From contig FUZM01000003.1 of NCBI GenBank assembly GCA_900167925.1, forward strand, positions 310,001-374,000: a stretch of DNA of 64,000 nt, given 5' to 3'. Below, one piece after another: positions 1 through 64,000 of this stretch. The notes beneath the pieces are model-generated. The model searched no databases, was not told the DNA's origin, and saw nothing but the letters and a program-made list of their open reading frames with translations. Position numbers and translations under genes: made by a program. Each line of letters starts with the position of its first letter. The first letter of the stretch is position 1. This stretch comes from Bacteroidales bacterium WCE2008. Lineage in GTDB: Bacteria > Bacteroidota > Bacteroidia > Bacteroidales > UBA932.

Positions 1-150
1 GAGCGTCACACCGTAAAACTGGAGTTGACGCAGGAAATGGTGAACTTCCTGAAGACATATAACAGATACAACAATCATGAAGGAATGTTCCATGTACGAG
101 GCGGCGGAAACATTACCATAGAGGGAATTTATGTCGATGTAGAAGACTAA
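1..150 (+). CDS. C-terminal end of a fimbrillin-like lipoprotein (partial)
   Basis: The window opens inside a plus-strand reading frame (frame 1) that ends at a TAA at 148-150; 49 codons are visible. Its last 25 or so residues (HEGMFHVRGGGNITIEGIY...) closely match the end of the next protein (HEGLFHVRGGNITIEGIY...), so the two genes are tandem paralogues. Only the tail is visible. The fimbrillin-like assignment is inferred from the better-preserved neighbour, and no catalytic motif is seen. Confidence 0.75.
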   Translation, partial: ERHTVKLELTQEMVNFLKTYNRYNNHEGMFHVRGGGNITIEGIYVDVED

Positions 151-154
151 ATGC

Positions 155-185
155 TTTGATTTTCAATTATTAGTTTATAAATTTG
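155..185 (+). promoter_or_regulatory. Promoter of the 226..1683 lipoprotein gene
   Basis: TTTG at 155-158, a 19-bp spacer and TAAATTTG at 178-185 fit the Bacteroidetes -33/-7 consensus exactly. Transcription should start near 191, giving a leader of about 35 nt. The second paralogue is therefore probably transcribed on its own as well as by read-through. Confidence 0.7.
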
Positions 186-224
186 CTCTGTTGGAGTAGA
201 AAAAAGAGTAAGAATTTATAAACT
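172..224. repeat. Perfect 12-bp inverted repeat around the lipoprotein promoter
   Basis: AGTTTATAAATT at 172-183 is the exact reverse complement of AATTTATAAACT at 213-224. Each arm contains the palindrome TTTATAAA, and the arm centres are 41 bp apart, close to four helical turns. The left arm overlaps the -7 box and lies upstream of the expected start of transcription, so this is not an mRNA hairpin. It is a DNA-level signal: paired operators or, less likely, a tiny invertible segment. Confidence 0.6.
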
Positions 225-225
225 G

Positions 226-1683
226 ATGATTAATTCTAAGTATTGCACATTGCTACTTGCATCTACTGTAATACTTCTTACAGGCTGTAGCAAGATTCCA
301 GGCCACCACTATGGAGACTCGGTATCATTCTCCGCATCTTCTGAGAAATACAAATCAAAGACAAAGACTGAATATAGCGGCACTGTATCCGGCGGTATCG
401 AAAGAATCAACTGGGTTGATGGCGACCGTATCTCAGTATACTGCGATCAGGTTTCCGATGCCGTCAAGAGCTCGGATTATGTCATAGACGCACCGACTAT
501 CACCAACAGCGGAAGATACAGCTCCGCCAGTATCGTCCCTGCCAACGGCAACGGTCTGCACTGGGGCAACGGTTCCCACAGATTCTACGCAATGTACCCT
601 TCCGGAGGTATCACAAAGAGCGGCAACAACGTAGTGATGTCCGGAAGCATTCCTGCGACCCAGACCGGAGTCCCGAATATGGATTACGCATACATGTATG
701 CAGTCGCCACTGCGAGCGAGGACGATCCGGCCCTTGTCCAGCTGGCGTTCCAGCCGATGTTCTCCGCCTATGAGTTCGAGGTGACCGCGGATGCTGCGAT
801 GGAGCTGCAGAGCGTAGTCCTCACTTCGACCACCGGCAATCTCTCGGGTAATTTCACCGCGAGATTCAATGGCACGACTCCGTCTTTCAGCTATACCAGC
901 AGCAGCAACAACCAGAGGATCACCGTAGATCTCAGCGGTATCCCTGACAAGACGATAAACAAGACAAAGAGCGTCAAGTTCACGGCTTTAGCTCCGCCTA
1001 ACAACATGGAAGGAGTTATCGCCAAATTCAATCTTAGGAACAAGGGCGCGAGACTTCTGTCTCTGAAAAACGCCGACAAATCCGATATAGTATTTACCGG
1101 AGGAAGGAAGTTCAAGATCTTTGGAATCGAGATTCCGGAGAAAGTCTGGAACGACGTGGTAGCCGATGAGGACGAAACCGAGACGTACGAGCACTTCACG
1201 TCAAAGCCTTATATCGACTTCACGACCGATACCGACCAGGGCTTCGAAGTCGGAGAGCACGCAGGAGAGCAGATTGACTTCCCTATCACCTCATACAATA
1301 TCAACCAGCCTTTGCTTATCGATATCGACGCCAATAACGAGCATATCAATGCCTTCGAAGACGCGATGGCTGCCGGAGAGAAGCTGTTTTTCTATATCCG
1401 CTATTTCGTCGAGCCTAACCAGTATTACTACTGGCTTCATGTTGAGCTTCTTGGACCTAACGAAAGGTACAACCAGATACAGTACCTGCTCAAGGAGGAA
1501 GTCAACTTCAATCCTCCTACCGACAGGCGTATCAAATACCAGAAAAAGATTGAACTGACCAAGGCGGATATCGACCGTATGCGTGACGAGAACGGTACGA
1601 CATACCACGAAGGTCTGTTCCACGTACGAGGCGGAAACATTACAATCGAAGGTATCTATATCGACGTTGACGACGGGAGCTAG
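226..1683 (+). CDS. Fimbrillin-like surface lipoprotein
   Basis: A 485-residue protein with a type II signal peptide; the lipobox LTGC puts the acylated Cys at about residue 21, so it should be lipid-anchored in the outer membrane. The mature N-terminus (threonine/serine-rich, then a stretch ending GGIERINWVDGDRISVYC) is typical of Bacteroidales fimbrillin (FimA/Mfa-like) proteins, which form pilus subunits or surface adhesins. The last 170 residues form a separate domain shared with the truncated upstream gene, so the two are tandem copies. The gene has its own promoter with an inverted repeat. Its stop codon overlaps the pyk stop on the other strand in the tetranucleotide CTAG (1680-1683). 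The family call is moderate; the ligand or role is unknown. Confidence 0.7.
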   Translation: MINSKYCTLLLASTVILLTGCSKIPGHHYGDSVSFSASSEKYKSKTKTEYSGTVSGGIERINWVDGDRISVYCDQVSDAVKSSDYVIDAPTITNSGRYSSASIVPANGNGLHWGNGSHRFYAMYPSGGITKSGNNVVMSGSIPATQTGVPNMDYAYMYAVATASEDDPALVQLAFQPMFSAYEFEVTADAAMELQSVVLTSTTGNLSGNFTARFNGTTPSFSYTSSSNNQRITVDLSGIPDKTINKTKSVKFTALAPPNNMEGVIAKFNLRNKGARLLSLKNADKSDIVFTGGRKFKIFGIEIPEKVWNDVVADEDETETYEHFTSKPYIDFTTDTDQGFEVGEHAGEQIDFPITSYNINQPLLIDIDANNEHINAFEDAMAAGEKLFFYIRYFVEPNQYYYWLHVELLGPNERYNQIQYLLKEEVNFNPPTDRRIKYQKKIELTKADIDRMRDENGTTYHEGLFHVRGGNITIEGIYIDVDDGS

Positions 1684-3080
1684 TCGACGTATCGGAACTC
1701 CATATAGGTAGCGCCCTGCTCAGAACCGAACAGACCGCCTATATATCCGATAAGGTCGCCTTTCTGCACCTTGCCCTCGGCCGCAAGAATTCCTATCGCC
1801 TTTTCGGCAAATTCATTCTTGTCCTTCACCTGCTGGAAAGGATAGGTCTCGATGCCGCGTACCATTGCAAGCTCACGCATGGTGCTCTCCCTATAGCACA
1901 TGGCATACATCGGCACCTTCGGTCTGAAGGAAGAAAGATAACGGCCGATACGGCCTGTATATGTATCGAACACCAGACATTTCACCGGAAGTTCGAGAGT
2001 AGACGCGATAAGCGAACGGGCAATCACGGCAGCGACCGGTTTCACCACTTTCCTGAGATTCAGGGTAAGGCAGACGTCCAGAGCTTTTTCATTCTCTTCG
2101 GCAATCTTCTGCATGGTCCTTACGGCCTCTACCGGATACTTTCCATAAGCGGACTCTCCGCTCAGCATTATTGCATCTGCTCCCTGGAATATGGCGTTGG
2201 CGACATCGGTTATCTCGGCCCTTGTCGGACGCGGATTCTCGATCATGCTCTGGAGCATCTGAGTTGCTACTATTACCGGTTTCTTACGCTCGCGGCATGC
2301 CGAAACGATGGCCTTCTGGACGAGAGGCAGGCTCTCCGGCGGGATCTCGACTCCAAGGTCGCCTCGCGCGACCATGACGCCATAGCAATGTGAGAGTATG
2401 TCGTCGAGATTGTCGACGCCCTGCTGGTTCTCGATCTTGGAGATGATCTTCAGATGGCTGCCCTCAGCGTCGAGGATGTCCTGGATCTCCTGAAGGTCGC
2501 GGGCGTTGCGGACGAATGAATGTGCAATGAAATCGATGTCGGCTTTGATGGCCCAAAGTATGAATTTCTTGTCCTTCTCAGTAAGTGCTGGAAGGTCGAT
2601 ATGGACGTTAGGGACGTTGACGCTCTTGTGGCTGCCGATGAGGCCCTCGTTCATGACCTCGCAGACAAGGCGGCCCTCCCCTTTAGAGACAACCTTGAGC
2701 TCGATGCTGCCGTCGTCGATAAGGACTCTGGCACCGACAGGAACGTCGCGGGAGAAATTAGGATAGGATGTATAGAGGCTGCCCTGACGGCAGATTCCGG
2801 ACGGGTCGTCGAAGATTTCGACAGTTGCCCCTTCCGTGACCAGGAACGGGTTCTCCACGTTGGTCAGGCGGACTTCCGGTCCTTTGGTATCGATCAGGAT
2901 GGCGATCCTGTCGGATACTTTCCTTACGTTGTCAACAATTTTCTGAGCTCCTTCTATGCTGGCGTGGGCCGAGTTGACTCTTACGACATTCATTCCGCTT
3001 TCGTACATGCTGCGGATGAACTCCACGTCGCACCTGTTATCTGCCACCGAGCAGATGATCTTTGTTTTCTTTGCGTCCAT
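1680..3080 (-). CDS. pyk: Pyruvate kinase
   Basis: Converts phosphoenolpyruvate and ADP to pyruvate and ATP in the last step of glycolysis, in the cytoplasm. The N-terminus (TKIICSV...GMNVVRVNSAHA), the conserved IDTKGPEVR stretch, the active-site segment KIENQQGVDNLDDIL followed by GVMVARGDLGVE, and VIVATQMLQSM with PTRAEITDVANA are all pyruvate kinase signatures. The usual C-terminal regulatory domain follows. A start at 3098 is possible (472 aa), but the -7 box lies at 3101-3108, so that ATG would sit at or before the transcription start. I prefer the ATG at 3080 (466 aa, beginning MDAKKTKII). The gene is monocistronic and converges on the lipoprotein gene with overlapping stops. Confidence 0.96.
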   Translation of the reverse strand: MDAKKTKIICSVADNRCDVEFIRSMYESGMNVVRVNSAHASIEGAQKIVDNVRKVSDRIAILIDTKGPEVRLTNVENPFLVTEGATVEIFDDPSGICRQGSLYTSYPNFSRDVPVGARVLIDDGSIELKVVSKGEGRLVCEVMNEGLIGSHKSVNVPNVHIDLPALTEKDKKFILWAIKADIDFIAHSFVRNARDLQEIQDILDAEGSHLKIISKIENQQGVDNLDDILSHCYGVMVARGDLGVEIPPESLPLVQKAIVSACRERKKPVIVATQMLQSMIENPRPTRAEITDVANAIFQGADAIMLSGESAYGKYPVEAVRTMQKIAEENEKALDVCLTLNLRKVVKPVAAVIARSLIASTLELPVKCLVFDTYTGRIGRYLSSFRPKVPMYAMCYRESTMRELAMVRGIETYPFQQVKDKNEFAEKAIGILAAEGKVQKGDLIGYIGGLFGSEQGATYMEFRYVD

Positions 3081-3100
3081 TGCACTACTAAAATTCACGG

Positions 3101-3132
3101 CAAATTTACCACATTATTAATTTTCGGGCAAA
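3101..3132 (-). promoter_or_regulatory. pyk promoter
   Basis: On the minus strand, TTTG (3132-3129), a 20-bp spacer and TAAATTTG (3108-3101) match the Bacteroidetes consensus exactly. The predicted transcription start near 3095 leaves about 15 nt of leader before the ATG at 3080 and argues against the longer reading frame. Confidence 0.7.
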
Positions 3133-3204
3133 TTATATATCGTTTCAAGTCATATATGAAACGATAAAGATAAGATATTTAAATGTAAATGAGGAATAAT
3201 GTAC

Positions 3205-3212
3205 TAATTTTG
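3205..3212 (+). promoter_or_regulatory. -7 box of the SulP transporter gene
   Basis: TAATTTTG fits TAnnTTTG and lies 16 bp before the ATG at 3229. No convincing -33 TTTG is seen at the right distance. Confidence 0.45.
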
Positions 3213-3228
3213 CGGAAATTATAGATTT

Positions 3229-4905
3229 ATGAAGGGATTAGATTTCAAGCCGAAAATGGTTTCGGCACTTAAACATTACGACAGAAAAACATTCACCGCC
3301 GACATCATGGCCGGTATAATTGTCGGCATCGTAGCGCTCCCTCTGGCGATCGCCTTCGCAATCGCATCGGGCGTCTCACCTGAAAAAGGTATCATCACAG
3401 CCATCGTTGCCGGCTTCCTCATCTCAGCTCTCGGAGGCAGCAAAGTCCAGATCGGAGGACCTACCGGAGCATTCATCATAATAGTATATGACATAATCCA
3501 GAACTACGGCATGCAGGGCCTGACCATCGCGACGCTGATGGCCGGTGTGTTCCTTGTGCTGCTCGGAGTCCTGAGACTTGGAACCATAATAAAATTCATT
3601 CCTTACCCGATCGTGGTCGGATTCACCAGCGGTATCGCCGTTACGATCTTCACCACCCAGGTGAAGGATCTTCTCGGAATGACGATGGACGTCAACCCGA
3701 GCGACTTCATCGAAAAATGGATCGCTTACGGCCGTAACATCGGGAACATCGACCTTTGGAGCACCCTCACAGGTATTGTCAGCATCATCATAATCGCCCT
3801 GACTCCTAAGGTCAGCAAAAAGATTCCGGGCTCTCTTATCGCAATCATAGTGATGACCATAGCGGCGCTGCTTCTGCGCAACTACGCCGGCATCACCTCA
3901 ATCGAGACCATCGGCGACCGCTTCAGCATCAGCAACCAGATGCCTGGCGCCGTCGTACCGGCTCTTTCATGGGAGACCATCACGGGACTGACCGGTCCTG
4001 CGGTGACGATCGCAATCCTATGCGCAATCGAATCCCTGCTTTCAGCGACTGTCGCAGACGGAGTCATCGGCGACAATCATAATTCGAATACCGAGCTCAT
4101 CGGACAGGGCATCGCGAACATCGTATCTCCGTTGTTCGGCGGCATCCCGGCTACAGGCGCCATCGCCAGGACCATGACCAATATCAACAATGGCGGACGT
4201 ACTCCGATCGCAGGAGTCGTCCATGCGGTCGTGCTTCTTCTGATCTTCCTGTTCCTTATGCCTTTCGCGAAGTATATCCCTATGTCCTGCCTCGCAGGTG
4301 TGCTGGTGGTCGTCGCTTATGGAATGAGCGGCTGGAGATCTTTCCTCGGCATGATGAAGAACCCTAAGAGCGACGTTACAGTCCTTCTCCTGACCTTCTT
4401 CCTGACCATAATCTTCGGTCTCGTACCGGCAATCGAATATGGTCTGCTCTGCGCATGTCTGCTGTTCATGAGACGTATGATGGAGACTACCGATGTCAAG
4501 GTCATCAGCGACGAGATCGACCTCAGCGAGGATGTCGACATGCAGGCCGGCAACCTGGAGAACCTTACCATTCCGGAGGGTGTGGAAGTATATGAGATCA
4601 ACGGTCCTTATTTCTTCGGCGCAGGTAACCGTGCCGAGGAGATGATGATGCGTTTCGGAAAGCATCCGAAGGTGCGTATCATCCGTATGAGGAAGGTTCC
4701 GTTCATCGATTCTACCGGTCTGAACAACCTTAGAAACCTCTGCAAGATGAGCGGAAAGAAAGGCGCTCCTGTCGTGCTTTCTGGCGTCGTGCCGAAGGTT
4801 CAGGCCGTGCTTGAGAGGAATGGTTTCGTAGAGATGCTCGGCAAGGAGAATATCTGCAGCCATATCGATGAAGCTCTTGCAAGAGCAAAGGAGATTATCG
4901 GATAA
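3229..4905 (+). CDS. SulP family anion transporter (sulfate/bicarbonate type) with STAS domain
   Basis: A 558-residue inner-membrane carrier. The N-terminal two thirds are strongly hydrophobic and carry the SulP core signature (DIMAGIIVGIVALPLAIAFA, then GSKVQIGGPTGAF), followed by about 10-12 more membrane segments. The last 120 residues form a cytoplasmic STAS domain with the conserved FIDSTGLNNL loop. SulP proteins move sulfate, bicarbonate or dicarboxylates. The substrate cannot be read from sequence; bicarbonate or sulfate uptake is the usual guess. It has its own promoter and lies 38 bp upstream of purU, which has a separate promoter, so the pair need not be co-regulated. Confidence 0.92.
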   Translation: MKGLDFKPKMVSALKHYDRKTFTADIMAGIIVGIVALPLAIAFAIASGVSPEKGIITAIVAGFLISALGGSKVQIGGPTGAFIIIVYDIIQNYGMQGLTIATLMAGVFLVLLGVLRLGTIIKFIPYPIVVGFTSGIAVTIFTTQVKDLLGMTMDVNPSDFIEKWIAYGRNIGNIDLWSTLTGIVSIIIIALTPKVSKKIPGSLIAIIVMTIAALLLRNYAGITSIETIGDRFSISNQMPGAVVPALSWETITGLTGPAVTIAILCAIESLLSATVADGVIGDNHNSNTELIGQGIANIVSPLFGGIPATGAIARTMTNINNGGRTPIAGVVHAVVLLLIFLFLMPFAKYIPMSCLAGVLVVVAYGMSGWRSFLGMMKNPKSDVTVLLLTFFLTIIFGLVPAIEYGLLCACLLFMRRMMETTDVKVISDEIDLSEDVDMQAGNLENLTIPEGVEVYEINGPYFFGAGNRAEEMMMRFGKHPKVRIIRMRKVPFIDSTGLNNLRNLCKMSGKKGAPVVLSGVVPKVQAVLERNGFVEMLGKENICSHIDEALARAKEIIG

Positions 4906-4910
4906 TTTTG

Positions 4911-4918
4911 TATATTTG
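4911..4918 (+). promoter_or_regulatory. purU -7 box
   Basis: TATATTTG starts 6 bp after the sulP stop codon. Transcription would start near 4925, leaving about 19 nt before the ATG at 4944. This excludes the in-frame ATG at 4908, which lies upstream of the box. Confidence 0.6.
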
Positions 4919-4943
4919 TCAGGAACTTAACAAATTATACAAA

Positions 4944-5795
4944 ATGACAGCAACTTTGCTTCTCCACTGCCCTGACAGGCAGGGTATCATCGCAGACATA
5001 ACCGGATTCATATCCAAGAACAGAGGTAATATCATCAATCTCGCCCAGTTCGTGGACCACGTCGAGAACGTGTTCTTCATGAGGCTGGAGTGGGATCTCG
5101 AGAATTTCCTTATCCCAAAGGAGAAGATTACGGATTATTTCGAGACTCTATATGCGAGCCGCTATGACATGAAGTTCAAGATATACTTCAGCGGTTCGAA
5201 GCCACGCATGGCTATCTTCGTATCCAAGATGTCGCACTGTATCTTCGACCTGCTTTCCCGCTATTCCGCAGGAGAATGGGAGGTCGAGATTCCTCTGATC
5301 GTAAGCAACCATCCGGACCTGGAGCATGTCGCCAAGATGTTCGGCATCCCGTACCATGTATTCCCTATCACCAAGGAGAACCGCGACGAGCAGCAGAAGG
5401 CCATGATGCAGTTGCTTGCAGACAACAATATCGATTTCATCGTGCTGGCCCGCTACATGCAGATAATCGGCGAGGAGATGATCGCGGCATATCCGAACAG
5501 GATCATAAACATCCACCATTCATTCCTTCCGGCTTTCGTGGGAGCGAAGCCTTACCAGGCAGCTTTCGAGAGGGGTGTAAAGATCATAGGAGCTACCAGC
5601 CACTATGTCACGGCAGAGCTGGATGCGGGCCCTATCATCTGCCAGGATGTAGTCAGCATCACCCACAAGGACATGCCTCAGACTCTCGTAAACAAGGGCA
5701 AGGACCTCGAAAAGATAGTGCTCTCACGTGCCGTCCAGAAGCACATAGAGCACAAGATTCTCGTCTACAAGAACAAGACTGTGGTGTTTAACTAG
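4944..5795 (+). CDS. purU: Formyltetrahydrofolate deformylase
   Basis: Hydrolyses 10-formyltetrahydrofolate to formate and tetrahydrofolate, balancing one-carbon units and feeding formate to PurT-type purine synthesis. From the ATG at 4944 it has 283 residues, the usual family length. An N-terminal ACT domain (LLHCPDRQGIIADITGFI) is followed by a formyltransferase fold with INIHHSFLPAF and TAELDAGPII, which carry the catalytic His and Asp. The frame extends upstream to an ATG at 4908, but that one precedes the promoter -7 box. The 3' end overlaps the convergent DUF3667 gene by 8 bp. Confidence 0.94.
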   Translation: MTATLLLHCPDRQGIIADITGFISKNRGNIINLAQFVDHVENVFFMRLEWDLENFLIPKEKITDYFETLYASRYDMKFKIYFSGSKPRMAIFVSKMSHCIFDLLSRYSAGEWEVEIPLIVSNHPDLEHVAKMFGIPYHVFPITKENRDEQQKAMMQLLADNNIDFIVLARYMQIIGEEMIAAYPNRIINIHHSFLPAFVGAKPYQAAFERGVKIIGATSHYVTAELDAGPIICQDVVSITHKDMPQTLVNKGKDLEKIVLSRAVQKHIEHKILVYKNKTVVFN

Positions 5796-6693
5796 CGGTG
5801 ATGCCGAGGGGGCTTCTGAAGTAGTAGCCGACGGCGATGCCGACGGAGATCAGAAGTATCATTATTATTAAGGCCCAGAGGTAGACAAGCACGACTTTCC
5901 ACGTCGTACGGCCCCATGAGAAGCCGAACAGCTGCTTATAGTCATATATCAGGACCAGTAAGAATATCAGCGTCGGCAGACGATAACGGCCCCATGAACA
6001 AAGCAGCCATAGCAGATCGAGGAGCATAAGCTGGTTGCTTACGAAGACCTGGATAAAGAAGTTCTCCGGAAGGTTGCTCTTGGGATATGTCTTTGACTTG
6101 CGGAAACAGAGCATCGTGCCGGGGATAAGCAGAAGCTGGCAGAGCAGCCTGTAGTACCCCATGTTCCCGCGGAACCAGTCTTCCATGGTATCCACTATCG
6201 GCTTTATCTTTTCACTGAGTTCCATTCCGTTGATGCTGATTTTCGTCCCTTCACCGGAATGCTCTAGAGAGTCGGCTTGGGCCAGGATCGCCCGGGTATC
6301 CTCCGTCATTTCTACGGAGTTGCCGTCACTGAACAGATTGATCGGAAGGACATTCTGCAGTATCACAAATAAAAGAGAAAGCACTACCAGCAGGTTCAGC
6401 GGTTTGATATAGTATGTCCGTTTACCCTGCAGGTATTCCCTTATCATATGGCCGGGCCTTGTCACGGAATGCAGCAAGGTCTTCCAGAGTTTACCGTTCG
6501 AAAAACCTGCAACCGCGAGGAAACTTCTGAGGACAGAAAGCATTGTAAGTCTGCCGACAGAGGCTCTCTGGCCGCATTCCGGGCAGAATCTTCCTTCATA
6601 TTCGGTGCCGCAGTTCAGGCACACGTGCTTGTGGCCTTCAGCTGCCACGTTATCTGTATTGTGAGTCATATGGCAAAAGTAATCATAATTCAT
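5788..6693 (-). CDS. DUF3667 membrane protein with N-terminal zinc ribbon
   Basis: A 301-residue protein. Near the N-terminus are two CxxC pairs (CLNCGTEYEGRFCPECGQ), which should bind zinc. Next comes an amphipathic stretch (SVTRPGHMIREYLQGKRTYYIKP) typical of DUF3667, then at least four hydrophobic segments between about residue 95 and the end. DUF3667 proteins are common in Bacteroidota and their function is unknown. The start is uncertain: Met1 at 6693 or Met9 at 6669. A minus-strand TACTTTTG at 6674-6681 would fit only a leaderless start at 6669. It is divergent from the tetR gene and its stop overlaps purU. Confidence 0.8.
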   Translation of the reverse strand: MNYDYFCHMTHNTDNVAAEGHKHVCLNCGTEYEGRFCPECGQRASVGRLTMLSVLRSFLAVAGFSNGKLWKTLLHSVTRPGHMIREYLQGKRTYYIKPLNLLVVLSLLFVILQNVLPINLFSDGNSVEMTEDTRAILAQADSLEHSGEGTKISINGMELSEKIKPIVDTMEDWFRGNMGYYRLLCQLLLIPGTMLCFRKSKTYPKSNLPENFFIQVFVSNQLMLLDLLWLLCSWGRYRLPTLIFLLVLIYDYKQLFGFSWGRTTWKVVLVYLWALIIMILLISVGIAVGYYFRSPLGITAS

Positions 6694-6709
6694 TATTTTT
6701 CATGAAAAT

Positions 6710-6740
6710 TTTGCAGATTCGTAGAATTGTCCTATCTTTG
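6710..6740 (+). promoter_or_regulatory. Promoter of the tetR-type gene
   Basis: TTTG at 6710-6713, a 19-bp spacer and TATCTTTG at 6733-6740 match the consensus exactly. The expected start of transcription near 6747 falls inside the operator-like element at 6740-6755. Confidence 0.7.
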
Positions 6741-6755
6741 TTCCCGATTGGTAAC
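6740..6755. promoter_or_regulatory. Putative TetR operator, copy 1
   Basis: GTTCCCGATTGGTAAC is an imperfect palindrome (pattern GTTnCCnATnGGnAAC, 12 of 16 positions symmetric). It begins at the last base of the -7 box and covers the transcription start. The same sequence with one change, plus the following ATATA, recurs at 7394-7414. Two copies, one before the regulator and one before the next gene, are what an autoregulating TetR repressor would need. Confidence 0.65.
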
Positions 6756-6769
6756 ATATAAGCAAAAAA

Positions 6770-7354
6770 ATGGAAAGGGACAGAGAAGCAACAGAAAGGA
6801 AATTGCTGGACACGATTGGACAGATGATCGCCGAAGACGGATTCGAGAACATCGGAGTCAATGCAGTGTCTGCCAGGTCCGGAGTATCGAAGATTTTAAT
6901 CTACAGGTATTTCGGATCAGTCGACGGTCTGGTCTCCTCGTTCATCCAGAAAAAAGACTTCTGGCTATCCTCCTCGTTTGATTTCCAGGGAGCTGACCTT
7001 CCGGCTACGGTTAAGAAAGTGTTCAATGAACATATAGAGAAACTCCGTACGGACCCGGTATTGAGGAAACTCTACCGCTGGGAGCTCTCCAGCAACAACG
7101 AGCTGATCAAGGCCATGAGGGCTGAAAGAGAGAAAGTAGGGATGGACCTGATCAGACAAGTCTGCGAACTGACCGGTCGTCCGCGGCAGGAAGTGGCTGC
7201 TCTCGCCGCAATCATCACGTCTTCCGTCGCCTATCTCGCAATGCTTGCGGACACCTGCCCCGTGTATAACGGAATATACGTCGACAGCGACGAAGGCTGG
7301 AAGCAGATCTCTATGGAAATAGAAAACCTTGTGGACAAGCTGTTTGAATCATAA
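6770..7354 (+). CDS. TetR family transcriptional regulator
   Basis: A 194-residue DNA-binding protein. The N-terminal helix-turn-helix (residues about 13-55, with IGVNAVSARSGVSKILIYRYFGS) is a clear TetR_N domain; the rest is the variable ligand-binding, dimerising helical domain. The ligand is unknown. It lies upstream of, and in the same direction as, a DUF2271 lipoprotein and an outer-membrane protein. Matching palindromes at 6740-6755 and 7394-7409 suggest it represses both its own gene and that pair. Confidence 0.9.
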   Translation: MERDREATERKLLDTIGQMIAEDGFENIGVNAVSARSGVSKILIYRYFGSVDGLVSSFIQKKDFWLSSSFDFQGADLPATVKKVFNEHIEKLRTDPVLRKLYRWELSSNNELIKAMRAEREKVGMDLIRQVCELTGRPRQEVAALAAIITSSVAYLAMLADTCPVYNGIYVDSDEGWKQISMEIENLVDKLFES

Positions 7355-7393
7355 GGAGGCCTTCCCCTGCCCCAGATTTTTTTTGCTTTTCAT

Positions 7394-7409
7394 GTTCCCG
7401 TTTGGTAAC
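7394..7409. promoter_or_regulatory. Putative TetR operator, copy 2
   Basis: GTTCCCGTTTGGTAAC differs from copy 1 at one base, and the identity runs on through ATATA to 7414. It lies 17 bp before the lipoprotein ATG and overlaps the place where a weak -7 (TAACATAT, 7406-7413) would sit, 20 bp from a TTTG at 7382-7385. Binding here would block transcription of the downstream pair. Confidence 0.6.
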
Positions 7410-7425
7410 ATATATTATTTATAAA

Positions 7426-8112
7426 ATGAAGATGAACTTTACATTATTGTTTTTATTGTTGGCGGGAAGCTTTTCTTCCTGCCAGAAGGACCTGCTGGAA
7501 TTCAGACAGGACGATATCAGGATCAGTATCGAGCAAGGCGGCGAATGGCTGCACGACTTTCCTCTTTTCATGGGCATCAAAAAGAAGAACCCGCCCCAGA
7601 TTGCAATTTGGATGGAGGACATCGAGGGAAATTATATCTCGACCCTGTATGTTTCTCATAAAGTCGCACACAACGACTGGCAGATGGCCAAAGGGAATGA
7701 CAGGAAGGAGGCGCTCCCGGTGTGGACACATCTTGTAAAGGAACGCGCATCCGTGGACGGAGTTTCCGGCGCGACTCCAAGGGGCAGTTTCGACGTAAAT
7801 CTGAATCTGAAGGACCAGAAAGGGCCGTTCGTAGTGAAGGTAGAAGTTAACCACTCAACTGACTTCAATATATATTATCCAGAAAACGCCAAAGAAGGCG
7901 AGTCAAATTATTCCGGAGGCAAGCAAGGCAGCGGACAGCCGGCTCTGGTCTATGTGGCCGTAGTGGAACCTTCGAGAGGCTGCAACAGATTTGAGGCTGT
8001 CCTTGCCGGTCACAGCAGTCCTGACGGAAGCACAGGAAAGATTTACAAGGATATGGCAGGAATCACGACGGCCAAGGACATAATCAAACGGATTGAAATC
8101 ACTGTACAGTAA
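7426..8112 (+). CDS. DUF2271 lipoprotein
   Basis: From the ATG at 7426 this is 228 residues, starting MKMNFTLLFLLLAGS with a lipobox FSSC; the in-frame ATG at 7402 would lie inside the operator. The body matches the DUF2271 family, predicted periplasmic proteins often linked to flavin-transfer (ApbE-type) genes. The segment VDGVSGATP resembles the D-G-x-S/T-G-A-T motif where ApbE attaches FMN, so covalent flavinylation is possible but not shown. It is translationally coupled to the next gene (TAATG). The role is unknown; a redox or envelope-stress function under TetR control is my inference. Confidence 0.7.
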   Translation: MKMNFTLLFLLLAGSFSSCQKDLLEFRQDDIRISIEQGGEWLHDFPLFMGIKKKNPPQIAIWMEDIEGNYISTLYVSHKVAHNDWQMAKGNDRKEALPVWTHLVKERASVDGVSGATPRGSFDVNLNLKDQKGPFVVKVEVNHSTDFNIYYPENAKEGESNYSGGKQGSGQPALVYVAVVEPSRGCNRFEAVLAGHSSPDGSTGKIYKDMAGITTAKDIIKRIEITVQ

Positions 8113-8633
8113 TGAAGAGAATAATAATATTAGCAGCTTTATTAGCATGTACGTTGGCAAGTGCCCGGGAGGCCGGGAAGATTACATTCTCGACGGAGAT
8201 CGGGAAGAATATTGGACTGAGTGTTCCGGCGGCGGAGGCATTCGCTTTTCAGATTACTGGATTCTACAATTTCACTGGACGGTTCGCCGCAGGAATCGGG
8301 ACGGGAGGGATATTTTACGAGAAGGGGCTGGTCCCGGTCGTTGGCTGCGTGAGATACAGGCTTTCTCGCCCAAGAAAATTCACTCCTTTCGTCAGATGCG
8401 ACGGTGGCTATGGCTTCTGGCTGGGAAAGGACGGAAACGGTGGGGTCCTGGTGAATCCTTCCATAGGCGTTTCCTGGAAAATGAATAAAAGAGCAGCCCT
8501 TTTTGTGGCGGCCGGATATGGGATGCAGAAAAGAGAAAGGCTAAGGAGCTTCGACGCCGCAAGCTTCCGGAGCCAGTTCGTTGAGGAGCTGAACCACAGA
8601 CAGATAACTATAAAGATCGGGGTTGAATTATAA
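8112..8633 (+). CDS. Small outer-membrane beta-barrel protein
   Basis: A 173-residue secreted protein with a classic signal peptide (MKRIIILAALLACTLASA). Alternating hydrophobic and glycine/aromatic residues suggest 6-8 beta strands (FAFQITGFYNF, FAAGIGTGGIFYEK, and a closing strand ITIKIGVEL). This resembles OmpW/OmpA-like small barrels, though no family signature is clear. Its ATG overlaps the DUF2271 stop in TAATG, so the two are co-translated and probably work together. A strong terminator overlaps the last codons. Confidence 0.65.
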   Translation: MKRIIILAALLACTLASAREAGKITFSTEIGKNIGLSVPAAEAFAFQITGFYNFTGRFAAGIGTGGIFYEKGLVPVVGCVRYRLSRPRKFTPFVRCDGGYGFWLGKDGNGGVLVNPSIGVSWKMNKRAALFVAAGYGMQKRERLRSFDAASFRSQFVEELNHRQITIKIGVEL

Positions 8634-8648
8634 CCCCGATCTTCTTTT
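8613..8648 (+). terminator. Rho-independent terminator of the tetR-DUF2271-barrel operon
   Basis: A perfect 12-bp stem (AAGATCGGGGTT, 8613-8624, with 8632-8643) and a 7-nt loop are followed by CTTTT. The stem includes the last codons and stop of the barrel gene. Confidence 0.85.
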
Positions 8649-8669
8649 ATAGTCCTATGGTGATATTGT

Positions 8670-9089
8670 CTAGTCTCCCCAAGGGCGGCTGAAAGGATGG
8701 TTGAACGACCATTCGCTAAGATTGGTCCTTACATGGTAGCAGACTTTCTGGGAATCAATGAAGAACTCTATATAGTATCTGACCTTGCTTTCAGTCGAAG
8801 TCTTTACATGTTCCGGATCTATATGGCCAATCGTTTCAGTTTTGGATATCGAGTTCCTGACAGTCTTGAAATCCTCATAGATGAGCATAGTACCGTCGCT
8901 GCCGTCGGAGGCTTCGCGGTCAGGAGCGCCATAAGTCATTATGATATCATTGGCCGTCATTCCGATCCATCTGGTCTGATATTCCACGCTTCGCGCTTCC
9001 GCGTCTGCCATCGCGGTTGTAAGGCTGGCGCAGGAATTGAAAAGGACGACTATCAAAAAGGAAATGACAACGTATTTGATGTATCTCAT
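8670..9089 (-). CDS. Small lipoprotein, BamE/SmpA-like fold possible
   Basis: A 139-residue lipoprotein: MRYIKYVVISFLIVVLFNSC gives a lipobox ending at Cys20. The mature part has WIGMTANDIIMTYGAPDRE, similar to the start of BamE/OmlA-like domains, then a short beta-rich domain ending in an aromatic tail. Function is unknown. It is preceded on its strand by a promoter-like TAATTTTG (9171-9164) inside a long inverted repeat, so it is probably regulated. Confidence 0.6.
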   Translation of the reverse strand: MRYIKYVVISFLIVVLFNSCASLTTAMADAEARSVEYQTRWIGMTANDIIMTYGAPDREASDGSDGTMLIYEDFKTVRNSISKTETIGHIDPEHVKTSTESKVRYYIEFFIDSQKVCYHVRTNLSEWSFNHPFSRPWGD

Positions 9090-9151
9090 AAGAATAACTG
9101 ATGATTAGTTAAAGATGAAAATAATGCTGGCCATAATTGGTAAACATTATA

Positions 9152-9195
9152 GTTGATAATGGTCAAAATTAGCAATAATTCTGACCATTACCAAC
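9152..9195. promoter_or_regulatory. Promoter and operator-like inverted repeat of the 8670..9089 lipoprotein
   Basis: The arms GTTGATAATGGTCA (9152-9165) and TGACCATTACCAAC (9182-9195) are complementary at 13 of 14 positions. A minus-strand -7 box TAATTTTG (9171-9164) lies between and partly inside the arms. A dimeric regulator bound here would cover the promoter. The regulator is not identifiable. Confidence 0.55.
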
Positions 9196-9232
9196 ATTTA
9201 TATACGCAGTTTCATACGACTGATATCATCAG

Positions 9233-9886
9233 CTATTTCTTTGTGGCGGAGAAATAGAGCATGGAGCCTTTTATATGGAAGTCGTCGAGTTCGAAGTATG
9301 GGGAAAGACGTTCGAGGACTTTCTGTTTATCGTCGAACGGGAGCGTCATCCATCCTTTGCGGGCAAGGATGTTCCTGGTCAGCCAGTCTGTCGTTCGGGA
9401 TTGGCCTTTCAGGTAGAAGCAGGCGAGTAGTTTTCCCCCTTTTTTCAGGACGCGACGGGTTTCTGAGAAGGCTGCATCCTTGTCCGGGAAGACCGGGAAG
9501 CCGTTCATGCTAAGGACGATGTCAAATGATTCGTCAGGGAAAGGCAGAGCCGCGACGTCTCCCTTCATGATATCGATATTGAGGCCGTCCAGCCGTTCTC
9601 TGGCGATGTTCAGCATGTCCTCACTATAATCCAGGCCGGTAATTCGCGCGTGTTTGAGTCTGCGGTATTTTTCGCTGGTGAAGATAGCGGTGCCAAGGGG
9701 AACGTCAAGGATAGTTCCGTCGAAGTCGTCGGGGATGTAGTCGAGTACATGGCCGGCGATTTCGACATCGTCCACGTTCTGCCAGAATATTCTCAGATAA
9801 AGGTCGCTCCACCAGGTTGCCCTCGTCATGATATTGTCATAGAAGCCTTTTGAATGGCGGTATGAAGAAGTGATTTTATTGTCCAT
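9233..9886 (-). CDS. Class I SAM-dependent methyltransferase
   Basis: A 217-residue Rossmann-fold methyltransferase. Motif I is TILDVPLGTAIFT, followed by ITGLDYSEDMLNIAR (motif II, with the acidic residue that binds the ribose), MKGDVAALPFPDESFDIVLSMNGF (motifs III-IV) and RRVLKKGGKLLACFYL. This is the UbiE/Methyltransf_11 type that modifies small molecules or lipids. The substrate is unknown. It stands alone between a lipoprotein gene and tRNA-Ser. A 15-bp palindrome lies in its promoter region. Confidence 0.85.
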   Translation of the reverse strand: MDNKITSSYRHSKGFYDNIMTRATWWSDLYLRIFWQNVDDVEIAGHVLDYIPDDFDGTILDVPLGTAIFTSEKYRRLKHARITGLDYSEDMLNIARERLDGLNIDIMKGDVAALPFPDESFDIVLSMNGFPVFPDKDAAFSETRRVLKKGGKLLACFYLKGQSRTTDWLTRNILARKGWMTLPFDDKQKVLERLSPYFELDDFHIKGSMLYFSATKK

Positions 9887-9912
9887 TCCGTATTGCTATT
9901 TAAATTACTCTG

Positions 9913-9947
9913 CAAAAGTAGCAACCCCACGCTGCAACCCGGTTGCA
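9913..9947 (-). promoter_or_regulatory. Methyltransferase promoter with palindrome
   Basis: A minus-strand TACTTTTG (9920-9913) is the likely -7 box. Just upstream, TGCAACC-C-GGTTGCA (9933-9947) is a perfect odd-centred palindrome over the -33 region, a likely site for a dimeric regulator. Confidence 0.45.
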
Positions 9948-10034
9948 ATCATTAAAAATCCTAATTAATTTACGGATAACGGATTATTTGAATATATTTG
10001 TGTATGAGGAATGAGGCCATTATTTAAGGGCTAT

Positions 10035-10092
10035 GCAAAACGAAAATAAACCAGCAATCGAGCGAGCTCGTTGCTGGTTTATTTCGTTTTGC
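10035..10092. terminator. Long hairpin downstream of tRNA-Ser
   Basis: GCAAAACGAAA and following bases up to 10057 pair with 10071-10092 to form a near-perfect stem of about 22 bp, with a further CGAG/CTCG pairing in the loop. On the minus strand it directly follows the tRNA 3' end, so it may terminate or help process the tRNA transcript. It lacks a clean T tract on either side. A plus-strand promoter-like TATATTTG at 9993-10000 lies upstream, so a short plus-strand RNA cannot be excluded. Confidence 0.55.
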
Positions 10093-10176
10093 GGAGAGGG
10101 AGGGATTCGAACCCCCGGAGCCTTTCAGCTCAACAGTTTTCAAGACTGCCGTAATCGACCACTCTACCACCTCTCC
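10092..10176 (-). tRNA. tRNA-Ser (anticodon TGA)
   Basis: The minus strand gives an 85-nt cloverleaf. The acceptor stem GGAGAGG (10176-10170) pairs with CCTCTCC (10099-10093), with G73 as expected for serine. The D-arm contains GTAGAGTGGTCGA, the anticodon loop is CTTGAAA with TGA at 34-36, there is a long class II variable arm (AGCTGAAAGGCT), and the T-loop is GGTTCGAATCC. It reads UCA codons. CCA is not encoded. Confidence 0.96.
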
Positions 10177-10235
10177 TTGAGGAGTTTCCTCTTTTGGGAC
10201 TGCAAATATAGGTATTTTCCCGAAACCTGCAAAAT

Positions 10236-10820
10236 TTATTTCTTCTTATCGTCAGATGCGAAGAATTTATACTGGAACAATATCAGATAAATAGCTCCGA
10301 CGGTAACGCAACTGTCCGCAAAATTGAAGACAGGTTCGAAGAAGATATGACCTCCGAGACCGGGCACCCAGTCAGGCCAGGTAAACAGCGGAAAATAGAA
10401 CATATCCACAACCTTTCCGAAAAGAACCGGAGCATAAGAGAATATCTGACCGTAGAGAACGCAGTCGAAGATATTGCCGATAGCGCCGGCCGTAATCAGC
10501 GTCAGGCCGACCAGGACTCCGTTCGGAACGGGACGGCCCTGGGAATCGCCCTTCCTGATAAGATTCCTGATCCACCAGATGAGGACGCCGCTCAACACGA
10601 GCCTGAAGACGGACAAGGCCAGCTTTCCGACGGCCCCGCCGAATTTCATTCCGAAGGCCATGCCCTCGTTTTCGATGAAAAGGATCTGGAACCAGTTGCC
10701 GAGCACATTGAAATGCTCGCCTATGGACATATTTGTCTTGACCAGGATTTTTATGGCCTGGTCAATGACAACTAGAATTATTCCGAGAATAAGTAACTTC
10801 TTTCCTTTGGAGAGTGCCAT
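10236..10820 (-). CDS. lspA: Lipoprotein signal peptidase (signal peptidase II)
   Basis: Inner-membrane aspartic protease that removes signal peptides from prolipoproteins after diacylglyceryl transfer. It has 194 residues, slightly longer than the E. coli enzyme, with four hydrophobic segments. The conserved regions are VVIDQAIK, FIENEGMAFG, GNIFDCVLYG and FNFADSCVTVG; the last two carry the catalytic Asp pair. The target of globomycin. It is the last gene of the ileS-traR/dksA-lspA operon, 8 bp after the TraR-like gene. An ileS-lspA pairing is common in bacteria. Confidence 0.95.
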   Translation of the reverse strand: MALSKGKKLLILGIILVVIDQAIKILVKTNMSIGEHFNVLGNWFQILFIENEGMAFGMKFGGAVGKLALSVFRLVLSGVLIWWIRNLIRKGDSQGRPVPNGVLVGLTLITAGAIGNIFDCVLYGQIFSYAPVLFGKVVDMFYFPLFTWPDWVPGLGGHIFFEPVFNFADSCVTVGAIYLILFQYKFFASDDKKK

Positions 10821-10828
10821 TTCCTACT

Positions 10829-11224
10829 CTACTTGCCCTTAGAAAGCATTTCCTTAGCCTCCACGGTAAGAGTAGCGTGAGGTACCAGACGGAGCCTCTC
10901 CTTAGGGATAAGCTTTCCGGTCACACGGCAAATACCGTAAGTCTTGTTTTCGATACGTACGAGGGCAGCCTCGAGATTCTGGATGAACTTATACTGGCGC
11001 TGGGCGAGCTGGCTTGCCTCCTCGCGGGAGAGCTGCATCGCACCATCGTCCTCCACGGTCTTGAAAGACGGTATAGTATCCTCGATATCGTTCGAACCGT
11101 TATGCTGGATCACATAGCGGAGGGATTCGTATTCCTTCCTGGCCTTGTCAAGCATATCATTGATGATGGTCTTGAATTCTTCAAGTTCTTCATCAGAGTA
11201 GCGGGTTTTGATCTCTTCTGCCAT
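10829..11224 (-). CDS. TraR/DksA family protein with degenerate zinc finger
   Basis: A 131-residue helical protein. The N-terminal coiled-coil part (SDEELEEFKTIINDMLDKARKEYESL) and the C-terminal segment YGICRVTGKLIPKERLRLVPHATL mark it as TraR/DksA-like, a group that binds the RNA polymerase secondary channel. The finger has only one Cys: the CxxC partner is Gly, and the second pair is replaced by VPHATL. Zinc binding is therefore unlikely. The acidic coiled-coil tip (NDIEDTIPS region) is less obvious than in DksA. It lies between ileS and lspA with 12- and 8-bp gaps. Confidence 0.85.
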   Translation of the reverse strand: MAEEIKTRYSDEELEEFKTIINDMLDKARKEYESLRYVIQHNGSNDIEDTIPSFKTVEDDGAMQLSREEASQLAQRQYKFIQNLEAALVRIENKTYGICRVTGKLIPKERLRLVPHATLTVEAKEMLSKGK

Positions 11225-11236
11225 ATGCTTTAGTAT

Positions 11237-14200
11237 TTAGTAAGTTTTAGATATAACTATGTTGATTGGTTTATCGTTCCACTCGACGGAGGCAGCGCCT
11301 TCCGGAGCCGGAGCGTCATGTTCTACGAGACTTGTGGTCAAGGTCTGTGCAGATATATAATCACGGAACTGGGACAGAGCTGAAGAAATCTCTTCAAAAT
11401 CTTTGCCGGTTGCGTATACCTCGACAGCGACGCGGTCTGTAACCTCAAAGCCGCTGTCCTTTCTTAAATTCTGAATTCTGTTGATAAGTTCACGGGCGAC
11501 ACCCTCTCTGCGGAGTTCATCAGAAATCTCGACATCAAGAGCGATGGTCATACGGCCCTCAGTTGCGACGAGCCAGCCCGGCATGTCCTCAGACGAGATC
11601 TCATAATCTCCCGGACGGAGAACGACTTCCCCGCCTTCGAGCGCGAGCTTGTACTCGAGACCTGCGGCCTCGGCAGCCTGGATCTCACCTATCGTCTTCT
11701 GGTCCATACGGCCGAAGGCTGCGGCAATCTCCTTCATCTGCTTGCCATATACCTTTCCGAGAGTCTTGAAGTTAGGCTTTATCTTCATGGTGATAAGGCC
11801 CGTGGCGTCAGCTATGAACTCAGCCTCCTTCACATTGACCTCGTTGAGTATCAGCTTCTTGACAGCCTCAAGCTGACCGCGTACCTTGTCCGAAAGGACA
11901 GGGATCACAATCTTCGAGAGCGGCTGACGCACCTTGATGGAGACCTTACGCCTGAGCGCGAGCACCATCGAGGTAGCGGTCTGGGCAAGAGCCATCCTCT
12001 CCTCCAGATCGGTATCGATAACAGAGGCATCAGCATCAGGCATAAGCACATAATGCACAGACTCTGCACCAGGAACGAGATCGAGATAGAGCTGGTCCAT
12101 ATAGAAAGGAGCAATCGGAGCTGCCAGCACTGCCACATTCTTGAGCACCTCGTAGAGGGTCTGGTAAGCGCTGAGCTTGTCCTGATTCATGTCTCCGCCC
12201 CAGAAACGCTTACGTCCGAGACGGACATACCAGTTACTGAGGTTGTCACATACGAACTCCTGGATAAGACGTCCGGCGAGGGTGATGTCATAATCCTCGT
12301 AGGCGGCCCTGACTTCCTTGATAAGGGTGTTGAGCAGGGAGATTATCCAGCGGTCGATCTCCGGCCTTTCGGCATAAGGCACTGCAGGCGCAGAGAGATC
12401 GAACTTGTCCACGTTCGCATAAAGCGCGAAGAATGAATAGGTATTGTAAAGAGTTCCGAAGAACTTGTTTCTCACTTCGATTACGCCGGCCTCGTCGAAA
12501 CGGAGGTTATCCCAAGGCTGGGCATTGGTCAACATATACCAGCGGAGAGCGTCTGCGCCGAACTTGTCGAGGGCATAGAACGGATCCACGGCATTGCCGA
12601 GACGCTTGCTCATCTTGTTGCCGTCCTTGTCAAGCACAAGGCCGTTGGAGATGACTCTCTTGAACGCAGGAGTGCCGCTGATCATGGTATGGATAGCATG
12701 CAGGGTATAGAACCATCCGCGTGTCTGGTCGACACCTTCGGCGATGAAGTCGGCAGTGCCGCCGAATTTGCCGGAATGGAGGTTGCGGAGACCTTCCTGA
12801 GCGAATGGCATAGCGCCTGAATCGAACCATACATCGATAAGGTCGCTCTCGCGGACCATCTTCCTGCCGGAAGCGGACACGAGAACAATATCATCCACAT
12901 ATGGCCTGTGCAGATCGATCTTGTCGTAATTCTCAAGGCTCATGTCAGCAGGATCGAAACCCTTGTCCTTAAGAGGATTGGACTTCATGAATCCGGCAGC
13001 GACGCTCTTGTCGATCTCGGCAAAGAGCTCGGCAACGGAGCCTATGCAGATTTCTTCCTTGCCGTCCTCCGTACGCCAGATAGGGAGCGGAGTGCCCCAG
13101 TAACGGCTACGGCTGAGGTTCCAGTCCTGGATGTTCTCGAGCCACTGTCCGAAACGTCCGGTACCGGTAGATTCCGGCTTCCAGGTAATCTGCTTATTGA
13201 GAGCCACCATCTCATCCTTGACGGCAGTAGTCTTTATGAACCATGCGTCGAGAGGATAATAGAGCACCGGCTTGTCGGTCCTCCAGCTGTGAGGGTAGCT
13301 ATGTACATGTTTCTGAATCTTGAATGCGCGGCCGTCGGCCTTCATCATCATGCAGAGATCGACGTCGAGGGTCGGAGCGTCTGCAGGAAGGCTATCGTCG
13401 AAGGCGTTCTTGACATAGCGGCCGGCATATTCGGCATATGAAGGATCCACGCACTCGCTGACATATGCAGGATCGAGGTCCTCGAGACGGTAGAAACGTC
13501 CTGAACGGTCCACCTGCGCCTGAAGATTGCCATCCTTGTCAACCACCTGGAGAGCGGCCATGCCGAAGTTGGCGGCCACTTTCTTGTCATCAGCACCGAA
13601 GGTAGGAGCGATATGTACGATACCGGTACCGTCTTCGGTGGTCACATAGTCTCCGGAAATTACCTTGAAGGAATCACCGCCCTGAGGCTTGAACCAAGGA
13701 ATAAGCTGATGGTACCTGATGCCCACCAGCTCGGAACCCTTGAACTCGCCTTCGAGCACCTTGTAAGGCACGAGCTTGTCGCCCGACTTGTACTCGTCGA
13801 GACGGAGCTCGGCGGCCTTAGGGTTAAACCATGCGCCCACGAGGGCCTTGGCCACGATATAGATCGCCTCCTGGCCGGAATATGGGTTGAAAGAGCGGAC
13901 TCTTACATAATCGATCTCAGGGCCTACGCAGAGAGCCGTGTTTGAAGGAAGTGTCCACGGGGTAGTCGTCCATGCGAGGAAATATACAGGCAGGGACTCG
14001 ACGCCGAAGACAGGCTGAGACTTGCCGTCCTTGATGACTTCGAACTGGCAGGTCACGGTGGTGTCGGTCACATCCTTGTAGCAGCCCGGCTGGTTGAGCT
14101 CATGGGAGCTGAGGCCGGTACCGTCGGAAGGAGAGAACGGCTGTATTGAAAAACCTTTGTAGAGAAGGCCTTTGTCATAAATCTTCTTGAGCAGATACCA

Positions 14201-14677
14201 GAGAGTCTCGATGTAACGGTTGTCGTAGGTGATGTACGGGTCGTTCATGTCAACCCAGTAGCCTACCCTCTCGGTCATGTTCACCCACTCGCGAGTATAT
14301 TTCATGACCTCCTTGCGGCAGGTATCGTTGTACTCGGCGACGGAAATCTTCTTGCCGATGTCCTCCTTGTGGATTCCGAGCTTCTTCTCCACTCCGATCT
14401 CCACAGGAAGTCCGTGGGTATCCCAACCTGCACGGCGGGCTACGCGATATCCTGTCTGGGTCTTATATCGACAGATTGCATCCTTGATGGAACGGGCCAT
14501 GACATGGTGGATACCAGGCATGCCGTTAGCTGACGGAGGTCCCTCGAAAAAGATGAACTCCGGAGCTCCCTCACGCACTTCGAGAGATTTCTCGAAGGCA
14601 TGGTTCTTCTTCCACCTGTCGAGGATATCTGCCCCGACTTTCACCAGATCCAATCCTTTATACTCTTTGAATGTCAT
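11237..14677 (-). CDS. ileS: Isoleucyl-tRNA synthetase (long type, altered HIGH motif)
   Basis: Charges tRNA-Ile with isoleucine in the cytoplasm. It has 1146 residues, typical of the longer IleRS2-like type. The usual HIGH signature is replaced: residues 47-58 read PPSANGMPGIHH, so the first and third positions are swapped to G-I-H-H (14504-14515). The rest is canonical: GWDTHGLPVE, an editing domain with WTTTPWTLPSNTAL, WFDSGAMPFAQ, and the KMSKR loop in DGNKMSKRLGNAVDP. GxHH forms have been linked in the literature to strong mupirocin resistance. First gene of the ileS-traR/dksA-lspA operon, with a -7 box at 14735-14728. Confidence 0.97.
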   Translation of the reverse strand: MTFKEYKGLDLVKVGADILDRWKKNHAFEKSLEVREGAPEFIFFEGPPSANGMPGIHHVMARSIKDAICRYKTQTGYRVARRAGWDTHGLPVEIGVEKKLGIHKEDIGKKISVAEYNDTCRKEVMKYTREWVNMTERVGYWVDMNDPYITYDNRYIETLWYLLKKIYDKGLLYKGFSIQPFSPSDGTGLSSHELNQPGCYKDVTDTTVTCQFEVIKDGKSQPVFGVESLPVYFLAWTTTPWTLPSNTALCVGPEIDYVRVRSFNPYSGQEAIYIVAKALVGAWFNPKAAELRLDEYKSGDKLVPYKVLEGEFKGSELVGIRYHQLIPWFKPQGGDSFKVISGDYVTTEDGTGIVHIAPTFGADDKKVAANFGMAALQVVDKDGNLQAQVDRSGRFYRLEDLDPAYVSECVDPSYAEYAGRYVKNAFDDSLPADAPTLDVDLCMMMKADGRAFKIQKHVHSYPHSWRTDKPVLYYPLDAWFIKTTAVKDEMVALNKQITWKPESTGTGRFGQWLENIQDWNLSRSRYWGTPLPIWRTEDGKEEICIGSVAELFAEIDKSVAAGFMKSNPLKDKGFDPADMSLENYDKIDLHRPYVDDIVLVSASGRKMVRESDLIDVWFDSGAMPFAQEGLRNLHSGKFGGTADFIAEGVDQTRGWFYTLHAIHTMISGTPAFKRVISNGLVLDKDGNKMSKRLGNAVDPFYALDKFGADALRWYMLTNAQPWDNLRFDEAGVIEVRNKFFGTLYNTYSFFALYANVDKFDLSAPAVPYAERPEIDRWIISLLNTLIKEVRAAYEDYDITLAGRLIQEFVCDNLSNWYVRLGRKRFWGGDMNQDKLSAYQTLYEVLKNVAVLAAPIAPFYMDQLYLDLVPGAESVHYVLMPDADASVIDTDLEERMALAQTATSMVLALRRKVSIKVRQPLSKIVIPVLSDKVRGQLEAVKKLILNEVNVKEAEFIADATGLITMKIKPNFKTLGKVYGKQMKEIAAAFGRMDQKTIGEIQAAEAAGLEYKLALEGGEVVLRPGDYEISSEDMPGWLVATEGRMTIALDVEISDELRREGVARELINRIQNLRKDSGFEVTDRVAVEVYATGKDFEEISSALSQFRDYISAQTLTTSLVEHDAPAPEGAASVEWNDKPINIVISKTY

Positions 14678-14696
14678 ATTTTTTTGTCTAATTTTG
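14666..14696 (+). promoter_or_regulatory. Promoter of cvpA-tsaB
   Basis: TTTG at 14666-14669, a 19-bp spacer and TAATTTTG at 14689-14696. The -33 box lies within the first codons of ileS on the other strand. The leader would be about 60 nt. Confidence 0.6.
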
Positions 14697-14727
14697 CACT
14701 CGATAAACTGCGAAATATTTTAGTCAG

Positions 14728-14735
14728 CAAATATA
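14728..14735 (-). promoter_or_regulatory. -7 box of the ileS operon
   Basis: TATATTTG on the minus strand (14735-14728) would give a leader of about 45 nt before the ileS ATG at 14677. It faces the cvpA promoter, so the two promoters overlap divergently. Confidence 0.5.
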
Positions 14736-14764
14736 GTTAAATTCCTATACTTTATCAAGAAGAT

Positions 14765-15259
14765 ATGAATGCACTGGACATCATTATTCTGCTTTGTTTC
14801 ATCCCCGCAATAATCCAGGGAGTGAGAAAAGGTCTCGTCTGCCAGATCTTCGACATAGTCTCGGTCATCGCAGGTGCCTGGCTATCATACCGTTTCTCCG
14901 GTTTGCTATGCAAATATGCCGCCCCGTATATCGAAGCGTCGGAGGCTCTGATGCACGTCATAGCCTTCGCTGTAATAATGATAGCCGCCGTGCTGATTTT
15001 CCGTCTGATAGGCAAAGGAGTAGAAGCAGTTGTCAAACTGGTGCTTCTGGGCTGGCTCAACAAACTCCTCGGAGTCGTATTCGCAGTCCTCAAGACAGGG
15101 CTCATACTCGGAATCCTGATAATACTTTTCAACACGGTCAACGCCCAGTTCGGAATCGTCAAGGAAGAGACACTGTCATCATCAGTGCTCTACACTCCGC
15201 TCAAGGACGCCGCATACTCCATATTTCCTTATTTCAAGGAACTTTTGACTAAGATCTAA
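14765..15259 (+). CDS. CvpA family membrane protein
   Basis: A 164-residue protein with four hydrophobic segments (about 3-20, 25-45, 62-82 and 100-122), matching the CvpA family of small inner-membrane proteins. The conserved start MNALDIIILLCFIPAIIQGVRKG and the LNKLLGVVFAVLKTGLILGIL segment are typical. In E. coli, CvpA is needed for colicin V export and its general role is unclear. One base separates it from tsaB, so the two are co-transcribed. Confidence 0.88.
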   Translation: MNALDIIILLCFIPAIIQGVRKGLVCQIFDIVSVIAGAWLSYRFSGLLCKYAAPYIEASEALMHVIAFAVIMIAAVLIFRLIGKGVEAVVKLVLLGWLNKLLGVVFAVLKTGLILGILIILFNTVNAQFGIVKEETLSSSVLYTPLKDAAYSIFPYFKELLTKI

Positions 15260-15260
15260 G

Positions 15261-15950
15261 ATGGCAAGACTCATACTCATAGAGACTTCCACAAGCCTCT
15301 GCTCCACCGCCCTGTCGCAGGACGGAAAGATCATTTCCTACAAAGAAAACGCCGACCGCAGCCACGCTTCGCTGACGGCCCAGTTCATCAGCGACATGCT
15401 CGAAGAACATGGACTCGCCGCCTCCGACTGCGACGCTGTCTGCGTCAGCATGGGCCCGGGCTCATACACAGGCCTGCGCGTAGGAGTCTCGACCGCCAAG
15501 GGGCTCTGCTTCGGCGCCGGCAAGCCGTTGCTGGCGGTCGGATCGCTCGACGTCCTTGTATGGAACGCCATCACTAACAACCGCCTTCCGGAGGGATGCA
15601 AGTACATCGTCCCGATGATCGACGCCCGCAGGATGGAGGTCTATTCTGCCGTATTCACCCCGGACGGACGCCAGATAAGGGAGACCGCCCCTGCAATCAT
15701 TGACGGCTCCAGCTTCTCCGACCTTCTCGCCGAAGGCCCTGTCCTGTTCATAGGAGACGGCGCGGGCAAATGTGCCGATGTCATCTCCAGCCCTGACGCC
15801 CACTTCGTCACCGTATGCCCGGACGCGGCGTCCATGCTCCGCCCTGCCGAGACGGAATATAAAGAGAAACGGTTCAAAGACGTTGCGTACTTCGAACCGT
15901 TCTATCTTAAAGACTTCGTTGCTACTGTCAGCAAGAAGAAGCTATTCTAA
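15261..15950 (+). CDS. tsaB: tRNA threonylcarbamoyladenosine biosynthesis protein TsaB
   Basis: Partner of TsaD in the complex that makes the t6A37 modification of ANN-decoding tRNAs; it is an inactive, actin-like relative of TsaD that scaffolds the complex. At 229 residues it has the usual length. The N-terminus LILIETSTSLCSTALSQDG and the motif VSMGPGSYTGLRVGVSTAKGL are diagnostic. The metal-binding His pair of TsaD is absent, as expected. It shares a promoter with cvpA, and its 3' end overlaps the convergent thioredoxin-like gene by 4 bp. Confidence 0.94.
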   Translation: MARLILIETSTSLCSTALSQDGKIISYKENADRSHASLTAQFISDMLEEHGLAASDCDAVCVSMGPGSYTGLRVGVSTAKGLCFGAGKPLLAVGSLDVLVWNAITNNRLPEGCKYIVPMIDARRMEVYSAVFTPDGRQIRETAPAIIDGSSFSDLLAEGPVLFIGDGAGKCADVISSPDAHFVTVCPDAASMLRPAETEYKEKRFKDVAYFEPFYLKDFVATVSKKKLF

Positions 15951-17098
15951 AGATTCTTTTTAAGGAAAGCCCTGAGACTCGCCTCGTCCTTGACACCTGT
16001 ACCTGCGACAAGTTCGCCGTTAACCAGGAAGAAAAGGGACGGAATGCTGGTCACGTTATAAGTGCCTACCACCTGGGAAGCTGTTCCCAGACCGTCGCAG
16101 ACATTGACCCATGGCAGTTTCTGGTTCTTAACGACTGAAGCCCAGAGGGACTTGTCGGTATCGAGAGATACTGCATAGATATCGAAGCCCTTACTGTGGA
16201 AATCCTCATATACAGGCTTGATGACGTCGAGGTTGAACATCTTCTGCTCAGCCAGTCCGGCTGCCCAGAAATAAACCATCACGACCTTGCCCTTGACATT
16301 GCTGAGGCTTGACTTCTCGCCTTTGATGTCAGGCAGATTAATATCGATGTAAGAAGTCTCCTCTGCATTCTTTATCTGGGTATGTATAGCCAGAAGGCTG
16401 GCCCTGCGCTCGGCCTCTTTCTCGAGAGCCTTGACGTACCTGGATTCCGGATAAATCTTCGAAAGGGTATCGGCGACATTCCTGAAATGGATCGCATCGG
16501 TAGCCTGGCTGAAGATAGGAGATCCGTCCGGAAGAGTCTCATAGAGGACCGGGACAGTGGTGAGCGAACTCATGTTCTCCATGATGTATCTCACTCTTGT
16601 GCGATAGTAGGAGACATACTGTCTGGTCATGTCCGATCTTACGGCAGCGGCTTCGGCGGTAGAAGGATTCATATCCGAATATCTTGCCTGAAGAGAGGAA
16701 AGACGGCCCAGGAATTCGCTCTGGTCCTTTTCGACAGTCACCAGCTTGTCGCATTCCTCGGAGCCGGAAACCGTATAAGTGCCGAGAGTGTCGGCGGAAA
16801 CCTTTACCCTGTCACCCCTCTGGAGAAGGAGCGATGCGATTCTGGTGTCATTATGGAAAAGATATATGAACTCAGGCTGATTCTTCTCGATCTTGAGCTT
16901 GTATACAAACCTGCCCTGCGCATCGGTCTTGACCGTATCAAGGGTCTGGTATCTGTTGACATCAAGGAGTCTGACGACTACGTCTGCTTCAGGCGCATCC
17001 GAGAGCACTCCATCGATCACGGCTCTGTTGCCGCATGAGGTCAGAAGAGCAAGCGCGGCGGAAACTGCCGCAATAAGGGAAATCTTATAATTTCTCAT
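15947..17098 (-). CDS. TlpA-like thioredoxin-fold lipoprotein lacking the CxxC
   Basis: A 383-residue lipoprotein (lipobox LLTSC, Cys at about 22). An N-terminal DUF4369-type beta domain (residues 25-115) and a helical linker precede a C-terminal AhpC/TSA/TlpA-like thioredoxin domain (about 250-383). Such proteins are common in the Bacteroidota periplasm. The active-site place, normally WAxWCxPC, reads YFWAAGLAEQ, so both catalytic cysteines are missing. The cis-proline loop VTSIPSLFF is kept. It is therefore unlikely to be an oxidoreductase and may act in binding. Its start overlaps the HIT gene by 14 bp; last gene of greA-HIT-trx. Confidence 0.85.
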   Translation of the reverse strand: MRNYKISLIAAVSAALALLTSCGNRAVIDGVLSDAPEADVVVRLLDVNRYQTLDTVKTDAQGRFVYKLKIEKNQPEFIYLFHNDTRIASLLLQRGDRVKVSADTLGTYTVSGSEECDKLVTVEKDQSEFLGRLSSLQARYSDMNPSTAEAAAVRSDMTRQYVSYYRTRVRYIMENMSSLTTVPVLYETLPDGSPIFSQATDAIHFRNVADTLSKIYPESRYVKALEKEAERRASLLAIHTQIKNAEETSYIDINLPDIKGEKSSLSNVKGKVVMVYFWAAGLAEQKMFNLDVIKPVYEDFHSKGFDIYAVSLDTDKSLWASVVKNQKLPWVNVCDGLGTASQVVGTYNVTSIPSLFFLVNGELVAGTGVKDEASLRAFLKKNL

Positions 17099-17489
17099 AT
17101 TCTTTGAGTATTGAATCAGCTATTTTCCTGAATTGCTCAGGGTTAAGTTTCAGATGTTCTTTTCTAAAATCAAGGTCACCCTCGCTCTGGAGAGGGACAA
17201 GATGGATATGGGTATGTGGAACCTCCATTCCAAGTACTGCTACACCGACTCTCTTACATGGGATGGCAGCCTTCAGTGCGACTGCAACCTTACGGGCGAA
17301 AGCCCAGAGACCGGCATAAGTCTTTTCGTCGAGATGGAAGATATAGTCATCTTCGACTTTCTTTGGGATTACGAGAGTATGGCCCTCTGCAAGCGGGCTG
17401 ATGTCAAGGAAGGCATAATAATCCTCGCTCTCGGCTACCTTGTAGGAAGGTATTTCCCCATTGGCTATTTTAGTGAAAATTGTGGACAT
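17085..17489 (-). CDS. HIT family nucleotide-binding protein
   Basis: A 134-residue histidine-triad protein of the Hint/HinT branch, which hydrolyses nucleoside phosphoramidates or dinucleotides. The catalytic triad motif HTHIHL is clear, with the upstream substrate loop FLDISPLAEGHTLVIPKK. It lies 8 bp after greA and overlaps the thioredoxin-like gene by 14 bp, so the three are one transcription unit. The physiological substrate is unknown. Confidence 0.93.
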   Translation of the reverse strand: MSTIFTKIANGEIPSYKVAESEDYYAFLDISPLAEGHTLVIPKKVEDDYIFHLDEKTYAGLWAFARKVAVALKAAIPCKRVGVAVLGMEVPHTHIHLVPLQSEGDLDFRKEHLKLNPEQFRKIADSILKEYEKL

Positions 17490-17497
17490 ATTATATT

Positions 17498-17968
17498 TTA
17501 GATACTGATTTCAAGAATCTTGAATTTCAGGACTCCCTGCGGTACCTTAGCCTCTACGACCTCGCCAACCGAATGACCCAGCAGCGCTTTGGCAATAGGG
17601 GTGGTCGCAGCAAGTTTGCCATGGGCGAAATCAGCCTCGGTCTCGCCTACGATGGTGAACTCCATCATCATCTTGTTGGCGACGTTCTGGAACTTTACCT
17701 TGTTCAGCATCTGCACCTTGTCGGTACCGATCTGGGAGCCGTCGACAACCTTTGCATTAGCAACCATGTTCTTAAGGTTTGCAATCTTAAGCTCAAGGAG
17801 AGCCTGAGCATCGCGGGCCGCATCGTACTCGGCATTCTCGGAAAGGTCTCCCTTTTCACGGGCCTCGGCGATAGCGGCAGAAATGACGGGCCTCTGGGCG
17901 AGGGCGTCAGCCAGGTCTTTCTTCAGTTTTTCAAGACCTTCCTGCGACATATAGTGAACTTCTGCCAT
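17498..17968 (-). CDS. greA: Transcription elongation factor GreA
   Basis: Enters the RNA polymerase secondary channel and stimulates cleavage of backtracked RNA. It has 156 residues, the standard length: an N-terminal coiled coil with the acidic tip (EAREKGDLSENAEYDAARDAQ) and a C-terminal FKBP-like domain (GLLGHSVGEVVEAKVPQGV region). First gene of greA-HIT-trx. It follows a leader of about 70 nt behind a minus-strand -7 box at 18053-18046. Confidence 0.97.
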   Translation of the reverse strand: MAEVHYMSQEGLEKLKKDLADALAQRPVISAAIAEAREKGDLSENAEYDAARDAQALLELKIANLKNMVANAKVVDGSQIGTDKVQMLNKVKFQNVANKMMMEFTIVGETEADFAHGKLAATTPIAKALLGHSVGEVVEAKVPQGVLKFKILEISI

Positions 17969-18045
17969 AACTATAATGAGATTATTCTTTAAAATGCATA
18001 ATTAAAAAGGAGTCCTGCCTTATAGACAGAACCCGTGTACTTCTG

Positions 18046-18053
18046 CAAAGATA
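18046..18053 (-). promoter_or_regulatory. greA operon -7 box
   Basis: TATCTTTG on the minus strand matches TAnnTTTG and sits in the 107-bp gap between the ribF stop and greA. No exact TTTG lies at the -33 position; GTTG is close. Confidence 0.5.
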
Positions 18054-18075
18054 ACAAAATTTCCGTTAAATCAAC

Positions 18076-18981
18076 CTACCCCGGATTTTTTTCTCCCAGC
18101 AGTCTGAGGCAGGCTTCGCAGTCCTTCTGCATCTGCTCTCTCAGGGCTTCCATATCCGGGAACTTCACCTCATCACGGAGCTTCCGGATGAAGCTGATCC
18201 TGATATCGAGGCCATAGATATCCTCGTCGAAATCAAAGATATTGGTCTCTATTGTCTTGGCATTGCCGGAACCGACCGTAGGCCGGACCCCGATATTGCA
18301 CATGCCATAGTATTTCCTTCCAAGAGTCTCGACCCTGACAAGATAGACGCCATTGGCCGGAACCAGTTTCAGAGGTTCATAGAGCTGCATGTTAGCTGTC
18401 GGGAAACCAAGCCTCCGGCCGAAACGGTTGCCCGCGACAACGACTCCGTAAAGAGAATATTCGTAGCCCAGCATTTCCGATGCAGCCTCCGCCTTCCCTT
18501 CCGAGAGCAGATTTCGGATAACCGTCGAACTTATCGTGACTCCGGCCTCAGGCCCGTCGACTTTGTCGGCCATTATGACCTCCAGGCCAAGTCTTTCACA
18601 GATTTCTCCGGTCCTTACCGGATCCAGCTGGTCGCTTCCGATTCTGTTGTCATATCCAAGCAGCACAGCCTTGCCTCCGATCTTGTCCATGATGACGCTG
18701 CGGAGATACTCTTCCGTATTCATTTCCGCGAATTCACGGGTAAAACGGAGCACCTCGACCCGATCGACGCCAAGTTCCTTGAGCAGAGCCTTTTTCTCGT
18801 CGAGAGAGTTCAGCAGACGAAGAGACCGGGCGCCATCCTGCAGTACGGTGCGGGGATGAGGCCAGAAGGTGACGATAACACTCTCGTCACCTCTGGTCTT
18901 AGCCGCATCGACAAGCTGCTTTATGACCTGACGGTGCCCGAGGTGGACCCCGTCGAAGAAACCGGTAGCTACTACAGCCAT
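18076..18981 (-). CDS. ribF: Bifunctional riboflavin kinase/FAD synthetase
   Basis: Makes FMN from riboflavin and then FAD. It has 301 residues. The N-terminal nucleotidyltransferase domain carries ATGFFDGVHLGHRQVI (nucleotide-binding HxGH type) and ISSTVIRNLLSEG. The C-terminal kinase domain carries GNRFGRRLGFPTANM and GVYLVRVETLGRKYYGMCNIGVRPT. The start overlaps the end of the glycogen phosphorylase fusion by 10 bp, making it the last gene of the glycogen operon. The link to glycogen metabolism is not obvious; it may just be operon read-through. Confidence 0.96.
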   Translation of the reverse strand: MAVVATGFFDGVHLGHRQVIKQLVDAAKTRGDESVIVTFWPHPRTVLQDGARSLRLLNSLDEKKALLKELGVDRVEVLRFTREFAEMNTEEYLRSVIMDKIGGKAVLLGYDNRIGSDQLDPVRTGEICERLGLEVIMADKVDGPEAGVTISSTVIRNLLSEGKAEAASEMLGYEYSLYGVVVAGNRFGRRLGFPTANMQLYEPLKLVPANGVYLVRVETLGRKYYGMCNIGVRPTVGSGNAKTIETNIFDFDEDIYGLDIRISFIRKLRDEVKFPDMEALREQMQKDCEACLRLLGEKNPG

Positions 18982-21900
18982 CTTACAAGTCCGAAATCCT
19001 GTCTGTGAGGAAGAATAGGGTTCTTTGCATAATATCTTGTCGCAACCTGGTACATACCAGTCCTTTCAGGAAGGATAGCCGCACGATAGGTAGCTACGCC
19101 GTCCTTGAATTCTGCGATTTCGAATTCCACCTTGTCCTGGATATGGAGGTCTCCCCTCTTGTCAGTAGAGCAGAAGAGCATCTCAACTCCGATATCCTCA
19201 GGATTGAGTTCTCCGATATTGAGCTTGACCTCCGAATGGAGAAAGTTGTCAGGAGAGAGGTTATAGGAAGCATCCGGCTGGGTATATGATACTACCGAGA
19301 TATTGCCCCACTGGCGCTCCACGGTCCTCTTCCATGCGGCGATCTTGCGTGCGAGAGCGAAGTCGTCGGAAACGAGGGATGCAGTCCTTTCGGCCTGTGG
19401 AAGGTAATACTGGTTGCAGTAGTCGGTAAGCATCCTGTTGGTAGTGAAGTTGCATGCTACCTGGGCGATGCAGTTCTTGATATACTGGATCCAGGCCGTC
19501 GACCTTCCGGTCAGGTAGTCCTGGTCATAATAGATCGGAGCGATTTCGTTCTCGATAGTCGTATAGATGGTAGCGGCATCGAGTTCGTTCTGATAGTGCT
19601 GGTCGTCGTATGTCCTTTCGAGAGGAAGTGCCCAGCCGGCGCCCTGCTTGTAGCCCTCGACCCACCATCCGTCGAGAACGGAGAAGTGCATGACACCGTT
19701 CATGGCAGCTTTCTCTCCGGAAGTTCCGGAAGCCTCCTGCGGACGGGTAGGGTTGTTCATCCATACATCCACGCCCTGGACGAGTCTCTTGGCGAGAGTG
19801 ATGTCGTATCCCGGCACGAAGACTATCTTTCCGATGAAGCGGTCCTGCTTGGAGATGTCCACGATCTGTCTGATGAGATCCTGGCCGGCCTTGTCGGCAG
19901 GATGGGCCTTTCCGGCAAAGATGAACTGTACAGGTCTCTTAGGGTCGTTGACGATGGCGTCGAGACGGTCGAGATCGCTGAAGAGAAGGGTTGCTCTCTT
20001 GTATGTGGCGAAACGTCTTGCGAATCCGATCGTAAGCACGTCGTCGCGGAGAGTATCCTTGATGGTCATTATCTCGCGAGGAGAATAATGGCTGCTTATA
20101 GCAGGATCGGAGAGTTTGTCCTTGATTACGTCTATAAGGGTCTTCTTGAGGAGCTTGCGGGTATTCCATATGACCTCGTCGGACACTCCGTAGATACCCT
20201 CGAAGCATCTGAGGTCGTAATGGTGAGTCTTGAACTCAGGGCCGAAGACAGCCTCGTGCACCTTCTTCCACTCCCTGGCTGCCCAGGTAGGATAGTGCAC
20301 GCCGTTGGTCACATAGCTGATATGCAGCTCCTCAGGCAGGTATCCCGGATACATGCCAGAGAAGATATCCTGGCTGACCTTGCCGTGGAGCATGGAAACG
20401 CCGTTGACATTCTGGGATATATTTGCGGCAAGATAGCTCATGGAGAACTTCTCTCCAGGATCGTTGCCGTTGAGCTTTCCGAGTCCCATGAGGGTTTCCC
20501 AGTCGATCTTCAGGCGCTGCGGATAATGGCCGATGTACTTGCGGAGGATACCCTCGTCGAAGGCATCATGGCCTGCAGGAACCGGGGTATGGGTAGTGAA
20601 AAGAGACGAAGCCCTTACTATCTCGAGTGCCTCGCGGAAGCTGAGATCGTCTTTCTGGATATATTCGCGGAGTCTTTCGAGTCCGATGAAGGCAGCATGA
20701 CCTTCATTGCAGTGGTAGATCTGCGGATTGAGGCCGAGATTGCGGAGAGCGCGGATACCGCCGACTCCGAGGAGAAGCTCCTGCTTGAGACGGTTCTCCC
20801 AGTCGCCGCCATAGAGATGGTGAGTTACCTGACGGTCCTCAGGGATGTTGGCCTCATAGTCCGTATCGAGGAGATAGAGGTCGGTACGGCCCACGGCGAC
20901 CTTCCAGATACGGGCGGTGATGTTACGTCCAGGGAAAGCCACTACAGTTGTGAGCCAGTTGCCATCCTTGTCCATGACCGGAGAAGCCGGGATGCGGAGG
21001 AAGTCCTGGGCGTCGTACTGGGCTACCTGGTCGCCCTGGGCTGAGAGCACCTGGGTGAAGTAACCATATCTGTAGAGCAGACCTACGGCCACGAGGTTGA
21101 CGTTCATGTCGCTGGTCTCCTTGAGGTAGTCGCCTGCGAGGATGCCGAGACCGCCGGAGTAGATCTTCAGGGATGTATCGAGACCATACTCCATGCAGAA
21201 GTAGGCTACCTGAGGGTCCTTGCGGTCTGCCTTGGCGGCCATATATGTATTGAACTCGTCCATTACTGCGCTGAGATGGGCGAGGAACTGCTCGTCTCTT
21301 GCGAGTTCGTTGAATTTTCTGAGGCTGACTGTGTCAAGAAGCTCCATCGGGTTATGGCCGGATTTGTGCCATATTGCAGGATCGATGCTCTTGAATAGTT
21401 CTTTGGCGCTTTCGTTCCAGCACCACCACAGGTTTTTGGAAAGAGTTTCAAGTCCGGAAAGCGCTGAAGGAAGGTGGCGTGTCACCATGACACTCTTCCA
21501 TGAAGGCGCATTGATTTCTATTTTTTCGTAATTCATCTGTTTATCTTTTGTTTCAGGGAAGGCTCCGCGGAGCTTGCCGAGAGCCATCGAATATGCTTTG
21601 TTGTAATATGTTATCTGATTTTCCCAGAGAGCGATCGAGGCGACCTCGCGCGCATTCTCACGGTATTTCAGTCTTGTTGTCTTGTCAAGTCCCGCTATTT
21701 CGAGGATTCTCGCCTTGACAGCGGCGACGACGTCGAAATAGTTGGAGTCATTCCTTTCCACCACGGTGATTCCCGGATGGCTGCGTTTCCCGTAATGCTC
21801 CTTCACCCAGAGACCGAAACCGGCCAGAGTGGTCGTCAGGGTAGGGACCCTGAACGCAAGAGCCTCGAGAGGGGTATAGCCCCATGGCTCGTAATATGAA

Positions 21901-23201
21901 GGGAAGACTGCCAGATCCATTCCTATGAGCAGGTCGTAGTACTCCATGTTGAAGATACCGTCGTTGCCGTTGAGATAGGACGGGATAAAGAATACCTTCA
22001 CATTGCTTCCCGGAGCATTGTCCAGACCGAGCTCGCGGAAACGGCGGGTGATCTGGTCATATTCCGGATATGCGAGATTATGCGAAGTCTGGGTCTTGTA
22101 ACCTTCATGGTCCTTGCCGGAAAGCTTGGCCTGAAGGGCTTTGTCAGCACCGTTATGGGCTCCTGGAACCATGATGAAGGCGACTACGGGACGGCCTTCC
22201 CGCTTTTCGGCGGAAAGCTGTCCGAGGGCTTCGATAAATACGTCTATACCTTTGTTTCTGTATTCATAGCGTCCTCCGATCCCGAGGAGTACCGAATCTT
22301 CCGGAAGCTGTTCTCCGCACATCGCGGAAGCGACCGAAATCAGTTTTTCGCGGCCTGCAGCGAACTTCTCCGAATATTCCTCGTCGGTTGAAGGAGTGAA
22401 GCTGTTCTCAAATCCGTTCGGAGTGACTACATCGACCTTCCTCGACAGGAAACGGGCGCATTCTTTCGCGGTGATTTCGCTTACAGTAGTGAATATGTCG
22501 GCATTCCTTGCGGCATTGGCCTCTAGAGAATGCATGGCGGTAACTCCGAACTGAGCGGCGCATTCGTCGCCATTGTATGAGTCCATACGGTCATACAGAG
22601 GCATGTTGTTTCCGGCGAGACAGCGTCCCGTGACGGTCGCATGAGTAGTGAAGACCGTAGCGATCGGGAGATCCGTTGTCTTGAGGTATAGCAGTCCGCC
22701 GCCGGTCTGCCATTCGTGGAACTGAGCCACGACCTTGGCTGAAGGTTCCATGTTGAACCTGCAGAAGCTCTCGATGACCTTTCCGGCCACATAGCCGAAG
22801 AGCGCATTCTCCTTATAGTCCCAGTTTCCGGAAATGGAATCCACCCCGAAACGGAGCCAGAAATCTGTCAGAATAGAATCCTGCTTTGGCAGGAACTGTT
22901 TGAAGTCCACCAGGATGGCAACCGGTTCTCCGGGCACGTTCCACCTGCCCACGCGCAGGCGTAGTCCCTCGACGGCTGCCTGTTCCTTCCAGGCTTTATA
23001 AAGATTCTGATCTTCGATGAAATCCGGATTGCTTTCAGGGTTCATCCAGACGTCAGGTCCGATCAGTATATGGCGTTTATTCAGCTGGGATTTCAGGAAA
23101 AGGGACTTGGTGGCGATGACGGTGTATATGCCACCGACCTTGTTGCAGACTTCCCAACTGACTTCAAACAGATAATCAGGATTAATGATTGTCTTTGTCA
23201 T
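18972..23201 (-). CDS. Glycogen synthase-alpha-glucan phosphorylase fusion
   Basis: A single 1409-residue chain. Residues 1 to about 550 are a GT3-like glycogen synthase: start FEVSWEVCNKVGGIYTVIATK, donor-site segment YYEPWGYTPLEALAFRVPT. Residues about 565-1409 are a GT35 glucan phosphorylase of the short GlgP2/DUF3417 type: VAYFCMEYGLDTSLKIYSGGLG, HCNEGHAAF, and the pyridoxal-phosphate site EASGTSGEKAAMNG with the Lys present. The chain could both extend and phosphorolyse alpha-1,4-glucan. The architecture is known from Bacteroidota. It is placed between GH57 and ribF in the operon. Confidence 0.9.
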   Translation of the reverse strand: MTKTIINPDYLFEVSWEVCNKVGGIYTVIATKSLFLKSQLNKRHILIGPDVWMNPESNPDFIEDQNLYKAWKEQAAVEGLRLRVGRWNVPGEPVAILVDFKQFLPKQDSILTDFWLRFGVDSISGNWDYKENALFGYVAGKVIESFCRFNMEPSAKVVAQFHEWQTGGGLLYLKTTDLPIATVFTTHATVTGRCLAGNNMPLYDRMDSYNGDECAAQFGVTAMHSLEANAARNADIFTTVSEITAKECARFLSRKVDVVTPNGFENSFTPSTDEEYSEKFAAGREKLISVASAMCGEQLPEDSVLLGIGGRYEYRNKGIDVFIEALGQLSAEKREGRPVVAFIMVPGAHNGADKALQAKLSGKDHEGYKTQTSHNLAYPEYDQITRRFRELGLDNAPGSNVKVFFIPSYLNGNDGIFNMEYYDLLIGMDLAVFPSYYEPWGYTPLEALAFRVPTLTTTLAGFGLWVKEHYGKRSHPGITVVERNDSNYFDVVAAVKARILEIAGLDKTTRLKYRENAREVASIALWENQITYYNKAYSMALGKLRGAFPETKDKQMNYEKIEINAPSWKSVMVTRHLPSALSGLETLSKNLWWCWNESAKELFKSIDPAIWHKSGHNPMELLDTVSLRKFNELARDEQFLAHLSAVMDEFNTYMAAKADRKDPQVAYFCMEYGLDTSLKIYSGGLGILAGDYLKETSDMNVNLVAVGLLYRYGYFTQVLSAQGDQVAQYDAQDFLRIPASPVMDKDGNWLTTVVAFPGRNITARIWKVAVGRTDLYLLDTDYEANIPEDRQVTHHLYGGDWENRLKQELLLGVGGIRALRNLGLNPQIYHCNEGHAAFIGLERLREYIQKDDLSFREALEIVRASSLFTTHTPVPAGHDAFDEGILRKYIGHYPQRLKIDWETLMGLGKLNGNDPGEKFSMSYLAANISQNVNGVSMLHGKVSQDIFSGMYPGYLPEELHISYVTNGVHYPTWAAREWKKVHEAVFGPEFKTHHYDLRCFEGIYGVSDEVIWNTRKLLKKTLIDVIKDKLSDPAISSHYSPREIMTIKDTLRDDVLTIGFARRFATYKRATLLFSDLDRLDAIVNDPKRPVQFIFAGKAHPADKAGQDLIRQIVDISKQDRFIGKIVFVPGYDITLAKRLVQGVDVWMNNPTRPQEASGTSGEKAAMNGVMHFSVLDGWWVEGYKQGAGWALPLERTYDDQHYQNELDAATIYTTIENEIAPIYYDQDYLTGRSTAWIQYIKNCIAQVACNFTTNRMLTDYCNQYYLPQAERTASLVSDDFALARKIAAWKRTVERQWGNISVVSYTQPDASYNLSPDNFLHSEVKLNIGELNPEDIGVEMLFCSTDKRGDLHIQDKVEFEIAEFKDGVATYRAAILPERTGMYQVATRYYAKNPILPHRQDFGLVRWL

Positions 23202-23203
23202 TA

Positions 23204-24502
23204 TTACTTTTTAACTGCTGTTTTTCGCTTAGCCGGAGCTTTCCGCACAGATGCTTTCTTCACGGCGGCCGGCTTCTTCACAGAAGGCTCTTCCACATCG
23301 GCCACGGCTAACGCGTCATTTACCCTTATGGTAAAGTCGCTGAGCACATTCATATAGTTTATGAATGCCTCATACGGAGTGTCATAAGGGTTGAAATATT
23401 TATGGACTTCTCCATCGGAGAAGAATTTCGTGCACATGTAGTAGAAGTGGTCGCTTTCCTGGAGATGACCATAGTCAGTCCAGAGCGAAGGCTGATTGGC
23501 CAGCGCCACTTTTTCGTAAAGTCCATAGATCTTGTTGTAGGCGTCCTGCTGGAGCTCGTTTCCGAGCCATGCGGTAACATCCCTCTCTTCATCGGCCCAT
23601 GAGATTATCTCAGGGACATCGAGTTCAGCCACCGGTCTGAATTTGGCAGAAATCGTAGCCGGAGTGCCGAAACCGAACTCTCCGTCGGCGAGCACGGCAT
23701 CCGGGAAGGCCCTCATGAAATCGAAGATTCCGCTCTGGGCGTTCTGATGCTCTCCGAAAGTCTCGTAATCCATGAAAAGATTGACCACGTCACCTCCGTC
23801 CTTGACAGCGGCCTTGAGCCACCAGAGATATTTCTCTGCAGTAAGAGGCCAGCCGTCCCAGTTACGGTTCTGGAAACGGAAAGCGATATCGTCGCTGAGA
23901 TTGTAGTTCCTCAACAGAAGGGACAATCCCGGTTGACTGCAATCGGAGTATATGAAGTTAGGGCTCTGCCAGCCCATTATATGTCTTGCACCCTCGGTAA
24001 GCATCGTCCTGAATCCGAGATCATAGACCTGCTCGCCGATCTGGTTGGAATAGATAAGCTCGGTATTACGGAAAGAAACCGGAGTAACTCCGAAATACTG
24101 CTCAATCGCCCTCTTGTGCTTCTCGACCTGAAGCCTGAATTCCTCAGGGTTGGCAAGAGAAGCGAGAGAGTGGTAATAGGTTTCGCTGAGGAACTCCACG
24201 CAGCCGGTATCCGCCAGCTTGCGGAAGCTCTCGATAACCTCCGGAGCATAGCGGTCGAACTGTTCGAGAGCCGAGCCGGAGATGGAGAACGCAACCTTGA
24301 ACGCCCCGTCATGAGCATTGATCTTCTCGAGGAGAAGCTCGTTCATCGGAAGATAGCACCTCTGGGCCACCCTGCGCAGGATAGTCCTGTTGGCGAAGTC
24401 GTCGTAATAGTGCGAATCCTTGCCGATATCGAAGAATCTGTAGAGTCTCAGTCTGGTAGGCTGATGGACCTGGAAATACAGACATATATCTTTCTTTGCC
24501 AT
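23204..24502 (-). CDS. GH57 family alpha-amylase/glucanotransferase with lysine-rich tail
   Basis: A 432-residue GH57 enzyme. The N-terminal conserved region CLYFQVHQPTRLRLYRF, the nucleophile region FRNTELIYSN (Glu), and the later MDYETFGEH with the likely acid/base Asp are all present. GH57 members hydrolyse or rearrange alpha-1,4-glucans, and this type is a regular part of Bacteroidales glycogen clusters. The last 30 residues are an Ala/Lys/Pro tail (KKPAAVKKASVRKAPAKRK), like a histone H1 tail, with no role in the fold. It may bind the acidic polymer surface or nucleic acid. Two bp before the fusion gene. Confidence 0.88.
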   Translation of the reverse strand: MAKKDICLYFQVHQPTRLRLYRFFDIGKDSHYYDDFANRTILRRVAQRCYLPMNELLLEKINAHDGAFKVAFSISGSALEQFDRYAPEVIESFRKLADTGCVEFLSETYYHSLASLANPEEFRLQVEKHKRAIEQYFGVTPVSFRNTELIYSNQIGEQVYDLGFRTMLTEGARHIMGWQSPNFIYSDCSQPGLSLLLRNYNLSDDIAFRFQNRNWDGWPLTAEKYLWWLKAAVKDGGDVVNLFMDYETFGEHQNAQSGIFDFMRAFPDAVLADGEFGFGTPATISAKFRPVAELDVPEIISWADEERDVTAWLGNELQQDAYNKIYGLYEKVALANQPSLWTDYGHLQESDHFYYMCTKFFSDGEVHKYFNPYDTPYEAFINYMNVLSDFTIRVNDALAVADVEEPSVKKPAAVKKASVRKAPAKRKTAVKK

Positions 24503-24515
24503 AACTTGACGTATT

Positions 24516-25811
24516 TTACTTGTTGACCACTGATTCGTAAACTTCCTTTATCTTGGCGGCCGCATTGTTCCATTTCAGGGCGTTGACCTCTTCGAAACCA
24601 TGTTCCGAAGCGAAATGGGCAAGTGCCGGATACTGCAGGATACCGTAGATCTGGTCCGCCATCGCATCGACATCCCAGAAATCCACCTTGAACGCATATC
24701 GGAGCACCTCCGCGGCTCCGGACTGTTTCGATATGACGGAAGGCACATTCGTCCTCATCGCCTCGAGAGGAGAGATTCCGAACGGCTCCGATACAGAAGG
24801 CATCACATAGACATCGGAAAGGGCGAACATCTTCTGCACTTCGGCGCCGCGGAGGAAGCCTGTGAAGTGGAATCTGTCGGAGATTCCGAGTCTGGCGACG
24901 TGACGGATGGCACGGTTCATCATATCGCCGCTTCCGGCCATGACGAACCTTACGTCCGAGGTCCTCTTGAGCACCTTGGCCGCAGCCTCGATGAAATACT
25001 CGGGACCTTTCTGGAAGGTGATTCGGCCGAGGAAGGTCACGACCTTGTCCTTGACACCCCTCTCGACCTGCATGTTATCCCTGCCGCTGAAATCCACGGC
25101 GTTATGCACCGTCACGACCTTGGCAGGATCGATACCATACTTGCTTATCACTATGTTTCTGGTAAGGTCGCTGACAGTGATGACCCTGTCCGCAGCCTCC
25201 ATTCCATTCTTTTCTATAGCATAGACTCTCGTGTCGATGTTGTCGGCGCTGCCGCGGTCGAACGAAGTCGCATGCATATGCACCACGAGCGGCTTTCCGG
25301 TCATCTCCTTTGCGGCTATTCCGGCATAATAGGTCAGCCAGTCATGGGCATGGATCACGTCGAACTCATCCTTATGCTGCATGGCTATGGTACCGCCGAC
25401 CATCGCATAGCGGGCAACCTCTTCCATCAGGTTGGAACCGTATTTGCCGGAGAACTTGTACTTCTGGCCATACTGTATGCGGAAGTCCTTGACCTGGCGT
25501 CTCTTCTCCTCCTCGACCATATTGTGGAACTCCTCCGGGTCGAGGTAAGGGACCATGTTCGTACCGACATGGACAAATCTTATCTTGTCGAGAAAATTCT
25601 CTATATCGACGTCTTCCTTGACAGTCACGGGAACATCGCTGGCGTTAATTATCCTGGCGACATTACCGTCTTCGTCTCCGGTAGCCGAAGGCATGACAAA
25701 TATAGTCTCGACCCCGTTATGCGCGAGGCCCTTGACTATTCCGTAGCAGGCCGTACCCAGGCCGCCTGCGATATGTGGAGGGAATTCCCAGCCGAACATC
25801 AACACTCTCAT
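24516..25811 (-). CDS. GT4 family glycosyltransferase (glycogen synthase-like)
   Basis: A 431-residue GT-B glycosyltransferase. The N-terminal loop MFGWEFPPHIAGGLGTACYG is typical for donor/acceptor binding; VVHMHATSFDRG, TVHNAVDFSGRD, VTFLGRITFQKGPEYFIEAA and the E-x7-E type motif SEPFGISPLEAM complete a GT4 enzyme. In glycogen clusters it probably makes or extends alpha-1,4-glucan or maltose-1-phosphate-like primers; the donor (ADP- or UDP-glucose) is not evident. It lies 3 bp after the debranching enzyme gene and 13 bp before GH57. Confidence 0.9.
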   Translation of the reverse strand: MRVLMFGWEFPPHIAGGLGTACYGIVKGLAHNGVETIFVMPSATGDEDGNVARIINASDVPVTVKEDVDIENFLDKIRFVHVGTNMVPYLDPEEFHNMVEEEKRRQVKDFRIQYGQKYKFSGKYGSNLMEEVARYAMVGGTIAMQHKDEFDVIHAHDWLTYYAGIAAKEMTGKPLVVHMHATSFDRGSADNIDTRVYAIEKNGMEAADRVITVSDLTRNIVISKYGIDPAKVVTVHNAVDFSGRDNMQVERGVKDKVVTFLGRITFQKGPEYFIEAAAKVLKRTSDVRFVMAGSGDMMNRAIRHVARLGISDRFHFTGFLRGAEVQKMFALSDVYVMPSVSEPFGISPLEAMRTNVPSVISKQSGAAEVLRYAFKVDFWDVDAMADQIYGILQYPALAHFASEHGFEEVNALKWNNAAAKIKEVYESVVNK

Positions 25812-25814
25812 AAC

Positions 25815-27755
25815 CTATTCCTCCCTATATTTTTCCATAAGATAATCGACGCCCAGGAGAGCTGCAGTGCTCAAAGCGGAAGAAATCGCCCCATGAGGCT
25901 CATGAGGAGGATCTCCGTCGTAGAGTTCCGAGAAGGCTCCGACACCGTGCTTGCTCAGGTCTTCCTTGAAGAAGCCTTCGCAGAGCCATTCGGCCTTCTT
26001 GTAGAATGCCGCACCTCTCATACGGAAAGCTACGCTTGCGTATGGGAACAGCAGGGACGGTCTCGTACAGCCCTGATGGTATGCGAGGTCACGGTCAATC
26101 TGTGTCCCCTCATATACTCCCTTGTATTTCACATCTCTTGGAGAAAGGGTGCGCAGACCGCGTCTTGTGACAAGTTCGTTCTCGACTATCCTCATCACGG
26201 CATTGGCGACTTCGTCATCCACAGGAGAGTACTGTACCCACACGGCATACAACTGGTTAGGACGCACGTCCATGTTCTGGCCGCGGTCGTCCACATAGTC
26301 CGCAAGATAGCGCTTCTCCGGATTCCAGAACATATTCTGGAAATTCTGCCCGACCAGGTCGCGAACCGGAGACCACTTGCGTATGAAATCGCTCAGCGGC
26401 GAAGCATATCTGCGCTCCATGTCGATGGCGAAGCAGAGCATATTGTACCAGAAGGCATTGGTCTCGACCTGATAGCCGGCCCTCTCGGTAACCGGATTGC
26501 CGTTTATATAAGCATTCATCCAGGTAAGCGCCACATGGTCCATCTGGGCCCATAGCAGGCCGTTCGGATGAAGGGCTATCTCATTCCTGTGGCCTGGGGC
26601 ATAACTCTCGATGATACCCTTGACAGTGTCTCCGTATTTCTTCCAGACGCTACGGGCGTCTGCACCGAAATCGATGTATTCCTGGAGCACACAGGCGAGT
26701 CGCAAAGGAGCCTCCACCTGAGTAGTCCTATGGTAAAGCCTCTCCTCCTCGTTGGCGATGAGGTCATCGAGGATGGCTTCGAATTCTTCAGTATTTCCGT
26801 CGGCAAACAGGGTCAGTCCCGGGAGAGCATTCAGAGTCTCTCTGAGCAGGCCAGTATACAGCCACGAGAATCCGGCGGTAATCTGGTGGCGGCCGCCGCG
26901 GCAGCGCTTGAGCAGATCCGCGCAATGAACGAGCTGCTCGTGGTAGCTTTCTATTGTCCCCATCGCCTCGATTTCCTTGTTGAAACGGCTGTTGAGCAGT
27001 CTCGGTCCGATCTCGTCTACGCTGGCGGAAAGGATGACGCTGTCCCCCTCTTCCATCTCGAGAGTGAAATAACCCGGCACGAAAAGATCCTCGCGACAGT
27101 CGAAGCCGCGGCGGTATTCATCGGAATACGTGATCCCGTTGTACCAGTATGGCGCCGGCTTGAATTCGCTTTCGGCCTTGTTCAGCTGCAGGTTGAGATC
27201 CGGAAAACCCTCGTACATGTTGAAGGCTACTCCGCCACGGACTTTCTTGAAAGCAGTGCGGGCCTGAGGGTTCTGGGACGTAAGGCTGTTCAGGTTCCTG
27301 AAACCCAGGAAAGGCTTAAGCTGGAGCTCTATTCTGGAAGGAGCCTGACGCAGTTCGTATCTTATCATGACCTGATCCTTGTCGGGAGTCAGGAGAATCT
27401 TCTTTGCGAAAATGATTTCGCCGACCTTATAGACAACCTCCGGTACCGGATCGGCTCCAAAGTCAATGATATACTTATGGCCTCTTGGCTCATAGATATC
27501 TCCATAGCAGTGGATTCCGAGATTGAAAGGCTTCCCTCTTACGAGCAGCGTCTCGTCGACAGACGACAGCAGCATATACATGCCGCCTCCGAAATTATCT
27601 ATAGGGACGGAAAGAAGACCGTGATAACGCCGTGTATTGCATGTCACGATACTTGTGTTGCAGATCGCACCTGTCTTGTTCGCGAGGATAATCTCCCTCT
27701 TCAGCGAATACGACAGATTCACAAGCTCAGCCTTATTGAATTTCAAAAAAGCCAT
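25815..27755 (-). CDS. Glycogen debranching enzyme (amylo-alpha-1,6-glucosidase)
   Basis: A 646-residue protein of the GH133-like amylo-alpha-1,6-glucosidase family. The N-terminal beta domain (NTRRYHGLLSVPI) is followed by an (alpha/alpha)6 barrel with TAGFSWLYTGLLRETL, NGLLWAQMDH, TNAFWYNMLCFAIDME and the C-terminal GAFSELYDGDPPHEPHGAISSA stretch. It removes alpha-1,6 branches left by the phosphorylase. Located between glgB (12 bp) and the GT4 gene (3 bp) in the same operon. Confidence 0.93.
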   Translation of the reverse strand: MAFLKFNKAELVNLSYSLKREIILANKTGAICNTSIVTCNTRRYHGLLSVPIDNFGGGMYMLLSSVDETLLVRGKPFNLGIHCYGDIYEPRGHKYIIDFGADPVPEVVYKVGEIIFAKKILLTPDKDQVMIRYELRQAPSRIELQLKPFLGFRNLNSLTSQNPQARTAFKKVRGGVAFNMYEGFPDLNLQLNKAESEFKPAPYWYNGITYSDEYRRGFDCREDLFVPGYFTLEMEEGDSVILSASVDEIGPRLLNSRFNKEIEAMGTIESYHEQLVHCADLLKRCRGGRHQITAGFSWLYTGLLRETLNALPGLTLFADGNTEEFEAILDDLIANEEERLYHRTTQVEAPLRLACVLQEYIDFGADARSVWKKYGDTVKGIIESYAPGHRNEIALHPNGLLWAQMDHVALTWMNAYINGNPVTERAGYQVETNAFWYNMLCFAIDMERRYASPLSDFIRKWSPVRDLVGQNFQNMFWNPEKRYLADYVDDRGQNMDVRPNQLYAVWVQYSPVDDEVANAVMRIVENELVTRRGLRTLSPRDVKYKGVYEGTQIDRDLAYHQGCTRPSLLFPYASVAFRMRGAAFYKKAEWLCEGFFKEDLSKHGVGAFSELYDGDPPHEPHGAISSALSTAALLGVDYLMEKYREE

Positions 27756-27767
27756 GTCTATAAGAAT

Positions 27768-29741
27768 TTATACTTTCTTCAAAACCAGAGCGCATCTGCT
27801 AGGCAAATACAGCTTCAGCGTCTTCTGACTTGTCAGGTGCCTCTCCCCGATTTTCACACGGCTGAATCCATCATATGATTTCTCATCGGAATCAAGCACC
27901 AGGCGGTATTCCCCTTCCGGGGCCTCGAAACCATAATCGGCAAACGATTCCACCGGGTGGAAATTGAATGCAAAGATATAACTTTTGCGTATGAAAATCA
28001 ACACTTTCTTCTCCTCGTCAGCCCTCAGCAGGAGCGGTTTTTCACTTAAAACGTTACCTTCTTTAGCGAGGCCTATTATTGCCTTGTCAAAATTTTTGAG
28101 ATATTTATATCTCAGATAGTCCGGCTCACTCAGACTCCACTGTCTGCGGGCATATTTGTAAGACCATCCGTTCCCCTCGCGAGGGAAGTCTATCCACTCC
28201 GGATGGCCGAACTCGTTGCCCATGAAATTGAGGTAGCCGTCCCCCGCCGTCGCAAGAGTCACAAGCCGGATCATCTTATGCAGCGCGATCCCCCTGTCGA
28301 CTATCGGAGACTGGGAATCCTTGTTCATGGAGAAGTACATCTCCTTGTCCATCAGCCTGAAAATTATCGTCTTGTCCCCAACCAGCGCCTGGTCATGACA
28401 CTCGGCATAGCTGATGGTCCTCTCGTCATCCCTCTTGTTGGTAAGCTCATACCATATCTCCCCGGGACTCCACTGCTCATCGCTCTTCTCCTTGATCCAT
28501 TTGATCCAGTGGTCGGCGATACCCATTGCCATACGGTATCCGAACCCGATTCCGCCTCTTTCGAACGGGGCCGCAAGGCCGGCCATGCCGCTGACATCCT
28601 CGGCAATCGTGATGGCCCCCGGATAAATCTCCCGGATCAGCATGTTCGCAAGCGCAAGGTAGTCCACGGCGTTTTCATCGACTCCTTCATTGAAGTAATT
28701 GTCGTAGCCGGAAAAGGCTTTCCCCAGCCCATGGTCCCAGTACAGCATACTGGTCACTCCGTCGAAGCGGAAGCCGTCGAGATGGTACTCGTCCATCCAG
28801 AATTTACAGTTGGAAAGCAGGAAATACTTAGTCTCGTCCTTACCGTAATCGAAGCAGCGCGACCCCCACGCGGGATGATGGCCCTGCGGTCCGGAGTAGA
28901 AATAAAGATCCTCCCGACCATCGAACAGGGAAAGTCCTTCGGCGATATTGTCCACGCTATGCGAATGCACTATGTCCATGATTACGGCAATGCCTTCGGC
29001 ATGGGCGGCATCGACCAGTTCCTTGAACTCCTCCGGAGTCCCGAAACGGGAACTGAGCGCATAGAAATTGGACACCTGATATCCGAACGAACCGTAATAA
29101 GGGTGCTCCTGGAGGGCCATTATCTGGATGACATTATACCCCAGTCCGGCAATGCGAGGGAGCACGTTCTCACGGAACTCGCTGAAGGTAGAGACCTTCT
29201 CTTCCTCCGAGCTCATGCCGATGTGGCACTCGTAGATAAGAGGATTCTTCTTCGCGGCCGGCCGCCTGTGCTTCCAGACATAAGGCTGCTCCGGGGCCCA
29301 CACCTGGGCGCAGAAGACCTTCGATTCCGGATCCTGGACCGCCCTGGTCGCATAGGCGGGGATCCTTTCTCCGCCACCGCCAGGCCACTCTATGAAAAGC
29401 TTGTAGAGCACTCCGTGATGCAGGAACATCGACGGAAGCCTTATCTCCCAGTTTCCGTTGCCGAGAGGCTTCAGCTCATAGGCCGGAGTGCGTTTCCAGT
29501 TGTTGAATTCGCCGATAAGATACATCCGGTTTGCATTAGGCGCCCACTCGCGGAATACCCACGAGCCGTCGGCTTCCCGATGCATTCCGTAATACAGATG
29601 GTTGTTAATTCCGTGGGAAAGGCTGCCCCGCACTGCGAAACGGTCCCTCAGAGCGATGATCCTCTCGTGCCTCCGGTCGATGACTTCCTTGAAAGGCTCC
29701 AGATACGGATCGGTCTGGTATATCATTGTCTTCTCCATCAT
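27768..29741 (-). CDS. glgB: 1,4-alpha-glucan branching enzyme
   Basis: Creates alpha-1,6 branches in glycogen. It has 657 residues: an N-terminal CBM48 domain (REWAPNANRMYLIGEFNNW), a GH13 barrel with VIMDIVHSHSV, DGFRFDGVTSMLYWDHG (nucleophile Asp), ITIAEDVSGMAG (acid Glu) and YAECHDQALVGDK, then a C-terminal beta domain. The first ATG (29741) overlaps the xseB stop in ATGA, so translation is coupled; a second ATG follows immediately. It begins the glycogen part of the operon. Confidence 0.95.
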   Translation of the reverse strand: MMEKTMIYQTDPYLEPFKEVIDRRHERIIALRDRFAVRGSLSHGINNHLYYGMHREADGSWVFREWAPNANRMYLIGEFNNWKRTPAYELKPLGNGNWEIRLPSMFLHHGVLYKLFIEWPGGGGERIPAYATRAVQDPESKVFCAQVWAPEQPYVWKHRRPAAKKNPLIYECHIGMSSEEEKVSTFSEFRENVLPRIAGLGYNVIQIMALQEHPYYGSFGYQVSNFYALSSRFGTPEEFKELVDAAHAEGIAVIMDIVHSHSVDNIAEGLSLFDGREDLYFYSGPQGHHPAWGSRCFDYGKDETKYFLLSNCKFWMDEYHLDGFRFDGVTSMLYWDHGLGKAFSGYDNYFNEGVDENAVDYLALANMLIREIYPGAITIAEDVSGMAGLAAPFERGGIGFGYRMAMGIADHWIKWIKEKSDEQWSPGEIWYELTNKRDDERTISYAECHDQALVGDKTIIFRLMDKEMYFSMNKDSQSPIVDRGIALHKMIRLVTLATAGDGYLNFMGNEFGHPEWIDFPREGNGWSYKYARRQWSLSEPDYLRYKYLKNFDKAIIGLAKEGNVLSEKPLLLRADEEKKVLIFIRKSYIFAFNFHPVESFADYGFEAPEGEYRLVLDSDEKSYDGFSRVKIGERHLTSQKTLKLYLPSRCALVLKKV

Positions 29742-29917
29742 TCTGCCTCCTCTATGCTTTCTCTGACGGTACGGAGATAATCGCGACAGGCCTTGATAAG
29801 CTCCTTGGAGCGTTTCACGAGTCCGCCGATATCGTCAAGACTCGTCTTCGGGTCTTCGACTTTGCGGGCGATCTCTTCAAGTTCGGCCATTGCTTTTGTA
29901 TAATCAAACTTTTCCAT
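29738..29917 (-). CDS. xseB: Exodeoxyribonuclease VII small subunit
   Basis: A 59-residue frame from ATG at 29917 to TGA at 29738-29740. The sequence starts MEKFDYTKAMAELEEIARKV and contains SLDDIGGLVKRSKELIKACR, the typical two-helix XseB pattern. With XseA it forms exonuclease VII, which degrades single-stranded DNA. It lies 2 bp after the xseA stop and overlaps glgB by 4 bp (ATGA). Confidence 0.92.
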   Translation of the reverse strand: MEKFDYTKAMAELEEIARKVEDPKTSLDDIGGLVKRSKELIKACRDYLRTVRESIEEAE

Positions 29918-29919
29918 AT

Positions 29920-31137
29920 CTATGCAGTTTTAACTGTTTCTTTATCAATATCTTCGCCGAGCAGAACCCTCTGCACGACGCAATCCAGCCTTCCGTCCGG
30001 CATGTGGACCGAAATAGCATCCCCCGGACGACGCCCTCTAGCAGAATCTATCTTGACGCCCTTGCCGTCCGCCACTATCGGAATCCCCCTCTCGAGCAGT
30101 CTGCGGGGATCGCTTGCCGGTATCTTGGCATCATAGAACGACAACTTGGCTTCGGCAGCATCCAGCCGGCTCCGGACCATACTGACGACCAGCCTTTCAT
30201 GAGCCTCCAGCATCGCCTCCTGAGTGCGCAGCCTGCCGGTGAAGGCGACCATGAGCCTGTTGGCGGCTGCGGTTATCTTTCCATCGGCTTCGGCCGTACG
30301 GTCGATGACAAGGTCGGCCAGCGCCGTCGGAGTCTTCACGAAAGTGTTCGCGACCATGTCGGCGACATGATGGTCCCTGTCATGTCCGATCGCAGTGAAA
30401 ACCGGTATCGGGAATCTGGCGATGGCGGCAGCGAGCGAGTAATCGTCGAAGCAGGAGAGGTCGAGTTCCGAGCCTCCGCCGCGAAGTATCAGGACGGCAT
30501 CGTAAGCGATGTCCGAGTCCATGATCCCGTCAAGGGCCTCCCGGATCGAGTCCGGGGCCGTCGCGCCCTGCATTGCCGCGCTGAACAGGTCCAGCCTGTA
30601 GGCAAAGCCGTATTCGTTCTCCAGGAGATGCCGGCGGAAATCTCCGTAGCCGGCGGCGGTGTCAGCCGAAATGACGGCCAGATAGTACGGCAGTTCGGCA
30701 AGACGGAGCTTTTTCTGGCGGTCCATCAGCCCCTCCTTGGTAAGGCGGTCGATCGTCTGCTGTTTCTGGATCTGACGCTCGCCGAGGGTGAATGAAGGAT
30801 TGATGTCAACTATGGAAAGGGTCATCCCGTAGAGGGAATGGTAGGATACGCGGACCTGTATGAGGACTTCTACTCCGGCCTCCAGATCGGAGCCGGTATC
30901 TTTACGGAAACGGCCGAGCACAGCTTCTCGATAGGACTGCCAGATTGCAGCCTTGGATTTGGCTATGACCCCGGACTTGTCACTCTGCGACAGTTCCAGA
31001 TATACGTGTCCGTAGCTTTTGACAGATATGGAAGCTATCTCCGCCTTCAGCCATATAGGGACCGGTACTGCTTCTCCAACGGCTTCGCGTATGAGAGATT
31101 GTAAGGTAAACAGGTCGATATACTCCATCTTTTCCAT
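29920..31137 (-). CDS. xseA: Exodeoxyribonuclease VII large subunit
   Basis: Catalytic subunit of exonuclease VII. I start it at the ATG at 31137 (405 residues, MEKMEYIDLFTLQSLI), because a promoter -7 box lies at 31166-31159. The longer frame to 31428 runs over the divergent engB gene. An OB-fold N-terminal domain (WLKAEIASISVKSYGHVYLELSQSD) is followed by the catalytic core with ILRGGGSELDLSCFDDY, FPIPVFTAIGHDRDHHVAD and VKTPTALAD. First gene of the eight-gene xse-glg-ribF operon. Confidence 0.94.
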   Translation of the reverse strand: MEKMEYIDLFTLQSLIREAVGEAVPVPIWLKAEIASISVKSYGHVYLELSQSDKSGVIAKSKAAIWQSYREAVLGRFRKDTGSDLEAGVEVLIQVRVSYHSLYGMTLSIVDINPSFTLGERQIQKQQTIDRLTKEGLMDRQKKLRLAELPYYLAVISADTAAGYGDFRRHLLENEYGFAYRLDLFSAAMQGATAPDSIREALDGIMDSDIAYDAVLILRGGGSELDLSCFDDYSLAAAIARFPIPVFTAIGHDRDHHVADMVANTFVKTPTALADLVIDRTAEADGKITAAANRLMVAFTGRLRTQEAMLEAHERLVVSMVRSRLDAAEAKLSFYDAKIPASDPRRLLERGIPIVADGKGVKIDSARGRRPGDAISVHMPDGRLDCVVQRVLLGEDIDKETVKTA

Positions 31138-31158
31138 AGATATGTCTTCTATACCTTC

Positions 31159-31166
31159 CAAAGATA
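31159..31166 (-). promoter_or_regulatory. -7 box of the xse-glg-ribF operon
   Basis: TATCTTTG on the minus strand, 22 bp before the xseA ATG at 31137. No exact -33 TTTG is visible. It is the only promoter-like element found ahead of the 13-kb operon, which has gaps of 13 bp or less throughout. Confidence 0.5.
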
Positions 31167-31175
31167 AACAAATTT

Positions 31176-31207
31176 TTTGAGTAAATGCAGAATCTTTCGT
31201 ATCTTTG
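31176..31207 (+). promoter_or_regulatory. engB promoter
   Basis: TTTG at 31176-31179, a 20-bp spacer and TATCTTTG at 31200-31207. Transcription would start near 31213, about 13 nt before the ATG. It is divergent from and very close to the xseA promoter. Confidence 0.7.
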
Positions 31208-31225
31208 ACCCCGTAAAAATCAGCG

Positions 31226-31825
31226 ATGAAAATCAGCGAAGCCATATTTTCCGGAAGCAGCATTAGGGTGGCTGGAAAGCCATCCGAGAAATTGCCTGAG
31301 TTTGCCTTCATAGGCAGATCGAACGTAGGCAAATCTTCCCTTATCAATGCTCTCTGCAACAACAGGAAACTCGCAATGACTTCCGCCACTCCAGGCAAGA
31401 CCAAGCTCGTCAACCATTTCAGAATCAATGGAGAATGGTATCTGGTGGACCTGCCGGGCTACGGATATGCCAAGATGCCTCTGAAGGAGAAGGAGAAACT
31501 GCAGGAAGTCATAAAGGATTACCTGAACAACTCTGAAGAACTCGTGATCTTATTCGTTCTTGTCGATGCGAGACACGATCCCCAGAAAGTTGACCTGGAT
31601 TTTATGAATGAACTGGTAGACAACGAGATTCCTTTCGGGATCATTTTCACGAAAGGAGACAAGCTCGGACCGGTCGCCCTCAAGAAGCAGACTGACCGGT
31701 ACAAGAACATCCTCCTTGAGGACTGGGCAGGGCTTCCGCCTTGCTTTGTCAGCTCGGCGGAAAGCGGACTCGGGAAAGAAGAAATTCTGGATTTCATACA
31801 ACAGACATTAAATAAATTAATTTAA
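31226..31825 (+). CDS. engB: Ribosome biogenesis GTPase EngB/YsxC
   Basis: GTPase needed for large ribosomal subunit assembly. It has 199 residues, the usual length. G1 is GRSNVGKSS, G3 is VDLPGYGYAK, and the G4 region is TKGDKLGP in place of the classical TKxD. Its own promoter lies in the divergent gap with xseA; prs follows 9 bp later. Confidence 0.95.
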   Translation: MKISEAIFSGSSIRVAGKPSEKLPEFAFIGRSNVGKSSLINALCNNRKLAMTSATPGKTKLVNHFRINGEWYLVDLPGYGYAKMPLKEKEKLQEVIKDYLNNSEELVILFVLVDARHDPQKVDLDFMNELVDNEIPFGIIFTKGDKLGPVALKKQTDRYKNILLEDWAGLPPCFVSSAESGLGKEEILDFIQQTLNKLI

Positions 31826-31834
31826 TTAATTGAC

Positions 31835-32812
31835 ATGCTTAAGGAACATAGAATGGCGTTGTTCGCTTGCACAGCCTCCACAGACTTCGCATCGAAAGTA
31901 GTTGAGACAATCAATGAGACAAAGGCTCCTGAAGACGTAGTGCTTCACCTCGGATCCTCCGAATTCACAAGATTCAGTGACGGAGAATTCCAGCCGAGAC
32001 TTACAGAGAGCGTCCGCGGAGCTACAGTATTCATTCTCCAGTCCACCTACCCGCCGACCGACAATCTCATGGAGCTGCTTCTGATGATCGATGCGACCAA
32101 AAGAGCTTCCGCTGACAAGGTAATAGCCGTCATGCCATACTTCGGCTGGGCCCGCCAGGACCGCAAGGACAAGCCGAGAGTAGCCATCGGCGCCAAACTG
32201 GTAGCAAACCTTCTTAAAGCTGCAGGTGCAGACCGCGTCATGACATGCGACCTCCACGCAGAGCAGATCCAGGGCTTCTTCGATTTCCCTGTAGACCATA
32301 TCTATGCAAGCACCGTCTTCCTTCCTTATATCAAGGCAATGCATCTCGACAACCTCGCTATCGCCGCACCTGACATGGGAGGCGCCAAGAGAGCCAACTC
32401 ATACGCAAAGGCCCTCGCCTGCCCTATGATCATCTGCCACAAGACCCGCGAGAAAGCCAACATGGTATCCTCGATCACCGCTATCGGAGAAGTAGAAGGC
32501 AAGAACATCGTGATCGTCGACGACATGATCGATACCGCCGGAACCCTTACCAAGGCTGCCGACGTGCTTATGGAGAAAGGCGCCCTGAGCGTAAGAGCCT
32601 GCGCCACCCACGCTGTCCTCTCAGGCAAGGCCTATGACAACATCAACAACTCCCAGATCAAGGAGGTCATTGTTACAGATACAATTCCTCTTACATCTGA
32701 CCCTAACGTAGACAAGAGCAAGATCAAGGTCGTAAGCATGACCCAGACCTTCGCCAACATCATAAGAAAAGTATATAACTACGAGCCGATAAGCTCGGAA
32801 TTCAGTTTCTAG
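31835..32812 (+). CDS. prs: Ribose-phosphate pyrophosphokinase
   Basis: Makes PRPP from ribose-5-phosphate and ATP for nucleotide, His and Trp synthesis. It has 325 residues. Two phosphoribosyltransferase folds are seen; the motifs FSDGEFQPRL, the ATP-binding YFGWARQDRKDKPR, CDLHAEQIQGFF and the PRPP loop VIVDDMIDTAGTL are all present. An alternative start is Met7 (31853). It follows engB by 9 bp and precedes a small membrane protein gene by 4 bp. Confidence 0.95.
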   Translation: MLKEHRMALFACTASTDFASKVVETINETKAPEDVVLHLGSSEFTRFSDGEFQPRLTESVRGATVFILQSTYPPTDNLMELLLMIDATKRASADKVIAVMPYFGWARQDRKDKPRVAIGAKLVANLLKAAGADRVMTCDLHAEQIQGFFDFPVDHIYASTVFLPYIKAMHLDNLAIAAPDMGGAKRANSYAKALACPMIICHKTREKANMVSSITAIGEVEGKNIVIVDDMIDTAGTLTKAADVLMEKGALSVRACATHAVLSGKAYDNINNSQIKEVIVTDTIPLTSDPNVDKSKIKVVSMTQTFANIIRKVYNYEPISSEFSF

Positions 32813-32816
32813 GATT

Positions 32817-33065
32817 ATGAAAGTTTTCCTCGCAGCGATACTCGTACTGGGAATCGGAGTCTTCGGAATGTTCTTCAACATAATATTCCGCAAGAAGGAT
32901 TTCCCTCAGAGCGACGTTGGCGCAAATGAAGAAATGCGCAAACGCGGTATCCGCTGCATGAAGGAAGTGGATGCCGAGATCGACCGTTCCAACAACAAAC
33001 ATAAAGGTGCTACCTGCAGCGGGATATACAGTGATGCATGCAACAGCTGCGGCCTTTACAAATAA
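32817..33065 (+). CDS. Small membrane-anchored Cys protein, unknown function
   Basis: An 82-residue protein with one N-terminal hydrophobic segment (about residues 3-24, VFLAAILVLGIGVFGMFFNII), a positively charged stop (FRKK) and a short soluble tail ending in a Cys cluster (CSGIYSDACNSCGLY). This looks like an inner-membrane anchor with a metal- or thiol-binding tail. I do not recognise a named family. It sits tightly between prs (4 bp) and der (11 bp), so it is probably a real co-transcribed gene. Confidence 0.7.
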   Translation: MKVFLAAILVLGIGVFGMFFNIIFRKKDFPQSDVGANEEMRKRGIRCMKEVDAEIDRSNNKHKGATCSGIYSDACNSCGLYK

Positions 33066-33076
33066 ACGAATAAACT

Positions 33077-34384
33077 ATGAGTCTAGTAGCAATTGTAGGC
33101 CGTCCTAACGTCGGCAAATCAACCCTCTTCAACCGCCTGGTCGGAATGCGCCAGGCTATCGTCGACGAGACCGCCGGCGTGACGAGGGACAGGCATTATG
33201 GAAAATGTGAATGGTGCGGACATGAATTCTCGGTTGTCGATACCGGAGGCTGGTCTTCCGGAAGCGACGACGCTTTCGAAGAGGAAATCCGTAAACAGGT
33301 AATCATAGCCATCGATGAGGCTGACCTCGTGCTTTTCATGGTCGAGGCCGCCACTGGCATAACAGATTATGACGCCGAGATCGCCGACCTCTTGCGCAGA
33401 AGCAAGAAGCCGGTGCTTCTCTGTGTCAACAAAGTCGATTCCGGCGAGAAGCAGTATGACGCCTATCAGTTCTATTCTCTCGGACTTGGAGAGATATGGA
33501 GCATATCCGCAGCCAACGGCAGCGGCACCGGCGACCTGCTCGACGAGATAGTGCGTATCCTCCCGGAGGAGGCAGAGGCAGCCGATCCTTTCGCGGATCT
33601 GCCTCATGTCGCAATCGTCGGAAAGCCTAATGTCGGAAAGTCTTCGATGACCAACGCCCTCCTTGGAGAGGAAAGGAACATCGTCACTCCGGTTGCCGGC
33701 ACGACAAGAGATTCAATCTCTACGCATTACAACAAATTCGGCCATGAGTTCATTCTGGTCGATACCGCGGGAATGCGCCGCAAGAACAAAGTCAACGAAG
33801 ACCTGGAGTTCTACTCCGTCATGCGCGCCATCCGCGCGATCGAGCACTCCGACGTCTGCATCCTGATGATAGATGCCGCCAACGGCATGGAGACTCAGGA
33901 CATGGCCATCTTCAACCTTATCCAGAAGAACCGCAAGGGCTGCGTCATAGTAGTGAACAAGTGGGACGCCTTCGAGAAGGACAGCAACACGATGAGGCAG
34001 TATGAGCGCGGGCTGAAGGAAAGAATCGCCCCGTTCGACGACGTGCCTATCATCTTTACCTCCGCAATCAAGAAGCAGAGGATAATGGACGTTCTCGACG
34101 AGGTAAGCCACGTTTACCAGAACTACTCCCGCAAGATCCAGACTGCCCGCCTCAACGAGGCCATGCTCCCGGAGATCGAGAACTATCCGCCTCCTGCATG
34201 GAAGGGCAAATATGTCAAGATCAAGTTCATAACCCAGCTTCCTACGGCGGCTCCTTCATTTGCATTCTTCTGCAACCTGCCGCAGTATGTCAAGGATCCT
34301 TACAAGAGGTATCTGGAAAATAAGTTGAGGGAGCATTTCGACCTGAAAGGCTGCCCTGTACAGATCTACATGAGACAAAAATAG
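33077..34384 (+). CDS. der: Ribosome biogenesis GTPase Der (EngA)
   Basis: Double GTPase for 50S ribosome assembly. It has 435 residues with two G domains: GRPNVGKST with DTGGW, then GKPNVGKSS with [12 protein letters not shown] and NKWD are the G4 motifs. A C-terminal KH-like domain ([21 protein letters not shown]) follows. It is co-directional with engB, so two ribosome GTPases share this region. Confidence 0.97.
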
Positions 34385-34388
34385 AAGG

Positions 34389-34799
34389 CTATTCAACCTT
34401 CCTTATCTTCAATTGCTGTATCCGGTATGTGTCGTTTTTGATGCTGACGAAGATCGTCACTTCGAAGACTTCGCCGCCGGCGTTCAGCGTGCCCAGCGCA
34501 TACTTCATCGTGGAACGGCCGGCCGTATGTTCGATATCGAATGTCCTTGGAGTATAATTCTCGAAGAAGGATTTCATTATCTGCCTTGCCTGAGCCCTGG
34601 AAGTCTCGTTGGATTCAGAGAACACGGAGATTTCGAGATTGTCCGAGAACCACGCTGACAGCTTTTCCGCATCGCCCTGCCTTATGTATTTCGAGATCGG
34701 GATGAATACGTCGTAAGTATTGCTCTGCGCCCTGGATTCAGAGCACACGCCAAGCGCCAGAAGAATGGCGGATAAGATAAACAATACCTTTCTATTCAT
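34389..34799 (-). CDS. DUF4783 secreted protein
   Basis: A 136-residue protein with an N-terminal signal peptide (MNRKVLFILSAILLALGVCS) and a small alpha+beta domain of the DUF4783 (NTF2-like) type, seen in Bacteroidota: IPISKYIRQGDAEKLSAWFSDNLEI, QARQIMKSFFENYTPRTFDI, YRIQQLKIRKVE. Function is unknown. It converges on der with a 4-bp gap and diverges from rlmH. Confidence 0.8.
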   Translation of the reverse strand: MNRKVLFILSAILLALGVCSESRAQSNTYDVFIPISKYIRQGDAEKLSAWFSDNLEISVFSESNETSRAQARQIMKSFFENYTPRTFDIEHTAGRSTMKYALGTLNAGGEVFEVTIFVSIKNDTYRIQQLKIRKVE

Positions 34800-34852
34800 T
34801 TTCCTGTACTAAGATAGATGACTTATTTATTGCAAAATCCGAGCCACATTCA

Positions 34853-34860
34853 TATATTTG
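34853..34860 (+). promoter_or_regulatory. rlmH -7 box
   Basis: TATATTTG, with ATTG 20 bp upstream (34829-34832) as a near-consensus -33. The ATG at 34880 lies 20 bp downstream. Confidence 0.5.
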
Positions 34861-34879
34861 CCTAGACAGACCGGAAGTT

Positions 34880-35353
34880 ATGAAGATAACGCTGCTTACT
34901 GTAGGAAAAACTGATGTAAAATGGGTAAAGGAAGGCCTCGATCTATATGTTTCGAGACTTTCGCACTACGTCCAGTTCTCCCTGGTGGAGATTCCGGAAC
35001 TGAAGAACGTTTCCTCCTTCAGCCAGGCCCAGATAAAGGAAAAAGAAGGGGATCTCATACTGGCCGCCATCCGTCCGTCCGACGAGGTGATTCTCCTCGA
35101 CGAGCACGGCAAGGAATTCCGGTCTGTCGAGTTCGCCCGGTTCCTCGAAGAAAGGATGGCCAGAAGCGGACGCGACATGGTCTTCGTAATCGGAGGGGCC
35201 TATGGGTTTTCCCAGAAGGTCTATGAACGCTCGGACAGGAAGATGTCCCTTTCCGCGATGACATTCTCGCACCAGATGGTGAGAACGATTTTTGCAGAGC
35301 AGCTGTACAGGGCTTTCACGATCATGCGCGGAGAGCCGTACCACCACGAATGA
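34880..35353 (+). CDS. rlmH: 23S rRNA (pseudouridine-1915-N3) methyltransferase RlmH
   Basis: SPOUT-class methyltransferase for helix 69 of 23S rRNA. It has 157 residues. The SAM-binding knot is clear: FVIGGAYGFSQKVYERSD, LSLSAMTFSHQMVRTIFAEQLYRA and the C-terminal RGEPYHHE. The histidine kinase gene starts 4 bp after its stop and is likely co-transcribed. Confidence 0.97.
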   Translation: MKITLLTVGKTDVKWVKEGLDLYVSRLSHYVQFSLVEIPELKNVSSFSQAQIKEKEGDLILAAIRPSDEVILLDEHGKEFRSVEFARFLEERMARSGRDMVFVIGGAYGFSQKVYERSDRKMSLSAMTFSHQMVRTIFAEQLYRAFTIMRGEPYHHE

Positions 35354-35357
35354 CGCT

Positions 35358-38300
35358 ATGACGGAAAAAGTCGGCAACACAATAAAGAGAAACCTCTGGT
35401 TGATACTGCTGCTTGCAGCGGCAGTCCTGATTGCCGTGTCCGGCATCGCCAACAGAGGTACCGACATTACCGAATCCGTAGCCCACAGGGTGCAGAGGAT
35501 AGTCAATGCAAGGATGGATATCCTCGACCGGTATATCGGAGAGGCCGTCACCCAGGACCACCATCAGTGGCTCGACCTGGAAGGACTGCCCGAAGACATG
35601 GTCCTGTACCGTTACACCCGCGATACCCTGCAATCATGGTACAACCAGTTCACGGTCGATAACGACGACATCAGCAACCGTATGGTCTTCCAGCGGTTCC
35701 TCAACTTGAGAAACAATCTGGTCTCCCCTCTTGCCCAGGTCGACACGTCGGTCAATTACATGAACATCGGTCCGAAATGGTACCTGACCAAGGCAGCCAT
35801 AGCTCCGGACGGATGCAAGGTGATCGCCGGTCTCGAGATAAAGAACACGATGCTGACAAGTCCTGTCAACGGAATCAACAAGAAGCTCCGCGTCTCCGAC
35901 AGGTTCTCGATCTATCCGATAAGCTATTCAGGAGGAGCTACCATCTCAGTCGATGGAAGGCCCCTCATGAAGATAATCCAGGAAAATGCGAAGGTCAGCC
36001 CTCTGATGCCAGATCCGATCGCGCTCTGGATAGCCCTGCTACTTATCATTTCAGGCGCCCTTCTGTATCTGCATTACCATAAGTCGCTGCGTTCAATGTG
36101 GGCTGTGGCAGGATCTCTTACAATCCTGCTGATGGTATTCTACGTCATAGGTCGCGGACTCCAGAGCACTAACATGTTCTCTCCTACGATCTATGCAGAC
36201 GGACAGGCTTTCTACTCGCTTGGAGCGCTGCTCACATTCAACATCTGGATTACCCTGATGGTTTTCTGCGCATATATTTCCAGAAAGCCGCTTATCGCCT
36301 GGACCGCCCGGAAAGAAGGTACCGGAAGGCTCACCGTATTTACGGTCATTGTCGCTCTGGCCTTCGTCGGGATCTGCACATATACGCATCTGACCTTCAG
36401 CAGTCTTATCAAGAACTCCAACATCACTCTCGAGCTTTACAAGATCTACGGCATAAGCCAGTATACGGTCTACGTATATATCTCATACCTCGCCATGCTG
36501 CTGACTCTTCCGATGCTTATCCAGATGGCATGTCCGATGGTACAGAAGATGACCGGCCGGAAATTCAACATATTCAGCCGCAAAGGAAGGGCGGCCTTCT
36601 CCGTCCTGGCGGCAGTCTATCTTGTGGCGACGTCCTCCGTGACCGGATTCAACAGGGAAAAGAACAGAGTCGACATCTGGGCCAACAGAATGGCCATAGA
36701 CAGGGACCTCGGTTTCGAGATACAGCTCCGCGGAGTGGAGAATCCTATAGCGAACGATCCGCTTATATACCGGCTCATGACCGGGCAGAGGGACTATCAG
36801 GATATCATCCTCAACAGGATCACCGAGAACTACATGAACCGTATCGCCCAGAACTACGATATCACGATATATACTTTCAGGGAGGGCGAGGCCGATCCGG
36901 AAGCGATACGCCAGTTCCGGGAAGTGATGGAGAACGGAATCCAGATTTCCGATGATTCCCATTTCATGTACATGCGAAAGGCGAACGGCCGTCCGCAGTA
37001 TACGGGATATTTCTCATTCTTCTCGCCACAGACCGGAGTAAGCCAGATGATGATCGGAGTGGAATCCAAGGCGGACAAGGAAGACCGCGGCTATGCGTCT
37101 ATTCTCGGCAATCCGAACCCGGGTTCGATAGCTATCCCGCAACTCTATTCCTACGCGAAATATATTGACGGCAAGCTCGTCAGCTTCCGTGGAGACTACG
37201 CCTATCCTACAACCCTTTCCGGCCAGCTGAAAGAGGCCGTGGAAAGCAGCGAGAAATATAGCAATATCGACAAGTACGTGCACTTCATAAGCCATATCTC
37301 AGACGAGGATATGGTCATCATCTCCCGTCCGGGCGAAGATTTCTCGCAATTTCTGGTCGCCGGATTCATACTCCTTCTGCTGGCTTATTTCATCTCCTGT
37401 CTGGTTTCGGCATCCCAGCAGAAAAGGAGCGCCTTCGACAAGAACTACTACCGGTCAAGGATAAACTCGATTCTCTATATTTCGTTGATAGTGACCCTCG
37501 TCGTGATGGCCATAATCAGCGTGGTCTTCGTATATAACCGTAACGAGGCCAATATCCGCGCCCTGATGATCAACAAGATCGGAACTATCCAGTCGCTCAT
37601 GGAGGCCGAATGCGGCAGCTACAGCAATCTTTCCGACTTCGACAACCAGAGCTCGTCCGCGGTAATCCGCAGCATCGGAGACTATACCAAATCCGACATC
37701 ACCCTCTATACTACCGGAGGCAAAGCTTTCCTGTCCACCAGCCCCGAGGTCTTCGAAAGGATGATTCTGGGCTCCAGGACAAATCAGGAGGCCTACAAGA
37801 ACATAATGCAGCGCAACAAGCGCTATTTCATCCATAAGGAGAGATCAGGAGACAAATCTTTCTATGCCATGTACGCCCCGATCTTCAACCGAAACGGCCG
37901 TATGCTTGCGATCCTGTGCTCTCCATACACCAATTCCGGAATCGACTTCCGTACCGAAGCGACATTCCACTCCCTGTTCATCATTACCGTATTCTTCCTG
38001 CTTCTTATCATCACCCGCTTCGCCACTTCCAGCATGATCGACAGGATGCTGCACCCGCTTCTTACCATGGGCGAGAAGATGAACTCCGCAAGGACCCAGG
38101 GGCTCGAGTACATCATCTACGAAAGGGAGGACGAGCTCTCCACCCTTGTCCGGGCTTATAACCTTATGGTCCATGACCTCTCCGAGAGCAGCAAGATCGC
38201 GGCCCAGGCCGAAAGAGACAAGGCATGGAGCGAGATGGCCCGTCAGGTGGCCCATGAGATCAAGAATCCGCTTACTCCGATCAAGCTCCAGATCCAGAGA

Positions 38301-38936
38301 ATCATCCGTCTCAAGAGCAAGAATGATCCGACCTGGGAGGAGAAGTTTGACCAGATGACTCCTCTCATACTTGACAGCATCGACAATCTTACCGACACCG
38401 CCAACGAATTCTCCACCTTCGCCAAACTGTATAGCGAGGAGCCGGTGGACATCGACATCGACAAGATGATAAAGGACGAGGTAGCCCTGTTCGGAGACAG
38501 GGACAATCTCTCCATCGAGTATATAGGGCTGAAAGACACTAAGATCAACGGCCCTAAGCCTCAGCTCAAGCGAGTGATTGTCAATCTGCTGACCAATGCC
38601 GTCCAGGCCATCGACAACCAGCAGAAAGAGGATGCCGAGAGCGGCAAGGCCTCCAAGAAGGGTCAGGTACAGGTTTCCCTCCGCAACAGCTCGAGGGATG
38701 GCTTCATAGACATAGTCTTCGAGGACAATGGTCCGGGCGTCAATGACGAGAACCGCGGACGGTTGTTCACCCCTAACTTCACCACCAAGAGCAGCGGCAC
38801 GGGACTTGGCCTTGCCATGTGCAAGAACATCCTCGAAAGATGCGGAGCCGAGATCTCCTACAGCAAGTCCTTCACCCTCGGCGGAGCCTGCTTCACAGTC
38901 CGCTTTCCAAAAATCAGCACTACCGAGGGAGCATAA
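35358..38936 (+). CDS. Large NtrY-like membrane sensor histidine kinase
   Basis: I start it at 35358 (1192 residues, MTEKVGNTIKRNLWL); an earlier ATG at 35292 lies inside rlmH. Membrane segments: one at residues 13-31, a cluster of six between about 215 and 440, then two near 670-720 and one around 870. Extracytoplasmic regions lie between them. The C-terminus has a HAMP-like linker, H-box (ARQVAHEIKNPLTPIKL), N-box (VIVNLLTNAVQAID), G1 (VFEDNGPGVND) and G2 (GTGLGLAMC). The sequence HEIKNPLTPI is typical of NtrY. A likely partner is the sigma-54 activator at 54151..55296, but that is unproven. Confidence 0.88.
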   Translation: MTEKVGNTIKRNLWLILLLAAAVLIAVSGIANRGTDITESVAHRVQRIVNARMDILDRYIGEAVTQDHHQWLDLEGLPEDMVLYRYTRDTLQSWYNQFTVDNDDISNRMVFQRFLNLRNNLVSPLAQVDTSVNYMNIGPKWYLTKAAIAPDGCKVIAGLEIKNTMLTSPVNGINKKLRVSDRFSIYPISYSGGATISVDGRPLMKIIQENAKVSPLMPDPIALWIALLLIISGALLYLHYHKSLRSMWAVAGSLTILLMVFYVIGRGLQSTNMFSPTIYADGQAFYSLGALLTFNIWITLMVFCAYISRKPLIAWTARKEGTGRLTVFTVIVALAFVGICTYTHLTFSSLIKNSNITLELYKIYGISQYTVYVYISYLAMLLTLPMLIQMACPMVQKMTGRKFNIFSRKGRAAFSVLAAVYLVATSSVTGFNREKNRVDIWANRMAIDRDLGFEIQLRGVENPIANDPLIYRLMTGQRDYQDIILNRITENYMNRIAQNYDITIYTFREGEADPEAIRQFREVMENGIQISDDSHFMYMRKANGRPQYTGYFSFFSPQTGVSQMMIGVESKADKEDRGYASILGNPNPGSIAIPQLYSYAKYIDGKLVSFRGDYAYPTTLSGQLKEAVESSEKYSNIDKYVHFISHISDEDMVIISRPGEDFSQFLVAGFILLLLAYFISCLVSASQQKRSAFDKNYYRSRINSILYISLIVTLVVMAIISVVFVYNRNEANIRALMINKIGTIQSLMEAECGSYSNLSDFDNQSSSAVIRSIGDYTKSDITLYTTGGKAFLSTSPEVFERMILGSRTNQEAYKNIMQRNKRYFIHKERSGDKSFYAMYAPIFNRNGRMLAILCSPYTNSGIDFRTEATFHSLFIITVFFLLLIITRFATSSMIDRMLHPLLTMGEKMNSARTQGLEYIIYEREDELSTLVRAYNLMVHDLSESSKIAAQAERDKAWSEMARQVAHEIKNPLTPIKLQIQRIIRLKSKNDPTWEEKFDQMTPLILDSIDNLTDTANEFSTFAKLYSEEPVDIDIDKMIKDEVALFGDRDNLSIEYIGLKDTKINGPKPQLKRVIVNLLTNAVQAIDNQQKEDAESGKASKKGQVQVSLRNSSRDGFIDIVFEDNGPGVNDENRGRLFTPNFTTKSSGTGLGLAMCKNILERCGAEISYSKSFTLGGACFTVRFPKISTTEGA

Positions 38937-38985
38937 AACCGTTTAATCCCTATTTATTGGTATTGTCACTACCTAAAGTCGTATC

Positions 38986-39013
38986 TAAATTTGCAACATT
39001 AATTAACAATGTT
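38986..39013 (+). promoter_or_regulatory. Promoter and candidate operator of the second tetR-type gene
   Basis: TAAATTTG at 38986-38993 is the -7 box, with ATTG about 20 bp upstream. Just downstream, AACATT (38995-39000) and AATGTT (39008-39013) form a perfect 6-bp inverted repeat with a 7-nt AATTAAC spacer, covering the transcription start. This is consistent with TetR autoregulation. Confidence 0.5.
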
Positions 39014-39022
39014 CATTTTTAG

Positions 39023-39646
39023 ATGCAAGTCAAGAAAGACAGTACGCGCAGCCAGATACTCATTTCCGCAGAAAAAATATTTCTGCGTGACGGCTATTCC
39101 AAGGCCAGCATGAGAGCCATCGCTGACGAGGCATGTGTCAGCCTGGGCAACCTGTACAATTACTTTTCCTGCAAGGATGACCTGTTCAGGTCAATCGTCG
39201 CACCTGCCGTTGCCGACATGGAGGCTTTCCTGATGAACCATCACGATGAGAAGAACCTGGATCTGTTCAAGTCTTACATAGAAGGAGACGCGGACGAGCT
39301 GATATCCCTCCAGGCTGAAAGATACATGACCCTCCTGAAGAGACACCGCAAGGGGCTCGAGCTGCTGCTGACAAAGGCGCAAGGCTCCTCCCTGGAGCGT
39401 TTCAAGGACGATTTTACGGATGAATGCACCAAGAAAGTCATCGAATACATGGAGCTCACGTCAAAGAGATACCCTTCTTTCAAGACTGAATTCCACCCTT
39501 TCACATACCACGTGCAGACAGTATGGATGTTCGTGACGCTGGAAGAGATAATAAAACACAGGCTAAGCTACAAGGATACGAAAAAAGTAATTCAAGAATA
39601 CATCAAGTTTGAATATGACGGATGGAGAGACCTCTTTACAAGTTGA
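39023..39646 (+). CDS. TetR/AcrR family transcriptional regulator
   Basis: A 207-residue regulator. The N-terminal HTH runs through residues 8-55: SQILISAEKIFLRDGYSKASMRAIADEACVSLGNLYNYF. The C-terminal domain is a variable ligand-binding helix bundle. A strong terminator overlaps the stop codon, so it is a separate unit from the transporter genes that follow. Its likely target is that RND/LolA-like/barrel operon, by analogy with tetR-rnd pairs. Confidence 0.9.
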   Translation: MQVKKDSTRSQILISAEKIFLRDGYSKASMRAIADEACVSLGNLYNYFSCKDDLFRSIVAPAVADMEAFLMNHHDEKNLDLFKSYIEGDADELISLQAERYMTLLKRHRKGLELLLTKAQGSSLERFKDDFTDECTKKVIEYMELTSKRYPSFKTEFHPFTYHVQTVWMFVTLEEIIKHRLSYKDTKKVIQEYIKFEYDGWRDLFTS

Positions 39647-39662
39647 GGTCTCTCTTTTTTTT
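39625..39662 (+). terminator. Rho-independent terminator after the tetR-type gene
   Basis: GAGAGACCTC (39625-39634) pairs perfectly with GAGGTCTCTC (39645-39654), a 10-bp stem with a 10-nt loop followed by eight T. The stem starts inside the last codons of the gene. Confidence 0.9.
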
Positions 39663-39714
39663 GAACAAAAATGAAAAACGTTCGCTTTTGAAAACAATCA
39701 ATCATACATAAAAA

Positions 39715-42069
39715 ATGAAAATAGAACAAATCAACCAAAAGTTCGGCAGCCTTGCCGAGAAGCTTATCAAGCACAGGATACTGGTCCTGCTCCTGTTTGC
39801 CGTAATTGTCGTATTATCCGTCATCGGCATCAAAAAGATGGTCGTACAGACATCTTTCGACGACTATTTCATCGAAGGCGACCCGATGCTGGTGATGACA
39901 GATGAATTCAAGGCCCACTTCGGAAATGACTATTATGTCGGAATCCTGACAGAGACCGAAGACCACATTACAAAAGAAAGCCTCGAAACCATGAGGGCCC
40001 TTACCGACGAGCTAAAGGACAGCCTCTCCTATGTCGACAAGGTCACTTCCCTCACTGACATAGAGTTCATGGTAGGTAACGAAGAAGGAATGGAGATCCA
40101 GCAGATCGTCCCTGAAGTCATCCCTTCGGACCAGGCCGGCCTCGACGAAATAAAAGCCAAGATTGCCACCAAGCCGGAACAGGCACGCAAGCTTATCTCA
40201 AAAGACAGGAAACTTTCCTGGATCATGGTCAAGCTCCGCACCTTCCCGGAAGACAGCGTATGGAAAAAGACCACGACGGTCGCGCCTGATGTGCAGACCG
40301 GTGCAGAAGTGGCCAAGATCATAGAAAAACCTGAGTATGCTTCCCTGAACCCGAGGGCGACCGGAATGACCTACGTCAGCTATAAGAAGCTGGGATACAT
40401 CGGCGAAGAAATGGGCCGTCAGTGCCTGTGCGCGCTGATCATCTCCATCCTTGTCATGCTCATAATGACAAGGTCGTTCAAGGGAGTGATCGCACCTTTC
40501 ATCGGAACAGTCCTCGGACTGCTTATCACATTCGGAATCGCCGGAGGTACAGGCATGTATATGGACTCGACCTGCACGATGATTCCTGTGATACTGGCGT
40601 TCGCGGTATCAATCGCATATAACATCCACTTGTTCACATATTTCGGCAAGAGGATGCTGATCCACGGACAGCGCCGCAAGGCAATCATAGAGACGATAGC
40701 CGAGACCGGCTGGCCGATACTGTTCTGCGGTCTGACCACTATCGTGTCCCTCCTTTCGTTCCTCGTAATCCCGATCCGCCCTATTGCAGCAATCGGCCTG
40801 CTTACCGCAATGTGCGTGTTCTTCGTGATGACCACGACCGTCATAATAACCCCTATCCTCATATCAGTCGGAAAGAACAAGAAACCAAGAGAAAACTTCA
40901 ATGATGACAGCGACACCTGGGGTTCAAGGCTCATGGTAAGGCTCGGAGAGTTCAGCATGCGCAAATCCACCGTGATATGCTCGTTCTTCCTTATCGTCTG
41001 CATCGCTCTCGGTATCGGGTTCAAATGGGTAGAACCGGCATTCGACGTTGAGAAGACAATGGGAAGCAAAGTGCCATACGTCAAGGACATACTCGACGTG
41101 GGCTATTCAGAACTCGGATCCCTCTATACATATGACATGATGATCGAGTTCGAGAACGAAGGCGATGCCAAGCTCCCGGAGAATCTCATGAAGCTTGAGA
41201 AGCTCGAGGCCCAGGCAGCCAACTACAAGCTTACCAAGAGGACGACTTCCGTCCTTGACATAATCAGGGACCTCAACCGTACCCTCAACGGAAACGACCA
41301 GGAGTATTACAGGATTCCTGATTCGGAGGAAGAAATCGCCCAGATGCTTCTCCTTTATGAGAATGCGGGCGGTTCCGAGGCAGAATACTGGGTGGACTAT
41401 GATTACAAGCGCCTCCGACTGATGGTCGAGATCAGCGACTTCAACTCTGCCGAAGTAGAACGCGAGCTCAATGCTATCAGCCAGGCTTCTGCCGAGATCT
41501 TCCCTGATGCAAAGGTATCCGCCGTCGGCAACATCCCTCAATACACCACGATGATGCAGTATCTGGTACGCGGCCAGCTCACCTCATTCATGTTCTCCAT
41601 CATCATCATCGGTCTGATCCTCATGATCGTATTCCAGAGCGTAAAGATCGGTCTCATCGGCCTTATCCCGAACATCTTCCCGGCTATCTTCGTCGGCGGC
41701 TACATGGGCTGGTCCGGTATTCCTCTGGACATGATGACCGCCACCCTGATTCCTATGATCATCGGTCTCTCCGTCGACGACACCATCCATTTCATCAACC
41801 ATACGAAACTGGAGTATGACCGCACGGGCAAGTATCATCTGTCCATAAGACGAACCTTCAGGGTCGTAGGCGTCGCCATCGTGACGACGACGATCATCAC
41901 CTGCGCCGTATTTGCCGGATTCATCACTTCAGAATGCAACCAGCTCATCAACTTCGGTCTCCTTGCAGTGATCGGAATCGCGTCCGCACTCATTGCAGAC
42001 CTGTTCATCACCCCGGCGCTCATCCAGCTCTGCAAGGTTTATGGACCTGAGAAAGAAGATGAAGATTAA
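39715..42069 (+). CDS. RND superfamily (MMPL/SSD) transporter
   Basis: A 784-residue inner-membrane exporter, half the length of AcrB-type pumps and like the HAE3/HpnN group of lipid exporters. One N-terminal membrane helix (22-43) precedes a periplasmic loop, then five helices at about 235-400. A second set follows: one helix near 420-440, a periplasmic loop (440-620) and five more helices (about 625-775). Intramembrane acidic residues are seen in [13 protein letters not shown]. It is followed by a LolA-like and a beta-barrel gene, suggesting transport of lipids or hopanoid-like molecules to the outer membrane. The promoter is weak: TTTG at 39660 and CGCTTTTG at 39683. Confidence 0.9.
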
Positions 42070-42095
42070 TTAATTCAACAAATAATATCGTACAT

Positions 42096-42869
42096 ATGAA
42101 AAACAGAATAATTATCGCAGCCCTCTGCGCTCTCGCATGCACCTCTGTCTTCGCCCAGGAGACCGGCCGCAGCATCATGCAGAAGGCAAAGGACAATCCT
42201 GACGGGGAGACCAGATATGCCCAGATGGAACTGACACTTATCAAGAAGAATGGCAGCAAGCGTGAGCGTAAGCTCGAGTCTTGGGCCAAGGATGAAGGCA
42301 AGGACACCAAGAAGATGATGTTCTTCACTTATCCCGGCGACGTCAAGGGCACCGGCTTCCTCACATGGGATTATGACCAGATCGGAAAGGAAGACGACAA
42401 ATGGCTCTATCTTCCTGCGATGAAGAAAACACGCCGTATCAGCGGGTCTTCATCCAAGACAGACTATTTTATGGGAACCGATTTCACCTACGATGACATG
42501 GGCAGCCGCAACGTCGACGAGGACGACCACAAGTTGCTTCGCTCGGAATCCCGCGACGGCCATGACTGCTGGGTGATCGAATCAGTCCCGAAGAATAAGA
42601 GAGAAATATACTCCCGCAAGGTTACATGGATAGCAAAAGACTGCCTGAAGGCCGTACGTGTCGAGTTCTATGACAAGCTCGACGCGCTGCACAGAGTTCT
42701 CACCGTAAGCTCCATCAACAAAGTCCAGGGATTCTGGACAAGCCAGCACATGGAGATGGAGAATGTGCAGACCGGCCACAAGACAGTGATAGAGGTCAAG
42801 AATCCAAGCTATGACATCAAGCTGGATGCTAACCTGTTCACCGTAACCAAACTGGAGAAAGGATTATGA
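42096..42869 (+). CDS. LolA-like outer membrane lipoprotein-sorting protein
   Basis: A 257-residue periplasmic protein with a signal peptide ([21 protein letters not shown]). The body fits the LolA_like/outer-membrane lipoprotein-sorting family: [60 protein letters not shown] and [10 protein letters not shown]. Such proteins form an open beta-barrel that carries a lipid across the periplasm. It shares a 4-bp ATGA overlap with the next gene. Its place after an RND exporter suggests it takes lipid cargo from the pump. Confidence 0.88.
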
Positions 42870-44095
42870 AAACCTTTTTCATGTCATTGCTGTGCCTCCT
42901 CTGCCTTCCTGCGTTCGCGCAGGAGGACGGGGACGGGCTCATCGTAAAAGTCAAAGGCTTCGTCGATACGTACCATGCGATGAGGGCTTCTTCTCCCAAC
43001 GACTGGATGGCGTCGCACACCAGGATCCGCGGAGAGGTCACGCTCGAGAAAGACAATTCCGGACTGTTCGCCTCGACGAACATTGTCTGGAATCCGATAC
43101 TTGAAAGCGAGTCAGGATTCTTCCTCAGGGAAGCCTATCTGTATTATACTCCGTCCGAATGGGACATCCGCGCCGGCCGCCAGATAATAACCTGGGGAGT
43201 GGCCGATGCCCTCAGGCTTACTGACATCATCTCTCCGATGGATTACACTGAGTTCCTTGCGGAGGACTACGATGACATCAGGGTCCCGGTAAATGCTCTA
43301 AGGGTAAGATATGTGCAGTCAGGATGGAGTGCGGAGGCAGTGGTCGTCCCGGTATGCTCATGGTTCACCCTTCCGCTGGATCCGGAGAATCCATGGTCCG
43401 TATCCCTGCCGGGAGTGAATATTCCTTATTCAGTCAACCTTTCGGGGACTCCTGATAAGAAACTGAAGAATCTCGAGGTCGGAGGACGTTTCAGCGCCTA
43501 CTCGAACGGGATTGACTTCTCTCTCTGCGCTTTGCTGACATGGAACAAGATGCCTGTCATCAAGAAGACTCTCCTTGACGGCCCGGAACTCGTCTGCACC
43601 GGCGAGTATCGACGGATGACGATGGTAGGCGGAGATGTTTCGATCCCTTTCGGACAGTTCGTGTTCAGGGGCGAAGTGGCGGAGTATTTCAATGAGGCCC
43701 AGGATCCTGCCACAGGCGTGGATGTCGTCCGGAAGAACTCCACGAATGCCCTTGCGGGACTTGACTGGTTCGGTCCGGCCGAATGGTCTGCAGGAGTGCA
43801 GTATTCGCATAAGTACGTGGCCGGAAACCTGACCGGGACGTCGGTCTTCCGCAACAGCGGAATGGCGACTGTGAGGCTCTCGAAAGACCTGCTGCGCAGT
43901 ACCCTGAAACTTTCGACGTTCGCGTACATAGATGTCACTAACGGCGGCGTCTTCAACCGTCTCTCGGCAGACTACGCAGTTACGGACACGATACATGCCA
44001 TCTTGGGATACGACCTTCTCCAGGCCGACTCCGGCATGTTCCTCATGTACGACAAGAATTCAGAAATCTGGATTAAGCTCAAATACAGCTTCTAA
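42866..44095 (+). CDS. DUF1302-like outer-membrane beta-barrel
   Basis: A 409-residue protein with a signal peptide ([19 protein letters not shown]). It has alternating-pattern strands, an [28 protein letters not shown] segment typical of DUF1302/porin-like proteins, and a closing strand ending KLKYSF at the C-terminus. It is likely the outer-membrane partner of the RND and LolA-like proteins. The last seven codons lie within the 22-bp direct repeat (44073-44094), where a defence island inserted. The gene is intact; the stop is TAA on this side but would read TAG with the native right flank. Confidence 0.8.
44073..44094. repeat. 22-bp direct repeat, left copy (attL-like)
   Basis: Identical to 54132-54153. 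The core is AAGCT-CAAATAC-AGCTT: two perfect 5-bp inverted arms around a 7-bp spacer, as in tyrosine-recombinase core sites. It lies within the last codons of the beta-barrel gene and ends with the first two bases of the stop codon. The flanks beyond the repeat differ (A/C on the left, AT/GA on the right). Confidence 0.85.
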
Positions 44096-44105
44096 TACTA
44101 TATGT

Positions 44106-44150
44106 GGGAGAATTTAAAGACTGAATGTCATTGATTCTCCCTTTTTATTT
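44106..44150 (+). terminator. Terminator after the beta-barrel gene
   Basis: GGGAGAAT (44106-44113) pairs with ATTCTCCC (44134-44141), followed by TTTTTATTT; the loop is 20 nt. It lies just inside the island, past the left repeat, and ends plus-strand transcription before the convergent island operon. Confidence 0.75.
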
Positions 44151-44200
44151 CGTCTTAACAAGAAATACAACCCCACAAGTATTATAGGCTTCATATAGAA

Positions 44201-46672
44201 TTACAGATTCAGCACGTTCTCAATTCTTTTGAGGTATGTTTTCTCGAGATAATCGTAGCAGTTAATGCGGTTGTATGTGTCTTTTGCTAGCATGAGCCAC
44301 CCATCCCCATCATACTCGGGATTTTCTACGTGGAAGTCATCCACGAAGGTCTTCATCCTGAACTCATCACCCTTTACCCAAATTTGCAATTCACTGTAAT
44401 TCGTAAAGAAGAGATGAATCTCTGTAGTGTCGACTGTTTTCTTTAGAATTACATCGTTACTATTGAAGTAGCCGATTTGTTTCCATAGCTCATATTGAGG
44501 TTCAGAATCATAGCAGTAAGCATAATTGTTGGCAACTAAAGGGATGAAACGATTCCGTTCAGTATCCATCATTATCTTGCTATACCAGCTGTTCTTGCGA
44601 GCCATAAAGATATTGCCTTTGAACTCAACAAGCCTAAAGGCATCATTATCTTGGAGCCAAACCTGTAAACACTTATTCTTATACAGCGCTTCATGAATCC
44701 TGCGATACAATCCAATATTCTCAGGTTCACTATCGTAGTAGGTTAGTTGGGACTTCTCTTCTACCAAGCCCCGAAGGAATTCAAGAATCTCATCATGGGA
44801 ATTAAAGTCTAGGCATAACGCAAAGAAATCATGAATATTATGATTGGCTGATATCCAATGCTTGAGGTATTTCTGTGTTTCAGCTTTATCCGTCATATTA
44901 AGCTTGAACATCTCTTTCCAATCCTTCATTTGACTGATGATCGCTCTCAATAATAAGTGACCTTCTTTCCGGAAAGGACCAGCAACACCATCTTTATCGA
45001 AGATATCCTTAACCAACTCGTATCGATGCTCGAATTCTGCGATAGACATATCCTTTGTATAGAAGAAAATAACCATTCCTTTGAAATAGGGATGTTTCTC
45101 AGCCATCCTAAAGACATCCTCCCACTTTTCATCTTCAGCGATACGTCCAGCCTTAGTAATCTCTTCTTGAATGATTCGACTACGTTCCTGAGTATCGGCA
45201 TCATCTTCATTCTCATCTGTTTTGTAGCGAGACAAAGCAGTGTAGAAGGGAACTCCTTCTTTAGCCGAATCAGCAACATGATGAATCAAATTCTTAATGC
45301 TGCGATTGAGCGATGCAACCTTAGACAAGTTGTCAATATTGGTATTCTCCACAATATTCCAGAGAACACGCATCCACTTGCGGAAAACATCTGGGAGGAA
45401 TTCCTCGTACGCCTCAATGAACTCAGTTACGCCATAAAAGATAATACGCATAACTTGCGTAAAACGAGGGGCAAAGAAGCCAGGGTTCCGGTCGGCTTCT
45501 TCCCATGCAGGAACTATTGCAGGATAAATCGTAGAAGCATAATACTGCTCGAACGTATCAAGAACTTTCTTTATGCCTACGAAATAATCCGGGTGCTCAT
45601 TGAACTGAATCAAATATTGTGTAAAACCAAGATATCGATCAGTCTTCTCTGATTCATCGGCAAAGAACTTTAACGTTTCGTCATTACGGATGTATTCGAC
45701 TTTAACTCCCTGAGCGTCGACAGAATACTTATTTGCGATGTAACGATAGAAGAAGCGGAAATAATCCTCATCATACTGGACATTGTCTTTACTCCAGAAG
45801 ATGTTTATCCATAAGGTGTCCATCCGAGAAGAGAAGTCCATATAGAACGGGACTTCCGTTCCTTTCATAGAATTCCCGAGCGTCACCATCTTTCGGCCGC
45901 ATTCAGTGCCACGCAAGTAACCAATCAGCTCTGCTTTGAAATTGTCGAAGGGACTCAAGGCACGGCCACGAGCATTCATCTTTATATACAGCTCTTCAGT
46001 AAGGCCGAACTCACCAAGCGATAGCACATAGAATGTGATCTTATTGAGGTTCTGATAAAGGGATAACTCCTCATTATCGATAATAAGCTTCTGATACCTC
46101 TCGTGAATGGCATCCAGCATTCTCAACATTCCTTCAATCGTAGAGTCTTTATCGAATGAACGGAAATACAATTTTGCATCTTTAATGACAGATGATGGAG
46201 CTTCAACATTACCGTCTTCGTTAGGAATCCCAAATACCTTGCAAGACGCTAAATACTGGCAGAAATCCGTCGCAGTAGTCCGAGTTTCATAAACAAACTT
46301 GGACAGGTTGCTGGCCAATTGTTTGTATTCATCTGAAGACCTATCCAATTCCCTGTTCCCGATATACCAGTACAGCAAATAGAGGGTTGTCAATCGCTGC
46401 TGTCCATCAATGATTTCAAATGAGAATTTTCCATTATCATCCTGCTTGTGAACGGCGCCATATACAAAGTTGAGATCAATTTCCTTCCCTTCATGTAGAG
46501 CGTTGAAAATCTCGTCTAGCAGATTGTTACGGACATAGCTTTCTTCACGACGTCCTTGGGCATAAGCACGCTGGATTCTAGGAATAACGCATCTACTGAT
46601 AAGAACTTCCGTGTCCTTATCATAGGATATCTTCTCTTCGAAAAGATTAGAATAGTTGTAGATCTTTTTCAT
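44201..46672 (-). CDS. DUF262 protein without a nuclease domain (GmrS-like)
   Basis: An 823-residue protein. Near the N-terminus are IPRIQRAYAQGR (residues 30-41) and the ParB/Srx-like motif FEIIDGQQRLTTLY (D89-R93), which define DUF262, the nucleotide-binding part of GmrSD-type modification-dependent enzymes. The remaining 700 residues are mixed helices that I do not recognise; no His-Asn (DUF1524) nuclease motif is visible. The start overlaps the upstream DUF262-DUF1524 gene by 26 bp, so the two are coupled and may form a complex. Last gene of the island operon. Confidence 0.82.
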   Translation of the reverse strand: MKKIYNYSNLFEEKISYDKDTEVLISRCVIPRIQRAYAQGRREESYVRNNLLDEIFNALHEGKEIDLNFVYGAVHKQDDNGKFSFEIIDGQQRLTTLYLLYWYIGNRELDRSSDEYKQLASNLSKFVYETRTTATDFCQYLASCKVFGIPNEDGNVEAPSSVIKDAKLYFRSFDKDSTIEGMLRMLDAIHERYQKLIIDNEELSLYQNLNKITFYVLSLGEFGLTEELYIKMNARGRALSPFDNFKAELIGYLRGTECGRKMVTLGNSMKGTEVPFYMDFSSRMDTLWINIFWSKDNVQYDEDYFRFFYRYIANKYSVDAQGVKVEYIRNDETLKFFADESEKTDRYLGFTQYLIQFNEHPDYFVGIKKVLDTFEQYYASTIYPAIVPAWEEADRNPGFFAPRFTQVMRIIFYGVTEFIEAYEEFLPDVFRKWMRVLWNIVENTNIDNLSKVASLNRSIKNLIHHVADSAKEGVPFYTALSRYKTDENEDDADTQERSRIIQEEITKAGRIAEDEKWEDVFRMAEKHPYFKGMVIFFYTKDMSIAEFEHRYELVKDIFDKDGVAGPFRKEGHLLLRAIISQMKDWKEMFKLNMTDKAETQKYLKHWISANHNIHDFFALCLDFNSHDEILEFLRGLVEEKSQLTYYDSEPENIGLYRRIHEALYKNKCLQVWLQDNDAFRLVEFKGNIFMARKNSWYSKIMMDTERNRFIPLVANNYAYCYDSEPQYELWKQIGYFNSNDVILKKTVDTTEIHLFFTNYSELQIWVKGDEFRMKTFVDDFHVENPEYDGDGWLMLAKDTYNRINCYDYLEKTYLKRIENVLNL

Positions 46673-48623
46673 CGAATGTAAGGAACGGTTTTAATTCATC
46701 AAAAATATACTGTTGGTATGCGGCTTTTTCCTCTGCACCCCATTTGAAGAAATTGCGAGTGGCGGAAGAATCGAAGTCTTTATTGAAAACCATCCTGGTC
46801 GTAGCAGGGACAAAAGTTCCTCTTTGGATACGGTCACGAATGATTTTGTTTTTTTGGCAGAACAGGGCATTTCCATAACTCTTGTTCGTTTTCTCATCGA
46901 GCAGGGTTAGGTTGCCTATACTGTTCTTCTGGTCCTCATCTGCATCCTCTTCTACAATCTCCTGAATGAGTGGGATGATAGCTTTGTATTCACCTTTAGC
47001 ATAATGAGCATCTATGCGAATCTTCGTTCCAGCCTGATCCTTAATCTCTTGGATGGCAATTAATGCGTTATCAACCCATTCTTTTTGTTCTTGTGCGCTC
47101 ATAAGGGAGTTTGTTGTGAATGAGTCGATGTGCTCAACGTTCCAGTTTTGACTTACGAAAATATCAAAGGGGAACTTATATATACTTCCGTTAAAACTGA
47201 TATCCCGAACCTTTTGGAGATTAGCCAGCTCAGAATTCATCTGATTGATGTTCAGGAACAATAGGAGTTTGTATATGGCTTGTGTGTCAGGACCATATTG
47301 GGAGACAATCTTGCCCTCCCTAATCTTGACAGCTTCAAGCTGACGCTTGATTTGAGATTCGAAGAATTCCAGAATTTCATGTTTGGTTGCAGACTCAGGA
47401 AGGCTGGCGTACTTGATGTAGAGCTTTGCGATGTCTATATTACACTGACTAAGAAAGCCGACATAATTGTATGTCTTAGGGTCTTCATACCAATCTTCCA
47501 AAGTCCTAAAAACAGACATTACTTTCGCCCATTCCTTCTTAATACAATCCTGAAGGATCTCACCCTGTAAACCGTCAAATTTGCGGTAATAATATCGGAA
47601 GATGCTATTCTTTTCTGACAGAAAAGCATTCCTATGGGTAAGACTTTTATCGACCAAATCTTCGTGATATTCCTTCAGGTCTTCCGTTTTGAAAATAAGC
47701 TCGAAGATTTCATCAATTCTATTGGGGCGGGATTTCTTGCTCGAAATGAAATACCAGAAATCATCTTTATGCAGAGTGTTCTCGATGCTTTCCCATTGCA
47801 TTGCTATTTCAAGCTGCTTGCTTTCGCGCTCTTCTTTGAGGAAATTCCGACGCTGAAGGAATAGAGCCTTGATAAGTTCAGCATCTGTGAGCTCGATCTT
47901 ACCAGTGTTGATCTTCAGGAACTCGGAAATGGCCTTTTGTTTTGATTTTTCTCCGCCATCGGAGGCCAACTCGTACCATATAAACTGAGCTGATCCACTG
48001 TCCTCCTTCAATTCTCGGCCGCAGTTAAGGAGTTTAAAGAGGGCATCACAAATATCGTCTTCTGCCCTTGAACGATGATAGCGGTCACTAATAACTTTTG
48101 CCTCGTTTTCGAGCCAACTCTCGATTATGCGATATGCATCGGAGATATGGGAGAAATCAACATTGGAATCGTCAAGCCGTTCGGCACTCAGGGCCTCAAG
48201 AAAGGAGGATGATCCTGGGCGCGTTTCATACCGTAGATGAAACAGTTCCTTGCCATCACGAGCTTTTTTGAGCTTTTCGTTAGTCCAACCTTTTTGCTCT
48301 AGTAAATACTTGTATAGGATATAAACCGAAGTCAGACGCTGCTGCCCATCTATCACTTCCCAAACATCCTGACTAGAGCTCTCAATTCCTTTCAGGATTT
48401 GAGCTTTTAGCAAATCATCCTCAATTCGTTGCACGATAATGGGCTGGAGGCAATAGAACTCACCCTCTTTTTTCTTGGAGCCAATGGTAAAACTATAAAG
48501 GTCACTCAGTAGATCCGTTACTTCCTTTGTCGTCCACCTGTACCCTCGCTGATAGGATGGGATGAAAAACGTTCTGCCGTCAAGCAACTCAGCTATGGAT
48601 ATTAGTTGAATACTATTGTTCAT
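46647..48623 (-). CDS. DUF262-DUF1524 (GmrSD-type) nuclease
   Basis: A 658-residue protein. The DUF262 part has FIPSYQRGYRW (residues 20-30) and VIDGQQRLTSVY (D92-R96). The C-terminal DUF1524 part has the His-Asn-Asn finger pattern: VEHIDSF (His at about 498), then SIGNLTLLDEKTNKSYGN (about 569-586) and a trailing KNKIIRDR. GmrSD, SspE and BrxU-type enzymes with this pair use nucleotide binding to cut DNA with particular base or backbone modifications. It sits 10 bp after the methyltransferase-helicase gene and overlaps the next DUF262 gene. Confidence 0.88.
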   Translation of the reverse strand: MNNSIQLISIAELLDGRTFFIPSYQRGYRWTTKEVTDLLSDLYSFTIGSKKKEGEFYCLQPIIVQRIEDDLLKAQILKGIESSSQDVWEVIDGQQRLTSVYILYKYLLEQKGWTNEKLKKARDGKELFHLRYETRPGSSSFLEALSAERLDDSNVDFSHISDAYRIIESWLENEAKVISDRYHRSRAEDDICDALFKLLNCGRELKEDSGSAQFIWYELASDGGEKSKQKAISEFLKINTGKIELTDAELIKALFLQRRNFLKEERESKQLEIAMQWESIENTLHKDDFWYFISSKKSRPNRIDEIFELIFKTEDLKEYHEDLVDKSLTHRNAFLSEKNSIFRYYYRKFDGLQGEILQDCIKKEWAKVMSVFRTLEDWYEDPKTYNYVGFLSQCNIDIAKLYIKYASLPESATKHEILEFFESQIKRQLEAVKIREGKIVSQYGPDTQAIYKLLLFLNINQMNSELANLQKVRDISFNGSIYKFPFDIFVSQNWNVEHIDSFTTNSLMSAQEQKEWVDNALIAIQEIKDQAGTKIRIDAHYAKGEYKAIIPLIQEIVEEDADEDQKNSIGNLTLLDEKTNKSYGNALFCQKNKIIRDRIQRGTFVPATTRMVFNKDFDSSATRNFFKWGAEEKAAYQQYIFDELKPFLTFDEKDLQLF

Positions 48624-48633
48624 TGTCTAATGG

Positions 48634-51600
48634 TTAATCTAAGGGTTTGATTGTGGCCTCAATGACGCTTATCTCATCCTTTGTTAATTCATATTTAGCG
48701 TATAATTCCTCATCAGTCCATGGTTTTGAGAAGTCTTGGACTGGGACAAACTGAAAAACGGAGGAAGGATTGTGCTGAGTGTTCTTCATAATCGAAACCA
48801 AATACCTAAAGAATTTTGTTCTAATATAGCTAATGATATTATCACACTGTACCTTTGTAAGATTATGACTGACAGGATCATACCCTATTACAAGATAAGT
48901 TTGTGAACATACGCTACCAGGTTCCCCATAAAATGGTTTGCCCAAAACATACGGGTCTGTTCCAGATCCTCCGGCTTCTGGAATATAGATTTTGTGAATA
49001 TTTACTGACTGGGCACCCTTCGGCAGATCAGCCAGTTTAATCCAACCGAACCCCTGTGGCTCAAGTTGTTTATTCGTATAAAACTTGATATTGCGTTTTT
49101 TGCTTTTACGAAGAGAATAACCTTTCCATTTTGATCCAAGTACTCCAGCCTTATCGAAAAAGTGAACAGGCCCCACGTATGAAGAGAAATTATTATCAAC
49201 AAAGAAGTTGCCTTCTTTATCAATAATTCTCCTTAGAATTGCAGGAGCATTCATGTCCCTGATTACGACACCTGTGCCAAGAGAGTTAAGTTCTTCTTCC
49301 CTTAAGTACACTTTCCCGTTTTGGTGAAGGAAATACTTACACGGCCCTGAATAAGTACCATTATATAAAAAATAGTTAACACCTCCTTTGATCTCTACGT
49401 TAGAGGGGAAGCAATCAGACGCACTTAGATAATCGTTTATAATCTGAAAATGATTACACCTGATTTTTTCATCGGCCCATCTTTCGCTGACTCCTTGTCC
49501 CTGTTTTGTCATCCATCTGCTGGGCGTAATCAACGAAATGTAATTTGCCCCCAAATCAAAGGCAATATCCATAAAAATGGGATAAATCGCCGAGGCGAAT
49601 GAGGCATTTGTGGTTGCCTGAGTAACTTGATACGGCGGGTTGCCAACTACAGCGTCAAATTTCATATTAATCAACTTTTCTTTCTTTTCAGGGCTTGAGA
49701 GCAAGTCATATGTAACAAAGCTATCAATTACATTCTCGACGGGTAAAGAGAGTAATTCATATATCTTACGAGTAAGTTCGTAAGAGACCCTGGATGTAGG
49801 TAAAGAAATAATGCTATCTTTTGCCTTAACACCAAATCTCTTGTACAAAGCACATGCAAATTCTCCCTGTTTTGAGGCTATATCTAAAATACGCTCTGAA
49901 TTATAGGGCTCAAACGGCAAAATACCGACAATGTCACAAGCCAAAAAAGAAGGTGTGACAATTTCAGATGTGGACAAACGCCCAAACTTCTTCATTGCAC
50001 GCTCGGCTCTCTCAAGAGGAGGGAGCGAGCTATCTTTCATCAACGAATTGATATTCTGAATCTTATAATCTAACTTACTAAGATAAAAAGGGTTCATCCT
50101 TGTTTGTATGATTCTCAAAACCGATAGTTTTATACCTAGACTATTGGCAATTCTACGGTCCTCTTGTAAGTATGTCTTCCCATTATGAAGGGTATTTATG
50201 ATATCATCAAGAGATTTTACATCCGACTTGGTCAAGAACGCAAAAAAGAGAATCATTGAGTAATAAGTGCATAACTTTTTCTTGAGATCAGAATCTTCGC
50301 TATCTTGTTCTAAATTATCATTATTACTAGAATTGCTATTCTTATTGGAAGGTACCTTTCCAGAACCTTCACCTTCCTCATCATCTTCTGCATCGAAATC
50401 ATCTCCATCTCCCTCATTTGGCTTGAATTCTAACCCCTTTGAAGAATCTATTGGATTCAAGTCTTTTATCGCATTCATAATACCTTCATCAGAAAGCAGC
50501 CCAAAGTCAATTGGAATGTCCCATGCTTCATCAAGGACACTTCTTTCTTTAGAATACTCACGAACTGCATCCAGAATATTGGAAGGAGTAACTTCTTCAA
50601 GTTTATCCTTGTTGATGACAATAATAGGAGAGATTTCAAGTTCTTTTGCGAGCCTTTCTTCTAACTTAAGATTCCCTTTCTTATCTGTATTAACATTGTA
50701 AAACTGAGATCTTCGTTCCTGTAGTTCAAACATCCTGACTGGATCAAAATCCACAAGTAAAGTTTGTGGCTTCATATTGAACTTTATAACTTCTTCAGAA
50801 CCCTCTGATTTGTATGTTTGAATATACTGATTTTGCAAACGGAATATTGCTTGATCGTATTCCTGGGGAGATGAAGAATTTTTAAGATACAGCATTGTAT
50901 CCCACTGCTCAACTGTACTTCCAGTTAGCATCCTATTAACCGTAAGAGTAATTGTCTTTTTCCCATTGCTTTCGAGCTCAACAATACGACTCTTTACGGA
51001 TGAAGTGTCAGGATAAAGAGTTTCATTGTCTACACCCGCAATATTAATTATCTCATAGGTAGATAGATTCTTAAAAATTGATATGTTCTCTTTAATCAAC
51101 GCTTCTAAAGCATCACATGATGCCCGAAAAGGAAGGACACAAACTATATGTCTGCACATTTTCCCTCGCTTGATCCTATCATAATTTAAAAATCCAAGAA
51201 TATTCTCGTCCTCTTTTGAGCCGTCAATAACGCTTAATAAATCCAGAACTTCATGCTCATAAACGAACTTCTTATGAGCTCCATCATTGGTTTTTTGGAT
51301 AGAAACTGGCCGCAAAAGGTCAGCGATAGAAGCAGACCTCCCCTCAGACCTCAGTTGCTCAATTCTTTTTCTGGAAGATTCGTTTGGATTAAAGGCGAAA
51401 CGGACCATTTGTGGGAAACCATAGTACGGATTATCCCATTCCTTCACATCTTTATTGGTGCCATCATCATCAGAAAGAAGATGCTCATCATCCCACTTTC
51501 TCTGCTCTTCAACGATGTCTGAGAATTGACAAAAAGCGATAATATCCTCCTTTGTGAATTCGCCACTCATTAATATCCTGTATGGGGTTCCCGAGAGATG

Positions 51601-52638
51601 TATCCTAACTTTTGAGTCTAATTGTTTTATAGCCTCCTCATCTTCTTCTTTAACAAAGTCTCCAAAACGACCAGCTGTCTCCACTGCTGCCTCAGCTTTC
51701 ATTAATCCAAAAGACTCTAATACTCGACCATATCTCTCAGCTCTAGCGCCAAAATGAGTTTCATCTACAATCAACAAATCCGATTGTAGGTGAAATACTT
51801 CGGTGTGACGTTTCTTTATCTCATCTCCTTGCAAGTCCTGAAGTGTCAAGAATAACACAATTCGTTTATTATTGGATAGAGTCGAAGAAATTAGGTTATC
51901 GTTGCGATCTAGCGATTCTGCATCTGCGAAAATGTACTCACTGAACAAAACATGACTCTCAACGGTCTTCTTCCACTCCTCCTTTACATCAGCTTTTGCA
52001 GATACAATTATCACATACTTAGCTTTCGCATCAAGGGCGCAACACATTGATGTGAAAGACTTTCCAAATCGCATTACTGCATATAAAAGCAGATTATTAC
52101 GCCCCTTTTCTACTGCAGCATGGAAGTTTTTGATAGCCGTATCTTGATTGGGACGAGGTTCGTAATCTTCAACCCTATCGTATGTCCTTATAACCGGTAA
52201 GTAATCAGTATTATAGAATGTATATCTTCCATCATTATCATCAGCACTGCGATGGATATCATTGATAGCATCTTTTACGTCTTCTATTGTAGCATCTCTG
52301 AAAAATTCCTTTGAGTAATAAGGAATACCCGGGACATCCTCTTGTTTTAAACGGGCTCTTTTACGAACATCTGTTAAAAAGGAATGTACAGCAAAATCAC
52401 GAAATAGAGTGTTATCATCAATACGTGCAGAATCCTGATACTCTTTTCGAAGATTTGGAAAATACTTTCTCCACTCGTCCAGTCTTGTCTCTACAGGGCG
52501 ATATGTGTCACCTACTTTTAGATAGTTTGGAACAGTTTCCGTAGAAAAAGCGTATATAGAAGGATCAACCCTACCAACTATGATGTTGTCTAAGATTGCT
52601 GTGTTAAAACGACATCCTGGAGTATTAGTTTCTGCCAT
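48634..52638 (-). CDS. GIY-YIG-like nuclease-SF2 helicase-N6-adenine methyltransferase (single-chain restriction-modification)
   Basis: A 1334-residue protein. Residues 12-100: SIYAFSTET, NYLKVGDTYRP and ETRLDEW resemble the GIY, YIG and Arg motifs of GIY-YIG nucleases of the T5orf172 kind; the usual catalytic Glu may be Asp in LFRDFAVH. Residues about 155-650: an SF2 helicase/translocase with MRFGKS (189-194), DETH (292-295), HLSGTPYRI and QAIFRLQNQ. An acidic Ser/Asn-rich linker is near 745-800. Residues about 900-1334: an Eco57I-like methyltransferase with ILDIASKQGEF and NPPY (1000-1003). It probably methylates and cuts in one chain. Second gene of the operon, 4 bp after the companion gene. 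Confidence 0.85.
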   Translation of the reverse strand: MAETNTPGCRFNTAILDNIIVGRVDPSIYAFSTETVPNYLKVGDTYRPVETRLDEWRKYFPNLRKEYQDSARIDDNTLFRDFAVHSFLTDVRKRARLKQEDVPGIPYYSKEFFRDATIEDVKDAINDIHRSADDNDGRYTFYNTDYLPVIRTYDRVEDYEPRPNQDTAIKNFHAAVEKGRNNLLLYAVMRFGKSFTSMCCALDAKAKYVIIVSAKADVKEEWKKTVESHVLFSEYIFADAESLDRNDNLISSTLSNNKRIVLFLTLQDLQGDEIKKRHTEVFHLQSDLLIVDETHFGARAERYGRVLESFGLMKAEAAVETAGRFGDFVKEEDEEAIKQLDSKVRIHLSGTPYRILMSGEFTKEDIIAFCQFSDIVEEQRKWDDEHLLSDDDGTNKDVKEWDNPYYGFPQMVRFAFNPNESSRKRIEQLRSEGRSASIADLLRPVSIQKTNDGAHKKFVYEHEVLDLLSVIDGSKEDENILGFLNYDRIKRGKMCRHIVCVLPFRASCDALEALIKENISIFKNLSTYEIINIAGVDNETLYPDTSSVKSRIVELESNGKKTITLTVNRMLTGSTVEQWDTMLYLKNSSSPQEYDQAIFRLQNQYIQTYKSEGSEEVIKFNMKPQTLLVDFDPVRMFELQERRSQFYNVNTDKKGNLKLEERLAKELEISPIIVINKDKLEEVTPSNILDAVREYSKERSVLDEAWDIPIDFGLLSDEGIMNAIKDLNPIDSSKGLEFKPNEGDGDDFDAEDDEEGEGSGKVPSNKNSNSSNNDNLEQDSEDSDLKKKLCTYYSMILFFAFLTKSDVKSLDDIINTLHNGKTYLQEDRRIANSLGIKLSVLRIIQTRMNPFYLSKLDYKIQNINSLMKDSSLPPLERAERAMKKFGRLSTSEIVTPSFLACDIVGILPFEPYNSERILDIASKQGEFACALYKRFGVKAKDSIISLPTSRVSYELTRKIYELLSLPVENVIDSFVTYDLLSSPEKKEKLINMKFDAVVGNPPYQVTQATTNASFASAIYPIFMDIAFDLGANYISLITPSRWMTKQGQGVSERWADEKIRCNHFQIINDYLSASDCFPSNVEIKGGVNYFLYNGTYSGPCKYFLHQNGKVYLREEELNSLGTGVVIRDMNAPAILRRIIDKEGNFFVDNNFSSYVGPVHFFDKAGVLGSKWKGYSLRKSKKRNIKFYTNKQLEPQGFGWIKLADLPKGAQSVNIHKIYIPEAGGSGTDPYVLGKPFYGEPGSVCSQTYLVIGYDPVSHNLTKVQCDNIISYIRTKFFRYLVSIMKNTQHNPSSVFQFVPVQDFSKPWTDEELYAKYELTKDEISVIEATIKPLD

Positions 52639-52642
52639 AATA

Positions 52643-53641
52643 TTATGATTTAAGAATATCTACGAAACGGACAATATTCCCAGTTTCCCAATCCTTTATC
52701 TTACAATACACTCCATTATGAGAAAACTTGTCGTTTCTTTTACAGCCCGCACACTTGACAATTGCTTCTTTAACCTCAAATATATCTTCAGTTCTAACGA
52801 CGATATCATGACAAGAATTGGGGACCACGCCCCTCATCCCATCCATTTGCCAGATATTCCATGAAATAATGTCCGCGATTTCGAAAAGCTCATTGACAGA
52901 AGGCATCTTTAAAAACTTATCTGCATAAAAATCCACATAAGTAAACAAGAGAGCCTCCCGTGCTAGCAGTAGACTATCTCCTTGCCACTCATAGCCATAT
53001 ACGCTCTGATAGGATTTTCTCGCCCATTCACGCCATTCTTCTAATGAAGATGTATTCTCAGCGACAATACGAAGCTTCCTATCAAGCATGCCAATTCGTT
53101 GCATAACGGGGATATAATCACCAGTAGTAGTATCATATCTACTAACGAGGTACGGCGCTTCTCCACAAGTGATTTCCAGCCTGGTTGATAATACGTACGA
53201 TTTCCACGACTTTCCTCTCGGAAATTTGACTTTATTCATATTAACAACCCAAAAAGAAGCGGAGTTCTCAAAGCACTCAGTATTGAATACGCCTTCACGA
53301 CCAAACCACGCATTATCAACCAGATTATTTTGCAAATTGCATAACCAGGAAGGAGTAAACACTTCAGCTTTATCTCTCACTCGCGCATCCTGAAGAGTCT
53401 TTTTCTTGAGAACTCGCGGCATAATTACTTGACCATTATTTCCCGTAATCTTTTCAGGCGTGATTTCATCTGAAAAATCATACCCCTCGCCGAGTGATTT
53501 ATAATCGTCTGATGCCCAAAAGATAAACTTTTGGGTATTATGATCTATCAGGAGCTGTTTTAACAACTCCGGCGACTGAGAATGCAAATTGGTTTCTCTT
53601 ATGTCAACCGATTCGTCTTGTATATGCTTTAAGCCACTCAT
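52643..53641 (-). CDS. Unknown restriction-modification companion protein with FTP motif
   Basis: A 332-residue protein and the first gene of the island operon. KAEVFTPSWLCNLQNNLVD (residues 91-109) resembles motif X of Eco57I/N6-adenine methyltransferases, where an FTP segment binds the methyl donor, but no NPPY or GxG motif I is present. So it is not a complete methyltransferase. The C-terminus has CAGCK and a further Cys (VYCKI), a possible zinc site. It may supply the missing methyltransferase part, or act as specificity or assembly subunit for the 1334-residue protein 4 bp downstream. The family name is not known to me. Confidence 0.65.
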   Translation of the reverse strand: MSGLKHIQDESVDIRETNLHSQSPELLKQLLIDHNTQKFIFWASDDYKSLGEGYDFSDEITPEKITGNNGQVIMPRVLKKKTLQDARVRDKAEVFTPSWLCNLQNNLVDNAWFGREGVFNTECFENSASFWVVNMNKVKFPRGKSWKSYVLSTRLEITCGEAPYLVSRYDTTTGDYIPVMQRIGMLDRKLRIVAENTSSLEEWREWARKSYQSVYGYEWQGDSLLLAREALLFTYVDFYADKFLKMPSVNELFEIADIISWNIWQMDGMRGVVPNSCHDIVVRTEDIFEVKEAIVKCAGCKRNDKFSHNGVYCKIKDWETGNIVRFVDILKS

Positions 53642-53660
53642 TCATTAGTCCTTAAAGTAA

Positions 53661-53668
53661 CAAATTTA
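53661..53668 (-). promoter_or_regulatory. -7 box of the defence operon
   Basis: TAAATTTG on the minus strand, giving a leader of only about 13 nt before the ATG at 53641. No exact -33 TTTG; a T-rich stretch (TTTTTTTAC) sits at the right place. Confidence 0.5.
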
Positions 53669-53950
53669 ACGATTTTCTGTAAAAAAACACGGTAATTTGG
53701 TGTTATACTTCTCTCCTAATATTCCTTTATTGAAATCTTTCTGCATTCATATAGGCTAGGAGAATACCGATAAGCCAGCACACGCTATAATAGAGTATAT
53801 TCAAGCCAGTTAAACTGAAAACAATTAGGCCCAAATTCCAGTAAATGATTTATGATATCATTATTAATCTAATATTGATTCAACTATTTTCTGATTAACA
53901 AACGAGTTATTCTCTCTCATTTTCCTTGCTATTATCATAGCATTTCTAAA

Positions 53951-53967
53951 GTTCGACTAGGTCGAAC
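53951..53967. promoter_or_regulatory. Perfect 7-bp palindrome near the island right end
   Basis: GTTCGAC-TAG-GTCGAAC is a perfect inverted repeat with a 3-bp centre, 180 bp from the right direct repeat and 310 bp upstream of the operon. It could be a site for a dimeric regulator or for the missing recombinase. Confidence 0.45.
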
Positions 53968-54131
53968 AATGGTCTGATAGCAAGTAGCCACAAAAAATGG
54001 GACAGTTAGGAAGTCCTACAGTCAAAAACAACCCATCGTGGATCAAAACGTACTTCTTATTCGCAAATCACATCAAGGATATAAAGAAGCTAGTAGGCAT
54101 TCCAGTCAAGTCTCAGTCAGAAACATCAACC

Positions 54132-54153
54132 TTAAGCTCAAATACAGCTTCTA
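54132..54153. repeat. 22-bp direct repeat, right copy (attR-like)
   Basis: Exact copy of 44073-44094. Its last three bases (CTA) are the stop codon of the sigma-54 activator on the minus strand. Joining the left flank to this copy would restore CTAG, with the beta-barrel and activator stops overlapping, as at 1680-1683. Confidence 0.85.
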
Positions 54154-55296
54154 GACATATGTACGGACATCCGCGGCGCTTACAGGAGAGCCGCCGAGTA
54201 TGAGCAGGCGCTCCACCACGTTACGGAGCTCACGGATGTTGCCGGTCCAGTCATGTTCCTGAAGCAGTTTGATGGCCTCCGGGGCGAAAGCCCTGAGAGG
54301 CTTTCCTGTCTCCGAGCAGATCTGGGCGGAGAAATAGTCCACGAGCAGCGGAATGTCCTCTTTTCTTTCATTGAGCGACGGCACATGGAGCACGATCACG
54401 CTCAGACGATGGTAAAGGTCCTCCCTGAACGTGCCCTTCTCGATCTCGGCACGCAGGTCCTTGTTGGTAGCGGCGATTACGCGCACGTCGACTTCGATGT
54501 CCTTGTCTCCTCCGACAGGAGTAAGTTTCTTCTCCTGGAGGACGCGGAGCACTTTCGCCTGTGCGGCAAGGCTCATGTCACCGATCTCGTCGAGGAAGAG
54601 AGTACCGCCGTCAGCCTGCTCGAACTTGCCTTTATGGTCCTTGATAGCCGATGTGAACGAGCCTTTCTTATGGCCGAAGAGTTCGCTCTCGATGAGTTCC
54701 GAAGGGATGGCGGCGCAGTTGACTTCGATATATGGCATCGCGCTGCGGGCGCTCTGCTGGTGTAGGCTGCGGGCGACGAGTTCCTTTCCGCTGCCGTTCG
54801 AGCCAGTGATGAGAACCCTGGCATCGGTCGGAGCGACCTTGTCGATCATCTCGCGGATGTGGCAGATAGGCTCGGACTCTCCGATCATCTGCTGGCCATA
54901 GACTTTCTTCTTGAGGATTTTGTTGTCCTTGACAAGATTGGCCTTGTCGGTCGCATTCTTTATGGTGATAAGTATTCTGTTGAGGTCGAGCGGCTTCTGG
55001 ATGAAGTCGAACGCGCCTTTCTTGATACAGTCGACGGCGGTGTCGATGTCCCCATGGCCCGAAATCATGATCACTGCCGAGTCGATTCCTTCGGCGATGA
55101 GTTTCTCGAGGACCTCGGTGCCTTCCATTCCCGGCATCTTGATGTCGCAGAAAATGACGTCATATCTTTCCTTTGCCGCAATCGCAAGGGCGGAAGGGCC
55201 GTCCTCGGCGACTTCTACGGTAAAACCTTCATCCATCAATATTTCTTTGAGAGAGTTTCTGATGGCTCTCTCGTCATCGACTACAAGTATCTTCAT
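54151..55296 (-). CDS. Sigma-54 dependent response regulator lacking a DNA-binding domain
   Basis: A 381-residue NtrC-like activator. The receiver domain (1-120) has phosphoacceptor D51 in FCDIKMPGMEG, plus KP in FIQKPLD. The AAA+ domain (about 140-370) has Walker A GSNGSGKE, Walker B LFLDEIGDM, and the sigma-54-contacting loop as GSFTSA rather than GAFTGA. The chain ends shortly after VERLLILGG; the usual Fis-type helix-turn-helix is missing. The stop sits in the right repeat, but the CTAG geometry suggests it ended here before the island arrived. Possible partner: the NtrY-like kinase at 35358..38936. A good AAGGAGA lies before the ATG. Confidence 0.9.
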   Translation of the reverse strand: MKILVVDDERAIRNSLKEILMDEGFTVEVAEDGPSALAIAAKERYDVIFCDIKMPGMEGTEVLEKLIAEGIDSAVIMISGHGDIDTAVDCIKKGAFDFIQKPLDLNRILITIKNATDKANLVKDNKILKKKVYGQQMIGESEPICHIREMIDKVAPTDARVLITGSNGSGKELVARSLHQQSARSAMPYIEVNCAAIPSELIESELFGHKKGSFTSAIKDHKGKFEQADGGTLFLDEIGDMSLAAQAKVLRVLQEKKLTPVGGDKDIEVDVRVIAATNKDLRAEIEKGTFREDLYHRLSVIVLHVPSLNERKEDIPLLVDYFSAQICSETGKPLRAFAPEAIKLLQEHDWTGNIRELRNVVERLLILGGSPVSAADVRTYV

Positions 55297-55390
55297 CTTT
55301 TCTTTCTCCTTTTAAAACCATGAGCCGGAGGCTCCGGGGCATGATATAGCAAATATCGGACAAAAATCTCGTAGTTACGAATAATTTTCC

Positions 55391-55398
55391 TAATTTTG
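55391..55398 (+). promoter_or_regulatory. cmk -7 box
   Basis: TAATTTTG, 20 bp before the cmk ATG at 55419; no clear -33 TTTG. Confidence 0.45.
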
Positions 55399-55418
55399 TC
55401 TCCTAACATTCAGTAACT

Positions 55419-56111
55419 ATGATTGTACCTGACATAATTATCGCCGTCGACGGCTTTTCCGGCACCGGAAAAAGCACGCTTGCGAAACTGATAGCCGAGG
55501 AATTTTCCTTCCTATACCTGGACTCTGGCGCCCTCTACAGGGGTGTCACGCTTTTTGCGCAGGAGAACGGCTATATTGACGGGAACAACAACATAGATCT
55601 GGATGGTCTCAAGGCTGCCCTGGACAAAGGTCTGGACCTTCATTTCGGCTCCGACGGCAAGACTTGCATAGGAGACCGCTGTATCGAGAAGGAGATCCGT
55701 TCCCTGAAGGTTTCATCTTCTGTCAGCCCTATCGCCACCGTTCCTTTCGTCAGGGCTTTCGTCGATGACAAACTCCATTATTTCGGGCGGAACGGCCGTG
55801 TCGTGATGGACGGCCGGGATATCGGTACGGCAGTCTTCCCTAACGCTCAGCTTAAGATTTTCGTAGTCGCCAAACCGGAAGTCCGTGCGCAGAGGCGTTT
55901 CGACGAACTGGTGGCCAAAGGCGAGAATCCTGTGATGGCTGACGTGGCCAGGAATCTGGAGGAGAGGGATTATATTGATTCTCACCGCGAGACTAATCCG
56001 CTCCGCAGGGCCGAGGACGCCTTCGTGCTTGACAATTCTGACATGAACCTGCACGAAGAGATCGTCTGGACGCAGGGCGTAATCCAAGGAAAATTCGGAA
56101 TTCTCGAATAG
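55419..56111 (+). CDS. cmk: Cytidylate kinase
   Basis: Phosphorylates CMP and dCMP to the diphosphates. It has 230 residues with Walker A GFSGTGKST, LDSGALYRG, VVMDGRDIGTAVFPNAQLKIF and the lid region NLEERDYIDSHRETNPL. The next gene, ispH, starts at the base after its stop codon, so the two are translationally linked. Confidence 0.96.
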   Translation: MIVPDIIIAVDGFSGTGKSTLAKLIAEEFSFLYLDSGALYRGVTLFAQENGYIDGNNNIDLDGLKAALDKGLDLHFGSDGKTCIGDRCIEKEIRSLKVSSSVSPIATVPFVRAFVDDKLHYFGRNGRVVMDGRDIGTAVFPNAQLKIFVVAKPEVRAQRRFDELVAKGENPVMADVARNLEERDYIDSHRETNPLRRAEDAFVLDNSDMNLHEEIVWTQGVIQGKFGILE

Positions 56112-56993
56112 ATGCATCTAAGTGTTGAAATAGACCGCAAATCAGGATTCTGCGGGGGTGTGATCCGTGCTATCAGCAAGGCGGAGGACTTCCTTGAGGA
56201 CAATCCGGGCGTGCAGCTTTATTCTCTCGGCTCGATTGTCCATAATGAGGCCGAGCTGGAGAGACTCAGGCGCAAGGGGCTGATCACTGTCGGACACGGA
56301 GAGCTCGCCTCCCTTAAAGGCAGGACTGTCCTGATCAGGGCTCACGGAGAACCGCCGCACACATACGCCGAGACGAGTGCGAACGACATCACTGTTATCG
56401 ACTGTACCTGTCCGGTAGTGCTGAAGCTTCAGGAACATATCCGCGAGGCCTATGCCAGAATGGCCGCCATCGGAGGTCAGATAATCATCTTCGGAAAGGT
56501 GGGCCATGCCGAGGTGCTCGGACTTGTCGGCCAGACCGGAGGGAACGCCCTTGTCCTCCAGAATCTGGAAATGCTTGAAAAAGCTCTCTCTGAAGGTCAG
56601 ATCAATACAGACGGTCCGATAGAGATATTCTCCCAGACCACCAAAAGTCCTGATGAGTACAAAGAACTCTGCAAGATTCTCGGATCCAGGATGACAGGGC
56701 CGCTTAAGATCCACAACACGATCTGCCGTCAAGTAGCTTCCCGCCACGAAGAACTCGCCAACTTCGCCAGAACCCACGATATCATCATATTCGTTTCCGG
56801 AAAGGAAAGCTCCAACGGAAAAGTACTTTACGATCTCTGCCGGCAGGCCAATGCCCGTACATACCGCATCGGCAATGAGAGCGAGATCGATGCCTCATGG
56901 TTCCGCGACGGCGACAGCGTCGGCATCTGCGGCGCCACCAGCACCCCAAAATGGCTCCTCGAATCCGTCGCCTCCTCCATCCTCGCGCTATAA
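56112..56993 (+). CDS. ispH: 4-hydroxy-3-methylbut-2-enyl diphosphate reductase
   Basis: Last step of the MEP isoprenoid pathway; an iron-sulfur enzyme making IPP and DMAPP. It has 293 residues. The three cluster-binding cysteines are in SGFCGGVIRAI (Cys14), CTCPVV and TICRQVASRHEE; the loop with LGSIVHNE holds the substrate His, and FVSGKESSNGK fits the phosphate site. It directly follows cmk. Its 3' side opens into a long non-coding, hairpin-rich region. Confidence 0.97.
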   Translation: MHLSVEIDRKSGFCGGVIRAISKAEDFLEDNPGVQLYSLGSIVHNEAELERLRRKGLITVGHGELASLKGRTVLIRAHGEPPHTYAETSANDITVIDCTCPVVLKLQEHIREAYARMAAIGGQIIIFGKVGHAEVLGLVGQTGGNALVLQNLEMLEKALSEGQINTDGPIEIFSQTTKSPDEYKELCKILGSRMTGPLKIHNTICRQVASRHEELANFARTHDIIIFVSGKESSNGKVLYDLCRQANARTYRIGNESEIDASWFRDGDSVGICGATSTPKWLLESVASSILAL

Positions 56994-57043
56994 CATTTCC
57001 CTCGTCGAAGGTTCAACACGTCACCTAATGCTTCTGCGGCCGA

Positions 57044-57140
57044 CTGACGGGCCGCCTCCGTCAGCGACAAAAGCACTGGAGGTCTGCTTAAAAATCGCAG
57101 ACCACCGGCACCGCAGCCGGAATATACGCCCTCCGGCTGC
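57044..57140. repeat. Cluster of three perfect hairpins after ispH
   Basis: CTGACGG/CCGTCAG (57044-57050 with 57058-57064), GGTCTGC/GCAGACC (57081-57087 with 57097-57103) and GCAGCCGG/CCGGCTGC (57113-57120 with 57133-57140). None has a T tract after it, so they are not classical terminators. Confidence 0.6.
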
Positions 57141-57231
57141 TACAGATCGGGCGCTGCGGAAAACAAATTCGGAAGATTGCCCGGATTACCGGACATTCGT
57201 ATTCGGAAACGGCGAGATTCCCTGATCAAGT

Positions 57232-57266
57232 GTAGATATGGGTCCAAACTCTGGACTCATATCTAC
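57232..57266. repeat. 15-bp hairpin with GGGTCCA core
   Basis: The arms 57232-57246 (GTAGATATGGGTCCA) and 57252-57266 pair over 15 bp with a single G-U pair; the loop is AACTC. It shares its ATATGGGTCCA core with the next hairpin. Confidence 0.7.
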
Positions 57267-57287
57267 GTTTACCCCCCTTTTTCGTTC

Positions 57288-57314
57288 ATATGGGTCCAAG
57301 ATTTGGACCCATAT
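57288..57314. repeat. Perfect 12-bp hairpin with GGGTCCA core
   Basis: ATATGGGTCCAA (57288-57299), loop GAT, TTGGACCCATAT (57303-57314). The same core sequence as the hairpin 40 bp upstream, so these are two members of one repeat family. Confidence 0.7.
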
Positions 57315-57430
57315 ACACACCAGGTTCAGTGGCATTTCCTTTGGGAACGACGCCTGTTCTGGTAAACTATTTTCAGGACGACAACTGAACGGTGATTGTC
57401 AAGTAATTGATACACATCGAGATCCTTATT

Positions 57431-57461
57431 GTTTGGGGTATCCAAAACGGACACCCCAAAC
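57431..57461. repeat. 13-bp hairpin, related
   Basis: GTTTGGGGTATCC (57431-57443), loop AAAAC, GGACACCCCAAAC (57449-57461), one mismatch. The TCCAAA segment at the loop edge recalls the two hairpins before it. Confidence 0.6.
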
Positions 57462-57602
57462 TGTAGGGAGATAACTATAAATCAGCGAATTAAGAATCAC
57501 CAAATAGGGGTGTTGTATGCGGCCGGATAGCTGGACGCGAAAGAAGTCGGACGACGCACAGACGGCGTGGACCATTTGTATGCTGAGGGGGCAGCTTCCC
57601 TT

Positions 57603-57865
57603 AGTACAGTACGCTCAGTGGCATGGTGTTGCACCCTCAGTGCCGAAAAAACAAGGTTAAGGGTGCGGCATACCACAGTACAGGTCGCTCAGTGGCACGT
57701 TGCTGCACCCTCAGCGCCGGAAAATCAAGGTTAAGGGTGCGGCATACCACAGTACAGGTCGCTCAGTGGCACGTTGCTGCACCCTCAGCGCCGGAAAATC
57801 AAGGTTAAGGGTGCGGCACACCACAGTACAGGTCGCTCAGTGGCACATTGCTGCACCCTCAACGC
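57603..57865. repeat. 74-bp tandem repeat, about 3.5 copies
   Basis: Unit starts at 57603, 57677, 57751 and 57825 (last copy partial), spaced by exactly 74 bp. Copies 2 and 3 are almost identical, copy 1 is more diverged. Each full copy holds the inverted repeat GCACCCT...AGGGTGC with about 22 nt between. The period is not a multiple of three, so it is not a protein repeat. Confidence 0.9.
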
Positions 57866-58258
57866 TTTGTCCGATGGATTAGAGGGCTCGTTAAACAACG
57901 GCCTGTCAATTGTCCGGAAGTCGGACGGCACTGGACGGGTGACAGGGACGCCGCTGACCTTGGTGGCCAGGGGGTGATGGCGAGCTGGGAGTGAGATGTC
58001 GCTGGCCTGGTGGCCAGGGGGCCGGGGACGTGGCCCCCCTCGGCCACGGGGAGAGGGAGGGGCCCGCAAGATGCAAGTTATCGCGCAGCGATGACGCGGC
58101 AGATTGTGGGAGGGTACGGAGTGAGCGTCAGCGAACGTAGTTCCCCGGCCCCCTGCGCCAGCAGGACAGCGACGGCAAAGCCGGTGGATGCGACAGCGAC
58201 CGAGCAGCTTTTCCGAACTTGACGGAGGCGGCCCGTCACCCGGCAGAGAGTGCGTTGA

Positions 58259-58334
58259 TGGCGGGTGTCCTCTGGTCTCGGCGAGCGTGGCCACCCGCGG
58301 CGGAACAGAGCCGAGACCACGAGGATTCCCGCCA
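58259..58334. repeat. Large interrupted hairpin (20 paired bases per arm)
   Basis: The left arm 58259-58282 has TGGCGGG, CCTC and GGTCTCGGC blocks; the right arm 58310-58334 has GCCGAGACC, GAGG and CCCGCCA. They pair perfectly block by block (9+4+7 bp), with small internal loops. Apical loop 27 nt. This is the sort of structure a functional RNA or mobile-element end could have. Confidence 0.65.
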
Positions 58335-58354
58335 AAGCAGCGCTGGCGAGGAGA

Positions 58355-58385
58355 ACGAAAAAAGGCAGCCGGATGGGCTGCCTTT
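58355..58385 (-). terminator. efp terminator
   Basis: AAAGGCAGCC (58361-58370) pairs with the complementary GGCTGCCTTT (58376-58385). On the minus strand the stem is followed by a T run (CCTTTTTTCG), 22 bp after the efp stop codon. Confidence 0.8.
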
Positions 58386-58406
58386 GTATCGGTTGCGATG
58401 CAGGAG

Positions 58407-58973
58407 TTAGACTCTCTGGCCGTAAGAACGGTCGGTAGTGTTGACCGTGATAGTCTCGCCCTGGTTGATGAAGAGCGGAACCATGATCTTAGCGCCAGTC
58501 TCAAGAGTAACCTCCTTGAGAGCAGAAGTAGAAGCGGTATTACCCTTTACTGCAGGCTCAGCATAAGTAACCTCGAGAGTTACGTATGTAGGAAGCTCGC
58601 AAGTAAGGCAACGCTCCTCCGGCTCGGTCACGAACATCATCTCGACATGCTGTCCCTCCTTCATGAGGTCAGCATTCTCAACTACGTCCTTAGGAAGTGA
58701 AATCTGCTCATAGGTCTCCTCGTGCATGAAATTGAAACCATCCTCATCTCCATAGAGGAACTGGTATGGACGCCTTTCTACACTGATGGTCTCGATCTTG
58801 GCACCTGCTGTGAAGGTGTTCTCAAGGATACGTCCATTTTCAAGGTTACGGAGCTTAGTCTTAACGAAAGCAGGGCCCTTACCCGGCTTTACATGCTGGA
58901 ACCATACGATAGAGCATGGCTTGCCATTAAAACTAAGATACATTCCGTTTTTAAAATCAGCTGTTGTTGCCAT
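58407..58973 (-). CDS. efp: Translation elongation factor P
   Basis: Relieves ribosome stalling at polyproline. It has 188 residues and three OB-like domains: KOW-like N-terminus with VKPGKGPAFVKTKLRN (tip Lys32, the site usually modified), then YQFLYGDEDGFNFMHEETYEQI and the C-terminal TGAKIMVPLFINQGETITVNT. No EpmA/EpmB or other modifying enzyme is seen nearby. Own promoter at 59055-59024 with a 6-bp hairpin (AATTGT-CTG-ACAATT, 58997-59011) in the leader. Confidence 0.97.
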   Translation of the reverse strand: MATTADFKNGMYLSFNGKPCSIVWFQHVKPGKGPAFVKTKLRNLENGRILENTFTAGAKIETISVERRPYQFLYGDEDGFNFMHEETYEQISLPKDVVENADLMKEGQHVEMMFVTEPEERCLTCELPTYVTLEVTYAEPAVKGNTASTSALKEVTLETGAKIMVPLFINQGETITVNTTDRSYGQRV

Positions 58974-59023
58974 AAAAATTATAAAAAATTATTTCGAATT
59001 GTCTGACAATTATTTTTGCGCTG

Positions 59024-59055
59024 CAAAATTAGTAATTTGTACGTAATCGTGCAAA
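59024..59055 (-). promoter_or_regulatory. efp promoter
   Basis: On the minus strand TTTG (59055-59052), a 20-bp spacer and TAATTTTG (59031-59024) match the consensus exactly. It sits right after the end of the O-methyltransferase gene. Confidence 0.7.
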
Positions 59056-59059
59056 TTTT

Positions 59060-59692
59060 CTATTTCTTACGAATAATGCTGAGCCCGTCACGCAAAGGCA
59101 AGATCACGACCTCGACCCTCGGATCACGCACCACCATGTCATTGAAAGCAGCAATTCCCCGGGTCTGCTTGTCGGAAGGAAGAGGATCCTGGTACAGCTT
59201 GCCATCCCATAGGACATCGTCAGCCAGAATGACACCGCCCGGACGGAGCAACGGAAGCACAAGCTCATAATAATCGCAATACTCCCTCTTGTTGGCATCC
59301 ATATAGACCAAGTCATACGGCCCCGAAAGACGCGAAAGAGTCTCCTTGGCATCGCCGATATGCAGGCTCACCTTATCCGAAACGCCAGCCTTTGCAAAAC
59401 CCTCCAGAATCAGGTCCTCCAGCTCATCATTGATCTCCAGAGTGTCGATATGACCATCCTCAGGGAGACCATAAGCCATTGAAATAGAAGAATATCCTGT
59501 AAAGCAGCCGATCTCGAGGATGTTGCGTGCCCCGGTCATCTCCACCAACAAAGTCAGCAGCCTTCCTTGCACTGCGCCGGAAAGCATCCTCGGATAATTC
59601 GTGCGAATGTTAGTCTGCCTCTGGAGCCAGTTCAGGGCCTCCGACTGCGGAGTCGTATGCTCCAGCAGATATTTCTCTTCCGGTGTCTGCAT
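59060..59692 (-). CDS. O-methyltransferase (class I, COMT-like)
   Basis: A 210-residue SAM-dependent O-methyltransferase of the Methyltransf_3 (catechol/caffeoyl-CoA type) family. Motif I is NILEIGCFTGYSSISMAYGL, then IDTLEINDEL, VSLHIGDAKETL and the metal-binding YDLVYMDANKREYCDYYE with GGVILADDVLWDG. The substrate is unknown. It follows the M16 peptidase gene by 2 bp and is likely co-transcribed with it. Confidence 0.9.
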   Translation of the reverse strand: MQTPEEKYLLEHTTPQSEALNWLQRQTNIRTNYPRMLSGAVQGRLLTLLVEMTGARNILEIGCFTGYSSISMAYGLPEDGHIDTLEINDELEDLILEGFAKAGVSDKVSLHIGDAKETLSRLSGPYDLVYMDANKREYCDYYELVLPLLRPGGVILADDVLWDGKLYQDPLPSDKQTRGIAAFNDMVVRDPRVEVVILPLRDGLSIIRKK

Positions 59693-59694
59693 AT

Positions 59695-60924
59695 CTATAG
59701 AAAAACAAGTTTGGAAATCTTATCCGCGCTGAAAATACGGCATGCCATCATCCGGAGGTCCTCGGAAGAAATCGCCTCGATACGACGGCGTACCTCGTCA
59801 TCGGCAGTCACAGTCCCGTAAGAAAGCAGACTCTTGCCCATAGCAAGGCACTGCGACTCCCCATTGTCGGAACTTATTGCGAGCTGCCCCAGAAGCTGCT
59901 TCTTCGCAGCCTTCAGCCGCGCATCCGAAAGCGGCAACGTCTGGAGTTTCAGGATCTCCTTATGGACTGCCAGCACGCATTGCTCCAGATTGGACCGGTC
60001 GCAGCCAAGGCATATAGCCATGATCCCAGTATCCGAATACTGGGTATATGAAGACTCGACCGCATAGACCCATCCATTCTTCTCGCGCAGAATATTGTTC
60101 AATATCGAATTCGATGCCGGCCCCGCCAGAATATTTCCCAGCAGGATCGCCGTCAGCCTCTCCTTCTCCTCATACAGCGACGGAGCGAAACTTCCGATGA
60201 CGGCATTGACCTCATGATTATGCTTCTCCACGGTCTCGTCGAACTTCGCCCCGACAGGGACAGAAAGCCGGCGCTCCGGAACCGGAGCAGCGGCAGCGCC
60301 ATCGAAATACTTCGCTATCAGCGACTTCACAGCCTTCTCCATCTTAGCCTCATCTATATCGGCCACCACGGAAAAAGCCATCTTCTCCGGACGGAAATTC
60401 TCCCCGACAAACTGCCGGAGCTCCTCCGAAGTTATCTTCCTGACGGAATCCACCGTACCCAGAATCGGTCTGGAAAGCGGATGACCCGCAAAAATCTTCT
60501 CCTCGAAAAAATCATACACATCGTCCGCCGGACTATCCTTATACGACTTTATCTCGTCGATGACCACTCCCCTCTCGGTACGGATCTCATTCTCCGGGAA
60601 AGTAGGTTCAGTGGCTAGCTCCAGGAGCAGAGACCCCGCCTTGCGCAGATCCTCCTTCAGCACAGTAGCATGCAGCACGATCTCCTCCTTGGTAGTAAAA
60701 GCATTGAGCTCCCCACCGAGTTTGTCCAGATAACCGTTGATCACCGACGCGCTCTTATGCCGGGTGCCCTTGAATATGGTATGCTCGGTAAAATGCGCAA
60801 TCCCGCTATGGTAGCCGTTCTCGTCCCTGGTCCCGCACTTTATGCTCAGTGCGCAGTACCCGACAGCCGAACCGCCACGGCGGACCGCATAAACCATTCC
60901 ACATTCTGACTTTCCGGTAATCAT
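59695..60924 (-). CDS. M16 family zinc peptidase
   Basis: A 409-residue peptidase related to mitochondrial processing peptidase. The inverted zinc motif HxxEH is HFTEH (44-48) in SGIAHFTEHTIFKGT, and the third ligand Glu falls in RTERGVVIDEI. Two homologous halves are visible. No signal peptide is seen, so it is likely cytoplasmic. It lies 6 bp after the secreted-protein gene and 2 bp before the O-methyltransferase gene. Confidence 0.92.
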   Translation of the reverse strand: MITGKSECGMVYAVRRGGSAVGYCALSIKCGTRDENGYHSGIAHFTEHTIFKGTRHKSASVINGYLDKLGGELNAFTTKEEIVLHATVLKEDLRKAGSLLLELATEPTFPENEIRTERGVVIDEIKSYKDSPADDVYDFFEEKIFAGHPLSRPILGTVDSVRKITSEELRQFVGENFRPEKMAFSVVADIDEAKMEKAVKSLIAKYFDGAAAAPVPERRLSVPVGAKFDETVEKHNHEVNAVIGSFAPSLYEEKERLTAILLGNILAGPASNSILNNILREKNGWVYAVESSYTQYSDTGIMAICLGCDRSNLEQCVLAVHKEILKLQTLPLSDARLKAAKKQLLGQLAISSDNGESQCLAMGKSLLSYGTVTADDEVRRRIEAISSEDLRMMACRIFSADKISKLVFL

Positions 60925-60930
60925 ATAGTC

Positions 60931-61740
60931 CTACTTGCGCGAAGTGATGGCCTTTATCTCCGAAGCCGAGAAACCGGCATCGGCGGCAGATGACATAGTC
61001 CTCTTTCTGAAATAATAAAGCCTATGGTCCCTGGCCCCGATCAGCATGTTATAGCAGACCGAGCCCTTCCCGGCATTGTCCGGGACGACAGTATAGCTGA
61101 CGACAGCATCTTCTCCGTCCATAAATACGGCATCGACATCGTCAGCGTCCATGAGTTCGATCTTTCCGGCCTCGATCGCCCCGATTCCCGAAGCGAGATC
61201 ATCCACGGCTATGCACACTCTCATGTCACCGATAGCCTTGAGTCCGGCCGTCACAGCCCCGACACCCTTGCGGCTTCCCTTCACGGCGGCGACCGCAGCC
61301 TCCTGCAGAATGTCGGTCAGGGCAGGCATGAACGCCATCTCCCTGCCCGATGGAGAATCGGTCGCACAGACAGGAATACGGGCGACTTCCAGCATGTCGG
61401 AAATCTCCGACGGCCTGCCGCCACCCTTGACCAGAGTCAGCGAAGTCATACCCGACTCCTTCTTGCCTTCGAGGGCCGTAGGAATCAGGAAATAATAGTC
61501 GGAGTTCTTCTTCAGCGCCTCAAATTCCTCGAGGGTGCAATATTCATAGGCGGAAACAGTCCACACTGAACGGACCGCCTCCCTCAGTGCATAATCAATG
61601 AAATCAGGCCCCGGAAGAACCACCTTCGTAGTCTTTCGGGTGAAGTCGCTCAGTTTCTCTTTCTTGGTCGTGAACTGGGCCTGGGCGAAGGCGCTGACAG
61701 TCAATGTCAGCATCGCCGCTATCATCAAAAACCTTTTCAT
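60931..61740 (-). CDS. Secreted protein of unknown function
   Basis: A 269-residue protein with a signal peptide (MKRFLMIAAMLTLTVSAFA, cut near residue 20). The mature part begins KKEKLSDFTRKTTKVVLPGPDFIDYALREAV and has mixed alpha/beta character, with a regular positively charged C-terminus. I do not recognise a family. A minus-strand TAACTTTG (61755-61748) would give a nearly leaderless mRNA for this start. First gene of the secreted protein-M16-O-methyltransferase unit. Confidence 0.7.
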   Translation of the reverse strand: MKRFLMIAAMLTLTVSAFAQAQFTTKKEKLSDFTRKTTKVVLPGPDFIDYALREAVRSVWTVSAYEYCTLEEFEALKKNSDYYFLIPTALEGKKESGMTSLTLVKGGGRPSEISDMLEVARIPVCATDSPSGREMAFMPALTDILQEAAVAAVKGSRKGVGAVTAGLKAIGDMRVCIAVDDLASGIGAIEAGKIELMDADDVDAVFMDGEDAVVSYTVVPDNAGKGSVCYNMLIGARDHRLYYFRKRTMSSAADAGFSASEIKAITSRK

Positions 61741-61747
61741 ATTGACG

Positions 61748-61775
61748 CAAAGTTACAAATAATTAGTTACATTTG
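61748..61775. promoter_or_regulatory. Divergent -7 boxes for dnaX and the secreted protein
   Basis: TACATTTG on the plus strand (61768-61775) for dnaX, 40 bp before its ATG, and TAACTTTG on the minus strand (61755-61748) for the secreted protein gene. No exact -33 elements are seen for either. Confidence 0.45.
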
Positions 61776-61814
61776 TAAGTTAAGTCCACAATAACGGACA
61801 AAGGCTTACAATAT

Positions 61815-63593
61815 ATGGCAGATTACATAGTATCAGCACGCAAATACAGGCCGGACTCCTTCGAGTCGCTTATAGGCCAGGACAATATAGTCCAGACTCT
61901 TAAGAACTCCATCACAAGAGGCCAGCTGGCGCATGCCTATCTGTTCTGCGGTCCGCGCGGAGTCGGCAAGACCAGTGCCGCGCGAATATTCGCAAAAACC
62001 ATAAATTGTGCCAACCCGACCGCTGACATGGAGCCATGCTGCCAGTGCGAGTCCTGCGTATCCTTCCAGGAGGGGCGCTCGTACTGCATCCATGAACTCG
62101 ACGCCGCCTCCAACAACAGCGTCGATGACATCAAAGCCCTGATCGACCAGGTCAACATTCCTCCGCAGATAGGCCGCTACAGCGTCTATATCGTCGATGA
62201 GGTCCATATGCTCTCGCAGTCCGCCTTCAACGCCTTCCTCAAGACCCTCGAGGAGCCGCCGGCACACGCGATCTTCATCCTCGCCACTACCGAGAAGCAT
62301 AAGATTCTCCCGACCATTCTCTCGCGCTGCCAGACCTACGATTTCAACCGCATCAGCATCCCGGACATCGTCCAGAACCTGAAAGGGATCGCCGGCAAGG
62401 AGAACATAAAGATTGACGACGAGTCTCTCCATGTAATCGCGATGAAGGCCGACGGAGCCATGCGCGACGCCCTGACCATCTTCGACCAGACGGTCGCATT
62501 CTGCGGCACTGACGTCAGATACGAGGACGTCATCCGGAACCTCAACGTACTCGACTACGACCATTGCTTCAAGCTGGTGGACAGTTTCCTTGCCGGAGAC
62601 TATGCAGCCGCCCTTCTGAAGTTCAACGAGATACTCTCGAAAGGCTTCAACGCCCTGCACTTCGTAAGCTCTCTTAGTTCGCATCTGCGCGACCTGATAG
62701 TTGCCCGCAGCGGAGGTCTGGATTCTCTTCTGGAGCTTCCGGAATCCCTGAAGGAAAGATATAGGGAACAGGCTGCCCGTTCTCCGATGCAGTTCCTGTA
62801 TGATGCGCTTTCGATAACGACAGCTTGCGAGACCGGCTATAAGGCCAGCGTCAATCCGCGCCTGCATATAGAATTCGCCCTGATGAAGCTCAGCTTCCTC
62901 TGCGGCGTAGGAGAAGTCTCCCTGAGGCCTGCGGCCGCCCCTGCCAGACCGGCAGCAGCCCCGGCGAAGCCTGCCGAAGCTGCCGAGAAAGCCATAAAGC
63001 CGGAACCGGTCAAAGCGGAAGAACCGTCTGCAAAACCGGCGGAAGAACCGAAACCTGCAGAGAAACCGAAACCTGCAAAAGAGGAGAAGCCTTCAGAAGA
63101 GCCTAAGCCGACCAGACGCAGAAGCGTAAAGGTACCGGCAGCCGGCCTCTCGATAAATGCAATCAAGGAAGCGGAGCAGAATGGCAAGCTTTCTGCTGAC
63201 GAAGACAACAAGGAAATCGACAGGATGCCTGAAGAGGAAGCCCTGCTTACCGCCTTCAAGGGTCTTGCAAAAGATTATGGCGACAGGCCGAGACTGGCCA
63301 CGATGATTGAGAACGCCGAGACGGAAGTTTCGGAAGACAACGGCACCAGAGTGCTGAGTTTCTTTGTCCAGAATGTCGCCCAGCAGGACTGGATCAAAGA
63401 CAAGATGCTTACCGACCTCGAGAACAAGCTGAGGCTGAAACTCAACTCGTCCAGACTCCGCATGGAAGTGCTTGTAACCCCTGACAAGGAGGTCAAGCAT
63501 ATCAATTACACCCCACAGGAACAGGCCCGCGAACTTATGGCCGGCAATCCCGAGATCACGAATCTCGTCAAGGACATGGGGCTAGACGTATAA
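61815..63593 (+). CDS. dnaX: DNA polymerase III subunit gamma/tau
   Basis: Clamp-loader ATPase. It has 592 residues: Walker A GPRGVGKTS, a zinc-binding cluster (INCANPTADMEPCCQCESC), Walker B DEVHML and sensor 1 region ILATTEKHKILPTILSRCQ. A Pro/Ala/Glu/Lys-rich linker (about 375-440) joins it to a C-terminal tau-like domain. No ribosomal frameshift signal was looked for beyond eye inspection, and no A-rich slippery run is obvious. Followed by lptB in the same direction, 16 bp later. Confidence 0.96.
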   Translation: MADYIVSARKYRPDSFESLIGQDNIVQTLKNSITRGQLAHAYLFCGPRGVGKTSAARIFAKTINCANPTADMEPCCQCESCVSFQEGRSYCIHELDAASNNSVDDIKALIDQVNIPPQIGRYSVYIVDEVHMLSQSAFNAFLKTLEEPPAHAIFILATTEKHKILPTILSRCQTYDFNRISIPDIVQNLKGIAGKENIKIDDESLHVIAMKADGAMRDALTIFDQTVAFCGTDVRYEDVIRNLNVLDYDHCFKLVDSFLAGDYAAALLKFNEILSKGFNALHFVSSLSSHLRDLIVARSGGLDSLLELPESLKERYREQAARSPMQFLYDALSITTACETGYKASVNPRLHIEFALMKLSFLCGVGEVSLRPAAAPARPAAAPAKPAEAAEKAIKPEPVKAEEPSAKPAEEPKPAEKPKPAKEEKPSEEPKPTRRRSVKVPAAGLSINAIKEAEQNGKLSADEDNKEIDRMPEEEALLTAFKGLAKDYGDRPRLATMIENAETEVSEDNGTRVLSFFVQNVAQQDWIKDKMLTDLENKLRLKLNSSRLRMEVLVTPDKEVKHINYTPQEQARELMAGNPEITNLVKDMGLDV

Positions 63594-63609
63594 TGAAAAG
63601 TAAGAGCGT

Positions 63610-64000
63610 ATGAAACTGCATTGTGAAAATCTCGTAAAGAAATATGGAGTCAGGACAGTCGTAAAAGGCGTGTCCATGGAAGTGGAACAGGGTGAGATCG
63701 TGGGATTCCTCGGTCCTAACGGAGCCGGCAAGACCACGAGTTTCTATATGATCACCGGACAGGTCGTCCCTAATGAGGGCCGCATCTTCCTGGACGATGA
63801 AGATATCACAAGCCTTCCGATGTTCCAGCGTTCCGTCAAAGGAATCGGCTACCTTCCGCAGGAGGCCTCGGTCTTCAGGAAGATGTCGGTCGAGGACAAT
63901 ATCATGTCCGTCATGGAAATGCAGCCTGAGATATCCCGTGAAGAGAGAAAAGCGCGTCTGGAGAGCCTGATCGACGAGTTCAACCTCTCGAAGGTACGCA
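63610..64000 (+). CDS. lptB: Lipopolysaccharide export ABC transporter ATPase LptB (partial)
   Basis: The first 130 residues are visible; the gene runs off the window. LHCENLVKKYGVRTVVKGVSMEV, Walker A GPNGAGKTT, the Q-loop region GIGYLPQEASVFRKMSVEDNI and FNLSKVR match LptB, the ATPase that powers lipopolysaccharide export. The usual start ATG at 63610 follows dnaX by 16 bp. Confidence 0.92.
   Translation, partial: MKLHCENLVKKYGVRTVVKGVSMEVEQGEIVGFLGPNGAGKTTSFYMITGQVVPNEGRIFLDDEDITSLPMFQRSVKGIGYLPQEASVFRKMSVEDNIMSVMEMQPEISREERKARLESLIDEFNLSKVR

Follow-up and report, generated by a model that had tools for sequence, protein, structure and literature searches.

What kind of restriction-modification system is encoded by a chain that joins a nuclease, a motor and a DNA methylase, and could such a nuclease act with an Asp at the position of its usual catalytic Glu? 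These questions are raised by a single open frame of 1334 aa (48634..52638, reverse strand, as are all features below) in the window, the whole stretch of 64,000 nucleotides that was analysed.

Domain organization of the fused chain

The initial annotation read this chain as a GIY-YIG-like nuclease, an SF2 helicase and an adenine methyltransferase in one polypeptide, and the description holds, as all of the motifs it quoted are present and the Pfam matches are beyond chance. The motifs SIYAFS (residues 27-32), NYLKVGDT (38-45), ETRLDEW (50-56) and LFRDFAVH (78-85) lie in a T5orf172 GIY-YIG domain (residues 28-128, 52255..52557). MRFGKS (189-194), DETH (292-295) and SGTP (349-352) mark an SF2 helicase-like motor at about residues 155-690 (50569..52176), placed by Pfam ResIII and conservation, with its outer limits estimated. 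NPPY (1000-1003) belongs to a methyltransferase module, M2, at about residues 880-1334 (48637..50001), which ends in a target-recognition region and was assigned by Pfam Eco57I and similarity to M2.DrdVI. In whole-chain scans ResIII matched residues 159-310 (E 1.2e-11) and Eco57I residues 989-1077 (E 3.1e-16), and the PADLOC model REase_MTase_IIG (PDLC03626) matched window residues 14-981 with 1146 bits. The chain has the nuclease and methylase in one polypeptide that characterize Type IIG enzymes, and the M1 protein described below is a second polypeptide. NCBIfam gave no match to the chain, a PDB sequence search with the whole chain returned nothing useful, and a search for PF13651 in the genome of origin found no match.

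The T5orf172 assignment rests on profile and fold. PF10544 was matched when residues 1-172 were scanned alone (E 3.8e-7, 31.0 bits against a curated cut-off of 20) and went unreported when the whole 1334-aa chain was scanned; a whole-genome PF10544 scan also missed this domain, so the numbers that whole-genome scanning yields are minimum values. Among 69 members scanned with Pfam at E up to 10, T5orf172 was found in 42 and MUG113 in 19. The AlphaFold2 model of the N-terminal domain has a pLDDT of 92.0, and Foldseek against BFVD gave 16 matches at E ≤0.001, eight of them named T5orf172, two Bro-N and one GIY-YIG, with five unnamed or uncharacterised. Matches to solved structures are consistent with a GIY-YIG fold and weak: Foldseek against the PDB found UvrC as the best GIY-YIG match (E 0.91), and VIA ranks five Slx1 entries first (Z 3.7-4.6), unrelated chains following at Z 3.4 and below. 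A PDB sequence search with the nuclease profile gave nothing useful. The predicted fold is therefore T5orf172/GIY-YIG-like, and the Tyr and Arg on which the original proposal depended are not lost in homologues. Y29, K41 and G43 are invariant in 109/109 non-gap rows of the R subunit alignment, R52 in 110/110 alignable R subunits, and Glu111 is kept in 109/110, even though identity between the window domain and its separate-gene relatives is just 23-30%. Alignment A2 kept 69 of 70 rows, L123 being omitted.

The Glu-to-Asp change in LFRDFAVH, noted at the outset as a reason to doubt activity, is genuine. Asp81 (52396..52398), matched to the catalytic Glu column by hhalign, is present in 110/110 alignable R subunits from the 112 systems collected; this set includes the window's own, L102 and L158 have no N-terminal match and are not counted, and the identical R rows of L003/L078 and L004/L099 are each counted twice. 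Other T5orf172 domains have Glu in all nine cases with a readable motif, and 11 more have no readable motif. Because Asp is the norm in this family, Asp81 does not look like decay or the sign of a dead nuclease. The departure from the canonical GIY-YIG active site stands, and since it is found in every R subunit counted, canonical catalysis is not claimed.

The M1 partner gene and related systems

Four bp upstream of the fused chain lies a gene for a 332-aa methyltransferase-like protein, M1 (52643..53641), which has motifs X, I, II and III, lacks NPPY, and matches PADLOC MTase_II (PDLC03390) with 421 bits. Its AlphaFold2 model (pLDDT 91.5) has DNA adenine methyltransferases as its best VIA matches, and the LlaBIII methylase is matched at Z 7.5; Foldseek against the PDB returned mostly irrelevant matches with some DNA methylases among them, and a PDB sequence search with M1 nothing useful. 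M1 lies upstream of R-M2 in 75 of the 84 fused loci having upstream flank, three of which show no M1, and the order M1, M2, R is found in 22 of 24 separate-gene loci. By this recurrent gene order, the upstream gene is a conserved partner. The earlier picture of a single-chain enzyme thus stands for the domains and probably fails for its independence: the fused chain is likely not self-sufficient and is to be read together with M1.

A comparison with DrdVI of Deinococcus wulumuqiensis NEB 479 identifies homologs of all three of its components, M1.DrdVI, M2.DrdVI and DrdVI, in the window. The window R aligns with DrdVI R (plasmid pDrdVI) at 24% identity over 702 columns (E 5e-40), the M2 module with M2.DrdVI at 33% over 357 columns (E 1e-50), and M1 with M1.DrdVI at 22% over 185 columns (E 8e-5). 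The N-terminal domain of DrdVI R matches the T5orf172 profile built here, has the same Asp and is followed by an SF2 motor; a Pfam scan of full-length DrdVI R reported ResIII alone, with no T5orf172. PDB sequence searches found nothing useful for M2.DrdVI and only sub-threshold Type I methylase matches for M1.DrdVI (E 0.081 and 0.24). DrdVI is encoded by three genes that run M1, M2, R, whereas in the window M1 is followed by a single R-M2 fusion. Its methylase, M1-2.DrdVI, was cloned in E. coli and is published as a IIG, 6mA enzyme of GCAGCC (PMC6430315); because identity to DrdVI is just 22-33%, the recognition site in the window need not be GCAGCC. The window also has an M1 gene adjoining M2, an M2 with NPPY and an M2.DrdVI-related C-terminal region, and an R composed of GIY-YIG and translocase parts. 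We therefore consider the locus very probably a two-gene DrdVI-type restriction-modification system, formed by M1 and the fused R-M2, that works by the mechanism proposed below. As DrdVI is a published m6A restriction-modification system, the window locus is of known type, with its separate-gene parts already known. A curated collection already contains the fused form as well, because PDLC03626 is matched at one end by DrdVI R and at the other by M2.DrdVI; the two PADLOC models cover the window pair and give no mechanism.

Other described systems share parts of this design. MaeIV of Methanococcus aeolicus has a split methylase M1-M2 described as similar to DrdVI (PMC10113651), and by this published description it has the M1-M2 arrangement in common with the window. 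The OspHL35III class (PMC4752239) and Bacillus subtilis dnmA-yeeB-yeeC (PMC9973331) are reported to bring together a methylase, an SF2 translocase and a GIY-YIG/T5orf172 protein. In both, an MmeI-type methylase occupies one chain and the GIY-YIG protein is separate, while in the window nuclease and motor share one chain and the methylase is split in two; dnmA-yeeB-yeeC is thus related to the window system but different.

Methylase motifs in M1 and M2

The least expected result of this analysis is that the methylase motifs are divided between M1 and M2 in nearly every system examined. The motif II acid is found in 100/100 M1 and 0/109 M2 proteins, and NPPY in 0/100 M1 and 107/110 M2. Against a strict division, 16/110 M2 proteins do have an acidic residue three positions beyond the site that aligns with motif II. 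The motif I residues of M2 are also strongly kept (Asp in 109/109, Gly in 107/109), so M2 may still bind SAM. One speculative and rather unlikely reading is a composite DNA methyltransferase with an active site common to two proteins, in which M1 would bind and present SAM, the NPPY-recognition half of M2 would perform the chemistry, and the N-terminal half of M2 would be a changed pocket without the usual SAM binding. If this were true, the NPPY-recognition half would be a true module. On a Treponema plasmid this half is its own gene, with a start seven residues before GNPP. Among separate M2 genes, 13 of 21 have a Shine-Dalgarno-like site ahead of the same internal Met, against 3.5 expected, with no excess in fused genes (5 of 62 against 3.9 expected); the rows are related, hence no p-value is given, and the split group in this count omits L069, L097, L102 and L152.

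Proposed mechanism, locus history and alternatives

In the mechanism that we propose, M1 and the M2 module would jointly target a short asymmetric DNA sequence, in which one adenine would be methylated; methylation is published for M1-2.DrdVI (PMC6430315) and M1-M2.MaeIV (PMC10113651). On unmethylated incoming DNA the SF2 motor would use ATP to move along the DNA, and the T5orf172 GIY-YIG domain, with Asp81 replacing the usual Glu, would cut it, perhaps once two complexes meet, by analogy with Type ISP and Type III enzymes. We consider it unlikely that this domain is instead a DNA-binding or structural, non-cutting element of a system that just methylates, or that stops phage without cutting, as seems to be the case for BREX. 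Such a role is favored by the T5orf172 nuclease Odn, in which the Glu replaced by Asp here is reported as needed for cutting (E180A does not cleave; PMC8263062), and by the papers examined on DrdVI and DrdVI-type relatives, which report methylation and in which we found no cleavage data. Against it, the Tyr, Lys, Gly, Arg, Asp and Glu111 are kept at the low identity noted above, whereas drift would be expected in a dead domain.

Matches to the system are patchy, occurring in 7 of 61 close genomes including the genome of origin. This distribution, together with the B. subtilis precedent, would suit a methylation-only relic, a view we find quite improbable. In B. subtilis, dnmA-yeeB-yeeC did not protect against phage under the conditions used and is termed a relic by its authors, a result that also weighs against our proposal, and YeeB and YeeC reportedly lack parts of their C-terminal domains (PMC9973331). 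In favor of our proposal, deleting homologues of the related dnmA and yeeB in Vibrio crassostreae is reported to have raised sensitivity to some phages (PMC9973331). In contrast to YeeB and YeeC, all frames at the window locus are unbroken and retain their motif residues. A single origin of the R-M2 fusion is not shown, as the fused/split label needs five changes on a quick tree of R rows, three of them forced by starred branches. This tree took 109 of 112 R rows, rows below 700 aa being left out; L097 and L102, marked "split", are truncated or interrupted fused genes, and L123 is an unusual row of very great length. A second group, remote from the first, consists of Paenisporosarcina and Pediococcus together with Treponema.

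The locus lies in a stretch of low GC (0.37-0.45 over 43.5-54 kb, against mostly 0.48-0.57 elsewhere), which suggests acquisition as an island. Two neighbouring genes share this stretch: a DUF262/GmrSD_N plus GmrSD_C gene (46647..48623), 10 bp downstream of the fused chain, and a second DUF262/GmrSD_N gene (44201..46672) overlapping the first by 26 bp. The tight spacing and the common low-GC stretch could point to a four-gene complex with both as subunits, as could the DUF262-like ORFs that blastp finds immediately downstream in loci L058 (E 8e-5) and L088 (E 5e-6) and an annotated DUF262 gene nearby on a Sphingopyxis plasmid; yet blastp showed such an ORF in only these two of 82 loci (L042-L123), and phmmer at E 1e-4 found no DUF262 neighbour in L042-L122, a set in which 68 loci extend at least 5 kb to one side. 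Because phmmer missed both blastp cases, these counts are lower bounds. With this caveat we reject the DUF262 genes as conserved partners, the four-gene complex being very improbable.

Type ISP enzymes such as LlaGI and LlaBIII carry a nuclease, motor, adenine methylase and recognition region in that order in one chain, with a self-contained methylase and a PD-(D/E)xK nuclease. The window chain has a like domain order and its M1 fold recalls the LlaBIII methylase (Z 7.5), but a Type ISP enzyme with a diverged PD-(D/E)xK nuclease is an extremely implausible and already disfavored reading, as both profile and fold make the N-terminal domain a T5orf172 and as a separate, conserved M1 gene, which Type ISP systems are not known to have, lies beside it. 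M2, which has no motif II acid and a conserved M1 partner, may or may not differ from the self-contained Type ISP methylase. LlaGI and LlaBIII are described as single polypeptides that translocate (PMC5737866).

In conclusion, our analysis answers the doubt over the Asp and, for a class of restriction enzymes that is widespread and probably ATP-dependent, names the family and the partner gene. It also turns the term "split methylase," published in passing, into a testable claim, that in nearly every system examined the catalytic NPPY lies in one protein and the motif II acid in another. If the composite site is not true, the locus would represent an ordinary, under-described defence system; if it is, this would be an unusual design for a DNA methyltransferase and may offer a handle for engineering specificity.

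The fused chain and its N-terminal domain

The motifs that the initial annotation had read as a GIY-YIG-like nuclease, an SF2 helicase and an adenine methyltransferase all lie within a single open frame of 1334 aa on the minus strand (48634-52638), here termed the fused chain R-M2. Pfam searches agreed with each of these assignments, with an SF2/ResIII motor at residues 159-310 (E 1.2e-11), an Eco57I methyltransferase at residues 989-1077 (E 3.1e-16) and an N-terminal T5orf172 domain (PF10544, 31.0 bits versus a cut-off of 20), which was matched when residues 1-172 were scanned alone and had no match in a scan of the full-length chain. An AlphaFold2 model of this domain, based on an alignment of 69 N-terminal domains (69/70 of the chosen rows), reached a pLDDT of 92.0. 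Against viral models, Foldseek returned 16 matches at E ≤0.001 (eight T5orf172, two Bro-N, one GIY-YIG and five unnamed or uncharacterised). Matches to solved structures were weak, the top Foldseek match being the UvrC GIY-YIG domain (E 0.91); in VIA structure comparison, five Slx1 GIY-YIG entries led (Z 3.7-4.6), with unrelated chains from Z 3.4 down. These values, derived from a predicted model, are insufficient alone as proof of the fold; taken with the Pfam result and a profile-profile comparison against nine further T5orf172 domains (probability 96.6, E 6.4e-10), they form a consistent case for the GIY-YIG fold proposed from the sequence.

The apparent replacement of the usual catalytic Glu by Asp is the norm in this family. 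We gathered 112 systems, that of the window included, and position 81 is Asp in all 110 with an alignable R N-terminal domain. The characteristic Tyr and Arg are likewise retained across homologues, R52 in 110/110 and Y29, with K41 and G43, in 109/109 rows without a gap. E111 is present in 109/110 (Asn in the remaining one) and H85 in 104/110 (Arg in the other six). The R protein of DrdVI, a published m6A restriction-modification system with separate M1, M2 and R genes, has the same Asp, and Arg replaces H85. For comparison, 25 T5orf172 matches were fetched, five of which were R subunits; among the other 20, a K-(I/V/L)-G...R...xxxxH motif was readable in nine, all with Glu, and 11 were without a readable motif. 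Asp in 110/110 R domains versus Glu in 9/9 readable others thus marks the R family. In the T5orf172 nuclease Odn, mutation of a conserved Glu stops cutting (PMC8263062), and we infer that this Glu occupies the position of Asp81. Judged by its conservation, Asp81 appears to be under selection in this family of putative nucleases.

Family, gene order and neighboring genes

Across the phylum, 28/395 genomes have a match at E ≤1e-30, and four of these (own genome counted) carry the full-length single chain. Sequence with flanks was retrieved for 17 of the remaining 24, and in every case R and M2 are unfused. Close genomes gave a match in 7/61, own genome counted; scanning genome contigs yielded 155 relatives, of which 80 were kept. 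In the window, the fused chain is preceded by M1, a 332-aa methyltransferase-like partner gene (52643-53641, minus strand). M1 is upstream in 75/84 fused loci, at a median distance of 2 bp and within 60 bp in 70/75. Six of the nine fused loci lacking M1 start no more than about 310 bases from a contig end, and M1 was not found at L062, L064 and L113 despite flanks of 2.5-10 kb. Separate-gene systems follow the order M1, M2, R in 22/24, so M2 precedes R, whereas R precedes M2 in the fused chain. The exceptions are L152, which lies at a record end, and L170, where neither M1 nor M2 was found within the 2.3 kb up to the contig end. A 1795-aa relative lies on a 345-kb viral contig (L123:7308-12695); only its R part was recognised, and M1 and M2 were looked for there and not found. 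R frames next to M1 are interrupted or shortened at L102, L158 and L069, through assembly errors or decay.

The cluster is AT-rich (GC 0.37-0.45 versus mostly 0.48-0.57 elsewhere). Two DUF262/GmrSD-like genes (44201-48623), with a mutual overlap of 26 bp, begin 10 bp after the fused chain; the nearer one also carries a GmrSD_C domain. They do not behave as conserved partners across the relatives scanned; possibly they share an operon with the fused chain and act as a pair in modification-dependent defence. In 41 of 81 loci (L042-L122), the first ORF downstream of the fused chain is on the same strand, has at least 150 aa and lies within 300 bp, and these ORFs, judged by eye, are mostly of differing families (SIR2-like, OLD-like ATPase, Schlafen-like, DUF262). 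The site behind the fused chain seems to accommodate variable defence genes.

Apparent division of methylase motifs between M1 and M2

The acid of motif II has a role in SAM binding. M1 has the motif II acid as E or D in 100/100 sequences and an NPPY-like motif in 0/100. The aligned site in M2 carries no acid in 109/109 (one gap), Lys stands for the first Gly of motif I in 103/109, and NPPY is present in 107/110, missing in L062, L097 and L113, the last two of which reach a contig end. Counting against a simple division, the motif I Asp and Gly of M2 are strongly conserved, and an acid lies three positions beyond the aligned motif II site in 16/110. The M1 model is similar in structure to methylase domains from CamA (Z 8.4, rmsd 3.2, 136 residues), MmeI (Z 8.3, rmsd 3.2, 155 residues) and LlaBIII (Z 7.5, rmsd 4.5, 187 residues). 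Two readings remain: M2 may bind SAM in a non-standard manner with M1 as a SAM-binding helper, or the methylase active site may be composite. Title searches on NPPY, two-subunit or split methylases, with thin coverage of subscription journals, returned nothing on the M1/M2 division.

On a Treponema saccharophilum plasmid (L152:24-1058 and L152:1060-4416), the NPPY-recognition half of M2 is a gene of its own, located near the beginning of this circular record, and R carries the N-terminal half of M2 at its end; this split suggests a module border in M2 between motifs III and IV. Among the unfused M2 genes at L149-L151 and L155-L174, Shine-Dalgarno-like sites precede an internal Met, seven residues ahead of GNPPY, in 13/21 versus 3.5 expected from codon usage, an excess absent in fused genes. 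An internal translation start in separate M2 genes is possible. At L076:10647-11717, a second NPPY-recognition ORF immediately follows a fused chain and is possibly a spare specificity cassette.

Relation to DrdVI and proposed mechanism

Plasmid pDrdVI (Deinococcus wulumuqiensis NEB 479) carries a separate-gene locus, and each of the three DrdVI proteins matches its counterpart in the window (R E 5e-40, M2 E 1e-50, M1 E 8e-5). The genome paper gives M1-2.DrdVI as a IIG enzyme, GCAGCC, 6mA, cloned in E. coli (PMC6430315). M1-M2.MaeIV (GCACY) is assigned to a DrdVI-similar "so called split methylase/RM" family in PMC10113651, and several hundred systems with an MmeI-like methylase, a translocase and a separate GIY-YIG protein are described in PMC4752239. 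Few Type II GIY-YIG enzymes are listed in PMC4081073, and PMC1564403 describes a Type I HsdR into which a GIY-YIG domain is inserted. With DrdVI, MaeIV and the methylase-translocase-GIY-YIG systems already in print, the system in the window is of a known kind.

The identity of its domains and its membership of this family are established; the most likely reading is a restriction-modification system of DrdVI type that depends on ATP. Homology to cloned relatives suggests that it would methylate DNA. The motor would translocate along DNA and the N-terminal GIY-YIG-like domain would cut it, perhaps upon a collision as proposed by analogy with Type ISP and III enzymes (PMC5737866).
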